In this document: piece after piece, positions 1 to 59,949 of the stretch
How positions within the stretch are numbered: position 1 is the first letter of the stretch
Layout: each line of letters starts with the position of its first letter
Source of the DNA: Oscillospiraceae bacterium
GTDB taxonomy: Bacteria > Bacillota > Clostridia > Oscillospirales > Oscillospiraceae
NCBI GenBank assembly: GCA_017416685.1
Contig: JAFQBN010000012.1
Location: 1 to 59,949, forward strand
Length of the DNA stretch: 59,949 bases
Direction: 5' to 3'
The notes under the pieces: model-generated
The model's database searches: none
Told to the model about the DNA's origin: nothing
Seen by the model: only the letters and a program-made list of their open reading frames with translations
Position numbers and translations under genes: made by a program

Positions 1-42
1 ACCCAAAATATCACGGGCCGCGGCCATGGGCTGCGCCACTTT

Positions 43-255
43 TCAAAGAGCCTGTAATTCTTTCCAGGTATCCTGAATGGTCTTTTGCGGTAAATAAACT
101 CCGGCCAGTTCCATAAGCTGTCCAAGGGTCAGGCTGCGGCCCGCGGCCACCATAGGGTGCTTCATCCACTTGCCGAACCGCCTGCGGAACACGGCGGCAG
201 AGCGCGGGTCGTCCAGCAGTTCCCCCACGGTAATGCGATTGTTTCTTAAATCCAA
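43..255 (-). CDS. Small VGELL-motif protein, function unknown
   Basis: A 70-residue soluble protein. After a short N-terminus it has a VGELLDDP motif followed by a basic helix and a second helical stretch (SLTLGQLMELAG). Similar short helical modules occur as stand-alone proteins and as tails of glycoside hydrolases in Clostridia, but no biochemical role is known to me. I chose the TTG start at 253-255 because a GGAGGTGA ribosome site lies 5-7 bases upstream; a GTG at 285 would add ten residues but has no such site. It is divergent from the membrane protein at 321. The 42 bases before its stop hold nothing I can identify. Confidence 0.6.
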   Translation of the reverse strand: MDLRNNRITVGELLDDPRSAAVFRRRFGKWMKHPMVAAGRSLTLGQLMELAGVYLPQKTIQDTWKELQAL

Positions 256-320
256 ACCGATCACCTCCACCCCTATCCTATGCACATACTCCCCGGGATT
301 GCCGGGAGAAAGGAACTATC

Positions 321-1148
321 ATGAAAGAAAAAAAGTCTCCCGGCCTGCTGGGACAGATCCGACATGCCCTGCGGCACAAGCGCTCTGTCACCGTGGTTTA
401 CTTCACTCTGCGGCTTTTGGTCATTGTAACCATGGTGGCCCAGTTCTTCAACGGAAACTTTGAAAACGTGTTTTTGTGCCTGTTGACGCTGGTGCTGTTC
501 ATCCTGCCCGCCACACTGGAGCATAAGCTGAATATCGAATTGCCCGACACTCTGCAAATCATCATTCTGCTGTTCATCTTTGCGGCGGAGATCTTGGGCG
601 AGATCCAGTCCTTTTACACCACCTTTCCCTACTGGGATACCATCCTGCACACTCTCAACGGCTTTTTATGCGCCGCCATCGGGTTCTGTCTGGTGGACCT
701 GTTCGACCGGTCGGAGCGGTTCTCCCTGACCCTCTCCCCGGCCTTCATGGCTATTGTGGCGTTCTGCTTTTCCATGACGGTGGGCGTGCTGTGGGAGTTT
801 TTCGAATTCTTCATGGACAAAATCTTTCTGCTGGATATGCAGAAGGACACCATTGTCCATGTCATCTCCTCCGTCACACTGGACCCCGCCAACGCCAACA
901 ACGCCGTGGTCGTCGGCCCCATTGTGGATGCCACCGTCCACACCCCTGCCGGTCCCATCCCGCTGCAGCTGGGCGGCTGGCTGGACATTGGCCTTGTGGA
1001 TACCATGGCCGACCTGATCGTCAACTTTATCGGTGCGGTGATTTTTTCCATCATTGGCTATTTTTACGTCAAGCAGCGGGGCCGCGGTCGGTTTGCCAGC
1101 CGCTTCATCCCCCGCATTTTATCCCGGAAAGAGATCGCTGAAGAATAA
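321..1148 (+). CDS. Multi-pass membrane protein, DUF2238/YjdF-like
   Basis: A 275-residue integral membrane protein with about six hydrophobic segments (roughly 25-42, 48-66, 76-95, 107-127, 140-158 and 230-250). Acidic and aromatic residues inside the helices (AAEILGEIQSF, WDTILHTLNGF, GVLWEFFEFFMDK) resemble the YjdF/DUF2238 membrane family, whose function is not established. The insert around 170-225, between the last two membrane segments, is less hydrophobic and probably extracytoplasmic. The ATG is preceded by AAAGGAA. The next gene, a DUF1540 peptide, follows after 51 bp and may share the transcript. Function is not inferred. Confidence 0.65.
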   Translation: MKEKKSPGLLGQIRHALRHKRSVTVVYFTLRLLVIVTMVAQFFNGNFENVFLCLLTLVLFILPATLEHKLNIELPDTLQIIILLFIFAAEILGEIQSFYTTFPYWDTILHTLNGFLCAAIGFCLVDLFDRSERFSLTLSPAFMAIVAFCFSMTVGVLWEFFEFFMDKIFLLDMQKDTIVHVISSVTLDPANANNAVVVGPIVDATVHTPAGPIPLQLGGWLDIGLVDTMADLIVNFIGAVIFSIIGYFYVKQRGRGRFASRFIPRILSRKEIAEE

Positions 1149-1199
1149 TTTCTCCTCCCGCGGGCATACTGACACCATCACTTATATGGAGGTGTCAAC

Positions 1200-1364
1200 A
1201 TGACCTGCAACAACAACATCAAATGTACCGTTTCCACCTGTGTCCACCACAGCAAGGAGAGCAACTGCTGCTCCCTGTCCCAGATCCAGGTTGGCTGCAC
1301 CGCCGCCAGTCCCACCGACTGCCGCGGCACCGAGTGCGTGTCCTTCAGCATGCACAAGAACTGA
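1200..1364 (+). CDS. DUF1540 cysteine-rich small protein
   Basis: A 54-residue protein with cysteines at 3, 9, 14, 23, 24, 33, 41 and 46. The spacing (C-x4-C early, a central CC, then TDCRGTECVSF) matches the DUF1540 family of small, probably metal-binding proteins common in spore-forming Firmicutes. Their role is unknown. The ATG is set by a GGAGGTG site seven bases upstream (1188-1194). It is too short for ordinary ORF cut-offs. A strong hairpin starts ten bases after the stop, so it ends the transcript. Confidence 0.8.
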   Translation: MTCNNNIKCTVSTCVHHSKESNCCSLSQIQVGCTAASPTDCRGTECVSFSMHKN

Positions 1365-1373
1365 TTTGCCCAT

Positions 1374-1411
1374 AAAAAATGCACGGGTGCGCTGCACCCG
1401 TGCATTTTTTT
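1374..1411. terminator. Bidirectional intrinsic terminator
   Basis: A-run, stem TGCACGGGTGC / GCACCCGTGCA with a short loop, then a T-run. It can serve the DUF1540 gene on the plus strand and the Rnf cluster ending at 1420 on the minus strand. Confidence 0.85.
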
Positions 1412-1419
1412 ATTTCGCG

Positions 1420-1998
1420 TTATACATGCAATCCGTAAAATCCCATCAGAGCAAGGCCCATCAGGCCCGCCGTGATCAGCTCGATGGGAAAACCCCTGAA
1501 CCACTTGGGACAGCGCTCAAAGCTGGCCTGATCCTGCATGCCGGTGAAGATGACAAGCACCAGCAGCACGCCCACGCCGGCGGCGAGCGAGTACAGGAAG
1601 GTCTGCCCAAAAGTGTAGTTGCGCGTGGTGATGATATAGGCTGCGCCCATCACCGAGCAGTTGTAGAGGCTGTAGGAAAGATGGTCCTTCACGTAGCCGT
1701 ACAGGCCGGGGAAAAATGTCCCCAGCAGCTTACGCAGACCCCAGATCACACCCGGCACCAGCAGGGCATACACCAGCAGCCGCAGGTGGCCCAGACCGAA
1801 AAAGTCCAGCACAAAACGGTTGATGAGCCACGCCGCCAGAGCATTGAACACCATGACGAGGGTAATGCTCACGCCCATGCGCCAGGCCGAGTCCTCCGAG
1901 GAGGTCGCAGCGTCGGGCCAGCCCATGCCCATGCATCGGACCAGCACCATGTTTTCCGCCAGTACGGCGATCAGCACCAAACCAATGGCTTGAATCAT
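1420..1998 (-). CDS. RnfA-like membrane subunit of an Rnf-type complex
   Basis: A 192-residue, six-helix membrane protein of the RnfA/RnfE/NqrD/NqrE family, normally one half of a subunit pair that carries a 2Fe-2S cluster inside the membrane. Family marks are ENMVLVRCMGMGW at the N-terminus, YNCSVMGAA in mid-protein (Cys114) and the RnfA-like C-terminus AGLMGLALMGFYGL. The first family cysteine (FLGLC in E. coli RnfA) is a glycine here; a cysteine sits four residues earlier (Cys22). It is the last gene of the cluster, 17 bp after the RnfD-G fusion, with GGAGGAGG before the ATG, and a terminator follows. No partner RnfE lies in the window. Confidence 0.85.
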   Translation of the reverse strand: MIQAIGLVLIAVLAENMVLVRCMGMGWPDAATSSEDSAWRMGVSITLVMVFNALAAWLINRFVLDFFGLGHLRLLVYALLVPGVIWGLRKLLGTFFPGLYGYVKDHLSYSLYNCSVMGAAYIITTRNYTFGQTFLYSLAAGVGVLLVLVIFTGMQDQASFERCPKWFRGFPIELITAGLMGLALMGFYGLHV

Positions 1999-2015
1999 CG
2001 TTGCCTCCTCCTTCC

Positions 2016-3650
2016 TTACACGTCGCCGTCCACAAAGTCCACATCACCCGCATCCAGACAGGACGTGATATAAAGCGCCTTATTCACGCCGGCGGTGATG
2101 GCCCGGCTGGTGTCGGTGGCACCGCTGACGGCATCCACCGAGTTCCAGCCTGTGTCACGAATGGTGCCGGACATGCCGATGTAGCGGTCCAAAAACTCCC
2201 GTTCCAGCGCCGCGCCGCCGATGACGGCATGTTCGCTGTTGGCGGTGACGCTGATGCCGGTCACTTCGCCGTTGACATTGACACCCACCACCATGGTCAT
2301 CATACCGCCGAAGCCCTGCACTTCCACCTCCACCGCGTGGCCGATCAGTTCACTTTCGTTGTAGCCGGCCAGAATGGACAGCGCATCCTCCGCCAGATAG
2401 GGCGTCTCGGTCAGCACCTGGGCCTGGGGCATCACCTGCTCCAGCAGCTGCTGCATTTTTCGGTTCTCCTGCTCCATGGCCGCCTGACCGGTCAGCCCGT
2501 ACACCAGCCACACACCGGCCACCGCCACGGCAATGGTAACACACACAGCTGCGGTCCGTCTGGCGATTTGGGGCAGGCGGTCCAGCATCTTTTCCTGCGG
2601 CGCCTTCTCTCCGCGTCCGGGCCAAACGGGTTTCAGCTTTGCCAGCCGCGCCAGCTGACGGCGCAGCCACAGCTTGCTTTCCGTCATGGGCGGCATGCCG
2701 AATCTGCGGGGCAGACCGATACGGTCCAGCAGCCATACACAGCAGTTCATAGTCAGGATAGAGAAACCCACACCGTCGGGATAGGAGCCAAAGGTCCGCA
2801 GCACAAAGGTCAGCGCACCGCAGCCCACACCGAACAGCATCTGGCCCCGGGGGGTGACCGGGGAGGTGGCGTAGTCCGTAGCCATGAAGATGGCGCCCAG
2901 CAGCAGACCGCCGCTGAACACATTGTACATCATCCAGTCTGCCGCCTGCTGTCCCGCATGGGGGAACAGGCCGCTCAGCAGCGCCACCGTACCGATGAAC
3001 AGCACCGGGATGCGCCAGGAGATCACGCGCCGGGCCAGCAGATATAATCCGCCCAACAGCAGCATGGCGCCGGCCACCTCACCTATAGCACCGCCGTGCT
3101 GCCCCAGCAGCATCTGGCTCAGGCTGAAGGGGGGCAGCTTGCCCACGTGGAGATAGGCCATAGGGGTGGCCGCACTGACTGCGTCCACCGTGTTCAGCAG
3201 ACCCGGACGCACCAGCGCATCCGTCCACGAGGTCATCATCCCCGGGAAGGACAGCAGCAGCATGCGGCCCGCCAGGGCCGGGTTCATAAAGTTTTTGCCC
3301 AGACCGCCATAGAACTGCTTGACCACCACAATGGCAAAAGCGCCGCCCAGCACCGGCGCCCAGTAGGGGGCAGTGACGGGCAGGCTCATGGCCAGCAGCA
3401 GGCCGGTCACACAGGCAGACAGGTCGCCGACGGTGTTGGGCCGCTTGGCAAGCCTGCAGTATAGGGCTTCAAATCCCATACAGGAAATAACGCTGACCGC
3501 AGCCAGCAGCAGCACCCGCAGGCCAAACAGATACGCGCCCATGAGCAGAGCGGGGGTCAGTGCCACCAGCACGTCCAGCATGATGGTGTCCACCCCGGCG
3601 TTATCCTTTATGCTGGGGGAAACGGGGTGTTTGGTATGCCGATAACTCAT
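2016..3650 (-). CDS. RnfD-RnfG fusion protein of an Rnf-type complex
   Basis: A 544-residue protein that joins two Rnf subunits usually made separately. Residues 1 to about 325 are RnfD/NqrB-like: many membrane helices and a covalent-FMN site region DAVSAATPM with Thr162 (the usual motif is SGAT; here SAAT). A basic linker (about 325-350) and one membrane helix (about 350-370) lead into an RnfG/NqrC-like extracytoplasmic domain with a textbook flavinylation motif DAVSGATDTSR (Thr512). The polypeptide thus probably carries two covalent flavins. Its ATG overlaps the rnfC stop (ATGA), so translation is likely coupled. The fused order D-G follows the normal gene order C-D-G. Confidence 0.88.
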   Translation of the reverse strand: MSYRHTKHPVSPSIKDNAGVDTIMLDVLVALTPALLMGAYLFGLRVLLLAAVSVISCMGFEALYCRLAKRPNTVGDLSACVTGLLLAMSLPVTAPYWAPVLGGAFAIVVVKQFYGGLGKNFMNPALAGRMLLLSFPGMMTSWTDALVRPGLLNTVDAVSAATPMAYLHVGKLPPFSLSQMLLGQHGGAIGEVAGAMLLLGGLYLLARRVISWRIPVLFIGTVALLSGLFPHAGQQAADWMMYNVFSGGLLLGAIFMATDYATSPVTPRGQMLFGVGCGALTFVLRTFGSYPDGVGFSILTMNCCVWLLDRIGLPRRFGMPPMTESKLWLRRQLARLAKLKPVWPGRGEKAPQEKMLDRLPQIARRTAAVCVTIAVAVAGVWLVYGLTGQAAMEQENRKMQQLLEQVMPQAQVLTETPYLAEDALSILAGYNESELIGHAVEVEVQGFGGMMTMVVGVNVNGEVTGISVTANSEHAVIGGAALEREFLDRYIGMSGTIRDTGWNSVDAVSGATDTSRAITAGVNKALYITSCLDAGDVDFVDGDV

Positions 3651-4966
3651 ACTTCCCTCTCCTCCCCCTGTACGATGTTTCTGGCCTGCGCCATCCGCTC
3701 CACCAGCGGGATATGGGCCGGGCAGATATAGCTGCAGCAGCCGCAGGCCATGCAGTCCTCGGTATGCAGACGGGCCAGCTCTGCCGGGTCACCGCCCAGC
3801 TTCAGCTCCTTGGCTACCAGAATGGGCATCAAATGCATGGGGCAGACCGCCACGCACCGTCCGCAGCGGATACAGTCCCGTTCCGGCTTGCGCTGACCCT
3901 GCTCCCAGTTCAGCAGGCAGGTCACGCCATTGGTACTCTTCAAAATAGGGGTGTTCAGGTCGGTCTGGACCCTACCCGTCATGGGGCCGCCGGTCAGCAC
4001 CCGGACCTCGGACTCCCGCAGACCGCCCGCCGCCTGAATCAAATCATTCAGCGACGTTCCGACAGGCACCCACAGGTTGCGGGGACGCACCACAGCGCCG
4101 CCGCCCACAGTGACCACCCGGTGGGTCAGTGCGCGGCCCTCCACCACCGCCTGATAGACAGCGTAGGCCGTGGCGGCGTTGAACACTACGCATCCCACGT
4201 CGATGGCCACACCCTCGGAGGGGATCTCTTTCCCGGTCACCGCCTTGACCACCTGCTTTTCACTGCCCAGGGGATAGCGGGACGGCACGGCGCACACGCG
4301 GCAGTCGATACCCTTTCGGCGGGCAGTACGCTCCAACCCCTCCACGGCGTTGAGCTTGTTGCCCTCCACCGCTGCCACGGCATGTTTGGCCCCGGCAGCC
4401 TTTTTCAAAATACACAGGCCGGTCAGCACCGCCTCGCTGCGTTCCAGCAGCAGACGGTGGTCGGCGGTTATGTACGGTTCGCTCTCGGCCGCGTTTACAA
4501 TGACCGTTCCCACGCGGCCCCGGGCAGCACGCAGCTTGTCCGCCGTGGGGAACGCCGCGCCGCCCATGCCCACGATGCCGCAGGCGGCAATACGTTCCAC
4601 AAGGTCGCTCTCGGACAGGTCCTGCCAGTTTTCGGCAGAGAAGCCCTGCTGCCAGGGAGTATCGCAGCCGTCATTCTCGATGACCACAGCCGGACATACG
4701 CCGCCCCAGGGATGGGGCCGGTCCTCAATGGCTGCCACCCGGCCGGACACACTGGCGTGGATGACCGTCTGTTCGCTTTCAGCCACAGGCTGCCCCAAAG
4801 CGACCTTGTCCCCCACCTTCACCAGCGGCGTACACGCCTGACCGGCGTGCATGCGCAGTGCAAGCGCCACCCGCTCCGGGCAGACATCCGGCAGCGCCAG
4901 CGGCTTGCGCCGGCTGCCCTCCTTGCGGCCCTCCAGATGGATGCCGCCGAATATCGAATGAACCAT
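3647..4966 (-). CDS. rnfC: RnfC, NADH-facing subunit of an Rnf-type complex
   Basis: A 439-residue peripheral subunit. It opens with the RnfC N-terminal sequence VHSIFGGIHLEGRK, has the FMN/NADH-binding region (GIVGMGGAAFPT, NAAESEPYI) and a SLBB-type segment. Near the C-terminus are two 4Fe-4S motifs, CIRCGRCVAVCP (from residue 365) and CMACGCCSYICP (from residue 405). The family links NAD(H) to the membrane part of Rnf. The ATG at 4964-4966 follows GGAGGTGA by five bases; an upstream ATG at 4993 lacks a ribosome site. First gene of the three-gene cluster. Confidence 0.93.
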   Translation of the reverse strand: MVHSIFGGIHLEGRKEGSRRKPLALPDVCPERVALALRMHAGQACTPLVKVGDKVALGQPVAESEQTVIHASVSGRVAAIEDRPHPWGGVCPAVVIENDGCDTPWQQGFSAENWQDLSESDLVERIAACGIVGMGGAAFPTADKLRAARGRVGTVIVNAAESEPYITADHRLLLERSEAVLTGLCILKKAAGAKHAVAAVEGNKLNAVEGLERTARRKGIDCRVCAVPSRYPLGSEKQVVKAVTGKEIPSEGVAIDVGCVVFNAATAYAVYQAVVEGRALTHRVVTVGGGAVVRPRNLWVPVGTSLNDLIQAAGGLRESEVRVLTGGPMTGRVQTDLNTPILKSTNGVTCLLNWEQGQRKPERDCIRCGRCVAVCPMHLMPILVAKELKLGGDPAELARLHTEDCMACGCCSYICPAHIPLVERMAQARNIVQGEEREV

Positions 4967-5025
4967 GTGTTCACCTCCGCACCGGGCATACACAGGCCCG
5001 GTTGTACATTCCTCTTCAATTATAT

Positions 5026-5054
5026 ATCATAATCCAACCCCGACGTTCTGTCCA
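5026..5054 (-). promoter_or_regulatory. Predicted sigma-A promoter of the rnf cluster
   Basis: On the minus strand TGGACA, 17 bases, TATGAT. It lies about 60 bp upstream of the rnfC start codon. Confidence 0.65.
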
Positions 5055-5106
5055 GTTTTAAATTGTGAATTCTTATGGAGAAATTGTCGGAAATTCGTCT
5101 TTTTGG

Positions 5107-5135
5107 TTGACGGTTGGAGAAAAGGACTGTAGAAT
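5107..5135 (+). promoter_or_regulatory. Predicted promoter of the zinc-ribbon/SH3 protein
   Basis: TTGACG, 17 bases, TAGAAT, ending 33 bp before the ATG at 5169. Confidence 0.7.
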
Positions 5136-5168
5136 AGAGAAAAGACCTTTTGACGGAGGATTTGACCT

Positions 5169-6137
5169 ATGGCAACTCAACAGGACACCCCCCGCCGCAG
5201 CGACGTGGTCCGCTGTGAATTCTGCGGCGAAGATTATTCTGTTACCTACCGCAAGTGTCCCTTCTGCGACGACATGGCCGGCCGGCCCGCGCCCCGTCCC
5301 ACCGCCAATCCCGGCAGGGGCGGCAAGCGGCAGATCGGCGGCGCACCCCGCGGCGGCGCACCTATGGAGCCTGTACGTATCATCGGCTACGCTCTGGGCA
5401 TCATTTTGATCATCGCCGCCATCTACATCGTGTACACCATGCTCGCCCCCCTGTTCGGCGGCAGCGGTTCCGAGTCGTCTGTCTCTTCCGTGCAGTCGTC
5501 GGCGAGTTCGTCGGTGTCCGCTTCTCAATCCCAGCCGGATGTCAGCATTCCCGACCCCGCGGTCAGCACCTCCGCCCCGGGTGTGATCACCCCGCAGGTC
5601 AAGACCACGGCCATCGCCCTGAGTACCACCGACTTCACTCTGAAGCCTGATGAAACGGCAAAGATCGTGGCCACCCTCACCCCCGCCAACAGCGACGAGG
5701 AAGTTGTCTGGACCAGCAGCGACACCTCCATTGCCACTGTGGCCGCCGATGGCAGCGTGACCAACGTCAATACCGGTTCCTCCCAGAAGGTGGTCACCGT
5801 TACCGCCACCTCCGGCAGCGTATCCGCTGAGTGCATCGTGCGCTGCAAACCCGGCAGCAGCGGTACCGCCGCTCCCCCCACCCCCACTACGCCGACCACC
5901 CCCGGCACGACTACCACTCCCGTGGCATCCGGCACCGTAGGCGTCATCAACAGCGACGGCGTGCGTATCCGCACCGCCCCCGTCAGCGGCGAACAGCAGG
6001 ACACCGGCTATGCAAATTCCGAGGTCACCATCCTGGAAAAGACCTCTGACGGCTGGTATAAGATCCGCTACAACTCCGCCCAGGGGCAGAAAGAGGGTTA
6101 CATCTCCGCCCAGTTTGTTGACGTTAAGTCCAACTAA
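5169..6137 (+). CDS. Zinc-ribbon, Ig-like (Big_2) and SH3-domain membrane protein
   Basis: A 322-residue single-span protein. The N-terminus holds a zinc ribbon (Cys16, Cys19, Cys30, Cys33), then a Gly/Pro/Arg-rich linker and one membrane helix (about 70-92). After a Ser-rich spacer comes a bacterial Ig-like Big_2 domain (about 140-220, with EVVWTSSDTSIATV), a Thr/Pro linker, and a C-terminal bacterial SH3 domain (about 255-322, DGVRIRTAPVSG). Topology suggests a cytoplasmic metal-binding head and an outside part that binds cell wall. GGAGGA precedes the ATG. Specific function is unknown; a wall-sensing or envelope-anchoring role is inference. Confidence 0.8.
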   Translation: MATQQDTPRRSDVVRCEFCGEDYSVTYRKCPFCDDMAGRPAPRPTANPGRGGKRQIGGAPRGGAPMEPVRIIGYALGIILIIAAIYIVYTMLAPLFGGSGSESSVSSVQSSASSSVSASQSQPDVSIPDPAVSTSAPGVITPQVKTTAIALSTTDFTLKPDETAKIVATLTPANSDEEVVWTSSDTSIATVAADGSVTNVNTGSSQKVVTVTATSGSVSAECIVRCKPGSSGTAAPPTPTTPTTPGTTTTPVASGTVGVINSDGVRIRTAPVSGEQQDTGYANSEVTILEKTSDGWYKIRYNSAQGQKEGYISAQFVDVKSN

Positions 6138-6145
6138 AGTCCAGA

Positions 6146-6173
6146 CGGCCGCAGCGCAATGCTGCGGCCGTTT
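6146..6173 (+). terminator. Intrinsic terminator
   Basis: Stem CGGCCGCAGC / GCTGCGGCCG with a five-base loop and a short T-run, just after the zinc-ribbon/SH3 gene. Confidence 0.75.
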
Positions 6174-6221
6174 CTTCAAACGCTTGCCATCCCGCAATAT
6201 AACAGGAAACGAGGCCTTCCC

Positions 6222-7133
6222 ATGAACATCCATCGTCCCACCATAAAGATGCAGGCCCGGCAGACCATGAAGGCTGCCCGTCCCCGTTTTTATTCCATGA
6301 CCCTTTTGTATCTGCTGCTGACCGCCGGGGTCAGCATGCTGGTCAACCTTCTGTTCCTTGACCCTCTGACCCAGCTGGCCGAACTGGTCGGGGCCGGGCT
6401 GCCCCTGCCCCGGGCTCTGCTGCTGACTCTGTCCGAAACAGGGGCCGTGGGCCTGTTCGTCCACATACTGGTCCTCGTGGCTGTGGTGGTGCTGGACTTC
6501 GGTTACCACCTGTGGTGCCTTGGCTCCACCCGGGGCGGCATCGGTGAGTGGCGTGACCTGTTCTCCGGCTTTGCCATGGCCGGCCGGTCCATTTTGCTGC
6601 GGCTGGTGGTCATTACCTGCAGCTTCATTTGGTACATGGTTTCTACCATGGCGGCTATGATGGTGTCCGGCATCGCCATGTTCGTTACCCCCTTCGGCAT
6701 CCTGTCCGCCATCCCCATTTTCGCCGCAGCCATCGGCTTTTTCTTCTGGAAGATCCTGCACTACAGCATGGCCGACTTCTGCCTGATGGATGCCCCGGAC
6801 AAGGGTGTGTTCCACGCCATCGGCGAAAGCTGCCACCTGATGCGGGGCCACTGCGGACAGTTCCTGCTGCTGATGCTGTCCTTCTTCGGGTGGTGGCTGC
6901 TGGGTTTTGCCATTCAGATGGCGGCAGAGGGTATCCTGCTCATTGCCGCAGGCGGCCCGTGGCTGCTGACTGGCGATGTGTACGGTGCCATGAGTGCCGT
7001 CACCGCACTGCCGCTGGCAGGGGTGGTATCCGCGGTGCTGTACTGGCCCTTCGCCGCGTGGCTGACCCCCTATCAGTCCATGACCAAGGCCTGTTTCTAC
7101 AACGCCCTGCGTTCCGGCTCTCAGCCGCAATAA
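6222..7133 (+). CDS. DUF975-like multi-pass membrane protein
   Basis: A 303-residue membrane protein. It starts with a basic amphipathic stretch (IKMQARQTMKAARP) and has about six hydrophobic segments. The pattern of a short basic N-terminus, paired helices and a loop with KILHYSMADFCLMD then AIGESCHLMRGH matches the DUF975 family (about 200-300 residues, membrane, unknown role). The ATG at 6222 is a better start than upstream codons within the previous terminator. No clear promoter was found in the 80 bp before it. A bidirectional terminator follows. Confidence 0.65.
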   Translation: MNIHRPTIKMQARQTMKAARPRFYSMTLLYLLLTAGVSMLVNLLFLDPLTQLAELVGAGLPLPRALLLTLSETGAVGLFVHILVLVAVVVLDFGYHLWCLGSTRGGIGEWRDLFSGFAMAGRSILLRLVVITCSFIWYMVSTMAAMMVSGIAMFVTPFGILSAIPIFAAAIGFFFWKILHYSMADFCLMDAPDKGVFHAIGESCHLMRGHCGQFLLLMLSFFGWWLLGFAIQMAAEGILLIAAGGPWLLTGDVYGAMSAVTALPLAGVVSAVLYWPFAAWLTPYQSMTKACFYNALRSGSQPQ

Positions 7134-7140
7134 ATGTCAC

Positions 7141-7175
7141 AAAAGCGCCCCCAACCATTGGGTTGGGGGCGTTTT
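7141..7175. terminator. Bidirectional intrinsic terminator
   Basis: Stem CGCCCCCAACC / GGTTGGGGGCG, four-base loop, flanked by A-run and T-run. It separates two convergent genes. Confidence 0.85.
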
Positions 7176-7183
7176 CATCTGTT

Positions 7184-9304
7184 TCAGTTCTTTTTGAAAT
7201 TCAGCTTCATTTCATAGCTCCCAGTGGTTTCGGGCATGAACCGGTACTCGTAAATACCCTGTTCCTCGTCCACCGCCACCAATTCATTGGCAGGGGCGTA
7301 CTCCTTGGGAACGTACAGAGTGACCACGTATTCGTCGCCCGCCACCAGCTTTGCGTTCAGGGACAGTGTCAGGTCGTCTTCGGACCACGTCAGCGCCTCG
7401 ATCTCTGCCGCGCCCTGGGTCACATGGCGGTTGGTGCTGACGATCTGGGGCCGCTCCAGACGGCGGCGCACGGCGATGATGGCACTTTCGCAGCTGTCCA
7501 GTTCCACCTCCAGCTTGGTATCGGTGCAGCCGAGATACTGCCGCTTGCCATAGTCGTACAAATGATACACGCCGGGGTCCAGATACAGATCACCCTCCAG
7601 CCGCACCTCGTACCGGCAGCGCTTCTGCTGCAGGTTCAGCACGTCCACCACGTTGTAGCTCTCCCACGGGGTTTCCACGTTCAGATTGGTGATGAGGTGG
7701 CGCCGGCTGCTCTCGTGGTCATAGATGTCCATGGGGTGCACATCCATGGTGGGCAGACACCGGCGCAGCAGGTCCACGCGCTTTTCCGGCAGTTCGGGCA
7801 GCACGTCGCCGAAAGTCATGGGCAGGCCCAGCAGCGTATTGAAATATGCACGGGAGGCCGCCTGACGGTAGTTGTTGTACTGCTCGGACAGGATCACGTT
7901 GTCCGGGTCGTTATAAAGGCACACGTTGTGCAGGGGGTAGTAGCGCATGACACGCAGTACGCCCTGCTCGATGAATTCGTCCCATTCGAAGGTATCGCCG
8001 CCAACACGGGCGGCATCGAACATATCCGCCGCCCACAGCACGCCGCCGGGAGTGGCGGAGCAGGACAGGACGTAGGCGTTCTCGCCCATGCACTCTCTCG
8101 TCTTGGCGATCATGGCACGAAAGGCGTCCTTGGTGGTAACGGACGGGTCGTAGCAGTCCATATGGAACTTTTCGTTCTTCTCCACGCCGTCCCAGATGGT
8201 GTCGTACTTGATAGCCTCGAAACCCCAGTCCTTCACCTTGCCGATGGCCATGGGCAAAAACTCATTGAGGTACTTGGGGTGGGTGAAATCGTAGTAATAC
8301 GTACCGCACCAGCCGATCTCCTCCCGCAGGACGACCTCGGGGTTCTGCTTGATGAATTCGTTTTTGCCCGGGTCGTTGGTGTAGCCGATCCACAGGGCGG
8401 GAGTAAAGCCGTTTTCCTTGATTTTCCCGGCTACGTAGTCAAGGCCGTTGGGGTACTTCTTGGGGTCGGGGTTCAGGGAGTCCACCCCATCATCCCGGAT
8501 GCCCGCGTAATCAGCGTGGTGCCACTCCCAGTCGATCCAGATGGTGTCCGCGCCGTAGTCCTTCAGGTGCTTGGCCTGCCACTCGGTATTCTCCAGCACG
8601 GTCTGTTCGCTGGCGTTAAAGCCCACACTGTACCACGTCATCCAGCCGGCGGGCGGCTTTTTGTAGTCGCCGTTTTTGTTGATGGGGCCGTACTTGAAAT
8701 GGTAGCGGTCGGCCATGATGTTGCGCTCCACATTGACATGGAATTTGCGCTCCCCGGCCTTGATACCGGTGGTCAGGGTAAAGCCGTACTCCTGCTTTTC
8801 CCAGTCGTAGCGCATCCGGTAGCGCTTACCGCCGGCCACCTTCACCGCGCTGTCGGTCAGGCGGTCAAAGAGCATATCGTCCACAGCGGATGCCGCCGGG
8901 CCGATGGCGGAGCGCAGGTGGCAGGCGTTCTCGATTGAGGACATTGGGAAGGTATGCTCCTGAACCTGCGCGCCCCAGCTCACCGTGCCGCACAGGTCCA
9001 CGGTACACTCGGGGTCAGCGGTGAAGATAACGTCCACGCCGTCCGGATTAACGTTAACGGAAAGCTTAAAAAAAGAAACGACCTCGCTCTGGCGGGTCCA
9101 GGTGGCTCCGATGCGCCCTATTGAAGAGCCGCTGCTGCTCAGGGTAAAGTCCGCCGGGTCGATGACCATGTCCTTGTAGTAGAGTTTGGTCACACGCACG
9201 CCGGTCATGCACTTGCCGCCCGCCTCGCAGATGTCCAGCGTGCCGGTGTCCCGGTCAAACACCACGCTGTAGTCATTGTAGCTGCAGTACAGTTTATTGC
9301 TCAT
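7184..9304 (-). CDS. GH36-like alpha-galactosidase-type glycoside hydrolase
   Basis: A 706-residue cytoplasmic glycosidase of clan GH-D. After a beta-rich N-terminal domain (about 1-220) comes a TIM barrel with GWMTWYSVGFN, ADTIWIDWEWHH and WGFEAIKYDTIWDG. By analogy with GH36/GH27, Asp368 in IKYD is the nucleophile and Asp437 in ARVGGDTFEWD is the acid/base. A C-terminal beta domain follows. No signal peptide, so it would act on imported oligosaccharides. The ATG at 9304 is preceded by AAAGGGG. The true substrate is uncertain: alpha-galactosides are the family default, but divergent members take other sugars. Own promoter; stands alone between terminators. Confidence 0.8.
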   Translation of the reverse strand: MSNKLYCSYNDYSVVFDRDTGTLDICEAGGKCMTGVRVTKLYYKDMVIDPADFTLSSSGSSIGRIGATWTRQSEVVSFFKLSVNVNPDGVDVIFTADPECTVDLCGTVSWGAQVQEHTFPMSSIENACHLRSAIGPAASAVDDMLFDRLTDSAVKVAGGKRYRMRYDWEKQEYGFTLTTGIKAGERKFHVNVERNIMADRYHFKYGPINKNGDYKKPPAGWMTWYSVGFNASEQTVLENTEWQAKHLKDYGADTIWIDWEWHHADYAGIRDDGVDSLNPDPKKYPNGLDYVAGKIKENGFTPALWIGYTNDPGKNEFIKQNPEVVLREEIGWCGTYYYDFTHPKYLNEFLPMAIGKVKDWGFEAIKYDTIWDGVEKNEKFHMDCYDPSVTTKDAFRAMIAKTRECMGENAYVLSCSATPGGVLWAADMFDAARVGGDTFEWDEFIEQGVLRVMRYYPLHNVCLYNDPDNVILSEQYNNYRQAASRAYFNTLLGLPMTFGDVLPELPEKRVDLLRRCLPTMDVHPMDIYDHESSRRHLITNLNVETPWESYNVVDVLNLQQKRCRYEVRLEGDLYLDPGVYHLYDYGKRQYLGCTDTKLEVELDSCESAIIAVRRRLERPQIVSTNRHVTQGAAEIEALTWSEDDLTLSLNAKLVAGDEYVVTLYVPKEYAPANELVAVDEEQGIYEYRFMPETTGSYEMKLNFKKN

Positions 9305-9338
9305 ATTCAATTCCCCTTTCACTGGGTGTTCTGTGCTT

Positions 9339-9367
9339 ACAGTACACCATCCGCTGCATCAAGTCAA
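9339..9367 (-). promoter_or_regulatory. Predicted promoter of the GH36-like gene
   Basis: Minus strand TTGACT, 17 bases, TACTGT, about 35 bp upstream of the start codon. Confidence 0.6.
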
Positions 9368-9386
9368 GAAGTTTACACTTTCTTTA

Positions 9387-9415
9387 TGGACATTTTCTCC
9401 ATTTGCGGGTACAAT
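9387..9415 (+). promoter_or_regulatory. Predicted promoter of the rhomboid-like gene
   Basis: TGGACA, 17 bases, TACAAT, 30 bp before the ATG at 9446. Confidence 0.65.
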
Positions 9416-9445
9416 ACCAGTATCACCTCAAAAGGAGGCACGTTT

Positions 9446-10306
9446 ATGCGTGGTATCTCCCGGCTGCTGAGCCGTTTTTGCTATAACCACCCCAACTTCG
9501 CCATCCCCAACCTGATGAAGTACGTCGTCTTCGGCAACGTCATCGTATGGCTGCTGGACATGTTCTCCGGCGGACTGGCCTCCCACTGGCTGTCCTTTGT
9601 GCCGGGGGCGATTTTTCAGGGGCAGGTGTGGCGGCTTGTGACCTTTGTGTTTGTCCCCTCCTTCTCCGACCTGCTGTATCTGGCTCTGTCCCTGTTCATG
9701 TACTACTTTTTGGGCGCTCAGCTGGAACGGATCTGGGGCACCACCAGATTCACCGTCTACTATCTGCTGGGCACAGCGTTGACCGCCCTGTGCGGTCTGC
9801 TTCTGTGGTTCACGCCCTTCCGCTTCTGGGCCGTGGTGGACATGGGTTATGTTAACCTATCCCTCTTTCTTGCCTTCGCCACCTTGTTTCCCGACATGCA
9901 GTTCCGCATCTACTTCATCATCCCCATCCGGGGAAAGTGGCTGGCGCTGGTCTATGTCATTTTGATCGGCCTTGACGTGTTCAAATATATCTCGCTGGGC
10001 CATTATCTGCTGGCGCTGACACCGGTGGTCTCCCTGCTGAACTGGCTGCTGTTCTTCTGGGAGGATTTGTTCCGGGGCGATCAGAAAGCTCACGTCCGGG
10101 TACAGCGCAGGGTCACGCAAAAGCCGGTGGACCTCCACGCCGCTCAGAAGCAGGTGCAGGAGCAGAAGGGTTACCTCCACAAATGCGCCGTGTGCGGCAT
10201 TACCGACGCCATGGACCGAACCATGGAGTTCCGCTACTGCTCCAAGTGTGAGGGCTATTACTGCTACTGCGCCAGGCATATTAATGATCACACTCACGTG
10301 CAATAA
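9446..10306 (+). CDS. Rhomboid-like membrane protein with Cys-rich C-terminal tail
   Basis: A 286-residue protein. Residues 20-205 form about six membrane helices with rhomboid features: QGQVWRLVTFVFVP, then LGAQLERIWGTTRFTVYYLLG. The catalytic GxSG motif expected after the L1/helix 3 region is not seen; the matching region reads VDMGYVNLSLFLAFATLFPD. It is therefore probably not a standard serine protease. The soluble tail has Cys247, Cys250, Cys265, Cys268, Cys273 and Cys275 plus three histidines, a likely zinc site, in the pattern CAVCG...YCSKCEGYYCYC. GGAGG precedes the ATG. Role unknown. Confidence 0.75.
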   Translation: MRGISRLLSRFCYNHPNFAIPNLMKYVVFGNVIVWLLDMFSGGLASHWLSFVPGAIFQGQVWRLVTFVFVPSFSDLLYLALSLFMYYFLGAQLERIWGTTRFTVYYLLGTALTALCGLLLWFTPFRFWAVVDMGYVNLSLFLAFATLFPDMQFRIYFIIPIRGKWLALVYVILIGLDVFKYISLGHYLLALTPVVSLLNWLLFFWEDLFRGDQKAHVRVQRRVTQKPVDLHAAQKQVQEQKGYLHKCAVCGITDAMDRTMEFRYCSKCEGYYCYCARHINDHTHVQ

Positions 10307-10340
10307 AAAAACGCGGTGTGCCAATGGCACACCGCGTTTT
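10304..10340. terminator. Bidirectional intrinsic terminator
   Basis: Stem CGCGGTGTGCC / GGCACACCGCG, three-base loop, A-run before and T-run after. It lies between convergent genes. Confidence 0.85.
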
Positions 10341-10348
10341 CATTCTCA

Positions 10349-11377
10349 TTACACAAGTCCAATCGCCATTTCCACCAGCAGGGCCACGATGACCACCAGC
10401 GCCGAAATGATAAAGCCGTGGAGCATGGGTTTGATGCCCGACTTTTTCATACTGGCAAAGGAGGTGTTCAGCCCAATGGCGGCAAGGGCGCATACCATCA
10501 GGAACTTGCTGATCGTCTTGGTATTGGCCACTACTTCGGTGGGGATGGCAACCAAACTCGCCACTACGGACATAGCCAAAAAGCCAAGGATGAACCAAGG
10601 GAATATCTTCTTGATGCTGAAGTTTGCCTTCAGCACCTCCCCCGTCTGACCGGCAGCTGCGGCCTGCTTCCTCTTCAGGCGCAGCTGAATAAATGCAAAG
10701 GCAACCACCGTGGGGATAATGGACAACGTGCGGGTCAGCTTGACCATAGTGGCGTAATCGCCGGCTCCCTCGGAAAAAGCGTATCCGGTAGCCACCACAG
10801 AGGAGGTATCGTTCACCGCCGTACCGGCCCAGATCCCAAAAGCCTGGTCGGTCATACCCAAGGCCCGGCCCATAATGGGAAACAGCACGATCATGGCCAT
10901 ATCAAACAGGAATGTGGCGGACATGGCATAGGCCACGTCGCTGTCCTCGGCGTCAATGGTGGGGGCGATGGCGGCGATGGCAGAACCGCCGCAGATTCCC
11001 GTCCCGGCAGAGATAAGGTTGGACAGCTTCCAGTTCAGTCCCAATGCCTTTCCAATAAAGTAGCCGCCGCCGAAGCAGGTGGCCAGGGTGAATACCATCA
11101 CCAACAGGGACATCTTACCCACATTCACAATGGTGGTAATGTTCAGGGACAGGCCCAATAGGATGATGGCAAATTTCAGCACCTTTTTGGAGGTGAACTT
11201 CAAACCCGGAGCCAGCCATTTGCAGTTGCCCAGAATGCTGTTCATCAGCATGCCCAGGAACATGGCAATGACCGCACCGCCAATGAGGTGTATGGGTAGC
11301 AGTCCTTCAATCCACGTGGCAACAAAGGCGATAGCCACCGACAGCGCCAGCCCGGGCAGCAATTTCATAATACTCAC
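10349..11377 (-). CDS. YeiH-family putative sulfate exporter
   Basis: A 342-residue membrane protein of the YeiH (UPF0324) family with about ten helices. Conserved family signatures seen include LLGLSLN, GTGICGGSAIAAIAP, AGTAVNDTSSVVATGY and MVCALAAIGLNT. Members are annotated as putative sulfate or sulfonate exporters; direct proof is sparse. The GTG at 11377 has AGAGGGG nine bases upstream; an ATG three codons further in (11368) is an alternative. It begins 17 bp after the prfC stop with no terminator between, so it is probably cotranscribed with prfC, a pairing with no obvious functional link. Confidence 0.85.
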   Translation of the reverse strand: MSIMKLLPGLALSVAIAFVATWIEGLLPIHLIGGAVIAMFLGMLMNSILGNCKWLAPGLKFTSKKVLKFAIILLGLSLNITTIVNVGKMSLLVMVFTLATCFGGGYFIGKALGLNWKLSNLISAGTGICGGSAIAAIAPTIDAEDSDVAYAMSATFLFDMAMIVLFPIMGRALGMTDQAFGIWAGTAVNDTSSVVATGYAFSEGAGDYATMVKLTRTLSIIPTVVAFAFIQLRLKRKQAAAAGQTGEVLKANFSIKKIFPWFILGFLAMSVVASLVAIPTEVVANTKTISKFLMVCALAAIGLNTSFASMKKSGIKPMLHGFIISALVVIVALLVEMAIGLV

Positions 11378-11394
11378 AGTGCATATCCCCTCTG

Positions 11395-13002
11395 TCAGAA
11401 CTTCGCCCCGCCGAACTCGGCAAGGACAAGGCCCTTGTTGCGCTCGGTGACCCACTGGATAGACCACTGGGAGGCAAACAGCAGCAGCTGGTTGCCCTTA
11501 TAGTCCTCCACCAGCTTGGCATCGTTGGGCAGCAGCAGGTCTTCCTCTTTCAGCGGCTGGGCATCCTCGTCCTCACGGACCACCCAGCGCAGGTACTCAT
11601 AGGGCAGGCCCTCTTTGTACAGCTCCACGTTGTACTCACTGCGCAGGCGGTACTCCAGTACGTCAAACTGCAGGGTACCCACCACGCCCACGATGACCTC
11701 CTCCATACCGGTGTAGGGGGTCTTGAAGATCTGAATGGCACCTTCCTGGGCGATCTGCTCCACGCCCTTCAAAAACTGCTTGCGCTTCATGGTGTCGATG
11801 GAGCGAATGCGCATAAAATGCTCCGGCGCGAAGGTGGGGATGGGGTCGAACAGGAACTTCTTGCCGGGAGCGCACAGGGTGTCACCGATAGAGAAGATAC
11901 CCGGGTCGAACACGCCGATGATGTCGCCGGCGTAGGCCTCCTCAATGATCTCGCGCTCGGCGGCCATCAGCTGCTGGGGGCGGGACAGGCGCATCTTCTT
12001 GCCGCCCTGCATGTGATAGACTTCCTTCTCCGCGTCGAAGCGGCCGGACACCACGCGCATAAAGGCGATGCGGTCCCGGTGGGCCTTGTTCATGTTGGCC
12101 TGGATCTTGAATACGAAGGCGGAGAACTCCTCGTCAAAGCAGTCCACCACCTGCTCGCCCGCCCGACGGGGCAGGGGCGCGGTGGTCATGCGCAGAAACT
12201 CCTCCAAAAACGGCTCCACACCGAAGTTGGTCAGGGCAGAACCGAAGAATACGGGAGACAGCTTGCCGTGGCGCACCCGCTCCATATCAAAGTCGCAGGA
12301 GGCGCCGTCCAGCAGCTCGATCTCGTCCACCAGCTGGCTGTGCTTGGCCGCACCGATCAGGTCCGCCAGAGCAGGGTCGTTGACCTCGATCTCGGTGGCG
12401 GTGGCCGCCTTGGCGTTGGTGTTGGAGGTGAAGTGGATGACCTTGCGGTTCTGCCGGTCGTACACGCCCTTGAATTCCTTGCCGCAGCCGATGGGCCAGT
12501 TCATGGCGTAGGTGTCGATGCCCAGCTCCTTCTCCAGTTCCTCGCACAGTTCGAAGGGGTCCCGGGTCTCCCGGTCCATCTTGTTGATAAAGGTGAAGAT
12601 GGGAATATCCCGCATGGCACAGACCTTAAAAAGTTTTCGGGTCTGGGCCTCCACGCCCTTGGCCGCGTCAATGACCATGACCGCGCTGTCGGCGGCCATG
12701 AGGGTGCGGTAGGTATCCTCGGAAAAGTCCTGGTGGCCGGGGGTGTCCAGAATGTTGATGCAGAAGCCGTCATACTGGAACTGCATGACCGAAGAGGTCA
12801 CGGAAATGCCGCGCTGTTTCTCGATCTCCATCCAGTCGGAGGTGGCGGCCCGGGTGTTCTTCTTGCCCTTGACCTGACCGGCCTGGGCGATGGCTCCGCC
12901 GTAGAGCAGGAACTTTTCCGTCAGGGTGGTCTTACCTGCGTCGGGGTGAGAGATAATGGCAAAGGTCCTGCGGCGTTTGATTTCGGATTCGTACTGTGAC
13001 AA
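11395..13002 (-). CDS. prfC: Peptide chain release factor 3
   Basis: A 535-residue GTPase that recycles RF1/RF2 from the ribosome after termination. G-domain motifs are clear: HPDAGKTT (19-26), the switch region RGISVTSSVMQF, DTPGHQD (from 86) and NKMD (140-143). The rest has the EF-G-like domains and PrfC-specific sequences such as GTLQFDVLEYRL near the C-terminus. Full length for the family. The start is TTG (13000-13002) with AGGGAGTG about nine bases upstream; there is no suitable ATG. Confidence 0.95.
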   Translation of the reverse strand: MSQYESEIKRRRTFAIISHPDAGKTTLTEKFLLYGGAIAQAGQVKGKKNTRAATSDWMEIEKQRGISVTSSVMQFQYDGFCINILDTPGHQDFSEDTYRTLMAADSAVMVIDAAKGVEAQTRKLFKVCAMRDIPIFTFINKMDRETRDPFELCEELEKELGIDTYAMNWPIGCGKEFKGVYDRQNRKVIHFTSNTNAKAATATEIEVNDPALADLIGAAKHSQLVDEIELLDGASCDFDMERVRHGKLSPVFFGSALTNFGVEPFLEEFLRMTTAPLPRRAGEQVVDCFDEEFSAFVFKIQANMNKAHRDRIAFMRVVSGRFDAEKEVYHMQGGKKMRLSRPQQLMAAEREIIEEAYAGDIIGVFDPGIFSIGDTLCAPGKKFLFDPIPTFAPEHFMRIRSIDTMKRKQFLKGVEQIAQEGAIQIFKTPYTGMEEVIVGVVGTLQFDVLEYRLRSEYNVELYKEGLPYEYLRWVVREDEDAQPLKEEDLLLPNDAKLVEDYKGNQLLLFASQWSIQWVTERNKGLVLAEFGGAKF

Positions 13003-13040
13003 AGGGTATCACTCCCTAAATATAATCATAATGACAGAGT

Positions 13041-13069
13041 ATTTTACCATATTCTGTCCCCTGCCGCAA
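13041..13069 (-). promoter_or_regulatory. Predicted promoter of prfC-yeiH
   Basis: Minus strand TTGCGG, 17 bases, TAAAAT, about 40 bp upstream of the TTG start. Confidence 0.5.
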
Positions 13070-13116
13070 GGGAAAAGTCTTTCCCTCAAAAATCTATTAA
13101 ATTTTTGTGAAAGGGA

Positions 13117-13145
13117 TTGTATTTTTCCTGCATATCGTGTAAACT
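13117..13145 (+). promoter_or_regulatory. Predicted promoter of the small membrane protein gene
   Basis: TTGTAT, 17 bases, TAAACT, about 33 bp before the ATG at 13179. Confidence 0.5.
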
Positions 13146-13178
13146 GTGAATAGAAAATCGTCAAGGGAGGAGTCAACC

Positions 13179-13358
13179 ATGAAAGTTGCCCGTTTCGTGC
13201 TGAAGGTGGTCGCTGCATCTTTGATCGCCGCCGCTGCCATTTGTGCCGTTATTGCCTATTGGGACAAGCTGGTCACCTTTGGCAAGTCCCTGTGCGGCAA
13301 GGTTCGTGCCGCCCGTGAGATCGTCTGTTGCGACGAGTACGAGGACTACGTGGAATAA
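13179..13358 (+). CDS. Small single-pass membrane protein, unknown function
   Basis: A 59-residue protein with a basic start (MKVARFVLK), one membrane helix (about 8-28, rich in Ala/Ile/Val), then a short charged tail with a CC pair and an acidic end (CCDEYEDYVE). A GGGAGGAG ribosome site precedes the ATG, and a terminator follows, so it is a single-gene unit. I do not recognise a characterised family. Its tail is likely cytoplasmic if the N-terminus is outside, but topology is uncertain. Confidence 0.65.
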   Translation: MKVARFVLKVVAASLIAAAAICAVIAYWDKLVTFGKSLCGKVRAAREIVCCDEYEDYVE

Positions 13359-13364
13359 TCAATT

Positions 13365-13395
13365 AAAACACCGCCGATCATTCGGCGGTGTTTTT
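13365..13395 (+). terminator. Intrinsic terminator
   Basis: Stem CACCGCCGA / TCGGCGGTG with A-run before and five Ts after. Confidence 0.85.
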
Positions 13396-13407
13396 GCGCC
13401 CTGCCGC

Positions 13408-13436
13408 TTGCGAAAGCGGTCGGGTTATGGTAGAAT
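13408..13436 (+). promoter_or_regulatory. Predicted promoter of pyrB
   Basis: TTGCGA, 17 bases, TAGAAT, 29 bp before the pyrB ATG. The leader is too short for a PyrR attenuator. Confidence 0.65.
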
Positions 13437-13465
13437 AGCTGGAAACCGTTGAAGGAGTGTTTTGT

Positions 13466-14527
13466 ATGCGGCATTTGATTGATTTTGGTGATATGTCCCG
13501 TGCGGAATGGGATGCCATCTACGCCCGGGCCAGTCAGATCATGGACGACCCGACCGCCTTTACCGACTTGTGTCACGGTAAGATTTCCTGCAACCTGTTT
13601 TACGAGCCGTCCACCCGCACCAACTTCTCCTTCCAGACTGCCATGATGCGCCTGGGCGGCAAGGTGTTCGGTTTTTCCGACCCCAACTCCTCCTCCGTGT
13701 CCAAGGGCGAGTCGCTGAAGGACACCGTCAAGATGGTCTCCGGCTACGGCGACGTCATCGTCATGCGTACCCCGTGGGAGGGTTCTGCCAAGGCCGCCTC
13801 TCTCTACTCTCACATTCCCGTCATCAACGCCGGTGACGGCGGTCACATGCACCCCACCCAGACCATGGCCGACCTGACCACCATCACCCGTCTCCACGGC
13901 GGTGTGGACGGTCTGTCTATCGGTCTGTGCGGCGATTTGAAGAACGGTCGCACCGTCCATTCCCTCATCAAAGCCATGGAGAAGTTCAAGGGTGTCAAAT
14001 TCTTCCTCATCGCCCCCCGTGAGCTGGCTATTCCCGAATACATGCGCGTATTCATGCGTGAGCATAATATCCCCTTCACCGAGGTCACCGGTCTGGAGGC
14101 GGTCATCCCCCAGCTGGACGTGCTGTACATGACCCGCATCCAGCAGGAGCGGTTCTCCGATCCCGCCGAATATGAGCGCAACAAGGGCATCTACATCCTC
14201 ACCCGCCGCAAGCTGGATCGCGCCAAGCCCGACATGCTGGTCATGCACCCCCTGCCCCGGGTGGATGAGATCACCATCGATGTGGACGACGACCCCCGCG
14301 CCGCCTACTTCCAGCAGGCCCGCTACGGCATGTTCGCCCGTATGGCTCTGCTGTCCGATCTGGCCAACCAGCCCCGGCAGGAAGTGCTGGACGCCGTGGA
14401 GATCGGCACAAAGCCCGTTTGTACCAACCCCCGCTGTATCACCCAGACCGAGCGCTACCTGCCCCCGCTGGTCAAGCGCAACGGCGGCGTGGAGTGCTGC
14501 GCCTTCTGCGACGCACATCTGGAATAA
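13466..14527 (+). CDS. pyrB: Aspartate carbamoyltransferase with a fused PyrI-like zinc tail
   Basis: A 353-residue enzyme for the first committed step of pyrimidine synthesis (carbamoyl phosphate plus aspartate to carbamoyl aspartate). Substrate motifs are present: STRT (49-52), SVSKGES (Lys80), HPTQT in the middle and MHPLPRVDEI near residue 260. Past the normal catalytic end (about 310) the chain continues with CTNPRC...CAFC: Cys319, Cys324, Cys345 and Cys348. This C-x4-C-I / C-x2-C pattern is that of the zinc domain of the E. coli regulatory subunit PyrI. The nucleotide-binding domain of PyrI is absent. GAAGGAG precedes the ATG at 13466. No pyrI is adjacent. Confidence 0.92.
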   Translation: MRHLIDFGDMSRAEWDAIYARASQIMDDPTAFTDLCHGKISCNLFYEPSTRTNFSFQTAMMRLGGKVFGFSDPNSSSVSKGESLKDTVKMVSGYGDVIVMRTPWEGSAKAASLYSHIPVINAGDGGHMHPTQTMADLTTITRLHGGVDGLSIGLCGDLKNGRTVHSLIKAMEKFKGVKFFLIAPRELAIPEYMRVFMREHNIPFTEVTGLEAVIPQLDVLYMTRIQQERFSDPAEYERNKGIYILTRRKLDRAKPDMLVMHPLPRVDEITIDVDDDPRAAYFQQARYGMFARMALLSDLANQPRQEVLDAVEIGTKPVCTNPRCITQTERYLPPLVKRNGGVECCAFCDAHLE

Positions 14528-14531
14528 GACC

Positions 14532-14571
14532 GAAACCGGGACTTTTGCCCAGGGCAGAAGTCCCGGTTTTC
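14532..14571 (+). terminator. Intrinsic terminator of pyrB
   Basis: Stem GAAACCGGGACTT / AAGTCCCGGTTTTC with T-run. Confidence 0.8.
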
Positions 14572-14621
14572 TCGTCCCCGCTTTCTCCCCAAAAAAGTTC
14601 GCAACCGCCCTGAAAACATGC

Positions 14622-14650
14622 TTGACAAAGGGCGGCGGGTATGCTATTAT
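14622..14650 (+). promoter_or_regulatory. Strong predicted promoter of the tRNA cluster
   Basis: TTGACA, 17 bases, TATTAT; 30 bp before tRNA-Gly. The best consensus match in this block. Confidence 0.8.
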
Positions 14651-14680
14651 TTCAAGGCTGACACAAGAATAGCTTCCTAC

Positions 14681-14754
14681 GCGGGTGTAGTTCAATGGTA
14701 GAATCCCAGCCTTCCAAGCTGGTCGCGTGGGTTCGATTCCCATCACCCGCTCCA
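14681..14754 (+). tRNA. tRNA-Gly (anticodon TCC)
   Basis: Full cloverleaf: acceptor GCGGGTG / CACCCGC, anticodon arm CCAGC-CTTCCAA-GCTGG, T-arm TGGGTTCGATTCCCA. CCA is encoded. Confidence 0.95.
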
Positions 14755-14761
14755 TTCATAC

Positions 14762-14824
<63 letters not shown>

Positions 14825-14838
<14 letters not shown>

Positions 14839-14968
14839 TTTCTCTGGTCCGCGCAGTCCCGGCGCATCAGCCTTCGCCATTCGGCTCGGCTTCTGCGGAA
14901 GGGACCCGAAACTGTTCAACATGCCCCCGGCATATTGAACGGGCGTTTCGGCTTCAGGCGTGCCATTT
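14825..14968 (+). repeat. Direct repeat of the tRNA-Arg 3' tail
   Basis: The 17 bases CTTCAGGCGTGCCATTT at 14825-14841 (the 3' end of tRNA-Arg plus three bases) recur exactly at 14952-14968, 127 bp later. The DNA between holds a hairpin (TTCAACATGCC / GGCATATTGAA, 14915-14939, one mismatch) and no gene. This is the structure left by site-specific insertion at a tRNA 3' end, or by a small duplication. Confidence 0.75.
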
Positions 14969-15009
14969 TTAGGCGTACCGCCTCTCTTCTTGTGCCGCAA
15001 CCTAATATG

Positions 15010-15085
15010 GTGGGTATAGCTCAGTTGGCAGAGCACCGGATTGTGGTTCCGGGTGTCGTGGGTTCGAGCCCCATTACCCACCCCA
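15010..15085 (+). tRNA. tRNA-His (anticodon GTG)
   Basis: Acceptor GTGGGTA / TACCCAC, anticodon arm CCGGA-TTGTGGT-TCCGG, T-arm GTGGGTTCGAGCCCCAT, encoded CCA. The extra 5' G (-1) typical of tRNA-His is encoded at 15009 and faces C73. Confidence 0.95.
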
Positions 15086-15102
15086 TTAAGATCTCAGGGC
15101 GG

Positions 15103-15138
15103 AAGGGTCGGAGCAGCCGCTCCGACCCTTTGCTTTTG
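15103..15138 (+). terminator. Intrinsic terminator after tRNA-His
   Basis: Stem AAGGGTCGGAGC / GCTCCGACCCTT, four-base loop, followed by a broken T-run (TGCTTTT). Confidence 0.7.
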
Positions 15139-15162
15139 AGCGCTTACCGAAATCCTCTATAC

Positions 15163-15237
15163 AGGGGTGTAGCCAAGCGGTAAGGCACGGGACTTTGACT
15201 CCCGCATTCGCTGGTTCGAGTCCAGCCATCCCTGCCA
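15163..15237 (+). tRNA. tRNA-Gln (anticodon TTG)
   Basis: Acceptor AGGGGTG / CATCCCT (one G-T pair), anticodon arm CGGGA-CTTTGAC-TCCCG, T-arm CTGGTTCGAGTCCAG, discriminator G, encoded CCA. Confidence 0.93.
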
Positions 15238-15391
15238 ACGCGTCGTCGCGGATTGCGTATCGTTCGCTTCACCCTGCGGGCAAAGCTCATTCACTCCATC
15301 GCTCCTCCTTTTCAAATCCCAACCGCTTCGCTGGGTTGCGATTTGATTTTTGGGCAACAGCAAACGTTTTCCGCTTTTGTATAATATGTTT

Positions 15392-15467
15392 GACCCAGTA
15401 GCTCAGTCGGCAGAGCACCTGCCTTTTAAGCAGGGTGTCCGGGGTTCGAATCCCCGCTGGGTCACCA
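15392..15467 (+). tRNA. tRNA-Lys (anticodon TTT)
   Basis: Acceptor GACCCAG / CTGGGTC, anticodon arm CCTGC-CTTTTAA-GCAGG, T-arm CGGGGTTCGAATCCCCG, encoded CCA. A perfect -10 (TATAAT, 15380-15385) lies just upstream without a clear -35, and 154 bp separate it from tRNA-Gln, so it may be its own unit. Confidence 0.95.
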
Positions 15468-15631
15468 AAAGGAAAGACCACCATCGAACGATGGTGGTCT
15501 TTCCTTTTGGCAATCGGGGCTGAGTTACCCCGGCCGGGGTTCGACACCCGCCAGCAGTCGGGCGTGCCGGAGCGCAACCACCGCTTGCGGCGGCTCTTGG
15601 CGCGGAGGTATCCCCGCTGGGTCACCAAAAG
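15450..15631 (+). repeat. Direct repeat of the tRNA-Lys 3' tail
   Basis: The 3' end of tRNA-Lys plus four bases (15450-15471, 22 bp, ending CTGGGTCACCAAAAG) recurs exactly at 15610-15631. The 138 bp between hold a long hairpin and no gene. The second copy sits about 100 bp upstream of an AT-rich restriction-modification pair. The layout is that of attachment-site repeats at a tRNA, but no integrase is present. Confidence 0.8.
15465..15510 (+). terminator. Long perfect hairpin after tRNA-Lys
   Basis: A 20-bp perfect stem, 15465-15484 against 15491-15510, with loop CGAACG. It includes the CCA end of the tRNA and a CCTTTT run in the descending arm. Likely terminator, possibly also a processing signal. 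Confidence 0.7.
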
Positions 15632-15678
15632 AAGAGTCGTAGTTTTGATCAAAGTTGTGGCTCTTTCCTCTTATAATC

Positions 15679-15706
15679 TTGTTTTTTTACAAATTGATGA
15701 TATAAT
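15679..15706 (+). promoter_or_regulatory. Predicted promoter of the restriction-modification pair
   Basis: TTGTTT, 16 bases, TATAAT, 31 bp before the GTG start at 15738. Confidence 0.6.
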
Positions 15707-15737
15707 AAATGCACTATTAAACTTAGAGGAGGATGTT

Positions 15738-16739
15738 GTGAAAAACATAACATATATTGATTTGTTTTGTGGTATCGGCGGCATCCGCTTGGGAATGGAT
15801 TCGCAAGGATTTAAATGTATTTTCTCCAGCGATATCAATACGGAATGTCAGCGTACCTATAGCGAGAATTTCGGAGAAAAGCCATTTGGAGATATAACTC
15901 AAATTGATGAGAAATCTATTCCAGACCATGACATCTTGTGTGCCGGATTTCCTTGTCAGCCGTTTAGCATTTCCGGCAAGCAAAAAGGTTTTGATGACAC
16001 CAGAGGAACACTGTTCTTCGATATTTGCAGAATCCTCAACGAAAAAAAACCCTCTGTTGTATTCTTGGAGAATGTAAAACATCTCGTACATCATAACGGC
16101 GGCAAAACTTTGCAAACTATTCTCGAGAAGTTAGAGAACCTTGGTTACTCCGTATCTTGGAGAGTTCTTAATGGCGCAGATTATGGTGTGCCTCAAAATC
16201 GCGAGAGAATTATCATTATCGGTTCTTTGCATGGCAGATTTGATTTTGACAAGCTTAAAACCATTCCGAGGGGGCGTTTGCTCGAGTGTCTCGACACTGA
16301 AGGCGAATTTGAATATCTCGACTCTGCAGACTATACACTCATTGAACATCCGAAACAGCAACTTGGTTCTGGTTTAATTTTTGCAGGTTACAGAAACAAG
16401 TCCATCCGAAAAGTGGGCGTAAGACCTGGCACAAAGCATTTGTCTCGTGTTCATAAGCAACCGAATCGCATTTATTCCGTGCTTGGCATTCATCCGACAT
16501 TGCCCTCGCAAGAATCATCTGGCAGGTATTTTGTTCTGACCACAGAAAATCGCGTAAGAAAGCTGACCATTAACGAGTGTTGGAGAATTATGGGCTTCCC
16601 AGAAACCTATATCAAAGTGAGTTCCATTGGCGAACAGTATAAGCAACTCGGTAATTCCGTTTGTGTACCCATGATTAAAGCGGTTGCCGAGGAAATCAAC
16701 AATCAATTCTTTGGAGGTGAGCAGAGTGCCGAATCATAA
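15738..16739 (+). CDS. DNA (cytosine-5)-methyltransferase, type II
   Basis: A 333-residue C5 methyltransferase with the standard motifs in order: I DLFCGIGG (8-15), IV GFPCQPFS with catalytic Cys73, VI ENV (111-113), VIII QNRER (153-157), and IX/X near the end with QLGNSVCVP. The target-recognition segment (about 190-270) is short, as in small type II enzymes. GTG start at 15738 is set by GAGGAGG. The gene is visibly more AT-rich than its neighbours, suggesting transfer. It overlaps the next gene by 14 bp, so the two form a modification-restriction pair. Recognition sequence cannot be read from the protein. Confidence 0.93.
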   Translation: MKNITYIDLFCGIGGIRLGMDSQGFKCIFSSDINTECQRTYSENFGEKPFGDITQIDEKSIPDHDILCAGFPCQPFSISGKQKGFDDTRGTLFFDICRILNEKKPSVVFLENVKHLVHHNGGKTLQTILEKLENLGYSVSWRVLNGADYGVPQNRERIIIIGSLHGRFDFDKLKTIPRGRLLECLDTEGEFEYLDSADYTLIEHPKQQLGSGLIFAGYRNKSIRKVGVRPGTKHLSRVHKQPNRIYSVLGIHPTLPSQESSGRYFVLTTENRVRKLTINECWRIMGFPETYIKVSSIGEQYKQLGNSVCVPMIKAVAEEINNQFFGGEQSAES

Positions 16740-17832
16740 TGAAGTGTTGGACAACGTATATGCCAGAGCGATGGAAGCAGTCGCTGCCAATGACCTAACC
16801 ACAACATTGCCAAAGGCAATCAAAGAACAAGTAGACTTGCTTGTTTCTCGTTCCGAAACCAACAAGGGTATGATTGCAGTATTGACCACTCTACTCGTTC
16901 ATAAACAGGTTGATCCTCAACAGGATATTAGATATCATCAAGCACAACTCCCAAATGGTTTTGCAGGAAGAGGAATCGACCAGAATTATATCACTCCGTT
17001 TATGAAGAGTGTGTGTTTTCCTGCGATGGCAGAATCTGGATGGTTAACTCGTTCCTTGGAACAGGCGCACCCTTATGACCTCAATTATCCTGGCAAAATC
17101 AAACCAGACGCCGTAAAAGTCGCTTTTTTGAACATCATTGACCAAGTACAGGTACACTGTCTATGTGCTGATGATGTGTTGTTCTATTTTTTCAAGCTGC
17201 TTGTGAAGCAAAGAGATGATTTGAACATCGAACTCGCAAAACCACATAGTTTGTCCATTTCCAAAATCATCAAATTGCTTGAAAAGCATTTTACTCACAA
17301 ATATTCCTGTGCAGGTGCCTCTCGTTTGCCTACTTTGGCAATTTATGCAGCATACCAGTGCATGATGAGACAAGTTGCGCGGTTCAATGACAAACAACTG
17401 TGTCCTCTGGAATCCCATAACTCTGCTGACACCCAGTCTGGCCGCATTGGTGACATTGATGTAAATAACGACAATGGCACAGCCTTTGAGGGTGTAGAAA
17501 TTAAGCATGAAATCCAGATTACACCTCAACTCGTCAGAGATGCATATGAGAAATTCAAAGTGTACAATACCGACCGTTATTATCTGCTGACCACTGCAAA
17601 TATGGATTCTGCAGACTGGGATGCAATTGAAGCAGAAATCCAAAGAATTGCCCAGATTCATGGTTGCCAAGTAATCGTGAACGGTGTTTATACCACGCTC
17701 AAATACTATCTTCGCCTTGTGACAGATCCTGCCGAGTTTATTGACAGATATGTTGAATTGCTCAAGGTGGACGAAGCAATCAAGTTCCAACATAAAGTGG
17801 CATGGAATGATATTATCACTCACGAGCTATGA
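16726..17832 (+). CDS. Putative type II restriction endonuclease (PD-(D/E)XK-like)
   Basis: A 368-residue protein of no family I can name with certainty. Position, overlap with the methyltransferase and shared AT-rich composition point to the partner nuclease. Residues 240-261 read IGDIDV then FEGVEIKHE: Asp243/Asp245 followed by Glu258-Ile-Lys260, a PD-(D/E)XK arrangement. Before it lies SRLPTLAIYAAYQCMM (199-214), a conserved-looking helix. The N-terminal half (1-190) is helical. GTG start at 16726 follows GGAGGTGA by five bases and lies inside the end of the methyltransferase gene. A solitary methylase-associated protein of other function is less likely. Confidence 0.75.
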   Translation: MPNHNEVLDNVYARAMEAVAANDLTTTLPKAIKEQVDLLVSRSETNKGMIAVLTTLLVHKQVDPQQDIRYHQAQLPNGFAGRGIDQNYITPFMKSVCFPAMAESGWLTRSLEQAHPYDLNYPGKIKPDAVKVAFLNIIDQVQVHCLCADDVLFYFFKLLVKQRDDLNIELAKPHSLSISKIIKLLEKHFTHKYSCAGASRLPTLAIYAAYQCMMRQVARFNDKQLCPLESHNSADTQSGRIGDIDVNNDNGTAFEGVEIKHEIQITPQLVRDAYEKFKVYNTDRYYLLTTANMDSADWDAIEAEIQRIAQIHGCQVIVNGVYTTLKYYLRLVTDPAEFIDRYVELLKVDEAIKFQHKVAWNDIITHEL

Positions 17833-17920
17833 AATAACCATTCAAACAAATAAGTTCGCCGTGAACTAGTTTGTTAATGTACCGGTTAAAGTCATTGTAA
17901 TTAGAATTAGCCGTTAGTAA

Positions 17921-17952
17921 AAAGAAAGCACCGCCTCTCGGCGGTGCTTTCC
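17921..17952. terminator. Bidirectional intrinsic terminator
   Basis: Stem GAAAGCACCGCC / GGCGGTGCTTTC with a four-base loop, between the restriction gene and the converging nagA operon. Confidence 0.8.
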
Positions 17953-17956
17953 TCTA

Positions 17957-19105
17957 TTATTGCACAGAATAGACTTCTTTGCCATTAACCATAGTCATCT
18001 TGATATTAATCCCCTCGTCAAACAGGGTCACGTCGGCAAAGTAGCCGGGGGCCAGCCTGCCCACATTCTCCACGCGCAGGAACTTGGCCGGGTTCTCGCT
18101 GGCCATCTTGACGGCCAGGGCCACGGGTACACCGGCCATATTGACCATGTTGCGTACCAGTCGGTCACCGTAGGCAATGCTGCCGGCGAAGGCACTGCGG
18201 TCGGGCAGCTTGGCCACGCCGTCCTCGATGAGCAGGCCATCCACGGTGGCCCCCTCCGGCATGCCGGCGGCACGCATGGAGTCGGTGACCAGCGCCACCT
18301 TGTCCGGCCCTTTCAGCTTGTAGACCAGCCGCAGCAAATCGTCGGGCAGATGACAGCCGTCAGCGATGATCTCCACCGTCATATCATCATTGAGATACGC
18401 CTCCTCGATGATACCGGCATGGCGGAAAGCGTTGATGCGGTGGACGGTGCTGGTGCAGGAGTACAGGTGGGTCACGTGGGTGAAGCCGTTTTCAAAGGCC
18501 TTATGGGCGGTTTTGCAGTTGGCGTCGCTGTGACCGATACAGGCCAGGATCCCATGCTGACGCATGAACTTGCCAAACGCTTCTGCTCCCTTGCGCTCGG
18601 GAGCGGCGGTCCAGCTGAGCAGATGGTCGGTCATGGCCACAATCTGCTCATACTCTGCCGGGTCGAAGTCCCGGATGTGGCGGGGGTCCTGAGCGCCCTT
18701 CTGACTCATGGCGAAGTAGGGACCCTCCAGATGAATACCCAGCAGCTTGGCACCGGGAACACCAGCGGCCAGAGCTTCCTCAAACTTCTCAATGGCCAGT
18801 TTCATACTCTCCAGAGAGCTGGCGGCAAGCGTGGGGGCGATGGCAGTAGTACCATGCTGTGCCACGGCGGCAGAGATGCCCTGATAGGCCTCCACCGTGC
18901 CGTCCAAAAACTCATGGCCCGCCGCGCCATGCAGGTGCATATCCACAAAACCGGCAGACACGTACAGTCCCTTGGCGTCGATCTCCCTGTCAAAAGGCAG
19001 GTTTTCGTCGGTCAGGGCGAGAATTTTATCGTCCTCGATGTACAGGTTGGTCTTCTGCTCCCTGCCGTCGGCAAGGATGATGCCGTTGCTGATTTTGGTG
19101 ATCAT
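17957..19105 (-). CDS. nagA: N-acetylglucosamine-6-phosphate deacetylase
   Basis: A 382-residue amidohydrolase that removes acetate from GlcNAc-6-P. Metal and active-site motifs: HLHG (57-60), HLEGPY (about 124), GHSDAN (about 190), THLY (about 212) and VTDSMRAAG (about 275, catalytic Asp). Normal length. Its ATG overlaps the nagB stop (ATGA), so it is translated together with nagB. Last gene of a four-gene operon whose other half handles uronic acids. It is clearly distinct from the two NagA-like paralogues at 32.7-35.1 kb, being closer to the standard family. Confidence 0.93.
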   Translation of the reverse strand: MITKISNGIILADGREQKTNLYIEDDKILALTDENLPFDREIDAKGLYVSAGFVDMHLHGAAGHEFLDGTVEAYQGISAAVAQHGTTAIAPTLAASSLESMKLAIEKFEEALAAGVPGAKLLGIHLEGPYFAMSQKGAQDPRHIRDFDPAEYEQIVAMTDHLLSWTAAPERKGAEAFGKFMRQHGILACIGHSDANCKTAHKAFENGFTHVTHLYSCTSTVHRINAFRHAGIIEEAYLNDDMTVEIIADGCHLPDDLLRLVYKLKGPDKVALVTDSMRAAGMPEGATVDGLLIEDGVAKLPDRSAFAGSIAYGDRLVRNMVNMAGVPVALAVKMASENPAKFLRVENVGRLAPGYFADVTLFDEGINIKMTMVNGKEVYSVQ

Positions 19106-19875
19106 CCGAAATCCTCCGCGCGAACCAGTGCGCTGCTGTCGGCGTCACAGTACAGGATGCAGTTTTCCTTGGTGCGCAGGATGGTGGCGGGACACTCTTC
19201 GCTGACCGTGCCGTACAGGGTGCGGCGGACGGCCTCGGCCTTGGTGGAGGCGGGGACGATGCAGAAGTGGTAATCCGCCCGCATCAGGGTGGGGATGGTC
19301 AGGGTCAGGGCGTACTCGGGTACGTCCTCGAATTTGGCAAAACAGCCGTCGTTGACCTGCTGCTGGCGACAGGTGTCGTCCAGACCCACAGGCTTGATGA
19401 TGGCCCGATCCTCAAACTCCGCCACATGGGGGTCGTTGAAGGCGATGTGGCCGTTCTCGCCGATGCCCATGACCACGATGTCGGTAGGATAGGCGTTGAG
19501 CAGGTCGCCATAGCGCTTGCACTCGGCGGCGGCATCGGTGGCAGAGGCGTCAATGCAGTTGACACTCTTGAAGGGCAGCTTTTCAAAGATAGCGGCTTTC
19601 AGGAAGTTGCTGAAGCACTGAGGCGCGCCGGCAGGCAGGCCGATGTACTCATCCATGTGGAAGGCATTGACCCGGGACCAATCCACGTCGGCGGTCAGCA
19701 GCCCGGCCAGCACCTCATTTTGGGAGGGGGCGGCGGCGAAGATCATGTTGACCTCCTCCTTTTCCGCCAGCAGCTTATTGATGCAGGCTGCCACGTCGTC
19801 GGCGGCAGCAGCGCCCATCTCGGCCCGGGTAGGCATGATTTTGACATCGAGACAGTCTTTTTTGAAATTCACCAT
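19102..19875 (-). CDS. nagB: Glucosamine-6-phosphate deaminase-type isomerase
   Basis: A 257-residue enzyme converting GlcN-6-P to fructose-6-P and ammonia. Motifs: AAAPSQNEVLAGL (phosphate loop), NAFHMDEYIGL with the general-base Asp, and GIGENGHIAFNDP. In the last motif the E. coli Asp141 and Glu148 are Asn and Asp; Asn at the first position is common in Gram-positive NagB, while Asp at the second is less usual. Direct coupling to nagA supports the assignment. It follows the oxidoreductase gene after 12 bp. Confidence 0.88.
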   Translation of the reverse strand: MVNFKKDCLDVKIMPTRAEMGAAAADDVAACINKLLAEKEEVNMIFAAAPSQNEVLAGLLTADVDWSRVNAFHMDEYIGLPAGAPQCFSNFLKAAIFEKLPFKSVNCIDASATDAAAECKRYGDLLNAYPTDIVVMGIGENGHIAFNDPHVAEFEDRAIIKPVGLDDTCRQQQVNDGCFAKFEDVPEYALTLTIPTLMRADYHFCIVPASTKAEAVRRTLYGTVSEECPATILRTKENCILYCDADSSALVRAEDFG

Positions 19876-19887
19876 GACACTCGCTCC

Positions 19888-20733
19888 TTACACGCCGCTG
19901 TACGCGGAGAATCCGCCGTCCACGGGAACGACGATGCCGTTGACAAAGCCGGAGGCCGGGCGGCACAGCAGCCACAGCAGAGTGCCTACCAGCTCTTCCG
20001 CCTGACCGAAGCGACCCATGGGGGTCTGGGACAGGATCTTCTCGGAACGGGCGGTGTAGCTGCCGTCGGCGTTCATCAGCAGACTGCGGTTCTGATTGGT
20101 CAGGAAGAAGCCGGGGGCGATGGCGTTGACCCGGATACCGGTGTGGGCAAAGTGTACCGCCAGCCACTGGGTGAAGTTGGAGATGGCGGCCTTGGCACCG
20201 GAGTAGGCGGGGATCTTGGTCAGGGGGGTAAAGGCGTTCATGCTGGAGATGTTGATGATACTGGCATCTTCCTTGTCCAGCATATCCTTTGCAAACACCT
20301 GAGTGGGCAAAAGCGTACCCAGGAAATTCAGGTTGAACACGAACTCCACCCCGGCCTTGTCCAAGTCGAAGAAGGTCTTCATCTTGCCCAGATTTTCAGG
20401 TGCAAAGAACTCGTCGTCGGTGGTGGCTTTGGGGTTATTGCCGCCGGCACCGTTGATGAGGATGTCCACTGAGCCAAAGGTCTTGTTGACCACGGCCTTG
20501 GCCTTGGCCAAACTCTCGGTCTCCAGCACGTTGGCAGATACGCCCATGGCGGTGCCGCCCTCAGCCACGATCTCATCGGCCACCTTTTGGGCGGCGGCCT
20601 CGTTCAGGTCAAGGACAGCCACCTTAGCCCCGGTCTGGGCGATGGCCCTGGCGAACATGGAACACAGCACGCCACCGCCGCCGGTAACAACACACACTTT
20701 ATTGCTCAGATCAATTTGAAAGGGCAGTTTCAT
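19888..20733 (-). CDS. SDR-family D-mannonate oxidoreductase (fructuronate reductase)
   Basis: A 281-residue short-chain dehydrogenase. The NAD(P) motif is [15 protein letters not shown] (18-32); NGAGGNNP follows, then the catalytic Ser (NISSMN) and YSGAK (Tyr-x3-Lys). This long-loop SDR type is the fructuronate reductase found beside uxuA in many Firmicutes, unlike the unrelated long-chain UxuB of E. coli. It would reduce D-fructuronate to D-mannonate. Its ATG overlaps the uxuA stop (ATGA), confirming joint expression. Confidence 0.85.
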
Positions 20734-21773
20734 TTCTTCAGCTCCTTTTCCGCGGCCTCGAACAGGCCGTTGAGATAAGCCGCACCCAGCGCGCGGTCAA
20801 ACAGGCCGTAGCCGGGTTTGCCGCTCTCGCCCCAGATCATACGGCCGTGGTCGGGGCGCACATAGCCGTCAAAACCCTTCTCGCAGTAAGCCTTGACAAT
20901 TTCGTAGATGTCCAAAGAGCCGGCGGCGGACAGATGGGCCGCCTCCTCAAAGCAGCGCTCACCGGTGATCTTGATGTTTCGGATGTGGGCAAAGTGGATG
21001 CGGTCGGCAAAGGTACGCACCAGATCGGCCACGTCGTTGTTGGGGTCAACGCCCAGAGAGCCGGAACACAGGGTCAGGCCGTTATAAGGGCTGTCATACA
21101 GCTTCAGGAAACGGCGGATGTTGTCCTTGTTGGTGATGATGCGGGGCAGGCCAAAGATACTCCACGGGGGGTCATCGGGGTGGATGGCCATTTTGATTTT
21201 GACCTCCTCCGCCACCTTGATGACCCGGTCCAGGAAGTACTTCAGGTTGTTCCACAAATCCTCCTCGCTGATGCTCTTATAGACATCCAGCAGGGCCTTC
21301 ATACCGTCCTTGGTGTAGCTGGCGTCCCAGCCGGGCAGGCTCAGCTCGCCGGCCACGGGGTCCATCTTCAGCACCGTGTCCTCGTCATACATCAGGGCGT
21401 TGGAGCCGTCAGGCAGGTCAAAGGCCAGATCGGACCGGGTCCAGTCGAACACAGGCATAAAGTTGTAGCACACGCAATCCACCCCGGCCGCAGCCAGGTT
21501 GCGCAGAGTGGTGCAGTAGTTTTCAATGTAGCGGTCCCGGTCGCCGCAGCCCATCTTGATGTCCTCGTGGACGGGAACGCTCTCGATGACGGACAGCTCC
21601 ATACCGGCATCCTCCACCGTCTTTTTCAGCTTCAGGATGCGTTCCAGAGGCCAAGCTTCACCCACAGGAATGTCATAGATAGCCGTGACGATACCCTTCA
21701 TGCCGGGGATCTGCCGGATTTTTTCCAGCGTGACGGGGTCGTCTTCGCCATACCAGCGAAAAGTCATTTTCAT
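20730..21773 (-). CDS. uxuA: D-mannonate dehydratase
   Basis: A 347-residue enzyme dehydrating D-mannonate to 2-keto-3-deoxygluconate in glucuronate catabolism. Full-length match to the family: start [60 protein letters not shown] and [11 protein letters not shown], which carry metal and substrate residues. First gene of the operon uxuA-oxidoreductase-nagB-nagA, with AGGAGGA before the ATG. No kdgK/kdgA or uronate isomerase lies in the window, so the pathway is completed elsewhere. Confidence 0.95.
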
Positions 21774-21859
21774 ATACAGTTCCTCCTTTTGTTGAGAAGA
21801 CTATTATGTAATAATGCAGTATAATCATATCGCAATATACTCAAAAAATCTATATAACT

Positions 21860-21887
21860 ATTGTCATCCGTATTGCATTTATTGTCA
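21860..21887. promoter_or_regulatory. Putative AraC-type operator between uxuA and its regulator
   Basis: ATTGTCA at 21860-21866 and again at 21881-21887, start-to-start 21 bp (two helical turns), with ATTGCA midway (21872-21877). Direct repeats at such spacing are typical of AraC-family sites. They overlap a possible promoter of the regulator (TTGCAT-N17-TATGGT, 21873-21901). The uxuA promoter itself is not certain. Confidence 0.5.
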
Positions 21888-21916
21888 ATTTATGTTATGG
21901 TGAAGTCGGTGATGGT

Positions 21917-22711
21917 ATGAAAGCGCCTTCTTACAGTGTCCACACGCGCATCATTGCGCAGGCGAATAATGACAACTTCTTCCTCCACAATCATGATTTT
22001 TACGAGATCTACATGTTCACCAAGGGTGACTCGGAGTATATTGTGGAGGGAAATACCTATACGCTGGAGCCGGGGGATATCATACTTATCCGCCGCAGCG
22101 AGATGCACCGGGTCTTTCACAAGAGCGAAACGGAGTATGCCCGTACGGTGATCGAGCTGTATCCCGCCTTTTTCAATGAGAACAACTGTCCTGAGTACGA
22201 ACTGCCGTTTACCGACACGGAGAAAGAAGGCAACAAGATCAGTGCGGAGCTGGCCCGCAAACTGGGTCTGAGCGATGCCTTCCGTCGGCTGGAAACCTAC
22301 ACGCAGGAGGCCAACGGTGCCGACACTCCCGTGTGCCGCAGCACCATCATCGAAATTCTGTATCTCATCAGCAAGATCAGCACCTTTTTGGGTGACGACA
22401 CCCACGACGATCTGGTCAAACAGATCCTGCTGTATATCAATAACAACTTCACGGAAAACGTCAATCTTGACAGCCTGTCCGAGCGGTTTTTTGTGTCGAA
22501 ATATCACATCTGCAAGATATTCAAAAACGGAACCGGCCACACCGTCCACTCCTACGTCACCCGCAAGCGCATTACCCGGGTGCGCGAACTGCGCAAGCAG
22601 GGCAAACCCATCGGTGAGGCGGCCTATCTGTCCGGCTTCGGCAACTACACATCCTTCTACCGGGCTTACCTGAAGGAGTTCGGCACCCCCCCGGGAAAAA
22701 TGGACAAATAA
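21917..22711 (+). CDS. AraC-family transcriptional regulator
   Basis: A 264-residue regulator. Residues 1-100 form a cupin-type ligand domain (LHNHDFYEIYMFTKGDS, LEPGDIILIRRSEMHRV). Residues about 165-262 are the double helix-turn-helix DNA-binding domain, with LSERFFVSKYHICKIFK and AAYLSGFGNYTSFYRAYLKEFG. It is divergent from uxuA-nagA across 143 bp, so it most likely controls that operon. The ribosome site is weak (GGTGATGGT). GtrA-like gene follows after 19 bp. Confidence 0.88.
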   Translation: MKAPSYSVHTRIIAQANNDNFFLHNHDFYEIYMFTKGDSEYIVEGNTYTLEPGDIILIRRSEMHRVFHKSETEYARTVIELYPAFFNENNCPEYELPFTDTEKEGNKISAELARKLGLSDAFRRLETYTQEANGADTPVCRSTIIEILYLISKISTFLGDDTHDDLVKQILLYINNNFTENVNLDSLSERFFVSKYHICKIFKNGTGHTVHSYVTRKRITRVRELRKQGKPIGEAAYLSGFGNYTSFYRAYLKEFGTPPGKMDK

Positions 22712-22730
22712 CATTCGGAGGTCATTTGAT

Positions 22731-23132
22731 ATGAAACAGACATCCTTTGTTCAGATGCTGAAATTCACCCTGTTCTCCATCTCTGCCGGTATCATCCAGA
22801 CCGTCAGCTTCACCCTGATGAACGAACTGCTGGACTGGCCCTACTGGCCCGCCTACCTCATCGCTCTGCTTGCCTCCATCGTGTGGAACTTCACCTTCAA
22901 CCGCCGCTACACCTTCAAGTCCGCCGCCAACGTCCCCGTGGCCATGGCCAAACTGCTGGGCTTTTACGCGGTGTTCACTCCCCTGTCCACCTGGCTGGGT
23001 CAGCTGGCAGAAAACGCAGGCGTGAACGAGTATGTCATTTTGATTGTCACGATGCTGTGTAACTTCGTGCTGGAGTTTCTCTTCTGCAAGCTGGTGGTCT
23101 ACCGCAATCAAGAAAACACCCGCCAGGATTAA
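22731..23132 (+). CDS. GtrA-family small membrane protein
   Basis: A 133-residue protein with four predicted membrane helices and the family mark WNFTFNRRYTFKS after helix two. GtrA-like proteins are thought to move lipid-linked sugars or otherwise assist cell-surface glycosylation; no glycosyltransferase partner is next to it. CGGAGG precedes the ATG, 19 bp after the AraC gene, and a strong terminator follows. Confidence 0.85.
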   Translation: MKQTSFVQMLKFTLFSISAGIIQTVSFTLMNELLDWPYWPAYLIALLASIVWNFTFNRRYTFKSAANVPVAMAKLLGFYAVFTPLSTWLGQLAENAGVNEYVILIVTMLCNFVLEFLFCKLVVYRNQENTRQD

Positions 23133-23135
23133 CCG

Positions 23136-23180
23136 GATAGAAAAAGCACCGTCTGCGTTGCAGACGGTGCTTTTTCTATC
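23136..23180. terminator. Bidirectional intrinsic terminator
   Basis: A 21-bp perfect stem at 23136-23156 / 23160-23180 with A- and T-tracts, between convergent genes. Confidence 0.9.
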
Positions 23181-23181
23181 C

Positions 23182-23988
23182 TTAAAATCCGATGTAGTCC
23201 AGCCAGTCCAGCACCAGCTTGTTCCATTGGTGGTTATGCGCCCGCTCCTTGTCCGTGCCGCGACCATCCACGCACAGGCCCATACCGTGAGGCCCGTCGG
23301 GGAACACGTGCAGTTCCACGGGGATACCGTGGGCATTCAGGCTCTTTGCGTACTGCAAACTGCCGGCTACAGGAACCGCCTCGTCCGCGGCGGTGTGCCA
23401 GATAAAAGCCGGGGGCGTGCGGTCAGAAACAATGCGGTCAGGCTCCACATCCTCGGCAAGGCGGGCAATCTTATCCCCCAGCAGCATCTCGCCGGTGCCG
23501 ATGTGGGCAATACCACGCCCCAACAGGCGAATGACGGGATAGCACAGAATTTGAGCGTTGGGGATGAAGTCCTCCTTGGAGATCTCGTCCGGCTGACCAC
23601 AGTCAATCTCCTCAAAATAAGTGGAGGTCATAGCCACCAGATGCCCGCCGGCAGATGAACCGGCCAGGGCCACCTTGTTCTTGTCGATTCCGTACTCTGC
23701 GGCGTGGTGACGCACCCACTGCACCGCCCGGCGTGCATCCTGCAAGGGGGCGGGAAAACGATGGGGATTCACGCGGTAGTCCACCACGAAGGCGACAATA
23801 CCGTTGTCGGCAAAAAACCGGGCGTAGGCATCCCCCTCATGGTCGGCACGACCGTTGTAAGCACCACCGGCAAAACACAGCACGGTGCAATTGTGGCTTT
23901 TATGTTCGGGGACATAGGCGGTGATGGTGGGGATTTCCTCACATAAACCTGGCGCAACATCCCAAAGTTCGAATTTATTAACGTTCAT
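23182..23988 (-). CDS. Alpha/beta-hydrolase, acetyl-xylan-esterase/lipase-like
   Basis: A 268-residue cytoplasmic hydrolase. The oxyanion-hole segment is CFAGGAYNGRADHEGD (in place of HGGG), the nucleophile elbow is GSSAGG (Ser in LAGSSAGGHL), the acid is in AADEAVP and the histidine in PDGPHGMG. This set is typical of small esterases found in polysaccharide-use regions (acetyl esterase type). Substrate unknown, deacetylation of imported sugars is plausible. GGAAGTGATC precedes the ATG. Confidence 0.82.
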   Translation of the reverse strand: MNVNKFELWDVAPGLCEEIPTITAYVPEHKSHNCTVLCFAGGAYNGRADHEGDAYARFFADNGIVAFVVDYRVNPHRFPAPLQDARRAVQWVRHHAAEYGIDKNKVALAGSSAGGHLVAMTSTYFEEIDCGQPDEISKEDFIPNAQILCYPVIRLLGRGIAHIGTGEMLLGDKIARLAEDVEPDRIVSDRTPPAFIWHTAADEAVPVAGSLQYAKSLNAHGIPVELHVFPDGPHGMGLCVDGRGTDKERAHNHQWNKLVLDWLDYIGF

Positions 23989-24009
23989 ATGATCACTTCC
24001 TTAGTCTTT

Positions 24010-24038
24010 GTTATACCATATCCGCTCTGCAAAAACAA
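24010..24038 (-). promoter_or_regulatory. Predicted promoter of the esterase gene
   Basis: Minus strand TTGTTT, 17 bases, TATAAC, about 20 bp from the start codon. Confidence 0.5.
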
Positions 24039-24059
24039 GCTTTCCCGCGCAATTTCAGC

Positions 24060-24088
24060 TCGACAAATCCCCACCGCTGTGCTATATT
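24060..24088 (+). promoter_or_regulatory. Predicted promoter of the ECF S-component operon
   Basis: TCGACA, 17 bases, TATATT, 38 bp before the ATG at 24127. Confidence 0.55.
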
Positions 24089-24126
24089 ATGTTGTCGTAC
24101 CCATCCCGTATAAGGAGGCTTTCTTT

Positions 24127-24627
24127 ATGAAAAATCAAAAACTTCGTCTGCTGGTGCAGACCGCTCTGTTTGCGGCTATGACCACCGTGGCCACTATGAT
24201 CATCCAGATCCCCGTCCCCCCCACCGGCGGCTACGTCCACCCCGGTGACAGCGTTATTCTGCTGTGCGCCTGGTTACTGGGTCCCATCCCCGGTGCCGTG
24301 GCCGGTGCTTTGGGTGCCGGTTTGGCCGATGCGCTGTCCGGCTATGCCCTGTACGTCCCCGCCACCGCCGTGATCAAGGCGCTGATGGGTCTGTGCGCCG
24401 GCGGTCTGTTCCTGCGCATGAAAAACCGCACCACCGGCCGCGTGATCGGCGGCGCCGTGGCCGGCATCGTTATGGTGCTGGGCTACTTCGTCTACGAGGC
24501 GTTCATTCTCGGCTTCGGTCTTGGTGCCGCGGTCGGCATCCCCGCCAACCTGTTCCAGGCCCTGTTCGGTCTGGCCGCTGCTGCCGCCCTGCTGCGCCCC
24601 ATGGATCGCCTGACCCGTGCCAAATAA
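24127..24627 (+). CDS. ECF transporter S component (substrate-specific)
   Basis: A 166-residue membrane protein with about five helices. PPTGGYVHPGDSVILLCAWL followed by GPIPGAVAGALGAGLAD is typical of ECF S components for vitamins or similar small molecules. It would plug into a shared EcfA/A'/T module encoded elsewhere. The ligand cannot be read from the sequence; there is no riboswitch evident in the 38-bp leader. AGGAGG precedes the ATG. A PHP-family phosphatase follows after 15 bp. Confidence 0.8.
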   Translation: MKNQKLRLLVQTALFAAMTTVATMIIQIPVPPTGGYVHPGDSVILLCAWLLGPIPGAVAGALGAGLADALSGYALYVPATAVIKALMGLCAGGLFLRMKNRTTGRVIGGAVAGIVMVLGYFVYEAFILGFGLGAAVGIPANLFQALFGLAAAAALLRPMDRLTRAK

Positions 24628-24642
24628 TTCCACGAGGTTTTT

Positions 24643-25419
24643 ATGGACTACAATTACCACACCCACACCGTCCGCTGTAATCACGCCACCGGCACGGACG
24701 AGGAATACATCCAGCGCGCCATCGCCTGCGGCATCACGGACATGGGTTTCTCCGACCACTTCCCCCTGTCCTTTTCCGACGGACATGAGTCCGGTTATCG
24801 CGTCCCTGTCAGTCAGGTGAGCGAATATGTAGCCTCCATCTCCGCTCTGCGTGACAAGTACAAAAATCAAATCGACCTCCACATCGGCTTTGAGATGGAA
24901 TACTACCCCAGCCGGTTTGACGAGATGATTGCCGCGGCCCGGAAATACGGCGCAGAGTACCTTTTGCTGGGTCAGCATTTCATCGGTGAAGAGTGGCCCA
25001 ACGGATTCTACGTCACCCTGGGCAGTGACAGCACTGACCAACTGAAGGAATATACCGACTGCGTGGTGGCCGGTATCGAGAGCGGCTTGTTCACCTACGT
25101 GGCCCACCCCGACCTGTTCCGCTATACCGGCAATGACCACGATTTCTATCATGAACAGGCTGTGCGTATCTGCAGGGCATCCATCGCCCATAACGTCCCG
25201 CTGGAGATCAACCTGCTGGGCCTGCGTGCCGGGCGGTTTTATCCGCAGAATGCGTTTTGGTCCATCGCCGGAAAAACCGGCTGTCCGGTCACCTTCGGAT
25301 TTGACTCCCACGCGCCCGAGGACGCCTTCGATGAAGCCTCCATCCCCGTGGCCGAGGAGCTGGTACGCAAGTTTGATCTGAACTACATCGGCAAGCCTGA
25401 ACTGATCCTCCTGAAATAA
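24643..25419 (+). CDS. PHP-family phosphatase, histidinol-phosphatase-like
   Basis: A 258-residue PHP hydrolase. Metal-binding motifs: HTHT (6-9), FSDHFP, GFEMEYYP, GQHF, VAHPD and FGFDSHAPED. This is the HisK/HisJ monofunctional histidinol-phosphatase family (histidine step from L-histidinol-P), but no his genes are near, and relatives act on other phosphate esters. The gene is probably cotranscribed with the ECF S component, so a role in vitamin or nucleotide salvage is equally possible. GAGG precedes the ATG. Confidence 0.78.
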   Translation: MDYNYHTHTVRCNHATGTDEEYIQRAIACGITDMGFSDHFPLSFSDGHESGYRVPVSQVSEYVASISALRDKYKNQIDLHIGFEMEYYPSRFDEMIAAARKYGAEYLLLGQHFIGEEWPNGFYVTLGSDSTDQLKEYTDCVVAGIESGLFTYVAHPDLFRYTGNDHDFYHEQAVRICRASIAHNVPLEINLLGLRAGRFYPQNAFWSIAGKTGCPVTFGFDSHAPEDAFDEASIPVAEELVRKFDLNYIGKPELILLK

Positions 25420-25423
25420 GCGC

Positions 25424-25455
25424 GAAAAAGCCGTGAGCATCGCTCACGGCTTTTC
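25424..25455. terminator. Bidirectional intrinsic terminator
   Basis: Stem GAAAAAGCCGTGAGC / GCTCACGGCTTTTC with T-run. Confidence 0.85.
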
Positions 25456-25456
25456 T

Positions 25457-25999
25457 TCATTCCACAGGTACTACTTTCAGATGCAGCTTCTGCATCCACC
25501 GCTCCACCCGCTCACGGGGCAGCAGAAGGTTGACGATCAGCGCCACGGCAAAACCCACGCCGGTGTCAAACATACGGTTCAGAGAATAACTCACGTAGGT
25601 GGCCACCGGGGTGTTGAACAGGATAATGCACAGCACCACACCACCGGGCTGGATGCCGCCGGGCCACTTGAAGATCCGGCAGGCCATAATCAGCAGCACC
25701 ACACCCAGAAACAGCAGCGGGGCCAGCATCAGATTGGTCTGCCCATCTGGGTAAAAGCAGATGTGGATGCGGAACATGGCCATGCCGATAAGGCCGCCTA
25801 TGATGGTACCGAAAAAGCGGTTGCCGCCGCTGAGCCAGGAGTTGCCCATGTCCGTACCCAGTCCAAAAATAGCGCCGATACAGGCAAAGGCGGGACTGCG
25901 GTGAAAGGGCAGATACAGCAGGGCGCACAGGGTGGCCGCAAAGGCAGTTTTCACATTGCGCATACCCACATGCAAATAAGTTTTCATAAACCGGGACAT
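25457..25999 (-). CDS. FUSC-like aromatic-acid-exporter family membrane protein
   Basis: A 180-residue membrane protein matching the N-terminal membrane half of FUSC/aromatic acid exporters: GMRNVKTAFAATLCALLY, ACIGAIFGLGTDMGNSW, GGNRFFGTIIGGLIGM and a C-terminal VALIVNLLLPRERV. Stand-alone half-size versions are common in Firmicutes. Substrate unknown. It has its own promoter and ends at a terminator shared with the PHP gene. Confidence 0.8.
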   Translation of the reverse strand: MSRFMKTYLHVGMRNVKTAFAATLCALLYLPFHRSPAFACIGAIFGLGTDMGNSWLSGGNRFFGTIIGGLIGMAMFRIHICFYPDGQTNLMLAPLLFLGVVLLIMACRIFKWPGGIQPGGVVLCIILFNTPVATYVSYSLNRMFDTGVGFAVALIVNLLLPRERVERWMQKLHLKVVPVE

Positions 26000-26033
26000 T
26001 TATATCATCCTCTTCCAACAGAATGCGGATTTG

Positions 26034-26061
26034 ATTATAGCACGCCCAATCGGTTTGTCCA
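26034..26061 (-). promoter_or_regulatory. Predicted promoter of the FUSC-like gene
   Basis: Minus strand TGGACA, 16 bases, TATAAT, about 35 bp from the start codon. Confidence 0.65.
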
Positions 26062-26133
26062 GCCTTTTTTTATTTTTTGGAGACAATACTGTTTTTACCG
26101 GCTATTCTTTCCCGCCATTGTTGCTTTTTTATG

Positions 26134-26162
26134 TTGCAATGGCCTGTGGGGTCTGTTATACT
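26134..26162 (+). promoter_or_regulatory. Predicted promoter of the sialidase-like gene
   Basis: TTGCAA, 17 bases, TATACT, leaving a leader of about 75 bases before the ATG at 26245. Confidence 0.65.
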
Positions 26163-26244
26163 GTACCCGAAACAAGTTAAAAACCAACATTTCTTACGGG
26201 CCTGACCCGCCTGCAAAAAAACAAACTGAAATGAGGTAATTTTT

Positions 26245-27363
26245 ATGGAACATTATATTGTCGCCCGCAATGCAGACAGCCTGTTCCCCTATCAGGGCTG
26301 GCCCACCATCGCCCGTGACGGCAACGGCGTGCTGTACGCCGCCACCTCCGGCCACCGTCTGGGCCACGTGTGTCCCTTCGGCAAGAACTACCTGTACATC
26401 AGCCGTGACGAGGGCAAGACCTGGTCTGTCCCCCTGGTGGTCAACGACACCGCCCACGACGACCGCGACGGCGGCCTGTGCGCCTGGGGTGACGGCAACC
26501 TGCTGATCACCTGGTTCCACAACACCAAGCAGCTCTACCGTGACCGCGCCTTCCTGGCCGAGGATCAGCCCATCAACAACGGTGCTGCCGCTGCCCCCAT
26601 TTCCTATGCCGCCTACGACATGTGGGATCAGCTGCCCCCCGAGCGCATGGTCGAGGGTATGGCCTTCACCCGCCGCTCCCACGACGGCGGCATGACCTGG
26701 GATGAGCCTACTCCCGTTCTCTTCTCCGCGCCCCACGGCCCCATCCGCACCCCCAGCGGCCGCATGCTGTACGCCGGCCTGACCTCCAGCAGCCTTGTTA
26801 CGGAGGAAAACCCCGAGCGCCGCATCGTCCTGATGGAGAGCCATGATGACGGCAAGACCTGGGATAAACTGTGTGTGGTTCCCCGTCTGCCCGATGCCGA
26901 CATTTCCGACCCCTGCGAGCCCCACTGTCTGGAGCTGCCCAACGGCGAGATCCTGATCGTTATCCGTGCCTGGCGCACCGAGTCCAAGAAGCTGAACCTG
27001 TATCTGACCCGTTCCACCGACGGCGGCAAGAGCTTCGAGGTTCCCCAGGCCATCGAGGGTCTGTACGGCGCCCCCGGTCACCTGATGCTGCACTCCTCCG
27101 GTGCCGTTATCCTCACCTACGGCGTGCGCTTCAGCGACACCAAGCCCATCGGTTCCTACGCCCGTGTCAGCTATGACAACGGTCACACATGGGGTGAGGA
27201 ATTCATGGTTGGTAAGCCCTCTCCCGTCTGGGATCACGGCTACCCCTCCACCGTGGAGCTGTCCGACGGCAGCCTGTACACCCTGTACTATCAGCGCGCC
27301 TACGACACCGACGAGTTCAACTCCCTGTTGGGCTGCCACTGGGAACTGCCCGAAAAGCCCTGA
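26245..27363 (+). CDS. Sialidase-like BNR-repeat protein (putative exo-glycosidase)
   Basis: A 372-residue beta-propeller protein with five Asp-box/BNR motifs: SRDEGKTW, SHDGGMTW, SHDDGKTW, STDGGKSF and SYDNGHTW. The fold is that of sialidases, but the N-terminal RIP motif carrying the first catalytic arginine reads GWPTIAR here, so activity on sialic acid is uncertain. There is no signal peptide, so it works in the cytoplasm on imported material. AATGAGGT precedes the ATG; a terminator follows, so it is a single-gene unit beside a transporter and amino-sugar operons. Confidence 0.75.
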   Translation: MEHYIVARNADSLFPYQGWPTIARDGNGVLYAATSGHRLGHVCPFGKNYLYISRDEGKTWSVPLVVNDTAHDDRDGGLCAWGDGNLLITWFHNTKQLYRDRAFLAEDQPINNGAAAAPISYAAYDMWDQLPPERMVEGMAFTRRSHDGGMTWDEPTPVLFSAPHGPIRTPSGRMLYAGLTSSSLVTEENPERRIVLMESHDDGKTWDKLCVVPRLPDADISDPCEPHCLELPNGEILIVIRAWRTESKKLNLYLTRSTDGGKSFEVPQAIEGLYGAPGHLMLHSSGAVILTYGVRFSDTKPIGSYARVSYDNGHTWGEEFMVGKPSPVWDHGYPSTVELSDGSLYTLYYQRAYDTDEFNSLLGCHWELPEKP

Positions 27364-27383
27364 ACAACGTAATACATACTTTG

Positions 27384-27417
27384 AACGGAGCGGTGCCGCG
27401 GCACCGCTCCGTTTTTT
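27384..27417 (+). terminator. Intrinsic terminator
   Basis: Stem AACGGAGCGGTGCC / GGCACCGCTCCGTT followed by a T-run. Confidence 0.9.
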
Positions 27418-27435
27418 CTTTTTCCCTCCGTATGC

Positions 27436-27463
27436 TTGCATTTTGGGAAAATAGTAGTATAAT
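27436..27463 (+). promoter_or_regulatory. Predicted promoter of the AspT/YidE-like transporter
   Basis: TTGCAT, 16 bases, TATAAT, about 60 bp before the GTG start. Confidence 0.65.
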
Positions 27464-27525
27464 ACTCCTACTTGAATAGAACTCGGTCCGCCACATCTAT
27501 GGCAGGTCCAATTGGAGGAATTTTT

Positions 27526-28893
27526 GTGAACAAGACGAAGAAAAACCCCCTCAGTCTGATTATCGGCATTTTGGCCGTCATCGCCATCGGCTGGTGGTGC
27601 GGTTCCTGTCTGGGTGCTGACGGCGCCACCATTGAGAACACCTTCAAGGTGTCTTCCACCGTGGCCCTGCTGGCCAGCATTTTCGTAATTGCCGCTCTGG
27701 GCTACCTGCTGGGCAGCATTACGGTCAAGGGCGTATCCCTTGGCACTGCCGGCGTTTTCCTGGTGGCTATCCTGTTCGGCTATCTGTGTACCCTGCCCGG
27801 TCTGCAGAACATCCCCGTGTTTGACGCTTTCTTTATGGCTGACTCTTCTGCCACTCTGAACGGCTACTTCTCCAAGGTCATTCAGAATGTGGGTCTGGTC
27901 CTGTTTGTTGCCGCTGTCGGTTTCATTGCCGGCCCCAACTTCTTCAAAAACCTGAAGAAAAACGCCACCTCCTTCGTGCTGCTGGGCGCCATCATCATCC
28001 TTGCCGGCGCCGGTGTGGCTGTCCTGTTCGCCCTGATTCCCGGCATCGGCCCTGAGTTCTCCGTGGGCGTGCTGTCCGGCGCTCTGACTACCACCCCCGG
28101 CTTCTCCGCCGCCGTCGAGGCTGCCGAGAGCATCGGTCACTCTACCGACATCATTACCCTGGGACACGCCGTGGCCTATCCCTTTGGTGTCATCGGCGTG
28201 GTGCTGTTTGTCCAGCTGATGCCCAAGTTCCTGAAGGCCGACATGACCAGAGAGCGTGAGCTGCTCCGTGCCGGCGTTGAAGAACAAGCCGAGGAAAAGA
28301 AGGGCCTGTTCTGCTGCGATCCCTTCGGTCTGACCCCCTTCGCTCTGGCTGTCATTGCCGGCCTGATCCTGGGTTCCATCAGCATTCCTCTCACCGGCGC
28401 CGGTTACGCCGGCCCCTGCTTCAGTCTGGGCACCACCGGCGGTACCCTGATCATGAGTCTGGTGTTCGGCCATTTCGGCAGCTTCGGCAAGTTCTCCCTG
28501 AAAGTACCTGAGACCACCGTCAAGGTGTTCCGCGAGTTCGGCCTGATGCTGTTCCTGATCGGCGCCGGCGTCAGCGGCGGCGTGTCTCTGGTCAGCGAGA
28601 TCGGCAAGTCCGAGCTGGGCGGCATGATCGTGGTGTACGGCCTGATCGGCGGCGCTCTGATGACCCTGATCCCCATGATCATCGGCTTCGTCATTGCCAA
28701 GTACGCGCTGAAGCTGAGTCTGCTGAACAGTCTGGGTTCCATTACCGGCGGAATGACTTCCACCCCCGCTCTGGGTACCCTGATCAACACTGCCGGTACC
28801 GACGACGTGGCGGCCGCCTACGCCTCCACCTACCCCATCGCACTGGTTTTGATCGTGCTGGCCTCCCAGCTCATCATCACCCTGATGGCCTGA
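27526..28893 (+). CDS. AspT/YidE/YbjL-family transporter
   Basis: A 455-residue membrane transporter made of two homologous halves. Each ends in the family signature: GVLSGALTTTPGFSAAVEAA with AYPFGVIGVV in the first, and GSITGGMTSTPALGTLI with STYPIALVLIVLASQ in the second. The central hydrophilic loop (about 235-260) is short and lacks the TrkA-C domains of YidE/YbjL. Family members include the aspartate:alanine exchanger AspT; the substrate here is unknown. GTG start at 27526 is set by GGAGG; an upstream in-frame start has none. Confidence 0.85.
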   Translation: MNKTKKNPLSLIIGILAVIAIGWWCGSCLGADGATIENTFKVSSTVALLASIFVIAALGYLLGSITVKGVSLGTAGVFLVAILFGYLCTLPGLQNIPVFDAFFMADSSATLNGYFSKVIQNVGLVLFVAAVGFIAGPNFFKNLKKNATSFVLLGAIIILAGAGVAVLFALIPGIGPEFSVGVLSGALTTTPGFSAAVEAAESIGHSTDIITLGHAVAYPFGVIGVVLFVQLMPKFLKADMTRERELLRAGVEEQAEEKKGLFCCDPFGLTPFALAVIAGLILGSISIPLTGAGYAGPCFSLGTTGGTLIMSLVFGHFGSFGKFSLKVPETTVKVFREFGLMLFLIGAGVSGGVSLVSEIGKSELGGMIVVYGLIGGALMTLIPMIIGFVIAKYALKLSLLNSLGSITGGMTSTPALGTLINTAGTDDVAAAYASTYPIALVLIVLASQLIITLMA

Positions 28894-28904
28894 GCAATCA
28901 AACG

Positions 28905-28944
28905 GAAAACGCCCCCGATGCAGCTGCATCGGGGGCGTCTTTTT
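28905..28944. terminator. Bidirectional intrinsic terminator
   Basis: Stem ACGCCCCCGATGCAG / CTGCATCGGGGGCGT with A- and T-tracts. It ends the transporter gene and the leftward ceramidase/NagA operon. Confidence 0.9.
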
Positions 28945-28953
28945 GCTTCATTT

Positions 28954-30315
28954 TTACTTGCGCAGGTCGGCCAGCAGCTTGCCGGCGCCGTCGATAATGT
29001 CCTGAGCCACGGTGGACACGTATCGGGAGCTTCGGGCCTCGTAGCCGCCCTCCTCAAACGCATCCCTCATGGGGAAGTAACCCTCAAATCCATTGGTAAT
29101 GCAGGTAGGCAGGATCAGATCCCAGCCCTCGTTATCCTTGATACCCACGCCGATACCGGTAAAGGGTTCACCGGGGACACCGACGAAGGCTACATTTCCA
29201 ATTCGCACACCGGTCAGCTCCAGCTTGAAGGTGTCGGGACCGTTCTCCAACATGCACATACGGGTGGCCTCGGCCACCACGGTGGTCAGCTCCATAGCCT
29301 CGTAGGGAATCAGATCATCCCGACCCTCGTCATGCAGGCGCTTGTATTCCCGGGCCAGAGGCATCTCCTCAGGCTTGGGCTTGTTGGCCACCACCTCAAC
29401 AAAGTGGTGGGCGACCGCGACGCTGTCCACGTCCACATACTCCACCTTGTCATAGACCTGCAGAATGGTACCCGCCAGAGCGCGGCCCACGAAGCGGGCC
29501 ATGCCGGGGGACTTCATCTCGTCATCAAAGCTGATCTCAGTGTCGTTCATATCGCCGCCGGAGGGGTGTACGTTGGTACTGCCCACGTCACCCTGGGCGC
29601 CCACCAGGCACATGACCTTGGTGCCGTCCAGCGTCTTTTCAATGGTCTTGCGGGTCCAGTGGGGCCAGTCGGCACTGAGCAGCTCGCCATTGACGGTATC
29701 GGCGTGGACGCCGTAGTTCAGGATGACCACGCTCTCGCCGCCCTCACGGTCAAAGCGCAGCACGTTGACACGCTGATCCAGCTCACCGATAGGATGGTCG
29801 ATATTGGGGTCGTCGATGGGGGGGCAGGTCATAGTGCTGCCGTCCTTCATCTTGTAGCGGCGGATGTAGGCCACACGGTCAGGGGCGTGACCCACGGCAA
29901 AGCCCATGCGGGCGGGCTTCATGTCGGCAATGGCCAGCACAGCCAGATCGCACAGGCGTGCTTCCAGAAAGTCCACATATTTGCGCAGCTGCTCCGCATC
30001 CATGGGGAAGCGGTCGGAGTACAGCAGCATGGGACCGGTGTGGGTGTGAGTGGCGGTCAGGTAGATGTTTTCCGCAGGAATACCAGCCGCCTCGGACATA
30101 GCGGCGCGGAAGCGGTCGCACAGCTCCGCCTCGATACCGCACAGATCCGTGCTGACCAGCAGCGCGGGAGCCTCACCACAGCTCAGGGCAAGGGCGCTGG
30201 CCTCCAGAGGGTCCAGGATGCCCTTGGCGTAGCGGGCAATGTAGTAACCGCGCACGGCGATGCCAAGGGGTGGGGTAATATCCGTGCGGGCATATCCGGC
30301 TTTCAAAGTGTTCAT
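28954..30315 (-). CDS. Neutral-ceramidase-like zinc hydrolase, paralogue 1
   Basis: A 453-residue protein of the neutral/alkaline non-lysosomal ceramidase N-terminal family. Zinc-site regions are kept: THTHTGP (His90, His92), NYGVHADT (His204) and GAQGDVG (239-245). The start GYARTDITPPLG is typical. It lacks a signal peptide and the C-terminal domain of secreted ceramidases, so a cytoplasmic amidase for an N-acyl sugar or similar amide is more likely than ceramide cleavage. GAGGAG sits eight bases before the ATG at 30315; the in-frame TTG at 30336 is less good. Last gene of the operon. Closely related to the next gene. Confidence 0.78.
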   Translation of the reverse strand: MNTLKAGYARTDITPPLGIAVRGYYIARYAKGILDPLEASALALSCGEAPALLVSTDLCGIEAELCDRFRAAMSEAAGIPAENIYLTATHTHTGPMLLYSDRFPMDAEQLRKYVDFLEARLCDLAVLAIADMKPARMGFAVGHAPDRVAYIRRYKMKDGSTMTCPPIDDPNIDHPIGELDQRVNVLRFDREGGESVVILNYGVHADTVNGELLSADWPHWTRKTIEKTLDGTKVMCLVGAQGDVGSTNVHPSGGDMNDTEISFDDEMKSPGMARFVGRALAGTILQVYDKVEYVDVDSVAVAHHFVEVVANKPKPEEMPLAREYKRLHDEGRDDLIPYEAMELTTVVAEATRMCMLENGPDTFKLELTGVRIGNVAFVGVPGEPFTGIGVGIKDNEGWDLILPTCITNGFEGYFPMRDAFEEGGYEARSSRYVSTVAQDIIDGAGKLLADLRK

Positions 30316-30341
30316 ACGAAACTCTCCTCTTTCCAAAGAGA

Positions 30342-30369
30342 GGCGGCATCCACCAGGGCGGATGCCGCC
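30342..30369 (-). other. Hairpin between the two ceramidase-like genes
   Basis: Perfect 10-bp stem GGCGGCATCC / GGATGCCGCC, eight-base loop, followed on the minus strand by TCTCTTT. Could be a weak terminator, an RNA-stabilising element or a processing site that sets the dose of the last gene. Confidence 0.55.
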
Positions 30370-30383
30370 CTTTGCTTGTCTGT

Positions 30384-31748
30384 TTACTTGCGCATCTCGG
30401 CCAGCAGCTTGCTGCCGCCGGCGATGATGTCCTCGGCCACGCCGGAGACGTAGTTAGAGGAACGGGCCTCATAGCCGCCCTCGTCAAAGGCGTCCTTCAT
30501 GGGGAAGTAGCCCTCGTTGCCGTTGGTCAGACAGGCGGGCAGGATCAGATCCCAACCCTCGTTGTCCTTGATGCCAACGCCGATGCCGGTGAAGGGCTCG
30601 CCGGGGATGCCCACGAAGGCAACGCCGCCAATGCGCAGGCCGGTCAGCTCCAGCTTGAAGGTGTCGGGACCGTCGGCCAAACGAACCATACGGCCGGCCT
30701 CGGCCACCACGGTGGTCAGCTCCATAGCCTCGAAGGGAATCAGGTCATCGCGACCCTCCTCATGCAGCTTGAAGTACTCCCGGGCCAGGGGCAGCTCCTC
30801 GGGGGTGGGGGTGTTGGCCTTAACCTCTACAATGTGATGCAACATGGACACCTTGTCCACATCCACATACTCCACCTTGTCATAGACCTGCAGGATGGTG
30901 CCGGCCAGGGCGCGGCCGATAAAGCGGGCCATGCCGGGGGACTTCATCTCGTTGTCGAAGCTGATCTCGGTGTCGTTCATGTCGCCGCCGTCGGGGTAGA
31001 CATGGGTGCTGCCCACGTCGCCCTGGGCGCCCACAATGCACAGTACCTTTGTGCCGTCCAGGGCGGCAGCCACGGTCTTGCGGACCCAGTGGGGCCAGTC
31101 GGCACAGATGAGGTCGCCATTGACACAGTCGGCGTGAACGCCGTAGTTCAGCACTACGATGCTCTGGCCGCCCTCCTGGTCAAAGCGCAGCACGTTGACA
31201 CGCTGATCCAGCTCGCCAATGGGGTGGTCGATGTTGGGATCGTTGATGGGAGGGCAGGTCATGGTGCTGCCGTCCTTCATGCGGTAGCGGCGGATGTAGG
31301 CGATGCGGTCGGGGGCGTGGCCCACGGCAAAGCCCATGCGGGCGGGCTTCATATCCGCGATGGCCAGCACCGCCAGATCGCACAGACGCTCCTCCAGGAA
31401 GGTCACATACCGGGCAATCGGTTCCTCGTCCGCCTCGAACATGTCGGGATAGACACGCATCAAGGGGCCGGTATGGGTATGGGTGGTGTGCAGGAAGATG
31501 TTCTCAACCGGGATGTTGGCAGCCTTGGCCATAGCAGCGCGGAACCGGTCCACGATGTCGGCATCGATACCGCCGTTGTCCACGCCAATGAGCAGGCAGG
31601 GTGCCTCACCACAGCTCAGGGCCATGGCATGGGCCTCCAGATCGTCCACAAAGCCCTGGGCAAAGCGGGGCACAAAGTAGCCGTAAATGCCGATACCCAG
31701 AGGGGGATTGATGTTTACGCCGGCATAGCCGACTTTCAGAGTATTCAC
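30384..31748 (-). CDS. Neutral-ceramidase-like zinc hydrolase, paralogue 2
   Basis: A 454-residue tandem paralogue of the gene at 28954, with long identical stretches in the middle and C-terminal parts and more differences in the first 130 residues. It keeps THTHTGP, NYGVHADC and GAQGDVG. The N-terminal differences (IYGYFVPRFAQGF against VRGYYIARYAKGI) lie where the substrate pocket would be expected, so the two copies may differ in acyl or sugar preference. AGGAGG precedes the ATG. It follows the aldolase gene by 40 bp. Confidence 0.78.
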   Translation of the reverse strand: MNTLKVGYAGVNINPPLGIGIYGYFVPRFAQGFVDDLEAHAMALSCGEAPCLLIGVDNGGIDADIVDRFRAAMAKAANIPVENIFLHTTHTHTGPLMRVYPDMFEADEEPIARYVTFLEERLCDLAVLAIADMKPARMGFAVGHAPDRIAYIRRYRMKDGSTMTCPPINDPNIDHPIGELDQRVNVLRFDQEGGQSIVVLNYGVHADCVNGDLICADWPHWVRKTVAAALDGTKVLCIVGAQGDVGSTHVYPDGGDMNDTEISFDNEMKSPGMARFIGRALAGTILQVYDKVEYVDVDKVSMLHHIVEVKANTPTPEELPLAREYFKLHEEGRDDLIPFEAMELTTVVAEAGRMVRLADGPDTFKLELTGLRIGGVAFVGIPGEPFTGIGVGIKDNEGWDLILPACLTNGNEGYFPMKDAFDEGGYEARSSNYVSGVAEDIIAGGSKLLAEMRK

Positions 31749-31788
31749 AGTTAGTTCCTCCTTTCAGGGGGTGGGGTAAATTGGCGGC

Positions 31789-32673
31789 TTACAGCTCGCC
31801 GACCTTCTCCATGGCGGCACGAATCACGGCCACATTCTCGGGCTTGATGGGGTCATTGAGGTCGGGGGCGTGGTCGCCGGTGTAGCCCATCATGTTCATC
31901 GCCTCGCTGGCGCAGGGCCACAGATCGTGGGCAGCCATGGTGTCGCGCAGGTACAGAATGTTGTTCAGGCAGGTGGCGGCGGTATCGTAATCGTTGGCAG
32001 CCATGGCCTTGAACATCTTCTCGGTATTCTTGGGGGTCAGGGGCAGCATGCCGTCCAGGCAGTTCTTGATGCCCCACTTGTAGGCCACGTCGAAGGTATC
32101 CAGGCCGGAGTAGACCATGATGAAGTCCTCGGGCACCTCGGGGTTCAGGGTCAGCTTACGGAACATCTGGGTGTCGGCGGACTTGATGCCGATCAGGCTG
32201 GGGATCTCCTTGCGCAGGTTCAGCACGAAGTCGTAGGTGAACTTGAACTGAGTCACGCCGGGCAGGTCATAGACCATGATGTTGTGCTTGGTAGCCGCGG
32301 CAATGCCCTTCAGGTAGTTCTTCACCTGATGGGGCTTGCAGGCGCTGTAATAGGGAGCGGTGAACACGAAAGCGGCCACGTCCAGATCCTCCATGGCGGC
32401 AACGCGCTCCTTGGCGCGGCAGATGGACACGTCCATGGCGCCCACGAACACGGGCACGCGGCCGGCAGCGGCGTCGATGGCCACACGGGCAACCTCAACG
32501 CAGGTGCTGGGACGGATGAAGGCCTGCTGGCCCATGGAACCCATGCTCAAAAGGCCCACGGCGCCGGCCTGAATCATGTCTTCAATCTGCTTGCGGTAGC
32601 TGGCCTCGTCCAGGTTGCCGTTGGCATCGATGGGAGTCAGCAGAGCGGGAACAAATCCGGGTTTGAGTTTCAT
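31789..32673 (-). CDS. DapA/NanA-family aldolase or lyase
   Basis: A 294-residue class I aldolase. The Schiff-base lysine is Lys164 in IGIKSAD and the catalytic tyrosine Tyr135 in VYDLPG. The substrate-selecting GTTGE/GSTGE motif of dihydrodipicolinate synthase and N-acetylneuraminate lyase is GSMGQ (45-49), so it is probably neither a standard DapA nor a standard NanA. In an operon with two NagA-like deacetylases it may cleave a keto-acid sugar. GGAGG lies eight bases before the ATG at 32673. Confidence 0.82.
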   Translation of the reverse strand: MKLKPGFVPALLTPIDANGNLDEASYRKQIEDMIQAGAVGLLSMGSMGQQAFIRPSTCVEVARVAIDAAAGRVPVFVGAMDVSICRAKERVAAMEDLDVAAFVFTAPYYSACKPHQVKNYLKGIAAATKHNIMVYDLPGVTQFKFTYDFVLNLRKEIPSLIGIKSADTQMFRKLTLNPEVPEDFIMVYSGLDTFDVAYKWGIKNCLDGMLPLTPKNTEKMFKAMAANDYDTAATCLNNILYLRDTMAAHDLWPCASEAMNMMGYTGDHAPDLNDPIKPENVAVIRAAMEKVGEL

Positions 32674-32728
32674 AATAAGTACCTCCAAAAAATTATTTCT
32701 TATATGTTAAGGGTTTTTTGCTTACAAA

Positions 32729-33892
32729 TCAGTCGGCGACCACTTCGCCGAGGAAGATGACCTGCTGCAGCTTAAAGTCGGCATCCAGCAGGACGAAGTT
32801 GGCCTGCTTGCCGGGGACGATGGAGCCGACCTCTTTATCCACGCCGATGGCCCGGGCGGGGGTGGTGGCGGCCATGCGGAAGGTGTCGGACACGGAGGCG
32901 CCGGTGTGCTTCATGAAGTTGACGAAGGCCAAATCCATGGTCAGGCGGGAGCCGGACAGCTCCTCCATCTCGTTGTAGTTCAGGTCGATGGTGCTGCGGA
33001 AGTGGTCGGCGGGATAGTCCGCGGGGTCATAGTTACAGATGGTGCTGTCGGTAATGATGGCAATGCGCTCAGGCCCGGCGATCTTGAAAGCCAGCAGCAT
33101 GTCCGTGGGCTTAACGTGAACGCCGCGGCTGTCGGGGATGATCTCATAGGTCAGCTCCGGGCAGACAAGGCAGGAGGCGGCCATGCTCTCCTGAACTGTG
33201 CCGGTGTACCTCCAGGCGTCGTTGCCGTGGCAGCAGCCCATGGCATCATACAGGTGGGTGGTGATGGTGGCACCCTTATCCACGGCGGTGCGCACCTGGG
33301 CGGGAGAGGCATTGGAGTGGCCGATGGCGGTGGGGATGTCCTTTTCCCGCAGGAAGTCACCGAAAGAGCCGTCCACATCCATCTCGGGGGCGTACATCCA
33401 CTGGCCAACTTTGCCGTGAGTGGCCTCATACAGAGGCAGATACTCGGCGGGGTTGGGGCCGGAGCGGGCAAATGCCTTGCTGTTGGCGCCCCGGGCCGGG
33501 TTAATGAAGGGTCCCTCAAAGGCCACGGCGTACACATTGGGCAGCAGACCCGCATCGATCTTATTCTGCACGTTCTTAGTCTTTTCCAGCAGGGAGTCGG
33601 GGGTCTGGCCGTAGCTCATGGTAGCCACCATGGTGGTGGTGCCGTGACGCAGGTGGTGGCGGGCGGTCTGCTCAGGACCGGTCTCCCAGCGCCACTTACC
33701 GCCGTCGCCGTGGACGTGAATGTCCACGAAACCGGGGCCCACCCACATGCCCTTGGCATCCAAAATCCCGGCGCCGGCAGGAATCTCCACATCCCTGCCC
33801 ACGGCAACAATGCGGCCATTCTCATGCAGAATGGTGGCCCTGTCCACCACGCCGCCGGGCAAAACTGCTTTTGCGTTGATGATTGCGTTCAT
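32729..33892 (-). CDS. NagA-like amidohydrolase, tandem copy 2
   Basis: A 387-residue amidohydrolase of the NagA family: HVHGDGG (metal), AFEGPFINP, GHSNAS, THLYDAM and ITDSTICNY. It is the same length as the next gene and differs from it at only about one residue in ten across the N-terminal 65 residues. It differs strongly from the nagA at 17957, so the substrate is probably a related but different N-acetyl sugar phosphate or sugar acid. AGGAGGAG precedes the ATG at 33892. The NagA function is known for the family; the exact substrate is not. Confidence 0.85.
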   Translation of the reverse strand: MNAIINAKAVLPGGVVDRATILHENGRIVAVGRDVEIPAGAGILDAKGMWVGPGFVDIHVHGDGGKWRWETGPEQTARHHLRHGTTTMVATMSYGQTPDSLLEKTKNVQNKIDAGLLPNVYAVAFEGPFINPARGANSKAFARSGPNPAEYLPLYEATHGKVGQWMYAPEMDVDGSFGDFLREKDIPTAIGHSNASPAQVRTAVDKGATITTHLYDAMGCCHGNDAWRYTGTVQESMAASCLVCPELTYEIIPDSRGVHVKPTDMLLAFKIAGPERIAIITDSTICNYDPADYPADHFRSTIDLNYNEMEELSGSRLTMDLAFVNFMKHTGASVSDTFRMAATTPARAIGVDKEVGSIVPGKQANFVLLDADFKLQQVIFLGEVVAD

Positions 33893-33926
33893 ATAAAACT
33901 CCTCCTTTGAAGAAGTCAGTTCTTGA

Positions 33927-35090
33927 TCAGTTATCCACCACTTCGCCGCGGAAGATGACCTGCTGCAGCTTGAAGTCCGCATCCAGCAGGACGAAGTTGG
34001 CCTGCTTGCCGGGGACGATGGAGCCAACCTCCTTATCCACGCCGATGGCGCGGGCAGGGGTGGTGGCGGCCATGCGGAAGGTGTCGGACACAGAGGCGCC
34101 GGTGTGCTTCATGAAGTTCACGAAGGCCAGGTCCATGGTCAGGCGGGAGCCGCACAGCTGTCCGCGCTCGTTATAGTTCAGATCCACGGTGCTGCGCAGG
34201 TCGTCGGCAGGATAGTCGGCAGGGTCATAGTCACAGGTGGTGCTGTCGGTGATGATGGCAATGCGGTCGGGGCCGGCCAGCCTGAAGGTCAGCATCATCT
34301 CCGTAGGCTTGACATGGACGCCGCGGCTGTCGGGGATGATCTCATAGGTCAGCTCCGGACAGACAAGACACGAGGCGGCGACACTTTCCTGAATGGTCCC
34401 GGTGATCTTCCAGGAGTCGTTGCCCCGGTGGCAGCCCATGGCGTCGAACAGGTGGGTGGTGATGGTGGCGCCGCGGTTCACAGCATCCCGCACCTGAGAA
34501 GGAGAGGCGTTGGTGTGTCCTACGGCAGCGGGAATCCCCTTCTCCCGCAGGAAGTCACCGAAAGCGCCGTCCTTGTCCATCTCGGGGGCGTACATCCACT
34601 GACCGATCCTGCCGTGGGTAGCCTCGTACAGAGCAAGGTACTCGTCCGCATCGGGACCGGAGCGCGGGGCGGCGTCGCTGTTGGCGCCCCGGGTGGGGTT
34701 GATGAACGGACCCTCAAAGGCCACGGCGTATACGTTGGGCAGCAGACCCTTGTCGATTTTATCCTGTATATTTCTGGTTCGGGCCAGCAGCTCTTCCGGG
34801 GTCCACCAGTAAGCAATGGTAGCCACCATGGTGGTGGTGCCGTGGCGCAGGTGATGGGGTGCGACCATCTCGGGGTTTTCCTCCCAACACCAGGCTCCGC
34901 CGTCGCCGTGGACATGAATATCCACGAAGCCGGGACCTACCCACATGCCCTTGGCATCCAGAATTTCAGCGCCGGCGGGAATCTCCACATCTCTGCCTAC
35001 AGAAACGATGCGGCCATTCTCATGCAGGATGACGGCGTTGTCCATTACGCCGCCGGGCAGCACTGCCTTTGCGTTAATAATTGCATTCAT
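33927..35090 (-). CDS. NagA-like amidohydrolase, tandem copy 1
   Basis: A 387-residue tandem paralogue of the gene at 32729. It has HVHGDGG, AFEGPFINP, GHTNAS (Thr for Ser), THLFDAM (Phe for Tyr) and ITDSTTCDY. The last 50 residues of the two proteins are nearly identical, including DNA-level similarity, which indicates recent duplication or gene conversion. AAAGGAGA precedes the ATG at 35090. It follows the AraC gene by 29 bp. Confidence 0.85.
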   Translation of the reverse strand: MNAIINAKAVLPGGVMDNAVILHENGRIVSVGRDVEIPAGAEILDAKGMWVGPGFVDIHVHGDGGAWCWEENPEMVAPHHLRHGTTTMVATIAYWWTPEELLARTRNIQDKIDKGLLPNVYAVAFEGPFINPTRGANSDAAPRSGPDADEYLALYEATHGRIGQWMYAPEMDKDGAFGDFLREKGIPAAVGHTNASPSQVRDAVNRGATITTHLFDAMGCHRGNDSWKITGTIQESVAASCLVCPELTYEIIPDSRGVHVKPTEMMLTFRLAGPDRIAIITDSTTCDYDPADYPADDLRSTVDLNYNERGQLCGSRLTMDLAFVNFMKHTGASVSDTFRMAATTPARAIGVDKEVGSIVPGKQANFVLLDADFKLQQVIFRGEVVDN

Positions 35091-35119
35091 ATGAACATCT
35101 CCTTTGAAGAGGTCTGCTG

Positions 35120-35998
35120 TCAGTCCGGTCGTAGATCCAGCGGATTTACGCCGTTTTTTCGCTGTTCCCTGCGGTAGGATTGGGGCGGAATTCCAAAGTG
35201 GTTGGAAAAGGCCCGGTAGAACGAAGTATCCGCGGAGTAGCCGCACAGAGTGGCGATCCTGTGACACGGAAAGTCCGTACTGCGCAGCAGCCATGCGGCG
35301 TAATCCATCTTGGCAAGGCGCAGTTTTTCCCGGAAACTCATACCGTAGTACTGCCAGACGATGCGGTTGAGCTTGTGCCGGGAGATATTCAGCTGTCGCG
35401 CCAGATCTCCTTCCGTTCCCAAGGCATTGGGCCAGGGAGAAAAGAAATGGTCGATGCCGATGAGCAGTGCCTGTTTGGGGGTGCGGCTGTTTGCTTCCAC
35501 AGCCGGCATTGTGCTGTTATCCGCCTGGCGCAGAATGTCTACCATCAGCTGGGTCAGCTTGGCCTGCACCATGTCGGCGTAGTAGGGGGTCGCGCTTGCC
35601 GCTTCCCGATTCAGGCTGCGGCACAGCGCAACGGACTCGTCAGACAGGTTAAGGGCTCTGCCGCTGAGGTCCTGCAGCTGCTGATCCAAAAAGCTGCCCG
35701 CCAGGGTGTCCAGCATAAAAGAGCAGCGCTCGATATCCTCTGTGGCATCATGGGGCGCGTGGAACTGTCCCCTGCGCACCACAATGGCCTGCCCCGCAGA
35801 CAGCTCGTAGTCCGCCCCTTCTACATCCAGTCCGCAGCTGCCGGACAGGATAATATGCACCTCATCCCGGATGTTGCTGTGGCGGCGGGAATCCCACCCC
35901 CGGCAACAGAATCCGGTCGGGGTATAACGGATAAAGGTAATGCCTTCACCGGACAAAGACAGATTGACAGATGCCATACGGTTTTTCGGAAAGTGCAT
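35120..35998 (-). CDS. AraC-family transcriptional regulator
   Basis: A 292-residue regulator. The N-terminal cupin domain includes HSNIRDEVHIILSGS and LSAGQAIVVRRGQFHAPHD. The C-terminal double helix-turn-helix has LARQLNISRHKLNRIVWQYY and ATLCGYSADTSFYRAFSNHFG. It is the first gene of the operon that continues with two nagA-like, the aldolase and two ceramidase-like genes, so it probably controls its own operon. GGGGAGGG precedes the ATG at 35998. Confidence 0.88.
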   Translation of the reverse strand: MHFPKNRMASVNLSLSGEGITFIRYTPTGFCCRGWDSRRHSNIRDEVHIILSGSCGLDVEGADYELSAGQAIVVRRGQFHAPHDATEDIERCSFMLDTLAGSFLDQQLQDLSGRALNLSDESVALCRSLNREAASATPYYADMVQAKLTQLMVDILRQADNSTMPAVEANSRTPKQALLIGIDHFFSPWPNALGTEGDLARQLNISRHKLNRIVWQYYGMSFREKLRLAKMDYAAWLLRSTDFPCHRIATLCGYSADTSFYRAFSNHFGIPPQSYRREQRKNGVNPLDLRPD

Positions 35999-36075
35999 GA
36001 TCCGTTTCCCTCCCCTGTCACGACTTGCGGCACAGCCGCTTCCCCACGCGGGCATACTCCCGCACTTTCACACTA

Positions 36076-36104
36076 AGTATATCTCTTTATCCTTTCATTT
36101 TCAA
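36076..36104 (-). promoter_or_regulatory. Predicted promoter of the AraC-NagA-ceramidase operon
   Basis: Minus strand TTGAAA, 17 bases, TATACT, about 75 bp upstream of the regulator start. Confidence 0.65.
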
Positions 36105-36170
36105 CTGTCATTTTGGTGCAATTAAAAATTTTTCCGCTCAAAACTCCTGTGTTTCCACCGCTTTTTCCTA

Positions 36171-36199
36171 TTGTGAAACGTCGGACTTTGTGATACACT
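36171..36199 (+). promoter_or_regulatory. Predicted promoter of ychF
   Basis: TTGTGA, 17 bases, TACACT, 56 bp before the ATG. Confidence 0.6.
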
Positions 36200-36255
36200 G
36201 TTTGGGAATGTATCCCTCCCTCTTTGCGGGAGCGGTTGTAAGGAGACGTAACAGT

Positions 36256-37344
36256 ATGAAACTTGGTATCGTGGGTCTGCCCAACGTGGGCAAAAGCACC
36301 CTGTTCAACGCCATCACCAACGCCGGCGCCGAGAGCGCCAACTACCCCTTCTGCACCATCGACCCCAATGTGGGCATGGTGGCCGTCCCCGACTACCGTC
36401 TGGACAAGCTGTCCCAGATGTACAACCCCAAAAAGACCACCCCCGCTGTCATCGAATTCGTCGACATCGCCGGTCTGGTCAAGGGCGCCAGCCGGGGCGA
36501 GGGTCTGGGCAACAAGTTCCTTGGCAACATCCGCATGACCGATGCCATCGTGCATGTGGTGCGCTGCTTTGATGATGACAACGTCATCCACGTGGAGGGT
36601 TCTACCGACCCCCTGCGCGACATCGACACCATTGATTTGGAGCTGGTCATGGCCGATCTGGAGATGGTGGACCGCCGCATTGACAAGGCCAAAAAGGCCG
36701 CCAAGGGCGACAAAAAGTTCCTGCAGGAGGCCGCCGATTTCGAGGGTCTGCGCGACTGGCTCAACGACGGCAAGTCCGCCCGTACTTACGAGGCTGTGGA
36801 CATCGCTGCCGAGTATCCCGACTGCGAGCTGCTCAGCCTGAAGCCCGTGATCTATGCCGCCAATCTGGACGAGGACGGCTTTGCCGACCCCGCCGCCGTC
36901 CCCTATTACAATCAGGTTGCCAACCGCGCCGCCGAGCAGGGCGCGCAGGTCATCCCCGTCTGCGCCAAGCTGGAGGCGGAGATCGCCGAGCTGGATGCCG
37001 AGGAGAAGGCCATGTTCCTGGAGGATCTGGGCATCGCCGAGTCCGGTCTGGACCGTCTGGTCAAGGCCAGCTACTCTCTGCTTGGCTTGATTTCCTACCT
37101 GACCTCCGGCGAGGACGAGTGCCGCGCCTGGACCATCACCCGCGGGACCAGAGCCCCTCAGGCCGCCGGCAAGATCCACTCCGACTTTGAGCGCGGCTTC
37201 ATCCGTGCCGAGGTGGTGTCCTACGAAGATCTGATGGCCTGCGGCACTATGGCCGCCGCCCGGGAAAAGGGCCTGATCCGCTCCGAGGGCAAGGAGTACG
37301 TGGTCCAAGACGGTGACATCATCCTGTTCCGCTTTAACGTGTAA
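36256..37344 (+). CDS. ychF: Redox-responsive ATPase/GTPase YchF
   Basis: A 362-residue Obg-family P-loop protein that binds ribosomes. Walker [10 protein letters not shown] (7-15), [17 protein letters not shown], and NLDE in place of NKxD, the mark of YchF/OLA1 that explains ATP preference. A coiled-coil region and a C-terminal TGS domain ([28 protein letters not shown]) follow. AAGGAGA precedes the ATG at 36256. Confidence 0.96.
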
Positions 37345-37352
37345 TCTGTCCC

Positions 37353-37514
37353 ATGAAGAAACTGTTTTTCATTCTTGCGACAGTATTCGCCATTACTGGC
37401 TTTGCCGGGGCCGGATATGTCCTTTACACCGGTGGGCAGGCAAGCCCGGGACTCGGCTTGATTCCCATGCTGTTTGCGCTTATCTGCATCCAAATAGCCA
37501 GGCACAAATCATAA
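37353..37514 (+). CDS. Possible 53-residue membrane peptide downstream of ychF
   Basis: An ORF starting eight bases after the ychF stop. It reads as a basic start (MKK), one strong hydrophobic helix (4-20), a short polar turn (YTGGQASPG), a second helix (about 34-48) and a basic end (ARHKS), so a two-span hairpin. It lies before the ychF terminator. There is no good ribosome site; translational coupling to ychF would be needed. No family recognised. Confidence 0.4.
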   Translation: MKKLFFILATVFAITGFAGAGYVLYTGGQASPGLGLIPMLFALICIQIARHKS

Positions 37515-37524
37515 CAATAAATAT

Positions 37525-37557
37525 CGCCCCGCGCCATCAGGCGCGGGGCGGTTTTTT
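37525..37557. terminator. Bidirectional intrinsic terminator
   Basis: Stem CGCCCCGCGCC / GGCGCGGGGCG followed by six Ts. Confidence 0.9.
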
Positions 37558-38761
37558 ATTCTTCCTCTCCCTCCACGGCGCTGGCCGGGCCGATAGCCCC
37601 GCCGCCGAAGCGATGGCGGATCGCGTCAAGGGTATGTCCCAGCCGTTCCTGCCTGTCCCGCCGTTGGGTGTCCTGCCCGGCGGCAAACAGATCCAGCTGC
37701 TCTGCTGCCTGTGCCGCCGGAATGAGGTTTGCTGCGGTCACGGTAATGGCGCGGATAGGTGCGGACAGATTCCAGTTTTCCCGGATCAGCTCCATCACCA
37801 TATCCGCAAGCTCCGCGGTCACAAAGGTGGGGGCGGCCAGCCGCCGCTGGCGGCTGAGGTCATGAAACTCAGGGCTGCGGATGGTCACCTGCACCGTGGT
37901 GCATTTCAAATCATGGCCGCGCAGGCGGTGTGCCACCCAGTCGGCCAGCACCGTCACGCCGGAGCGTACCGCCTCCTCCCCCACCAGATCATGGGGAAAT
38001 GTCATGCCGTTGCCCACTGACTTGGGCGGCACGTACTGACCCGCCGGACGCACGGGACTGTCGTCCACGCCGTTGGCGTAGTCATGCAGCTGCAGGCCGT
38101 GCTGGCCAAGCAGCTGCCCCAAAGCATCACGGTCAAAGGCCGCCAGCTGTCCGATGGTGGTCACGCCGTAGCGCTCCAGCTCCTTCGCCGCCGCCCGACC
38201 CACAAAAAGCAAGTCACCCACCGGCAGGGGCCACACGATGCCTTCCACATCTTCCCGCCGGATCACAGTGGTGGCATCCGGCTTTTTGTAGTCGCTGCCC
38301 AGTTTGGCAAACACTTTATTGAAGGACACCCCCACCGAAACGGTCAGACCCAGTTCCTGACGGATATGATTTCGGATGCGATCGGCCATAGCGCGCCCAT
38401 CTCCGCCAAACAGGTGCAGTGTCCCCGTTACGTCCAGCCAGCTTTCATCTATACCAAACGGCTCCACAAGGTCGGTGTACTGCTCATAAATGGCGTTGAC
38501 TTTGTGGGAATACTCCTCGTACAAGCGATGGTGGGAGGGCAGCAACACCAGATCGGGACACTTGCGCTTTGCCTGCCAGATGGTCTCCGCCGTGCGCACG
38601 CCAAAGGCCTTGGCCGGCTCGTTTTTGGCCAAAATAATGCCGTGGCGCTGGGCAGGGTCACCGCACACCGCAACGGGCAGGTGGCGCAGTTCCGGACGGC
38701 TCAGCAGTTCCACCGACGCAAAAAAGCAGTTCAAATCACAATGAAAAATCACCCGGTCCAT
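37556..38761 (-). CDS. dinB: DNA polymerase IV (Y-family)
   Basis: A 401-residue translesion polymerase. Catalytic motifs: FHCDLNCFFASVE (Asp8) and GIDESWLDVTG. VSVGVSFNKVFAKLGSDYKKP marks the thumb/palm boundary; the little-finger domain follows. The sliding-clamp binding motif QLDLF is at 355-359. No LexA-type box was recognised at its promoter. It faces the SLOG gene. Confidence 0.94.
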   Translation of the reverse strand: MDRVIFHCDLNCFFASVELLSRPELRHLPVAVCGDPAQRHGIILAKNEPAKAFGVRTAETIWQAKRKCPDLVLLPSHHRLYEEYSHKVNAIYEQYTDLVEPFGIDESWLDVTGTLHLFGGDGRAMADRIRNHIRQELGLTVSVGVSFNKVFAKLGSDYKKPDATTVIRREDVEGIVWPLPVGDLLFVGRAAAKELERYGVTTIGQLAAFDRDALGQLLGQHGLQLHDYANGVDDSPVRPAGQYVPPKSVGNGMTFPHDLVGEEAVRSGVTVLADWVAHRLRGHDLKCTTVQVTIRSPEFHDLSRQRRLAAPTFVTAELADMVMELIRENWNLSAPIRAITVTAANLIPAAQAAEQLDLFAAGQDTQRRDRQERLGHTLDAIRHRFGGGAIGPASAVEGEEE

Positions 38762-38787
38762 CTCCGCGCCCCCTTTCGTTTTTTCTT

Positions 38788-38816
38788 ATCATACACCCGC
38801 CGCGGTCTAAAGTCAA
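38788..38816 (-). promoter_or_regulatory. Predicted promoter of dinB
   Basis: Minus strand TTGACT, 17 bases, TATGAT, about 27 bp from the start codon. Confidence 0.65.
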
Positions 38817-38836
38817 ACGAATGTTCTATTTTTCTA

Positions 38837-38865
38837 TTGACTTCTTACCGGGAATGGATTACAAT
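38837..38865 (+). promoter_or_regulatory. Predicted promoter of the SLOG-queH pair
   Basis: TTGACT, 17 bases, TACAAT, 30 bp before the ATG at 38896. Confidence 0.7.
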
Positions 38866-38895
38866 GATCCCATCATCTGTTAAGGAGGGCAGCCT

Positions 38896-39399
38896 ATGGA
38901 CCGTGAGCGTACCTGTTGTTTTACCGGGCATCGGCCGGACAAGCTGCCCTGGGGCTGTGACGAAAGTGACCCCCGCTGTATCGCCGTGATGGATCAGCTT
39001 TCCGCCGCCCTTGGCCGGGCCTATGAGGCCGGCTGCCGCCACTTCATCTGCGGCATGGCCCGGGGCGGGGACCTGCTGTTCTGCCGGGCGGCGCTGGACC
39101 TGCGAGATCGCAGGCCCGGTGTCACGGTGGAGGGGGCTGTCCCTTGTGAAAGCCAGGCCGACCGTTGGCCCGCCGCTGAGCGGCAGCGCCGGGCAGAACT
39201 TTTGGACCGGTGCGATTTTGAGACCATGGTGCAGCATAATTACGACTGGAACTGCATGATGCGCCGCAACCGTTATATGGTAGACCGTTCCTGCCGCATC
39301 ATCGCCCTGTACGACGGCATCCCCAGCGGCGGCACCGCCAGCACCCTCGCCTACGCCTTGAAGCACAATTTGACTGTCGATATTATCCGTCCGGAGTGA
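38896..39399 (+). CDS. SLOG-family protein (DUF1273, YpsA-like)
   Basis: A 167-residue Rossmann-like protein. The nucleotide-binding marks are CCFTGHRPDKLPWG at the start, CGMARGGDLLFC in the middle and ALYDGIPSGGTASTLAYA near the end. SLOG proteins of this type bind a nucleotide or its derivative; B. subtilis YpsA influences cell division and stress. GGAGG precedes the ATG. queH follows after five bases. Confidence 0.88.
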   Translation: MDRERTCCFTGHRPDKLPWGCDESDPRCIAVMDQLSAALGRAYEAGCRHFICGMARGGDLLFCRAALDLRDRRPGVTVEGAVPCESQADRWPAAERQRRAELLDRCDFETMVQHNYDWNCMMRRNRYMVDRSCRIIALYDGIPSGGTASTLAYALKHNLTVDIIRPE

Positions 39400-39404
39400 G
39401 TACT

Positions 39405-39944
39405 GTGGAAAAAGTTTTGATGCATATCTGCTGCGCCCCCTGTGCCAACCGGCCCATCGCCGCCCTGCGCTCTGAGGGCATCGAGCCGGTGGGTTTCTGG
39501 TACAACCCCAACATCCATCCTTATACGGAATATCAGTCCCGCAAGCACACCCTGGAGGACTACGCCCGCCAGATCGGCATGAAGCTGATCATCGGCGGCA
39601 CTTACGACCTGCGGCCTTTCCTTGCCACTGTGGCCAATTCCCCCGACACCCGCTGCGGTTACTGCTACCGCTGCCGCATGGAGGCCACGGCCAGATACGC
39701 CGCCGAGAACGGTTTTTCCGCATTCACCACCTCCCTGCTCATCAGTCCCTATCAGGACCACGAAGCCATCTGCGCCATCGCCCGCAAGGCAGCAGAGCAG
39801 TACGGTGTGGAGTTCCTTTACCGGGACTTCCGCCCCCTGTTCCGAGAGGGCCAGGACTTCGCCCGGGAGCATGGAATGTACATGCAGAAGTACTGCGGCT
39901 GCATCTACAGCGAAGAAGACCGCTATAAAAAGCGCAAAAAGTAA
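39405..39944 (+). CDS. queH: Epoxyqueuosine reductase QueH
   Basis: A 179-residue metalloenzyme that makes queuosine from epoxyqueuosine in tRNA. Cysteine motifs: ICCAPC (8-13), CGYCYRC in the middle and KYCGC near the C-terminus, which bind a 4Fe-4S cluster and an extra metal. The GTG at 39405 is placed eight bases after GGAG; a GTG at 39396 overlaps that site. No other queuosine genes lie in the window. Confidence 0.92.
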   Translation: MEKVLMHICCAPCANRPIAALRSEGIEPVGFWYNPNIHPYTEYQSRKHTLEDYARQIGMKLIIGGTYDLRPFLATVANSPDTRCGYCYRCRMEATARYAAENGFSAFTTSLLISPYQDHEAICAIARKAAEQYGVEFLYRDFRPLFREGQDFAREHGMYMQKYCGCIYSEEDRYKKRKK

Positions 39945-39988
39945 CAAAAAAAGAGAGGCAAGCCGGTGGCTTGCCTCCCTTTTTTGTT
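39944..39988. terminator. Bidirectional intrinsic terminator
   Basis: Stem GAGGCAAGCC / GGCTTGCCTC flanked by AACAAAAAAA and TTTTTTGTT. Confidence 0.9.
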
Positions 39989-39989
39989 A

Positions 39990-41528
39990 TCAGATGTTGT
40001 TCAAAGCCTCAAGACGCTCCACCTGAATGTCGGCGGTGATCTCGTCCAGCCAGGCAATGGTATCCTCGTTGGTCAGAGCGGCCTCCACAGTGGTCTTCCA
40101 CACAGGTTCACCCTTGGCGCTGTAGTACAGGATGTGCCAGCCCTTGGTGCTGCTCTGTGTGTTCTTCACCAGACCGGTGTCGCCAACCTGACGCTCGGGA
40201 TCAACGACCCAGTTGGCAAAATCCTCGATGAAACCGGTGGAGGAGGACACGCCCTCGTACAGGCCGCCGTTGGCAGCGGAGCCGGGATCGGCGCTTTCGG
40301 CCTTGGCCAGTTCGGCAAAGCTCTCCTCAGTGGCATCGCCGGCCTGCCAGTTGGCCAGCATCTCTTCCGCCTTGGCCTTGGCGGCGTCGTACTGGGCCTC
40401 GGTGGGGGCAGTAGCGCCCTCGTCCTGCTCGGCAGCCACCAGGATGTGGCGCACGTCACCGGCAACTTCGTCGTCACGCTGGCGGCCCAGGAACTTGACC
40501 ACGTAGGTGTCAGCCTCCAGCTGGACCAGGCCCACATCGCCGGCCTTTCGGCCGTCTTCCTTCATCCAGCTGTCCAGAGCCACCATGACGGTCGCGCCGG
40601 AAGCGGTCACATTCTCGTTGGAGGTAACAGTCTCATCCTCGGCCAGCTCGGCCACCAGCTCGGCAAAGTCGCCGCCGCGGGCCAGCTTGGCGCGGAACGC
40701 CTCGCCCTTGGTGTAAGCCTGGGCCTTGGCATCGGCCTTATCCTTGTCGGTGGGGTCGACCTTGTTGCCGTCCTCATCAGTCTTGGCCTCGGGAGCGCCG
40801 GAGAACTTGGCAAAGGAGTAGGTGAACAGATCCAGCTGATCAGCGTGGTCGGCGTAGTAGGTCTCAAGCTGCTCATCGGTGTAGGTCAGCTGCTCGGTGT
40901 AGTCGGCAGCCATCTCGCTGGCCAGAGTGCTCTCAGTCAGCAGCTGCTTGTACAGGCCCTTGCTCATACCGCTGCCGTAGGCCGCCTTCAGGTAGGCGGT
41001 GCTGCTGGCGAAGCCGCTGCTGGCAGAGGTAGTGGCCAGAGAAGCCATGCTGTCTTTGACACTCTGCTTGCCTGCATCAGACAGCTTCACGCCGTCAGCC
41101 TTCGCCTTGGCCACCAGAGTCTTGACCTCGGCCAGGCCGTCCACAGCCTCGTCCACAAAGAACTCGTGCCAGGTCTTGCCGGTCTCGGCATCATACACCT
41201 GATCGGCGGGGTCCTTCTGGGGGTCATAGTTGGGGGCGCCGCCGAGCATGGCGGAATAGTAGTACTGCATCAGCATGTTGTTGTAGAAGTAGCCCACTTC
41301 TTCGGCAGAGTAAGCCTCGCCGTTCACCTTGACGGCGTCGCTGTTGCGGAACATTCCGGAGTTCCACATCAGCAGGGCAGCCACCAGCACAGCGCACACC
41401 ACACCGATGACGGTGTAGGCGACATGCTTGCGCTTTTCCTGGGCGGCCTGCTTGGCAGCCGCAAACTGCTTTTCGTTCAGTTCCTCCACCTTATCCTGGC
41501 GGACTTTCTTTTCACGGGATGCACTCAT
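39990..41528 (-). CDS. Membrane-anchored PrsA/SurA-like peptidyl-prolyl isomerase
   Basis: A 512-residue foldase-type protein. A charged cytoplasmic start (1-35) leads to one membrane helix (about 36-55); the rest is outside. A SurA-like N-terminal helical domain (from VKVNGEAYSAEEVGYF) surrounds a parvulin-type PpiC domain recognisable by VRHILVAAEQDEG and the later ANGGLYEGVSSSTGFIEDFAN. It lacks a lipobox, so it is anchored by its helix rather than as a lipoprotein like PrsA. Probably helps fold exported proteins. Confidence 0.85.
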   Translation of the reverse strand: MSASREKKVRQDKVEELNEKQFAAAKQAAQEKRKHVAYTVIGVVCAVLVAALLMWNSGMFRNSDAVKVNGEAYSAEEVGYFYNNMLMQYYYSAMLGGAPNYDPQKDPADQVYDAETGKTWHEFFVDEAVDGLAEVKTLVAKAKADGVKLSDAGKQSVKDSMASLATTSASSGFASSTAYLKAAYGSGMSKGLYKQLLTESTLASEMAADYTEQLTYTDEQLETYYADHADQLDLFTYSFAKFSGAPEAKTDEDGNKVDPTDKDKADAKAQAYTKGEAFRAKLARGGDFAELVAELAEDETVTSNENVTASGATVMVALDSWMKEDGRKAGDVGLVQLEADTYVVKFLGRQRDDEVAGDVRHILVAAEQDEGATAPTEAQYDAAKAKAEEMLANWQAGDATEESFAELAKAESADPGSAANGGLYEGVSSSTGFIEDFANWVVDPERQVGDTGLVKNTQSSTKGWHILYYSAKGEPVWKTTVEAALTNEDTIAWLDEITADIQVERLEALNNI

Positions 41529-41582
41529 GTTGTTTCATTCCTCTCATTCGTTGGGGTATTTGCTGGACAACCAACTTTTTGT

Positions 41583-41611
41583 ATTATACAGGATATATGT
41601 CCCGGTTGCAA
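41583..41611 (-). promoter_or_regulatory. Predicted promoter of the foldase gene
   Basis: Minus strand TTGCAA, 17 bases, TATAAT, about 55 bp upstream of the start. Confidence 0.7.
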
Positions 41612-41655
41612 GGGGAATTTCCCGTTCGCGCCCCCTTTTACACACTATTCACAAT

Positions 41656-41687
41656 TAAAAACGGGCCTGCGGTGCAGACCCGTTTTC
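41656..41687 (-). terminator. Intrinsic terminator of argS
   Basis: Minus strand stem ACGGGTCTGC / GCAGGCCCGT (one mismatch) followed by T-run. Confidence 0.75.
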
Positions 41688-41692
41688 AGCAA

Positions 41693-43441
41693 TTACATTT
41701 TCTCCGGAGCAGCCACGCCCAGCAAAGTCAGACAGTTTGCAATAACATTGCGCACACTGTCGGCCAGCTTCAGACGGGCCGACAGCACCGCAGGCTCTTC
41801 CCCCTTGATCCGGCAGGCGTTGTAGAAGCGGTGGAAGTCACCGGCCAGACTGACCAGATAGCGGTTGATGCGGCTGGGATCATAGGTCTTGGCCGCCTGA
41901 TGGATCTCATCGGGCAGCTGGCTGAGAGCCTTGATGAGGGCCCGCTCGGCGGGGTCGGTCAGCAGGTTGGCATCAATAGCGACCGCAGACTTGACCTGCT
42001 CGCCCTCGGCAGCCAGATTGGCGATGAGAGAGCAGATGCGGGCGTGAGCATACTGCACGTAGTAGACGGGGTTTTCACTGTCCTGCCGCACGGCCAGGTC
42101 CAGGTCGAAATCCAGAGGAGTGGTGGAGGACCGGGAGTTAAAGAAGTAGCGGGCCGCATCCACGCTGATCTCGTCCAGCAGGTCGTGCAGGGCGATGGCC
42201 TTGCCGGAGCGCTTGGACATACGCACGGGCTTGCCGTCCTGCAGCAGGTTCACAAGCTGCATCAGCACGATGACCAGCCGGTGAGAGCCGTCCAGTCCCA
42301 AACCATCCAGCGCCGCCTGCAGGCGGGCCACGTGGCCGTGGTGGTCGGCACCCCAGATGTTGATGGCGGTGTCGAAGCCGCGCACATCCAGCTTGTTACG
42401 GTGATAGGCGATGTCAGCGGCAAAGTAGGTGTAGAAGCCGTTTGCCCGGCGCAGCACGTCGTCCTTCAGGTCCAGCTTGTCCACCTGCTCCTGGGTCTTG
42501 CCCTCCCGCATGAACTTCTCCTTCAGCAGGCGGGTGGTATCCAGCCACAGGGCGCCGTCCTTTTCATAGGTCCAGCCCTTGTCAGAAAGCATCTGCACGG
42601 TCTCGGCCACGTAGCCGCTGTTGTGCAGCTCGGACTCAAAAAACCACTGGTCGTACTCAATGCCGTAGCGGCGCAGGTCGGCCTGCATATTGGGGATATT
42701 GACCTTCAGGCCGTACTCCGCCATGCGGTCCAGCCGCTCCTGCTCGTCAAGATCCTTCCAGCCCTCGCCGTTTTCCTCGTAAATGGCCTTGGCCAAAGCC
42801 TTGATGTCGTCGCCGTGGTAGCCTTCCTCGGGGAATTCAAAGCCGTCCTCGCCCAAAATCAGCTGCATATAGCGGGCGTTGATGGACACGGCAAATTTAT
42901 GGATCTGGTTGCCGGCGTCATTTACATAAAATTCCTTCCACGTGTCGCAGCCGTCTTTAGCCAGCACATTGGCAAGGGTATCACCCAGCACGCCGCCCCG
43001 GGCGTTGCCCATGTGCATGGGACCGGTGGGGTTGGCGGAGACGAACTCCACCATCACGCGGCGCCCGGCGCCCTCGTCGGTGGCACCGTAGTTTTCGCCC
43101 TCGGCCTCGATGGCGGCCAGCACGTCGCCGTACCACTTGGCGCCCAGAGTGAAGTTCAGAAAGCCGGGACCGGCGATCTCCACCTTGTCGAAAAAGCTGC
43201 CCTCCAGCTCCAGATTGTCCACGATGGTCTGGGCGATGGCACGGGGGGCCATGTGCAGGGCCTTGGCCCCCGCCATGGCGAAGGAGGACGCGTAGTCACC
43301 ATGGGCGGTGTCCTTGGGGATCTCGATGGTGGCCTTCACCTCGGCTCCGGCGGGCAGAGCGCCGGCAGCGGCAGCCTTCTCGTAAGCGGCGGCGGTGAGA
43401 GCAGCCACCTGCTCCTTGGCCAGTTGGATCATATTACTCAT
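41693..43441 (-). CDS. argS: Arginyl-tRNA synthetase
   Basis: A 582-residue class I synthetase charging tRNA-Arg. The HIGH-type motif is HMGNARG (from 143, after FVSANPTGP), the KMSKS-type motif is RMSKRSGKA. The N-terminal additional domain and the C-terminal DALR anticodon-binding domain (YVQYAHARI and onward) are complete. It follows the DUF1934 gene after 32 bp, an arrangement common in Firmicutes. Confidence 0.96.
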   Translation of the reverse strand: MSNMIQLAKEQVAALTAAAYEKAAAAGALPAGAEVKATIEIPKDTAHGDYASSFAMAGAKALHMAPRAIAQTIVDNLELEGSFFDKVEIAGPGFLNFTLGAKWYGDVLAAIEAEGENYGATDEGAGRRVMVEFVSANPTGPMHMGNARGGVLGDTLANVLAKDGCDTWKEFYVNDAGNQIHKFAVSINARYMQLILGEDGFEFPEEGYHGDDIKALAKAIYEENGEGWKDLDEQERLDRMAEYGLKVNIPNMQADLRRYGIEYDQWFFESELHNSGYVAETVQMLSDKGWTYEKDGALWLDTTRLLKEKFMREGKTQEQVDKLDLKDDVLRRANGFYTYFAADIAYHRNKLDVRGFDTAINIWGADHHGHVARLQAALDGLGLDGSHRLVIVLMQLVNLLQDGKPVRMSKRSGKAIALHDLLDEISVDAARYFFNSRSSTTPLDFDLDLAVRQDSENPVYYVQYAHARICSLIANLAAEGEQVKSAVAIDANLLTDPAERALIKALSQLPDEIHQAAKTYDPSRINRYLVSLAGDFHRFYNACRIKGEEPAVLSARLKLADSVRNVIANCLTLLGVAAPEKM

Positions 43442-43473
43442 AGTTCTATCACCTTTTCAGATGTTTTTTACGG

Positions 43474-43920
43474 TTAACAGGGAATATTCATGCCATTCGG
43501 CACTTTTTTCACATTGATGCGGAAGATGTTTCTGCCGGTGACCGCGTGGTCGATCTCGATGTTGTAGTCGATCTCGATCTCGCCTCCGTCCTCACCCAGC
43601 TCGGCGTACAGATGGCGGGTATTCACACCCACGGTCATGGCGCCATAAGGTGTATTGTACATGGCAAGGTGGCGCCGCCCCTCCTGAAACACCATTTGGG
43701 TGTTCACCTGCCCGGTGCGCAGCATAGTGACCCGCTCCGGCTCCACCTGAATGGTGGTCAGAGTACCCTCCAGTCCGGTCAGCTCGCTCTCCTCATACTG
43801 CAGGGTAAGCATGCCGCCCTCCCGGTCCAGGCTGCCCCGGGTGACCAGCTCAATGCTGTCCTTGTCGGCAGCTTCGAACTGCTGGATGCCTTTTACGCTT
43901 ATCATAACTTCCTGCGCCAT
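43474..43920 (-). CDS. DUF1934 (YwiB-like) protein
   Basis: A 148-residue soluble beta-barrel-type protein. Recognisable pattern: KGIQQF, IELVTRGSLDREGGMLTLQYEES, LEGTLTTIQVEPERVTMLRTG and a C-terminal IDYNIEIDHAVTGRNIFRINVKK. Members sit next to argS in Bacillus and Clostridia; function unknown, calycin-like fold. GGGAGGAGG precedes the ATG at 43920; longer upstream starts cross the promoter and are rejected. Confidence 0.9.
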   Translation of the reverse strand: MAQEVMISVKGIQQFEAADKDSIELVTRGSLDREGGMLTLQYEESELTGLEGTLTTIQVEPERVTMLRTGQVNTQMVFQEGRRHLAMYNTPYGAMTVGVNTRHLYAELGEDGGEIEIDYNIEIDHAVTGRNIFRINVKKVPNGMNIPC

Positions 43921-43954
43921 ACCGGAACCTCCTCCCTTTGGTGCATACGCGGAC

Positions 43955-43983
43955 ATTATATACCAAAAATCCTCGCTATACAA
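43955..43983 (-). promoter_or_regulatory. Predicted promoter of DUF1934-argS
   Basis: Minus strand TTGTAT, 17 bases, TATAAT, about 35 bp from the start codon. No T-box leader precedes argS. Confidence 0.65.
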
Positions 43984-44044
43984 TATAATATTTCCCCACA
44001 GGAAAAACAAGGGGTATTTTCCACACAGTTTTCTCCCGGAACAT

Positions 44045-44071
44045 TTGACAAACCGACAGGTTTCCTATAAT
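44045..44071 (+). promoter_or_regulatory. Predicted promoter of the 137-residue protein
   Basis: TTGACA, 15 bases, TATAAT (or 17 bases to TAATAT). Confidence 0.6.
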
Positions 44072-44105
44072 ATATCCTCAAAACCCCCAAAGGCAGGTGA
44101 ATGCC

Positions 44106-44519
44106 ATGAAAATCGAACTGACCAACAAACAATTCCGTCGGTTGCTGGATCTGGTATATATCGGCAACTGGATCCTGAACTCCACCCGGGGCGAGAACCG
44201 CTTTGCCGACTATGACGAGGTGGAGTCTTTGCTCTTCGCCCGGGCCGCTGTAGAGGGCATGCCCTCTCTGGCCGAGCTGTACGAGGGCGAGATCATCCCC
44301 TCCCGCGCCTTTGCCGAGGGCGGCATTCACGAGGCCATCGCCGAATACGAAAACAACGTCTTTTTCGATATTCTGGCGGAAGAGCTGGCCCGTCGGGACA
44401 TGGACGACCCTCCCATTGATGAGAGCAACTATGCCGAGCTGACCAGCCGCATTGAAGCATACATCACCGAATTTGAGCAGCACGGCATCGAAAACATTCT
44501 GGTGGACACCGACCGCTGA
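44106..44519 (+). CDS. Conserved-looking soluble protein, unknown function
   Basis: A 137-residue acidic, mainly helical protein. It starts KIELTNKQFRRLLDLVYIGNW, with LLDLVYIGNWILN a conserved-looking amphipathic stretch, and then DYDEVESLLFARA and a long acidic second half ending in IENILVDTDR. Similar proteins occur widely in Clostridia without a known role. AGGTGA lies before the ATG at 44106. Single-gene unit with its own promoter and terminator. Confidence 0.7.
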   Translation: MKIELTNKQFRRLLDLVYIGNWILNSTRGENRFADYDEVESLLFARAAVEGMPSLAELYEGEIIPSRAFAEGGIHEAIAEYENNVFFDILAEELARRDMDDPPIDESNYAELTSRIEAYITEFEQHGIENILVDTDR

Positions 44520-44525
44520 CATAAC

Positions 44526-44563
44526 CAAAAAGCTGCACAGGCTACCGCCTGTGCAGCTTTTTT
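44526..44563. terminator. Bidirectional intrinsic terminator
   Basis: Stem AAAAAGCTGCACAGGC / GCCTGTGCAGCTTTTT with loop TACC. Confidence 0.9.
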
Positions 44564-45848
44564 ATACCAGTTCTCCCCCGGCCACGCCCTTTTCCACGCC
44601 CGTCAAACGGACATCTGCCACACGGTTGTGGAGGTTTGCTCCCTTCACCGCTACGGGAATATAGTTGGGGGTGTGACCCCACCAGAGGCCCTCCCGCTCC
44701 TCTTCAAACAGCACAGGAACGGTGCGTCCCACAAAGCGGTTCAGATACGCCCGCTCCATCTCCTCCGCCACCTGCGCCGCCGCGTGGGCGCGGTCTGCCT
44801 TCACGGCATTTGCAATCTGACCGGGCATCTTAGCCGCTGGAGTTCCGGGGCGTTTGGAATACGGAAACACGTGCATTGCGGAAAAGGCGCAGGTGCGGAT
44901 AAAGGTCAGGGTTTGGGCAAATTCCTCCTGCGTCTCCCCGGGGAAGCCCACGATCAGGTCGGTGGTAATGGCCGGGTCATCAAAATACTGCCGCAGCAGC
45001 CGGACCGACTGCAGATACCGGGCGGTATCGTACTTGCGGTTCATGCGCGAGAGTACACTGTCGCAGCCGGACTGCATGGACAGATGGAAGTGAGGGCAGA
45101 GGTTGGGCAGCTTGGACATCCGGGTGCAGAATTCCTCCGTAATGGTCCGGGGTTCCAGGGACCCAAGGCGGATGCGGCACTCCGGCGCAGCGGCACAGAT
45201 GGCCTCCACAAGGTCGGTCAATTCCTCCCCGGTCTTCAGATCCCGACCCCAGGAGGAAATTTCAATACCGGTCAGCACGATTTCCCGATACCCCTGCTCC
45301 TGCAGGCTTTTGGCCTGCTGCCGTGCGGTTTCCAGCGCCAACGAGCGGATACGCCCCCGGGCGTAGGGAATGATGCAGTAGGAACAGAAATTGACGCAGC
45401 CGTCCTCCACCTTCAGCATGGCACGGGTGCGGCCCTCCAGTCCGCCGGCGGGCAGCACCTCAAACGCGGTGCGGGTGAAGGCGTCATCCAACACGGTGAT
45501 GGGTTTGCGCTCCGCCGCCGCCTGCTCCGTCAGCTCCACAAAGGCAAGCCGGTCGCCGGTGCCGCCCACAAGGTCGATGCCCAGTCCTGTCATATCGTCC
45601 GGATGGGTCTGGGGATAGCAGCCGCACACCGCCACCACGGCATGGGGGTTCTCCTTCCGGGCGCGGCGGATGACCTGTCGGGACTTCTTATCGCTGACGG
45701 CGGTGACGGAACAGGTGTTGATGATATAGGCATCCGCCGGTGCGTCAAAGTCGGTCAGGGTATGGCCCCGGCGGACAAACTCCTGCTCCAGTGCCTGAGT
45801 CTCATACTGATTGACCTTGCAGCCAAGGGTATAGAATGCAATTTTCAC
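44562..45848 (-). CDS. mtaB: tRNA t6A37 methylthiotransferase MtaB
   Basis: A 428-residue radical-SAM enzyme that adds a methylthio group to t6A37 of tRNA. N-terminal domain cysteines: TLGCKVNQYE, INTCSVT and CGCYPQ. The radical-SAM motif is CVNFCSYC. LSMQSGCDSVLSRMNRKY and a C-terminal TRAM domain (VGRTVPVLFEEEREG) follow. GTG start at 45848, eleven bases after GGAGG; a GTG at 45860 would sit inside the ribosome site. Confidence 0.93.
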   Translation of the reverse strand: MKIAFYTLGCKVNQYETQALEQEFVRRGHTLTDFDAPADAYIINTCSVTAVSDKKSRQVIRRARKENPHAVVAVCGCYPQTHPDDMTGLGIDLVGGTGDRLAFVELTEQAAAERKPITVLDDAFTRTAFEVLPAGGLEGRTRAMLKVEDGCVNFCSYCIIPYARGRIRSLALETARQQAKSLQEQGYREIVLTGIEISSWGRDLKTGEELTDLVEAICAAAPECRIRLGSLEPRTITEEFCTRMSKLPNLCPHFHLSMQSGCDSVLSRMNRKYDTARYLQSVRLLRQYFDDPAITTDLIVGFPGETQEEFAQTLTFIRTCAFSAMHVFPYSKRPGTPAAKMPGQIANAVKADRAHAAAQVAEEMERAYLNRFVGRTVPVLFEEEREGLWWGHTPNYIPVAVKGANLHNRVADVRLTGVEKGVAGGELV

Positions 45849-45887
45849 GGCCGGGGACACCTCCTTTCCAGCAGATCTGTCGGGCTA

Positions 45888-45917
45888 ATTATAAAGGAAA
45901 CCCACCGCTGTGGTCAA
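45888..45917 (-). promoter_or_regulatory. Predicted promoter of mtaB
   Basis: Minus strand TTGACC, 18 bases, TATAAT. Confidence 0.65.
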
Positions 45918-45942
45918 GAGGTGGTATTTTTCTCCGCTTGTG

Positions 45943-45971
45943 TTGCAAACCGCTGCCGTTTGGGGTATGAT
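45943..45971 (+). promoter_or_regulatory. Predicted promoter of the chromate-transporter pair
   Basis: TTGCAA, 17 bases, TATGAT, 34 bp before the TTG start. Confidence 0.65.
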
Positions 45972-46005
45972 ATGCGCAGTAAATCACAGGCAAGGAAGTG
46001 CTGCT

Positions 46006-46563
46006 TTGAATATTTATCTCGACTTATTCCTCACCTTCGCCCGCATCGGTGTATGCACCTTCGGCGGCGGCATCGCCATGCTGCCCATTTTGCAGCGGGA
46101 GGTCGTGGACAAAAAGGGCTGGGCCACCGGTGAGGAGCTGACCGACTACTACGCCATCGGTCAATGCACCCCCGGCATCATCGCCGTCAATCTGGCCACC
46201 TTCATCGGCCATAAGCTCAAGGGCGCCTTGGGCGGCATCCTCGCCACCATCGGTGTGGTGTTCCCCTCGGTGGTCATCATCACCCTGATCGCCGCGTTTC
46301 TGCGCAGCTTTGCCGAAATTCCCGCGGTGCAGCACGCCCTGACCGGCATCAACGCCTGCGTGCTGGCGCTGATCGCCTTCAGTGTACACAAGCTGGCAAA
46401 GTCCACCCTGAAGGATATTTGGTGCTGGCTCATCTTCGCCGTGGTGCTGGTGTGTTCTTTCGTATTCGGCCTGTCCCCGGTGACCCTTGTGGTTGCCGCC
46501 GGTCTGTCCGGCTGGCTCATTCGCCGGCTGACCAAGGGCAGAAAGGCGGGTGACCGGGCATGA
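46006..46563 (+). CDS. Chromate transporter, N-terminal half protein
   Basis: A 185-residue CHR-family membrane protein, one half of a split transporter. Motif FGGGIAMLPILQREVVDKKGW and GQCTPGIIAVNLATFIG are typical. In this short-chain form two half proteins pair to make one transporter. TTG start at 46006 is seven bases after AAGGAAG; no ATG fits. Its stop overlaps the next ATG (ATGA). Real substrate in anaerobes is uncertain (chromate or another anion). Confidence 0.88.
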   Translation: MNIYLDLFLTFARIGVCTFGGGIAMLPILQREVVDKKGWATGEELTDYYAIGQCTPGIIAVNLATFIGHKLKGALGGILATIGVVFPSVVIITLIAAFLRSFAEIPAVQHALTGINACVLALIAFSVHKLAKSTLKDIWCWLIFAVVLVCSFVFGLSPVTLVVAAGLSGWLIRRLTKGRKAGDRA

Positions 46564-47123
46564 TGTTCCTGCAGCTTTTTTGGGAGTTTTTCAAGGTCGG
46601 TCTGTTCGCCGTGGGCGGCGGCCTCGCCACGATTCCCTTTTTGGAATCTATGGGCAGCGCTACCGGCTGGTTCACCCCGGCCGACCTGACCACCATGATC
46701 GCCGTGTCGGAGTCCACCCCCGGCCCTATCGGGGTCAACATGGCCACCTACGTGGGCTTTCAGGTGGGCAGCATTCCCGGCGCGGTCATCGCCACCCTGG
46801 GGCTGATCACCCCCTCCGTCATCGTCATTCTGATCATTTCCGGCTTTTTGCAGAAGTTCCGCCAGTCCAAAACCGTGGACAGCGTGTTCTACGGCCTGCG
46901 CCCGGCCTCCACCGCCCTGATCGCCGCAGCGGGACTGAAGGTGGCGCTGGACGTGCTGGTGACGGTGGGCAGCACACAAACGCACGCCTTTGCCATCAGC
47001 TGGCCCCTTGTAATTTTGACAGCAGCCGTGTTCCTTGCCATGAAGATCAAGGCTTTGGGCAAGCTGCACCCCATCGTGTTCATCGGCATTTCTGCCCTTG
47101 CGGGCATTCTCTTCAAACTATAA
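46560..47123 (+). CDS. Chromate transporter, C-terminal half protein
   Basis: A 187-residue CHR-family half protein, partner of the preceding gene and translated with it by a 4-bp overlap. Motif VGGGLATIPFLESMG and SESTPGPIGVNMATYVGFQ are the second-half versions of the family signature. About six membrane helices. A terminator follows directly. Confidence 0.88.
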   Translation: MMFLQLFWEFFKVGLFAVGGGLATIPFLESMGSATGWFTPADLTTMIAVSESTPGPIGVNMATYVGFQVGSIPGAVIATLGLITPSVIVILIISGFLQKFRQSKTVDSVFYGLRPASTALIAAAGLKVALDVLVTVGSTQTHAFAISWPLVILTAAVFLAMKIKALGKLHPIVFIGISALAGILFKL

Positions 47124-47160
47124 AAAGACAGCCGCTTCCACACGGAAGCGGCTGTCTTTT
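47122..47160. terminator. Bidirectional intrinsic terminator
   Basis: Stem AAAAGACAGCCGCTTCC / GGAAGCGGCTGTCTTTT with loop ACAC. Confidence 0.9.
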
Positions 47161-48418
47161 AATGTGCGTTTTTCCCCACCCACTCGGTGTGGAATTTGGA
47201 GTACATAATCTTCTGCTCGCTGTACAGCCCATGATAGCCGGAGGTCATATAAGCCACCGCACAGGCAAGGGCAAACAGGGGCAGACTCTGTCCGCCAAAC
47301 AGTTCAAAAGCCAGCAGGGTGGATGCCATGGGGCAGTTGGTACAGCCGCAGAACAAGGCCGCCATGCCCAGCGCCGCGCCAAAGGCGGGGTCCATACCCA
47401 GCAGAGGGGCAGCCGCGCAGCCAAAGGTGGCGCCGGTAAACAGTACGGGGACGATCTCACCGCCCCGGAAGCCGGCACCCAACGTCACCGCCGTAAACAG
47501 GATCTTCAGCAGGAAGGCCCAGGGTACAGCCTGTCCCTGCTCCACAGCCAGGCCAATGATATGGCCGCCGGCACCGTTATAATCCTGACTGCCCACCGCA
47601 AAGGTCAGACCCAGCACCAGTACGCCGCCCAGCGCACCGCGCAAGGCGGGATGGATGGGAATTTTTCCGTATAGTTTGGGAGCCGCGTGGACCACCCGGC
47701 AGAACAGCACCGACACCAGCGCACACAGCACACCCATCGCCGCCGCCTGCCCAAGGGACAGCAAATCGGTGGCGGGAATGGCGGCCACAGCGTAACCTGC
47801 CGCCGGGGCGCCCAAAAGCTTTGCAACCTCCAGCGCCACCAGTGATGCGCACAGGCAGGGTACCAGCGCCGCGTGGTACATCACGCCCACGCTGACTACC
47901 TCAAGGGCGAACACCGCCGCGGTCAGTGGCGTGCCGAACAGTCCGGAAAAGGCGGCGGACATGCCGCACATGACCAGAACGCGCCGTTCCCTTTCGTCCA
48001 GACGCAGCGCCCGTCCAAGCTTGTCTCCCACAGAGCCGCCCAGCTGCAGGGCCGCGCCCTCACGACCGGCGGAGCCGCCCACCAGATGAGTCAGGATGGT
48101 AGACACAAAAATCAATGGGGCGGTACGCAGCCGCACCGGCTGGGCAGTACGCACGCAGACAAAAATCTGATTGGTACCCCGGTCGTGGGCCATGCCGCAC
48201 GCCCGGTACAGCAGCACGATAGCCGCACCTGCTGCGGGCAGGAACAGCAGCACCCAAGGATGATGCACACGCAGTTCGGCGGCCAGCTCAATGCCGTGGT
48301 GGAACGCCACCGACACCGCGCCAAGGCCGGCGCCCAGCAGGCTTGCCAGCACCACCCAGCGCAGGAAGCTGACCAGCAATCCGGCGGCCTGCCTGCCCTT
48401 TGCATAGTATTCGTTCAA
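47159..48418 (-). CDS. CLC-family anion antiporter, probably CLC-F (fluoride) type
   Basis: A 419-residue CLC protein. Selectivity motifs: GSAGREGAALQLGG (gating Glu in GREG), GFRGGEIVPVLFTGATFG and FCGCTNCPMASTLLAFELFGG. The last two resemble CLC-F fluoride/proton antiporters more than chloride channels, which have GxFxP and a different helix N start. Fluoride export is therefore inferred, not certain. TTG start at 48418 lies seven bases after AGGGAG; the longer TTG at 48442 has no ribosome site. No fluoride riboswitch was seen in the leader. Confidence 0.82.
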   Translation of the reverse strand: MNEYYAKGRQAAGLLVSFLRWVVLASLLGAGLGAVSVAFHHGIELAAELRVHHPWVLLFLPAAGAAIVLLYRACGMAHDRGTNQIFVCVRTAQPVRLRTAPLIFVSTILTHLVGGSAGREGAALQLGGSVGDKLGRALRLDERERRVLVMCGMSAAFSGLFGTPLTAAVFALEVVSVGVMYHAALVPCLCASLVALEVAKLLGAPAAGYAVAAIPATDLLSLGQAAAMGVLCALVSVLFCRVVHAAPKLYGKIPIHPALRGALGGVLVLGLTFAVGSQDYNGAGGHIIGLAVEQGQAVPWAFLLKILFTAVTLGAGFRGGEIVPVLFTGATFGCAAAPLLGMDPAFGAALGMAALFCGCTNCPMASTLLAFELFGGQSLPLFALACAVAYMTSGYHGLYSEQKIMYSKFHTEWVGKNAH

Positions 48419-48462
48419 AAAAGCACTCCCTTTATGGGTCAAATTAATTCAAACCAGCGAAG

Positions 48463-48490
48463 ATTATAGCACATAAATTGGAATTGTCTA
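48463..48490 (-). promoter_or_regulatory. Predicted promoter of the CLC gene
   Basis: Minus strand TAGACA, 16 bases, TATAAT. Confidence 0.6.
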
Positions 48491-48559
48491 GGTTCAATTT
48501 TGCCCAATTGTGTGGTATAATGCAGACGCATCTACGCTGAAACGAACAAGGTGAAGGTT

Positions 48560-49336
48560 ATGATTAAAGCCATTTTCTTTGATATTGACGGCACTCTGGT
48601 CCCCAGCGGCGGCCAGCATCTGCCCATCGAGACCCTTGCCGCACTGCGGACGCTGCGCACAAAGGGTATCCGTCTGTTTGCCGCCACCGGGCGGCATATC
48701 AGCATGCTGGACGGCATCCGGCAGGACTTTGAGTTCGACGGCTATGCCACCATGAACGGGCAGCACTGCACCTTTGCCGGCCTCCCCGTGGCCCGCAATC
48801 CCATCCCCCCGGAAGGTGTGCGGGAAATCGTGGCGGCCGCTGGGGCCGAGCAGTTCTCCTGCATCTTTTTGGAGGCAGAGGAGCTGTGGACCAACATGTC
48901 CAACGACGCCGCCCATGCCTTTTTGGAGGAATTCAACGTCGCCACACCGCCCACCATGCCGCTGGAGCGCGCCTTGGAGCGCGAAATCTATCAGGTCATC
49001 GTTCTCCTGTCCCCCGAACGGGAGCATCTGCTGCTGGACCGGGCCACCCACCTGACCACCACCCGCTGGCATCCGGGTTTTCTGGATGCCCTTGCCCCCG
49101 GCGGCGGTAAAGCCTCCGGCGTGCAGTCCATTTTGGACCATTTGGGTCTGACCGCCGATGAAGCCATGGCCTTTGGTGACGGCGGCAACGACATCTCCAT
49201 GCTGAAACTGGCCCGCATCGGTGTGGCCACCGGCAACGCCGGCGACCACGTAAAAGCCGCGGCGGACTACGTCTGCTCCCCCGTGGAGCAGCAGGGCGTA
49301 CTGGAAGCATTCCGGCACTTTGGCTTGATTGAATAA
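48560..49336 (+). CDS. HAD-superfamily Cof-type phosphatase
   Basis: A 258-residue HAD phosphatase of the Cof/YidA kind. Motif I FFDIDGTL, motif II AATGRH, motif III Lys in the GGGKASGVQSI segment, motif IV FGDGGNDISML; a C2-type cap lies in the middle. It acts on sugar phosphates or similar small phosphates. ATG at 48560 follows AAGGTGA. A TATAAT box sits at 48515-48520 with a poor -35. Confidence 0.88.
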   Translation: MIKAIFFDIDGTLVPSGGQHLPIETLAALRTLRTKGIRLFAATGRHISMLDGIRQDFEFDGYATMNGQHCTFAGLPVARNPIPPEGVREIVAAAGAEQFSCIFLEAEELWTNMSNDAAHAFLEEFNVATPPTMPLERALEREIYQVIVLLSPEREHLLLDRATHLTTTRWHPGFLDALAPGGGKASGVQSILDHLGLTADEAMAFGDGGNDISMLKLARIGVATGNAGDHVKAAADYVCSPVEQQGVLEAFRHFGLIE

Positions 49337-49376
49337 AGAAAGTCCAAATCCCAAAGGGGATTTGGACTTTCTTTTT
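49335..49376. terminator. Bidirectional intrinsic terminator
   Basis: Stem GAAAGTCCAAATCC / GGATTTGGACTTTC with T-run, between convergent genes. Confidence 0.9.
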
Positions 49377-49762
49377 CAGGTATCATTTTCGCACGTTCGG
49401 GGCACGTATTCCTCCCAGGCGCAGCCAAACATTTCCCGCAGGGCGTCTTTTGATACTTTCTCCCGCAGCGCCACATATTCCTTCGCCGATCGGCAGGTAT
49501 CCTCCGGGTCGGAAAACAGTCCGGGCCGGCCGCAGGCGTGCATATACTCATTCACCGCCCGAAAGCGCACTGCACTCTTTTCCACCTGCCGGGCAATTTC
49601 CTCGTCACCGTAGCCCAGACTTCTGAATGCGGGATACCCGATGGGTTCTTCCATCAGCTTTTCCATTTTTGCGGCGATGCAGTTGTCCATCCGCCGGAAA
49701 ATCTCCTGCCTGTCGTCAAAAGGCAGCCCTTTTATATAAAAATCAATCGGTCTGTCGTTCAT
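49376..49762 (-). CDS. Hypothetical soluble protein
   Basis: A 128-residue protein, mainly helical, with DFYIKGLPFDDRQEIFRRMD near the start and LGYGDEEIARQVEKSAVRFRAVNEYM in the middle. I do not recognise the family. AGGAGGA precedes the ATG at 49762. It lies just downstream of the tRNA-Leu terminator; no separate promoter is clear. Confidence 0.6.
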   Translation of the reverse strand: MNDRPIDFYIKGLPFDDRQEIFRRMDNCIAAKMEKLMEEPIGYPAFRSLGYGDEEIARQVEKSAVRFRAVNEYMHACGRPGLFSDPEDTCRSAKEYVALREKVSKDALREMFGCAWEEYVPRTCENDT

Positions 49763-49778
49763 AGTTCCTCCTGCAGCT

Positions 49779-49815
49779 AAAAACACCCTTTGCCAGCCCG
49801 GCAAAGGGTGTTTTT
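49779..49815 (-). terminator. Terminator of tRNA-Leu
   Basis: Stem AAAAACACCCTTTGCC / GGCAAAGGGTGTTTTT, immediately after the CCA end of the tRNA on the minus strand. Confidence 0.9.
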
Positions 49816-49900
49816 GGTGCGGCTGACGGGAGTCGAACCCGTACGCCCGTGGGGCACCAGCACCTCAAGCTGGCCAGTCTACCAATTCCAGCACAGCCGC
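49815..49900 (-). tRNA. tRNA-Leu (anticodon GAG)
   Basis: Acceptor GCGGCTG / CAGCCGC, anticodon arm CCAGC-TTGAGGT-GCTGG, long variable arm, T-arm ACGGGTTCGACTCCCGT, discriminator A, encoded CCA; 86 nt as expected for a class II tRNA. Confidence 0.95.
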
Positions 49901-49929
49901 AAATACAGCCCACGCAAGGCTGCTTCGCT

Positions 49930-49958
49930 ATTATAATGTGCTTTGTTTCATTTGTCAA
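49930..49958 (-). promoter_or_regulatory. Strong predicted promoter of tRNA-Leu
   Basis: Minus strand TTGACA, 17 bases, TATAAT, a full consensus. Its -35 lies inside the last codons of the upstream flippase gene. Confidence 0.85.
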
Positions 49959-51471
49959 TCTTCTTTTTCCTCAAAAAGCCGGGGCGAACGCCAAGTGCCT
50001 GCAGCGCAGCCACATAAACCACCGCGCCAAACAGCACAGTCGCTCCGACCAAAGGCCAGCCTGCCAGTCCCGCTTCCTCCAGCCGGTTCATCAGCAGCCG
50101 GGCGGTCTGTCCCGCCAGCAGCGCCCCCAGCCCCGGCAGCGCCGCAAGGCGCGTCAGACCCGTTCCGGTTCCCATACACCGGCGCACTGCCCTGCTGCAA
50201 AGCAGCACACCCAGCACGCCCGACACCGCCAGTCCCGCGGCAAATCCCTCCAGACCGCCGCCGGGTCGCCCCATGACCAGCAGTGTTACCGCCAGCTGCA
50301 CCACATCGCACACCAATGCGATGGCCGCCGCCGCTGCCTGCCGTCCCGAACCGTTCAGCGCCCCGGCAAGCACCATCTGCACCGCGCCGCAGGCCACGCT
50401 CAGGGCCAGCAGAGGCAGGAACTGTCCCACCTCGTCATGACCGAACAGCAGCCTGCCCAGTTCCGGCCCTGCCACACACAAAAGTGCCATGCATGGTTCT
50501 ATGACAACGCACACCACTTCCAGTCCGCGGCGCACCACCCCTGCCGCCCGGTCCCGCCGGCCAAGGGCGCAATACTGTGCCACCTGGGGCATCATAACCA
50601 GATTCAGCGCACCCAGAAACAGGGTCGGCACCGACAGCATGGGCAGGGTCATACCCCCGATAACACCAAAGGCAGACATGGCCGCCTCCCGGCTCATCTT
50701 CCCGATGAGCATCCGGGGCACGACCGCTGCGTTGACCGCCCCCATCAGGTTTCCCAGCAGTGCTGTCGCCCCTACGGGCAGAGCGATGGACAGCATGGTC
50801 CTGCCCATACCCTTCCCCTGTGTTCCATCCCCACTACGTCCCTGCCGCTTCCGGTACACCAGCACCAGCGTCACAGCGGAAAACACCTCGCACACGATCA
50901 TACCCAGTACGATCAACCCCACCGTATTCTCGGCATTTTGGGGCAAAAACACCGCCAGCAGACCCAGTACCGCTCCGGTACGGATAAATTGTTCGGTCAG
51001 TTCGGTCAAAGCGGGCGGGCGAACCTGTCCAATGCCGTAGAAATAGTGCTTATGGATGTTTTCAACCGCGGTCAGGGCCACGCAAGGCAGCAGCAAAATG
51101 AGTCCCAGCTGAGTCCGGGCATCCCCAAGCAGGTATACGGAAACAGGATCATACAGCAGCAGCGTCATTGCCGCCACAGGGATCATCAGCCACCCAAACA
51201 CACCAAGCGCCCGGGGAACGACCTGTCCCGCCGTCCCGCTCTGCCCCAGCGCAGCGTGTTTGGCCGACAGGGTAGCCACCGCCGCTGTCAGTCCCACCGA
51301 CACGACGGACATCATCACCGAATAGACCGGCATGACCAGCTGGTAAAGGCCCATGACCTCCGCACCCACCATGCGTGAAAGGCCCACTCGATAAAAAAAT
51401 CCCAGCACTTGGGATACAATACTCAGTGCCGTGAGAAATACTGCACTGCGCCGCGCCGTGTCGAGGCTCAA
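49948..51471 (-). CDS. SpoVB-like MOP-superfamily flippase
   Basis: A 507-residue membrane protein with about 14 helices of the polysaccharide/lipid flippase type. Conserved marks: SQVLGFFYRVGLSRMVGAEVMGLYQLV at the N-terminal end is the SpoVB/YtgP signature, and ENIHKHYFYGIGQ lies in the middle. SpoVB helps spore cortex assembly by moving lipid-linked precursors; vegetative relatives (YtgP) serve the same role in growth, so sporulation specificity is not proven. TTG start at 51471 follows GGGAGG. Confidence 0.85.
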   Translation of the reverse strand: MSLDTARRSAVFLTALSIVSQVLGFFYRVGLSRMVGAEVMGLYQLVMPVYSVMMSVVSVGLTAAVATLSAKHAALGQSGTAGQVVPRALGVFGWLMIPVAAMTLLLYDPVSVYLLGDARTQLGLILLLPCVALTAVENIHKHYFYGIGQVRPPALTELTEQFIRTGAVLGLLAVFLPQNAENTVGLIVLGMIVCEVFSAVTLVLVYRKRQGRSGDGTQGKGMGRTMLSIALPVGATALLGNLMGAVNAAVVPRMLIGKMSREAAMSAFGVIGGMTLPMLSVPTLFLGALNLVMMPQVAQYCALGRRDRAAGVVRRGLEVVCVVIEPCMALLCVAGPELGRLLFGHDEVGQFLPLLALSVACGAVQMVLAGALNGSGRQAAAAAIALVCDVVQLAVTLLVMGRPGGGLEGFAAGLAVSGVLGVLLCSRAVRRCMGTGTGLTRLAALPGLGALLAGQTARLLMNRLEEAGLAGWPLVGATVLFGAVVYVAALQALGVRPGFLRKKKIDK

Positions 51472-51589
51472 CGTCCTCCCTCCCTTTCGTACCGTTTCCC
51501 TCTACTGGTATTCCGCGGCAGCCGGCACTATGCGTTTTTGCGCTTATTGCCAAAAAAGTGGCACATCTTTGCTTTTCGTCCGACAGCTC

Positions 51590-51618
51590 TTGCTCAACGC
51601 GGGGAAATACGTTATTAT
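51590..51618 (+). promoter_or_regulatory. Predicted promoter of crt
   Basis: TTGCTC, 17 bases, TATTAT, 35 bp before the ATG. Confidence 0.65.
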
Positions 51619-51653
51619 TATGATGTGATAATTTCGCTCAAGGAGGGCTTCAT

Positions 51654-52430
51654 ATGGCTTTTGTAGAGTTTGAACAGCGTGGTCACGTAGGTCTGATCAC
51701 CATCAACCGCCCTGAGGTACTGAACGCGCTGAATGTACAGGCCCTGCGGGATCTGGATGCCATTCTGGACCGTGTGGAGAACGACGAAGATATTTACGTG
51801 CTGGTCGTCACCGGCGCAGGCCGCGCTTTCGTGGCCGGTGCCGACATCGGCGAAATGGTGGACTTCACCGCCGCCAATGCAAAATCATTCAGCCGCCGCG
51901 GCAACAACGTGCTGCTGCGTCTGACTCGCTTCCCCCGCCCCATCATCGCCGCCGTCAATGGCTACGCACTGGGCGGCGGGTGCGAACTGGCCATGAGCTG
52001 CGACATCCGCATCGGCAGTGAACACGCCAAATTCGGTATGCCCGAGGTAGGCCTTGGCATCACCCCCGGCTTCGGCGGCACCCAGCGGCTTGCCCGCATC
52101 GTGGGTATGTCCACCGCTACCGAGCTGCTGCTCACCGGCCGCACCATCGATGCGCAGGAGGCACTGCAGATCGGCCTTATTAACCACCTGTATCCTGCCG
52201 ACGAAATGCTGGAGCGTGCCTTTGAACTTGCCGAGGTCATCGCCTCCAAGGCGCAGGTAGCTGTCCGTCAGGTCAAGCAGGCCATCCGCATCGGCACGCA
52301 GATCGACATGAGTTCCGCTTTGGCCTTCGAGGCGGAGGCTTTTGGCCTGTGCTTCTCCACCGAGGATCAGAAGGACTCCATGCAGGCTTTCCTGAAAAAG
52401 GAGAAGCTGTCCGAATTCAAAAACCGTTAA
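51654..52430 (+). CDS. crt: 3-hydroxybutyryl-CoA dehydratase (crotonase)
   Basis: A 258-residue enoyl-CoA hydratase-type enzyme making crotonyl-CoA from 3-hydroxybutyryl-CoA. CoA-binding and oxyanion motifs: GRAFVAGADIGEM and GYALGGGCELAMSCDIRI; the catalytic pair is Glu111 and Glu131 (PEVGLGITPGFGG). AGGAGG precedes the ATG. It has its own promoter, and a second promoter lies between it and hbd, so the butyrate genes here are two transcription units (or one with an internal promoter). Confidence 0.92.
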   Translation: MAFVEFEQRGHVGLITINRPEVLNALNVQALRDLDAILDRVENDEDIYVLVVTGAGRAFVAGADIGEMVDFTAANAKSFSRRGNNVLLRLTRFPRPIIAAVNGYALGGGCELAMSCDIRIGSEHAKFGMPEVGLGITPGFGGTQRLARIVGMSTATELLLTGRTIDAQEALQIGLINHLYPADEMLERAFELAEVIASKAQVAVRQVKQAIRIGTQIDMSSALAFEAEAFGLCFSTEDQKDSMQAFLKKEKLSEFKNR

Positions 52431-52531
52431 GTTTTTCCCCGCAGAGCCGGGTTTGTAACATTCAGTCGCGATTTCCCTTGTTTTTTTCGAAAAAGTTTGC
52501 AAAAACTGTGCATTTTCCCAACAGTATTTTC

Positions 52532-52560
52532 TTGCACAACGGTTCAAAATCCGTTATAAT
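52532..52560 (+). promoter_or_regulatory. Strong predicted promoter of hbd-bcd-etfBA
   Basis: TTGCAC, 17 bases, TATAAT. It predicts a transcript starting near 52567 with a leader of about 130 bases. Confidence 0.75.
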
Positions 52561-52600
52561 GAAGGTTAGTGTGCTGTACTGTTTCGGTTTCGGTTTTGCC

Positions 52601-52636
52601 CGCAACCACGGGCCGCGGCTCGGGGTTGCGCTTTTT
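52601..52636 (+). promoter_or_regulatory. Terminator-like hairpin in the hbd leader
   Basis: CGCAACC / GGTTGCG outer stem with a GC-rich inner part (GGCCGCGGC), then CTTTTTC. It lies between the promoter and the hbd ribosome site, the position of an attenuator or protein-binding leader. No known riboswitch class was recognised. Confidence 0.5.
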
Positions 52637-52696
52637 CGGACTTCGACTTGTTAATTAAATAACATGACATCCCCTAAGGGAGAAAAGGAGCAGTAC

Positions 52697-53545
52697 ATGA
52701 ATCAAATCGTTGTCATCGGCGGCGGCACCATGGGTTTGGATATTGCCACCGTATTCGCCCGCACCAACCATACGGTCGTTGTGCGTGAGATCAACCAGGA
52801 GCTGGCCGACAAGGCCCGGAGCCGCTTAGAGGCTTCCCTGACCAGACTGGTGACCAAGGGCCGGCTGGACGAGGCCGCCAGGGCCGCCATTCTGTCCGCC
52901 ATCACCTTCACCACCGACATCGGCCTTGTCGCCGATGCAGATTTGGTCATCGAGGCCGCTGTGGAGAAGCTGGAGGTCAAGCAGAGCATCTTTGCCGAGC
53001 TGGACAAGCTCTGCAAGCCGGAGGCCATCTTCGCTACCAACACCTCTTCCATCTCCATTACCGACATTGCCGCCGCCACCGGGCGCGCGGACAAATTCAT
53101 CGGTATGCACTTTTTCAACCCCGCCACGGTGATGAAGCTGGTGGAGCTGATCCGCGGCATCCACACCTCACAGGCCACCTTCGACACCGTTGCACAGCTG
53201 TGTGCCGACATCGGCAAAGAAGCGGTGGAGGTTGCCGATTCCCCCGGTTTCGTGGTCAATCGGGTACTCATCCCCATGATCAACGAGGCCATCGGCCTGC
53301 TGGAGGCCGGCGTAGCCAGTGCCGAGGGTATTGACACCGCCATGAAGCTGGGCGCCAACCATCCCATCGGTCCTCTGGCATTGGGCGATCTGGTGGGACT
53401 GGACGTGTGCCTTGCCATTATGGATACCATTCGCAGCCAGACCGGCAGCAGCAAGTACGAGGCTGCCCCCCTGCTGCGCAAAATGGTGGCGGACGGCACG
53501 CTGGGCCGCAAGACCGGCAAAGGCTTCTACGACTACAGTAAGTAA
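52697..53545 (+). CDS. hbd: 3-hydroxybutyryl-CoA dehydrogenase
   Basis: A 282-residue dehydrogenase reducing acetoacetyl-CoA to 3-hydroxybutyryl-CoA. NAD motif GGGTMG (8-13); active-site residues Ser117, His138, Asn141 and Glu150 (MHFFNPATVMKLVELI). C-terminal dimerisation helices include SPGFVVNR and NHPIGPLALGDLVGLD; it ends KTGKGFYDYSK. AAGGAG precedes the ATG at 52697. First gene of hbd-bcd-etfB-etfA. Confidence 0.95.
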   Translation: MNQIVVIGGGTMGLDIATVFARTNHTVVVREINQELADKARSRLEASLTRLVTKGRLDEAARAAILSAITFTTDIGLVADADLVIEAAVEKLEVKQSIFAELDKLCKPEAIFATNTSSISITDIAAATGRADKFIGMHFFNPATVMKLVELIRGIHTSQATFDTVAQLCADIGKEAVEVADSPGFVVNRVLIPMINEAIGLLEAGVASAEGIDTAMKLGANHPIGPLALGDLVGLDVCLAIMDTIRSQTGSSKYEAAPLLRKMVADGTLGRKTGKGFYDYSK

Positions 53546-53588
53546 GTTCAAGTGGAAATAGACAGATCGTAATTAGGAGGAGAAAACT

Positions 53589-54737
53589 ATGGACTTTCAT
53601 CTGACCCGAGAGCAGGAGATGATCCGCAAGATGCTCCGCGAGTTCGCGGAGAACGAGGTCAAGCCTCTGGCTCAGGAGGTTGACGAGGAAGAGCGCTTCC
53701 CCATGGAGACCGTGGAGAAAATGGGCAAGCTGGGCCTGATGGGCATCTACTTCGACAAGAAGTACGGCGGTGCCGGCGGCGATGTGCTGACCTACGCCAT
53801 GGCCGTGGAGGAGCTGAGCAAGGTCTGCGGCACCACCGGTGTTATCCTGTCCGCCCACACCTCTTTGTGCTGCGCCCCCATCTACGAGAACGGCACCGAG
53901 GAGCAGAAGATGAAGTATCTGCCCGACCTGCTGTCCGGCAAGAAGATCGGCGCTTTCGGTCTGACCGAACCCAACGCCGGTACCGACGCCTCCGGTCAGC
54001 AGACCACCGCCGTGCTGGATGAGTCCGGCGAGAACTACATCCTCAATGGTTCCAAGTGCTTCATCACCAACGGTACCGTGGCCGAAACGTTCGTCATCTT
54101 CGCCATGACCGACCCCAAGCTGGGCAACAAGGGCATCTCCGCCTTCATCGTGGAGAAGGCTTTCCCCGGCTTCTCCGTGGGCAAGCATGAGAAGAAGATG
54201 GGTATCCGCGGCTCTTCTACCTGCGACCTGATCTTCGAGGACTGCATCGTACCCAAGGCCAACCTGCTTGGTAAGGAGGGCGAGGGCTTCAAGATCGCCA
54301 TGAAGACTCTGGACGGCGGCCGTATCGGCATTGCCGCTCAGGCTTTGGGCATCGGCGAGGGTGCCGTGGACGAGGCCATCAAGTACACCCAGGAGCGCGT
54401 CCAGTTCAAAAAGCGCCTGTCCCAGTTCCAGAACACCCAGTTCCAGCTGGCCGACATGCACACCCGCATGCAGGCCGCTCAGTATCTGGTCTACGCCGCC
54501 GCTATGAAAAAGCAGAATCACGAACCCTACTCCATGGACGCCGCCATGGCCAAGCTGTTTGCTGCCGAGGCCGCTTCCGATGTGACCCGCCGCGCCGTGC
54601 AGCTGTTCGGCGGCTACGGCTATACCCGTGAGTACCCCGTGGAGCGCATGATGCGCGACGCCAAGATTACCGAGATCTACGAGGGTACTTCCGAAGTCCA
54701 GCGCATGGTCATTTCCAGCCATCTGGGCGTGAAGTAA
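53589..54737 (+). CDS. bcd: Butyryl-CoA (short-chain acyl-CoA) dehydrogenase
   Basis: A 382-residue flavoenzyme. FAD/substrate motifs: GAFGLTEPNAGTDASG and FITNGTVAETFVIFA. The catalytic base is Glu365 in IYEGTSEVQRM. Directly followed by etfB and etfA, so it should act as the Bcd-EtfAB bifurcating complex, reducing crotonyl-CoA with NADH while reducing ferredoxin. Other short-chain acyl-CoA dehydrogenases cannot be excluded by sequence, but the neighbours support butyryl-CoA. AGGAGG precedes the ATG. Confidence 0.93.
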   Translation: MDFHLTREQEMIRKMLREFAENEVKPLAQEVDEEERFPMETVEKMGKLGLMGIYFDKKYGGAGGDVLTYAMAVEELSKVCGTTGVILSAHTSLCCAPIYENGTEEQKMKYLPDLLSGKKIGAFGLTEPNAGTDASGQQTTAVLDESGENYILNGSKCFITNGTVAETFVIFAMTDPKLGNKGISAFIVEKAFPGFSVGKHEKKMGIRGSSTCDLIFEDCIVPKANLLGKEGEGFKIAMKTLDGGRIGIAAQALGIGEGAVDEAIKYTQERVQFKKRLSQFQNTQFQLADMHTRMQAAQYLVYAAAMKKQNHEPYSMDAAMAKLFAAEAASDVTRRAVQLFGGYGYTREYPVERMMRDAKITEIYEGTSEVQRMVISSHLGVK

Positions 54738-54754
54738 GAAGGAGGCAGAGGAAA

Positions 54755-55555
54755 ATGAAAATCATTGTTTGTGTCAAGCAGGTCCCCGATACCTCCGGCA
54801 AGGTGGCTGTCAATCCCGACGGCACCCTGAACCGCGCCTCCATGGCCACCATCACCAACCCCGATGACCTGAACGCCGTCGAGGCCGCTCTGACCCTGAA
54901 AGAGCAGACCGGCGCCGAGGTGGTGGTCATCTCCATGGGTCCCCCTCCCGCCGAGGGCATGCTGCGCGAGCTGATGGCCCGCGGCGCCGACCGGGCCGTA
55001 CTGGTGTCCGGCCGTGAGTTCGGCGGCTCCGATACCTACGCCACTTCTCAGATCCTGGCCGCAGCCATCAACAAGATCGGACTGGAGGACGAGGACATCG
55101 TCCTGTGCGGCCGTCAGGCCATCGACGGCGACACCGCTCAGGTTGGCCCCCAGATCGCCGAGAAGCTGAACCTGCCCCAGGTGTCCTATGCCGCCGAGAT
55201 CGTCAAGGACGGCAAGACCCTGACCGTCAAGCGCATGCTGGAGGACGGCTACATGACCGTCAAGGTCAGCACTCCCTGCCTGCTGACCTGCATCAAGGAG
55301 CTGAACGAGCCCCGCTACATGAGCGTGTCCGGCATTTTCGAGTGCTATTCCAAGCCTTATGAGGTCTTTGATTACGAGACCCTGAAGGACGATCCCCTGA
55401 TTGATGCCACCACCATCGGTCTGAAGGGTTCTCCCACCAACATCTTCAAGTCCTTCACTCCCCCTCAGAAGGGTGCAGGCATGATGATGGAGGGTGCTGA
55501 CAAGGCCACCTGTGAACAGCTGGCCGCTCTGCTGGCCGCCAAGCACCTGATCTGA
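54755..55555 (+). CDS. etfB: Electron transfer flavoprotein beta subunit
   Basis: A 266-residue EtfB: starts MKIIVCVKQVPDTSGKVAVN, has NPDDLNAVEAALTLKE, the nucleotide-binding SMGPPPAEGMLRELMARGAD and CGRQAIDGDTAQVGPQIAE. In bifurcating Etf this subunit holds the bifurcating FAD and binds NADH. 17 bp after bcd with GAAGGAGG as ribosome site. Confidence 0.95.
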   Translation: MKIIVCVKQVPDTSGKVAVNPDGTLNRASMATITNPDDLNAVEAALTLKEQTGAEVVVISMGPPPAEGMLRELMARGADRAVLVSGREFGGSDTYATSQILAAAINKIGLEDEDIVLCGRQAIDGDTAQVGPQIAEKLNLPQVSYAAEIVKDGKTLTVKRMLEDGYMTVKVSTPCLLTCIKELNEPRYMSVSGIFECYSKPYEVFDYETLKDDPLIDATTIGLKGSPTNIFKSFTPPQKGAGMMMEGADKATCEQLAALLAAKHLI

Positions 55556-55573
55556 CAGAAGGGAGAGAGAAAT

Positions 55574-56686
55574 ATGTCTAACTTTAACAGTGCCGCCATC
55601 GAAGAATTCAACGGCGGCGTTTGGGTATTCTGCGAACAGCGCCAGGGCGAGATGATGTCCACCTCCTACGAGCTGATCAGCGAGGGCCGCAAGCTGGCCG
55701 ACGAGCTGGGCTCCAAGCTGTACGGCATCCTGCTGGGCGACAAGGTGGAGGGTCTGGCCCGCGAGCTGGGCGGCTACGGCGCCGACGGCGTGTATGTGTG
55801 CGAGTCTCCCCTGCTGAAGGACTACACCACCGACGGCTACACCAAGGTCATCTGTGACGTGGTGGAGCAGTACAAGCCCGAGGTCATGCTCATCGGTGCC
55901 ACCAACATCGGCCGCGATCTGGGTCCCCGCTGTGCCGCCCGTCTGCACACCGGCCTGTGCGCCGACTGCACCCATCTGGACATCGATGTACCCAAGTATA
56001 AGGAATTCCTGCGCTCCTCCTCCACTCTGGCTTCCAACATGATCGATGCCATCAAAGAGGATGACCGCAATCTGAAGATGACCCGTCCCGCTTTCGGCGG
56101 CCACCTGATGGCCACCATTATCTGCCCCCGCTTCCGTCCCGCTATGGCCACTGTCCGTCCCGGCGTTATGAAGAAGAACGCCTTCGACCAGGCCCGCGCC
56201 GACGCCTGCCAGATCATCAAGCCCGAGTTCTCCCTCACCGCCGCCGACATGAAGACCGAGGTCACCGAGGTGGTCAAGGCCGCCAAGAAGCTGGTTGACC
56301 TCATCGGCGCCGATGTTGTCGTCTCCGTGGGCCGCGGCATCTCCAAGGATGTCCAGACCGGTCTGAAGCTGGCCGAGGAGCTGGCCGAGGTGCTGGGCGG
56401 CGTGGTTGGCGCTTCCCGCGCCGTGGTGGACTCCGGCTGGATCTCCGCCGACCATCAGGTCGGCCAGACCGGCAAGACCGTCCACCCCCGCATCTACGTG
56501 GCTCTGGGTATCTCCGGCGCCATCCAGCACAAGGCCGGCATGCAGGACGCCGAGTGCATCGTCGCCGTCAACAAGAACGCCGCCGCCCCCATCTTTGAGT
56601 GCGCCGACTACGGCATCGAGGGCGACCTGTTCAAGGTTGTGCCCATGATGATTGAGGCCATCAAGGCCGCCAAGGCTGCCAAGTAA
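55574..56686 (+). CDS. etfA: Electron transfer flavoprotein alpha subunit
   Basis: A 370-residue EtfA. The N-terminal domain has GATNIGRDLGPRCAARLHTGLCADCT; the C-terminal FAD domain has GRGISKDVQTGLKLAEELAEVLGGVVG, SRAVVDSGWISADHQVGQTG (the conserved FAD loop), ALGISGAIQH and NKNAAAPIFECADYGIEGD. It lacks an added ferredoxin domain. 18 bp after etfB; a terminator follows. Confidence 0.95.
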   Translation: MSNFNSAAIEEFNGGVWVFCEQRQGEMMSTSYELISEGRKLADELGSKLYGILLGDKVEGLARELGGYGADGVYVCESPLLKDYTTDGYTKVICDVVEQYKPEVMLIGATNIGRDLGPRCAARLHTGLCADCTHLDIDVPKYKEFLRSSSTLASNMIDAIKEDDRNLKMTRPAFGGHLMATIICPRFRPAMATVRPGVMKKNAFDQARADACQIIKPEFSLTAADMKTEVTEVVKAAKKLVDLIGADVVVSVGRGISKDVQTGLKLAEELAEVLGGVVGASRAVVDSGWISADHQVGQTGKTVHPRIYVALGISGAIQHKAGMQDAECIVAVNKNAAAPIFECADYGIEGDLFKVVPMMIEAIKAAKAAK

Positions 56687-56701
56687 ATCCAGCAACACTA
56701 T

Positions 56702-56739
56702 AAAACGCCCCGTCCACACATACGGACGGGGCGTTTTTT
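56702..56739 (+). terminator. Intrinsic terminator of the butyrate operon
   Basis: Stem AAAACGCCCCGTCC / GGACGGGGCGTTTT followed by Ts. Confidence 0.9.
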
Positions 56740-56805
56740 CGTTTTCACTCCTCCTCTCTGCCCCGCATAGGATGGCGTACAACACCGTAGGGGGAGGTCT
56801 TTTCC

Positions 56806-57663
56806 ATGAAGAAACCATACACATTCTGGGTGCTGGGCGGCGATATGCGGCAGGTATACCTGTCCCGCCTGCTCCGCGCCGACGGACATTCGGTTGCCAC
56901 CTACGCCACCGGGCAGACCGATGCCGCCGATTTGGACGGCCTGACCCGGGCCGACTGCGTGATTTTTCCCCTGCCGGTGTGTTCCGCTCCCGGTCTGCTC
57001 TCCGCGCCGCTATCCGGGACCGACCACCCCATCGACCCACTGCTGGCCCGCCTCCATCCGGGTCAGCTTCTGTGCGGCGGCCGCCCTGATTCCGACACCC
57101 TGAGCCGCTTTGCCGTCCGGGGTCTCGCTCTGACGGACTACTTCGCGCTGGAGGAACTGACGGTATCCAATGCCATTCCCACCGCCGAGGGTGCGGTGCA
57201 GCTGGCCATGGAGCATCTGCCCGTCACCATCCACGACCTGCCGGTTCTGGTTTTAGGCTACGGCCGGGTGGGCCGGGTGACCGCCCGGCGGTTTGCCGCT
57301 TTGGGTGCCGCAGTCACCGTGGCTGCCCGCAGACCGGAGCAGCAGGTCTGGGCGCAGACCGAGGGCGTCTCGGCCCGTCCGCTTCCCCTGTCCCACAAGG
57401 ATCTGGAGCAATTCGGTCTGGTGGTAAACACTGTCCCCGCTCCTGTTCTGGACCGGGATGTGCTGACCCGGCTGAGCGACAGTTGTCTCATCATCGATTT
57501 AGCCTCTGCGCCCGGGGGACTTTCTCCCGACTGCCGCAGTGAATGTTCTGCCCGGGTCATCCACGCTCTGGCTCTGCCGGGCAAGGTGGCCCCCATGTCC
57601 GCGGCCGGCTACATCCGGGATGCCGTCTATCGCCTGCTGGCCGCCGCTGAAAACAACCCTTGA
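56806..57663 (+). CDS. dpaA: Dipicolinate synthase subunit A
   Basis: A 285-residue protein (SpoVFA). N-terminal GGDMRQVYLSRLL; then a Rossmann domain LVLGYGRVGRVTARRFAALG, VNTVPAPVLD and IDLASAPGG. With subunit B it oxidises dihydrodipicolinate to dipicolinic acid, the Ca-DPA of spore cores, in the mother cell. GGGGAGG precedes the ATG. It indicates an endospore former. A sigma-K-type promoter could not be identified with confidence. Confidence 0.95.
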   Translation: MKKPYTFWVLGGDMRQVYLSRLLRADGHSVATYATGQTDAADLDGLTRADCVIFPLPVCSAPGLLSAPLSGTDHPIDPLLARLHPGQLLCGGRPDSDTLSRFAVRGLALTDYFALEELTVSNAIPTAEGAVQLAMEHLPVTIHDLPVLVLGYGRVGRVTARRFAALGAAVTVAARRPEQQVWAQTEGVSARPLPLSHKDLEQFGLVVNTVPAPVLDRDVLTRLSDSCLIIDLASAPGGLSPDCRSECSARVIHALALPGKVAPMSAAGYIRDAVYRLLAAAENNP

Positions 57664-57676
57664 AAGGAAGATCGGT

Positions 57677-58255
57677 TTGGAAGATAAAACCATTGGTTTT
57701 GCCATTTGCGGCTCTTTCTGCACCCACAGCCGGGCCATTGCCGCGCTGGAAGCAGTGACCGCTCAATACAGGCACGTTGTCCCCATCGTTTCGGAGATCG
57801 TGTCCGTCACCGACACCCGGTTCGGCACCGCCAAGGATCTGCTGGAACGCATGACGCAGCTGTGCGGCCAGCCACCCATGGCCTCGGTCAAAGAAACGGA
57901 ACCCATTGGTCCCAAAGGACTTTTGGACCTGTTGGTCATCGCCCCCTGCACCGGCAACACCCTGAGCAAGATGGCCGCCGGCATCACCGACAGCTCCGTG
58001 ACTATGGCCGCCAAAGCCCAGCTGCGCAACGGTCGCCCGGTGGTGGTGTGCGTGGCCTCCAACGACGGATTGTCCGGCTCCGCCCCCGCCATCGGGCAGC
58101 TGATGATGCGGAAAAACATCTATTTCGTCCCCTTCGGCCAGGACGACCCAAAAAGCAAGCCCACCTCGCTGGTGGCGGATTTCACTCAATTACCCATTAC
58201 CATTGACCACGCATTACAGGGAAATCAGGTTCAACCCGTGCTTCTTCGGGCATAA
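57677..58255 (+). CDS. dpaB: Dipicolinate synthase subunit B
   Basis: A 192-residue flavoprotein (SpoVFB) that partners DpaA. It starts KTIGFAICGSFCTHSRAI, with later PCTGNTLSKMAAGITDSSV and PFGQDDPKSKPTSLVADF, both family signatures. TTG start at 57677, six bases after AAAGGAAG; no ATG fits. 13 bp after dpaA. Confidence 0.95.
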   Translation: MEDKTIGFAICGSFCTHSRAIAALEAVTAQYRHVVPIVSEIVSVTDTRFGTAKDLLERMTQLCGQPPMASVKETEPIGPKGLLDLLVIAPCTGNTLSKMAAGITDSSVTMAAKAQLRNGRPVVVCVASNDGLSGSAPAIGQLMMRKNIYFVPFGQDDPKSKPTSLVADFTQLPITIDHALQGNQVQPVLLRA

Positions 58256-58258
58256 TTC

Positions 58259-58289
58259 ATGCGGCCATCCATTTGGTGGCCGCATTTTT
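58259..58289 (+). terminator. Intrinsic terminator of dpaAB
   Basis: Stem ATGCGGCCA / TGGCCGCAT followed by TTTTT. Confidence 0.85.
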
Positions 58290-58302
58290 GTGCATCCCGC
58301 TA

Positions 58303-58331
58303 TTGACTTTCCTGTTCGGGCGCAGTACAAT
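58303..58331 (+). promoter_or_regulatory. Predicted promoter of the Crp/Fnr regulator
   Basis: TTGACT, 17 bases, TACAAT. Confidence 0.7.
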
Positions 58332-58336
58332 CATTT

Positions 58337-58352
58337 TGTCTCAAATAAGACA
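58337..58352. promoter_or_regulatory. Putative Crp/Fnr operator (autoregulation)
   Basis: Perfect 5-6-5 palindrome TGTCT-CAAATA-AGACA, the geometry of Crp/Fnr sites (TGTGA-N6-TCACA). It covers the expected transcription start, a repressing position, just before the regulator gene. Confidence 0.55.
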
Positions 58353-58369
58353 GTTTGAGGTGATGTGTG

Positions 58370-59038
58370 ATGGACTGCAGCCTTCCCGCAAGGCAACTGA
58401 ATCTGTTGACCCGCTGTCCCCTGCTCGCCGGCTGTGACAGGCAGACCATAGATTTCGCCCTGTCCGATGCCGGCTGCTCCATGGCAGATTTCGAAAGCGG
58501 GCAGATCCTCTACCAGCCCCACAGCTTTTCCCGCAGTCTGGGAATCCTGCTGTCGGGCAGCGTGCGGGTGACCCGGGATGCACTGGTCATCAGCGTGCTG
58601 TCCCCCGGCGAGCTGTTCGGCGCCGCGGCATTATTCAATGACCGGCCCGACTATGCCACCACCCTGACCGCCGCGACCCCCTGCCGGGTCCTGCTGCTGA
58701 AACAGGAGCTGATCGGCCGCCTGATGGATTTCGACACCCGGGTGAGGGACAACTACATCCGCTACCTGTCCGGTCGTATCCGTTTCCTCAGCAGCAAGGT
58801 TCAGTCCCTCGCCGCCGCAGGAGTGGATGGCAAGCTGGCCCGCTTTCTGCTCAGTCGGCTGACTCCGGATCAGCCGAATCTGGTCTGTCCGGCCACGGAA
58901 CTGGCCCAGCGGCTGGGCATCAGCCGTGCTTCCCTGTACCGGGCCTTTGAGTCGCTGGAAGAGCGCGGTCTCATCGCCCACAGAGGCCGCCGGGTGGAGG
59001 TCATTGACTTCGCCGGTTTGGAATCCTATCCCCTTTAA
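58370..59038 (+). CDS. Crp/Fnr-family transcriptional regulator
   Basis: A 222-residue regulator. The N-terminal cyclic-nucleotide-type beta-roll has SLGILLSGSVRVTR and LSPGELFGAAALFND; there is a long dimer helix (about 125-150); and the C-terminal helix-turn-helix reads CPATELAQRLGISRASLYRA. There is no Fnr-type N-terminal cysteine cluster, so a small-molecule ligand is likelier than an Fe-S sensor. GAGGTGA precedes the ATG at 58370. It lies 38 bp before the ABC lipoprotein gene and probably controls it. Confidence 0.9.
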   Translation: MDCSLPARQLNLLTRCPLLAGCDRQTIDFALSDAGCSMADFESGQILYQPHSFSRSLGILLSGSVRVTRDALVISVLSPGELFGAAALFNDRPDYATTLTAATPCRVLLLKQELIGRLMDFDTRVRDNYIRYLSGRIRFLSSKVQSLAAAGVDGKLARFLLSRLTPDQPNLVCPATELAQRLGISRASLYRAFESLEERGLIAHRGRRVEVIDFAGLESYPL

Positions 59039-59076
59039 CCTGTCAACTTTTTGAACCAAAGAAAGGATGTTTCAAC

Positions 59077-59949
59077 ATGAAAAAACGTATTCTCGCTTCC
59101 CTGCTGTGTGCCGTGATGGTGCTGGGTCTTTCCGCCTGCGGCAAGCCCGCCGCCTCTTCCGGTTCTGTATCCGGTGACATCTCCGGCGACGTCAGCACCC
59201 CCGCTCCCGAAAAGCTGGCCAACGTCATGGCTCTGTCCGGCCCCACCGGCGTGGGTATGTCCAAAATGATGACCGACAAGGCCGACACCTACAACTTCAC
59301 CGTGGTGGCCGACAACAGCGAGGTGGGCGCCGCCCTCACCAAGGGCGAGGTGGACATCGCCTGCATCGCCACCAACGTGGCCGCCAATCTGTATAACAAG
59401 ACGAACAGCCTCACCGTGCTGGCCGCCAACACTTTGGGCGTGCTGTATATTCTGGACAAGGACGCCAGCGTGACCGATGCAGCCTCTCTGCGCGGCAAGA
59501 CCATCTTTGCCACCGGTCAGGGCGCCAATCCTGAGTTCGTTCTGGACCGTCTGCTGACCGAAAACGGCCTTGACCCCGACAAGGATGTGGACATCCAGTG
59601 GATGACCGCGCAGGAGGTCACCGCCAAGATGGTCCAGTCCACCGACGGCGTGTGCATGCTGCCCGTTCCCGCCGCCACCGCCCTGATGCTCAAGGACTCC
59701 ACCGTGCGCGAGGCCATCAACATCTCCGCCGCCTGGGACGAGATTTCCGAGTCTCCTCTTGTCATGGGCTGTGTGGTGGTGCGCAACACCTTCCTGCAGG
59801 AGCATCCCGAGGTCGTAGAGCAGTTCCTGACCGATTACGAGGCCTCCATCAACTATATGAATGACCCCGCCAACCTGACCGTGGCCGCTGAGCTGGCCGC
59901 CGCCCACGGCATTACTGCCAACGCTGCCATCGCCGCCAAGGCCATTCCT
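59077..59949 (+). CDS. ABC transporter substrate-binding lipoprotein (NitT/TauT-like), partial
   Basis: The first 291 residues of a gene cut by the window edge. The signal peptide ends in the lipobox LSAC (Cys21), followed by a Ser/Gly linker. The mature part resembles NitT/TauT-type binding proteins (aromatic sulfonate, nitrate or thiamine-precursor type): GEVDIACIATNVAANLYNK, LGVLYILDKDASVTDAASLRGKTI, TGQGANPEFVLDRLL, EQFLTDYEASINYMN. Ligand unknown. GAAAGGA precedes the ATG. Permease and ATPase genes are expected downstream. Confidence 0.88.
   Translation, partial: MKKRILASLLCAVMVLGLSACGKPAASSGSVSGDISGDVSTPAPEKLANVMALSGPTGVGMSKMMTDKADTYNFTVVADNSEVGAALTKGEVDIACIATNVAANLYNKTNSLTVLAANTLGVLYILDKDASVTDAASLRGKTIFATGQGANPEFVLDRLLTENGLDPDKDVDIQWMTAQEVTAKMVQSTDGVCMLPVPAATALMLKDSTVREAINISAAWDEISESPLVMGCVVVRNTFLQEHPEVVEQFLTDYEASINYMNDPANLTVAAELAAAHGITANAAIAAKAIP

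Follow-up and report, generated by a model that had tools for sequence, protein, structure and literature searches.

The window (the whole 59,949-nucleotide stretch analysed, from an Oscillospiraceae bacterium) carries a compact set of three genes encoding an RnfC homologue, an RnfD–RnfG fusion and an orphan RnfA-like subunit, here called C-DG-A (Table 1). Among the window's reading frames, no rnfB or rnfE adjoins the unit. Reading frames and Pfam domains bear out the initial annotation in this respect, as well as its claim that both covalent-flavin sites lie on one D-G chain: the two threonines are present, and the flavins themselves are predicted. Against NCBIfam, the C part scores above the cut-off for rnfC and the D part above that for rnfD; the G part reaches 50.0 bits for rnfG, far under the cut-off of 102, and the RnfA-like protein reaches 117.3 bits for rnfA, far under 229.3. 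The same annotation had described a closed unit. The ATGA overlap, with rnfC/fusion spacing identical in 28 of the 38 loci that hold all three genes, and the terminator-like hairpin agree with that description (8 terminator-like sites in the region versus 2.9 ± 1.8 expected); the putative promoter is present but offers weak evidence, with 3 such matches in the region versus 1.3 ± 1.0 in shuffles. A search of window positions 1–12000 against Rfam returned no match at the gathering score. Comparison of 39 loci revealed no fourth gene family joined to the operon in every locus. The largest same-strand neighbour set downstream occurs in 11/39 loci at a median distance of 1.65 kb, the largest upstream in 10/39 (in five at 145–237 bp), and a convergent membrane gene is the neighbour seen most often, downstream in 20/39.

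Table 1 Features of the C-DG-A locus, in window coordinates
Feature	Position	Strand	Details
rnfC homologue	3647..4966	-	439 aa, ATG at 4966
RnfC Pfam domains			RnfC_N, Complex1_51K (FMN/NADH, 51K-like), SLBB, 4Fe-4S (two motifs)
RnfD-RnfG fusion	2016..3650	-	544 aa
RnfD-RnfG fusion Pfam domains			NQR2_RnfD_RnfE + FMN_bind, single chain
D-G fusion flavin sites			Thr162 (D part), Thr512 (G part); riboflavin ligands Asn123, Asp259
Orphan RnfA-like subunit	1420..1998	-	192 aa; Pfam Rnf-Nqr
RnfA-like cysteines			Cys22, Cys114 present; Gly26 in place of the canonical TM1 cluster cysteine
ATGA stop/start overlap, rnfC / D-G fusion	3647..3650	-
Terminator-like hairpin and T tract	1385..1407		after three-gene unit, before convergent gene
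Sigma-70-like promoter match	5026..5054	-	TGGACA-17-TATGAT, 10/12 match

C-DG-A is a second, reduced Rnf set beside a complete operon. The same genome encodes rnfCDGEAB on another contig (C4, locus L004), which contains the genome's sole match over the rnfB cut-off and whose products share 33% (C), 43% (D), 30% (G) and 29% (A) identity with the compact set. The initial annotation had called for a genome-wide search for rnfB and rnfE and had allowed that a complete operon might expose the cluster as a decayed duplicate, or that a sequencing error had split the locus; the complete operon exists, but conservation and selection mark the cluster as a maintained paralogue rather than a decayed copy. 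We fetched 40 further loci, from 39 of the 59 genus genomes positive for the RnfA-like gene, and all 40 encode D and G on a single chain with an adjoining RnfA-like gene. rnfC is full length in 38 of these loci, cut by a contig end in L097 and off the contig in L102; the whole C-DG-A set is seen in G201 and G039. dN/dS values range from 0.02 to 0.59, all below 1, across 30 gene pairs (ten pairs for each of three genes), indicating that the C-DG-A genes are under purifying selection as judged from these substitution ratios. Although a complete operon from which a duplicate could have decayed is at hand, conservation and selection rule out a decayed copy or sequencing error, an explanation we regard as scarcely credible.

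The set is widespread within the genus. By hand count, 59 of 64 genus genomes hold a full-length compact RnfA-like gene, one further genome (G247) holds a fragment at a contig edge, and four (G223, G249, G255 and G256), two of them 95% complete, give no match. Among the matches listed from family, order, class and phylum genomes, no C-DG-A unit was found outside the genus. Four genus members scored 147–419 bits in 200 family genomes, where the next best hit had 116, and four scored 294–318 bits in 394 order genomes, where the next best had 180. With the fusion as query against 391 class and 398 phylum genomes, the full match among the matches listed was the window's own. In 25 of 26 family loci (L009–L034) rnfA is accompanied by an rnfE-like gene; the other locus begins at a contig end. 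Viral contigs gave no match to the single window protein used as query. Scanning a species-genome collection with two compact-RnfA peptide patterns recovered 55 loci, including Flintibacter muris, Pseudoflavonifractor phocaeensis, Flavonifractor sp. An100, Colidextribacter sp. OB.20, Lawsonibacter and further Oscillospiraceae MAGs; one of the 55 (L157) is a fragment and another (L158) a weak 25% match. Within the family, locus L213 reads C-D-G-E-A with no rnfB adjoining, in a genome that has weak partial matches and none over the rnfB cut-off, and at L217, which reads C-D-E-A, neither G nor B was seen. Judging by such gene orders, Rnf reduction may be recurrent in the family.

Phylogenetic analysis placed compact C and compact D each in a clade of its own (SH-aLRT 100 and 99, respectively), with Rnf sets from other members of the family as nearest neighbours and apart from the genus's complete operon; the Rnf C and D proteins of some family members sit elsewhere in these trees. 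A joined C+D tree rejects a clade that unites the compact set with the resident one (AU p = 0.014), which argues against descent from the resident operon, although no single protein rejects that clade (C, p = 0.052; D, p = 0.0625; A, p = 0.34). The RnfA/RnfE trees suggested by the initial annotation were built but disagree on compact A and carry no weight here: a quick tree places it within RnfA, whereas after removal of two long rows a tree constrained to hold it with RnfE beats the free tree in likelihood (AU p = 0.725). Sampling comprised 16 compact rows in single-protein trees and 12 in the joined tree, and 31 of the 41 compact sequences were present in alignments A1 and A2; L217, L202 and L216 were left out of the C-alone, D-alone and C+D topology tests, and L209 and L217 out of the A test.

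Mapping residue roles and canonical positions from Acetobacterium woodii Rnf, as described in PMC11889175, revealed different fates for the two halves of the complex. Asn123, Thr162 and Asp259 of the D part and Thr512 of the G part are each present in 41/41 sequences, window included; Thr162, Asp259 and Thr512 correspond to A. woodii Thr156, Asp249 and Thr185 (PMC11889175). The RnfC cluster cysteines are likewise kept in all 39 aligned full-length C proteins, again including that of the window, whose Gly-rich nucleotide loop is intact but is altered in 10 of 39 relatives. Alignment columns whose constancy reaches 90% or more among canonical proteins stay that constant in the compact set at 70/87 positions in D, 67/97 in C and 14/20 in G, compared with 26/69 in A, and change is thus concentrated in the subunit that once contacted RnfE and RnfB. 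This comparison was made without L217 and without five G frames that lack the flavin motif near their end, and L202 was left out of the G set. On these residues, the predicted NADH–RnfC–RnfD–RnfG half is intact. We also considered a G-part Phe (41/41) at the site of the FMN-holding Tyr113 of A. woodii and dropped it; with the same five frames excluded, Phe is found in 26/40 canonical G proteins and says nothing about the compact set.

The losses in the RnfA-like subunit fall on one of the two [2Fe-2S] cysteines, the ion-pair Glu, the gate Leu and most contacts with RnfB. Cys25 of A. woodii, the TM1 ligand of the [2Fe-2S] cluster, is kept in 0/41 compact proteins, where it is Gly in 39, versus 44/47 canonical RnfA proteins. 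Four residues before this site, Phe21 (43/47 canonical) is replaced by Cys in 37/41 (Cys22 in the window) and by Ser in the other four, and Cys113 (window Cys114) is kept throughout (41/41; canonical 46/47). The gate residue Leu108, invariant in canonical RnfA (47/47), is kept in none of the 41; Lys32 is kept in 2/41 (43/47 canonical), Arg154 in 13/41 (46/47 canonical), and the ion-pair Glu88 (46/47 canonical) has become Arg in 40/41. Losses are milder at Thr111 and Thr110, kept in 27/41 and 7/41. The outer Na+ residues D64 and E126 of A. woodii RnfA proved uninformative, being variable in canonical RnfA as well. With RnfB and RnfE absent at the locus and these RnfA-like residues lost, the putative ferredoxin and ion-pump half is gutted, as read from genes and residues.

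These replacements bear directly on the borrowing of RnfB and RnfE from elsewhere, one of two options offered by the initial annotation; with the complete operon as the source of both subunits, C-DG-A would remain a ferredoxin:NAD pump. A complete operon in the same genome would make borrowing feasible, and 56 of 64 genus genomes, counted by hand and including the single-contig G128, G204 and G226, match both RnfA types. Yet it is Glu88, Lys32 and Arg154, residues that meet RnfE or RnfB in A. woodii Rnf, that have been replaced. Three genomes (G219, G224 and G245) carry the compact RnfA-like gene with no other Rnf-Nqr match, and G219 and G245 also give no match to the RnfB N-terminal part, although all three are less than 90% complete and the missing matches are therefore weak evidence. 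We consider borrowing improbable.

The other option was a minimal Rnf relative with a homodimeric core and another electron donor. In such a core, a pair of RnfA-like copies would take the places of RnfA and RnfE, with a [2Fe-2S] cluster bound by Cys22 and Cys114. Both cysteines are present on each chain in 37/41 compact proteins, and the A tree allows a place between RnfA and RnfE. RnfA and RnfE are described as inverted relative to each other in the membrane (PMC12174285), and an equivalent pair of compact subunits would need both orientations. The even-numbered loops of compact A are indeed richer in positive charges than those of RnfA (loop 2, 1.41 versus 0.47; loop 4, 1.0 versus 0.28). 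With loop limits set by hand from a hydropathy plot, however, the excess of positive charges in odd over even loops is +5.8 ± 2.0 in compact A (n = 41), like that of RnfA (+6.1 ± 1.4, n = 47) and opposite to that of RnfE (−8.5 ± 2.1, n = 46; −3.7 without the C tail). This RnfA-type bias makes an inverted pair unlikely, and Ser22 in four of the 41 proteins also counts against a cluster at this site. A homodimeric core is accordingly disfavoured and in our judgement unlikely; a same-orientation dimer of compact A could still form.

Loss of the ion-pump arm, with the rest forming a conduit, fits better than either homodimer or borrowing. Rnf passes electrons from ferredoxin through RnfB, the [2Fe-2S] cluster of A/E, G, D and C to NAD+, in the route outlined in PMC12174285. 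From the gene content, its conservation and the residues kept and lost, we infer the assembly of C-DG-A, its direction, its uncoupling, an outside acceptor and a role for its orphan subunit. It would be a paralogue derived from Rnf in which the arm for ferredoxin entry and ion pumping (RnfB, RnfE and the RnfA/E [2Fe-2S] site) is gone and the NAD(H)-side arm is kept as an electron conduit, a reading to which we give an even chance; electrons would probably be passed out of the cell instead of driving ion pumping. NADH would reduce the FMN and two 4Fe-4S clusters of RnfC, and electrons would traverse the membrane via the D part's riboflavin and FMN, arrive at the FMN of the G part, which is tethered on the outer side, and pass from there to an outside acceptor. 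ApbE, encoded by one copy in the genome, would attach both FMNs. RnfD is reported to have cytoplasmic ends (PMC9588780), which would suit fusion to the inside-out helix of G. The RnfA-like subunit would stay in the complex as an altered partner, to which Cys22 and Cys114 may lend a new site. For another partial NQR/RNF system, a scheme that runs one way from NAD(P)H to the outside has already been proposed (PMC8238504).

Several observations count against this conduit. The altered nucleotide loop in 10 of 39 RnfC relatives suggests that the donor may differ from NADH in some of them. The genome's FMN_bind matches are two, the G parts of its two Rnf sets, and this family therefore yields no candidate outside acceptor. 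The strict retention of Cys114, with Cys22 in most proteins, may mean that the orphan subunit still carries a cofactor. Having formed one half of an iron-sulfur membrane pump of two subunits, this protein might have moved one cysteine by about one helical turn and become a stand-alone redox subunit, whose new membrane-buried Cys22/Cys114 thiol or metal site would link the outside FMN to another partner by electron transfer, still within an uncoupled NADH-to-outside complex, although we would not expect this more specific reading to hold. Electrons could instead flow inward, from an outside reductant through G, D and C to NAD+, in keeping with the report that Rnf works in both directions (PMC12174285); no donor for such flow is known and sequence sets no direction, and we find inward flow distinctly doubtful.

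Pumping by Rnf and NQR is thought to result from two electron crossings of the membrane, one outward and one back. If the conduit reading is true, C-DG-A would be a complex with one crossing kept and the other lost, and so a test of which part pumps; it would also offer gut anaerobes a possible further route for NADH electrons to the cell surface. Because C-DG-A is present in cultured species, these proposals are testable.

Among the literature matches listed, whose titles and abstract beginnings were considered, we recognised no description of a C-DG-A Rnf. Compared with Rnf (RnfABCDGE), the compact set shares homologues of RnfC, D, G and A, an RnfC with an FMN/NADH domain and two 4Fe-4S motifs, and, in 41/41 sequences, the predicted covalent-FMN threonines of D and G and the riboflavin ligands of D. 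It differs in having no RnfB in the locus for ferredoxin input, no RnfE and no TM1 cysteine (0/41) for a four-cysteine RnfA/RnfE heterodimer, in the replacement of most ion-pump residues of its RnfA-like protein, and in the fusion of D to G. The fusion by itself is ruled out as the novelty: at least three operons in class and phylum genomes (L202, L233 and L234) encode D and G as one chain but keep E, A and B. Two other long frames, G625 (L203) and G995 (L235), were ruled out as fusions, with D and G separate. Na+-NQR shares NqrB, NqrC and NqrE as homologues of D, G and A; in the compact set RnfC with its Fe-S motifs replaces NqrA, and among the reading frames seen at the locus there is no NqrD and no gene for an NqrF-type FAD/[2Fe-2S] NADH dehydrogenase subunit joined to the unit. 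The two-subunit NQR/RNF-like system described in PMC8238504 and PMC11334425, for which one-way export from NAD(P)H is proposed, likewise has a single path through the membrane and an FMN_bind domain on the outside, with NqrB/RnfD fused to an NqrF-type PF00175 domain and the D flavin site lost. In contrast, the compact set takes its input through RnfC, joins D to G in a chain that matches NQR2_RnfD_RnfE and FMN_bind only and not PF00175, keeps the D flavin site (Thr162, 41/41) and retains an RnfA-like protein.

The glycine-rich nucleotide loop of RnfC is altered in 10 of the 39 compact clusters compared across the genus, with sequences such as SMGGGASPTH and DMGRDASPA in place of the usual GMGGxxFPT. 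This alteration hints that RnfC in part of the genus would use a different donor. One genus member (G239) carries two compact clusters, L077 and L102, on separate contigs; a mixed bin may be the source of the pair.

Downstream of the compact unit, relatives of the convergent membrane protein recur in 20 of the 39 loci. A small cysteine-rich reading frame lies in the window between the gene for this protein and the terminator-like hairpin that follows the unit.

Neighbours of the compact unit in the window
Feature	Position	Strand	Remark
Convergent membrane protein	321-1148	+	No Pfam match
Small Cys-rich reading frame	1200-1364	+	Read by eye

Among other Rnf loci, L213 (G032:C15:203000-216000), ordered rnfC-D-G-E-A, lacks rnfB, and its genome yielded nothing above the rnfB cut-off, the matches there being weak, partial and confined to longer frames. 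The RnfA/RnfE pair of L213 keeps its four cluster cysteines. Both cluster cysteines are gone from the RnfA of L217 (G160:C1:600000-613000), which reads rnfC-D-E-A; no RnfB match was found within that locus, nor FMN_bind in the scanned D and E frames. In L216, a second Rnf cluster of the same genome, RnfG has two domains and the match to RnfB is short. In L209 (G180:C60:36000-50000), a C-D-G-E-A set accompanied by an unusual RnfB-like frame of 373 aa, glycine replaces the TM1 cluster cysteine of RnfA. RnfD-RnfG fusions also occur in other families, at no fewer than three loci (L202, L233 and L234) whose operons retain RnfE, RnfA and RnfB.
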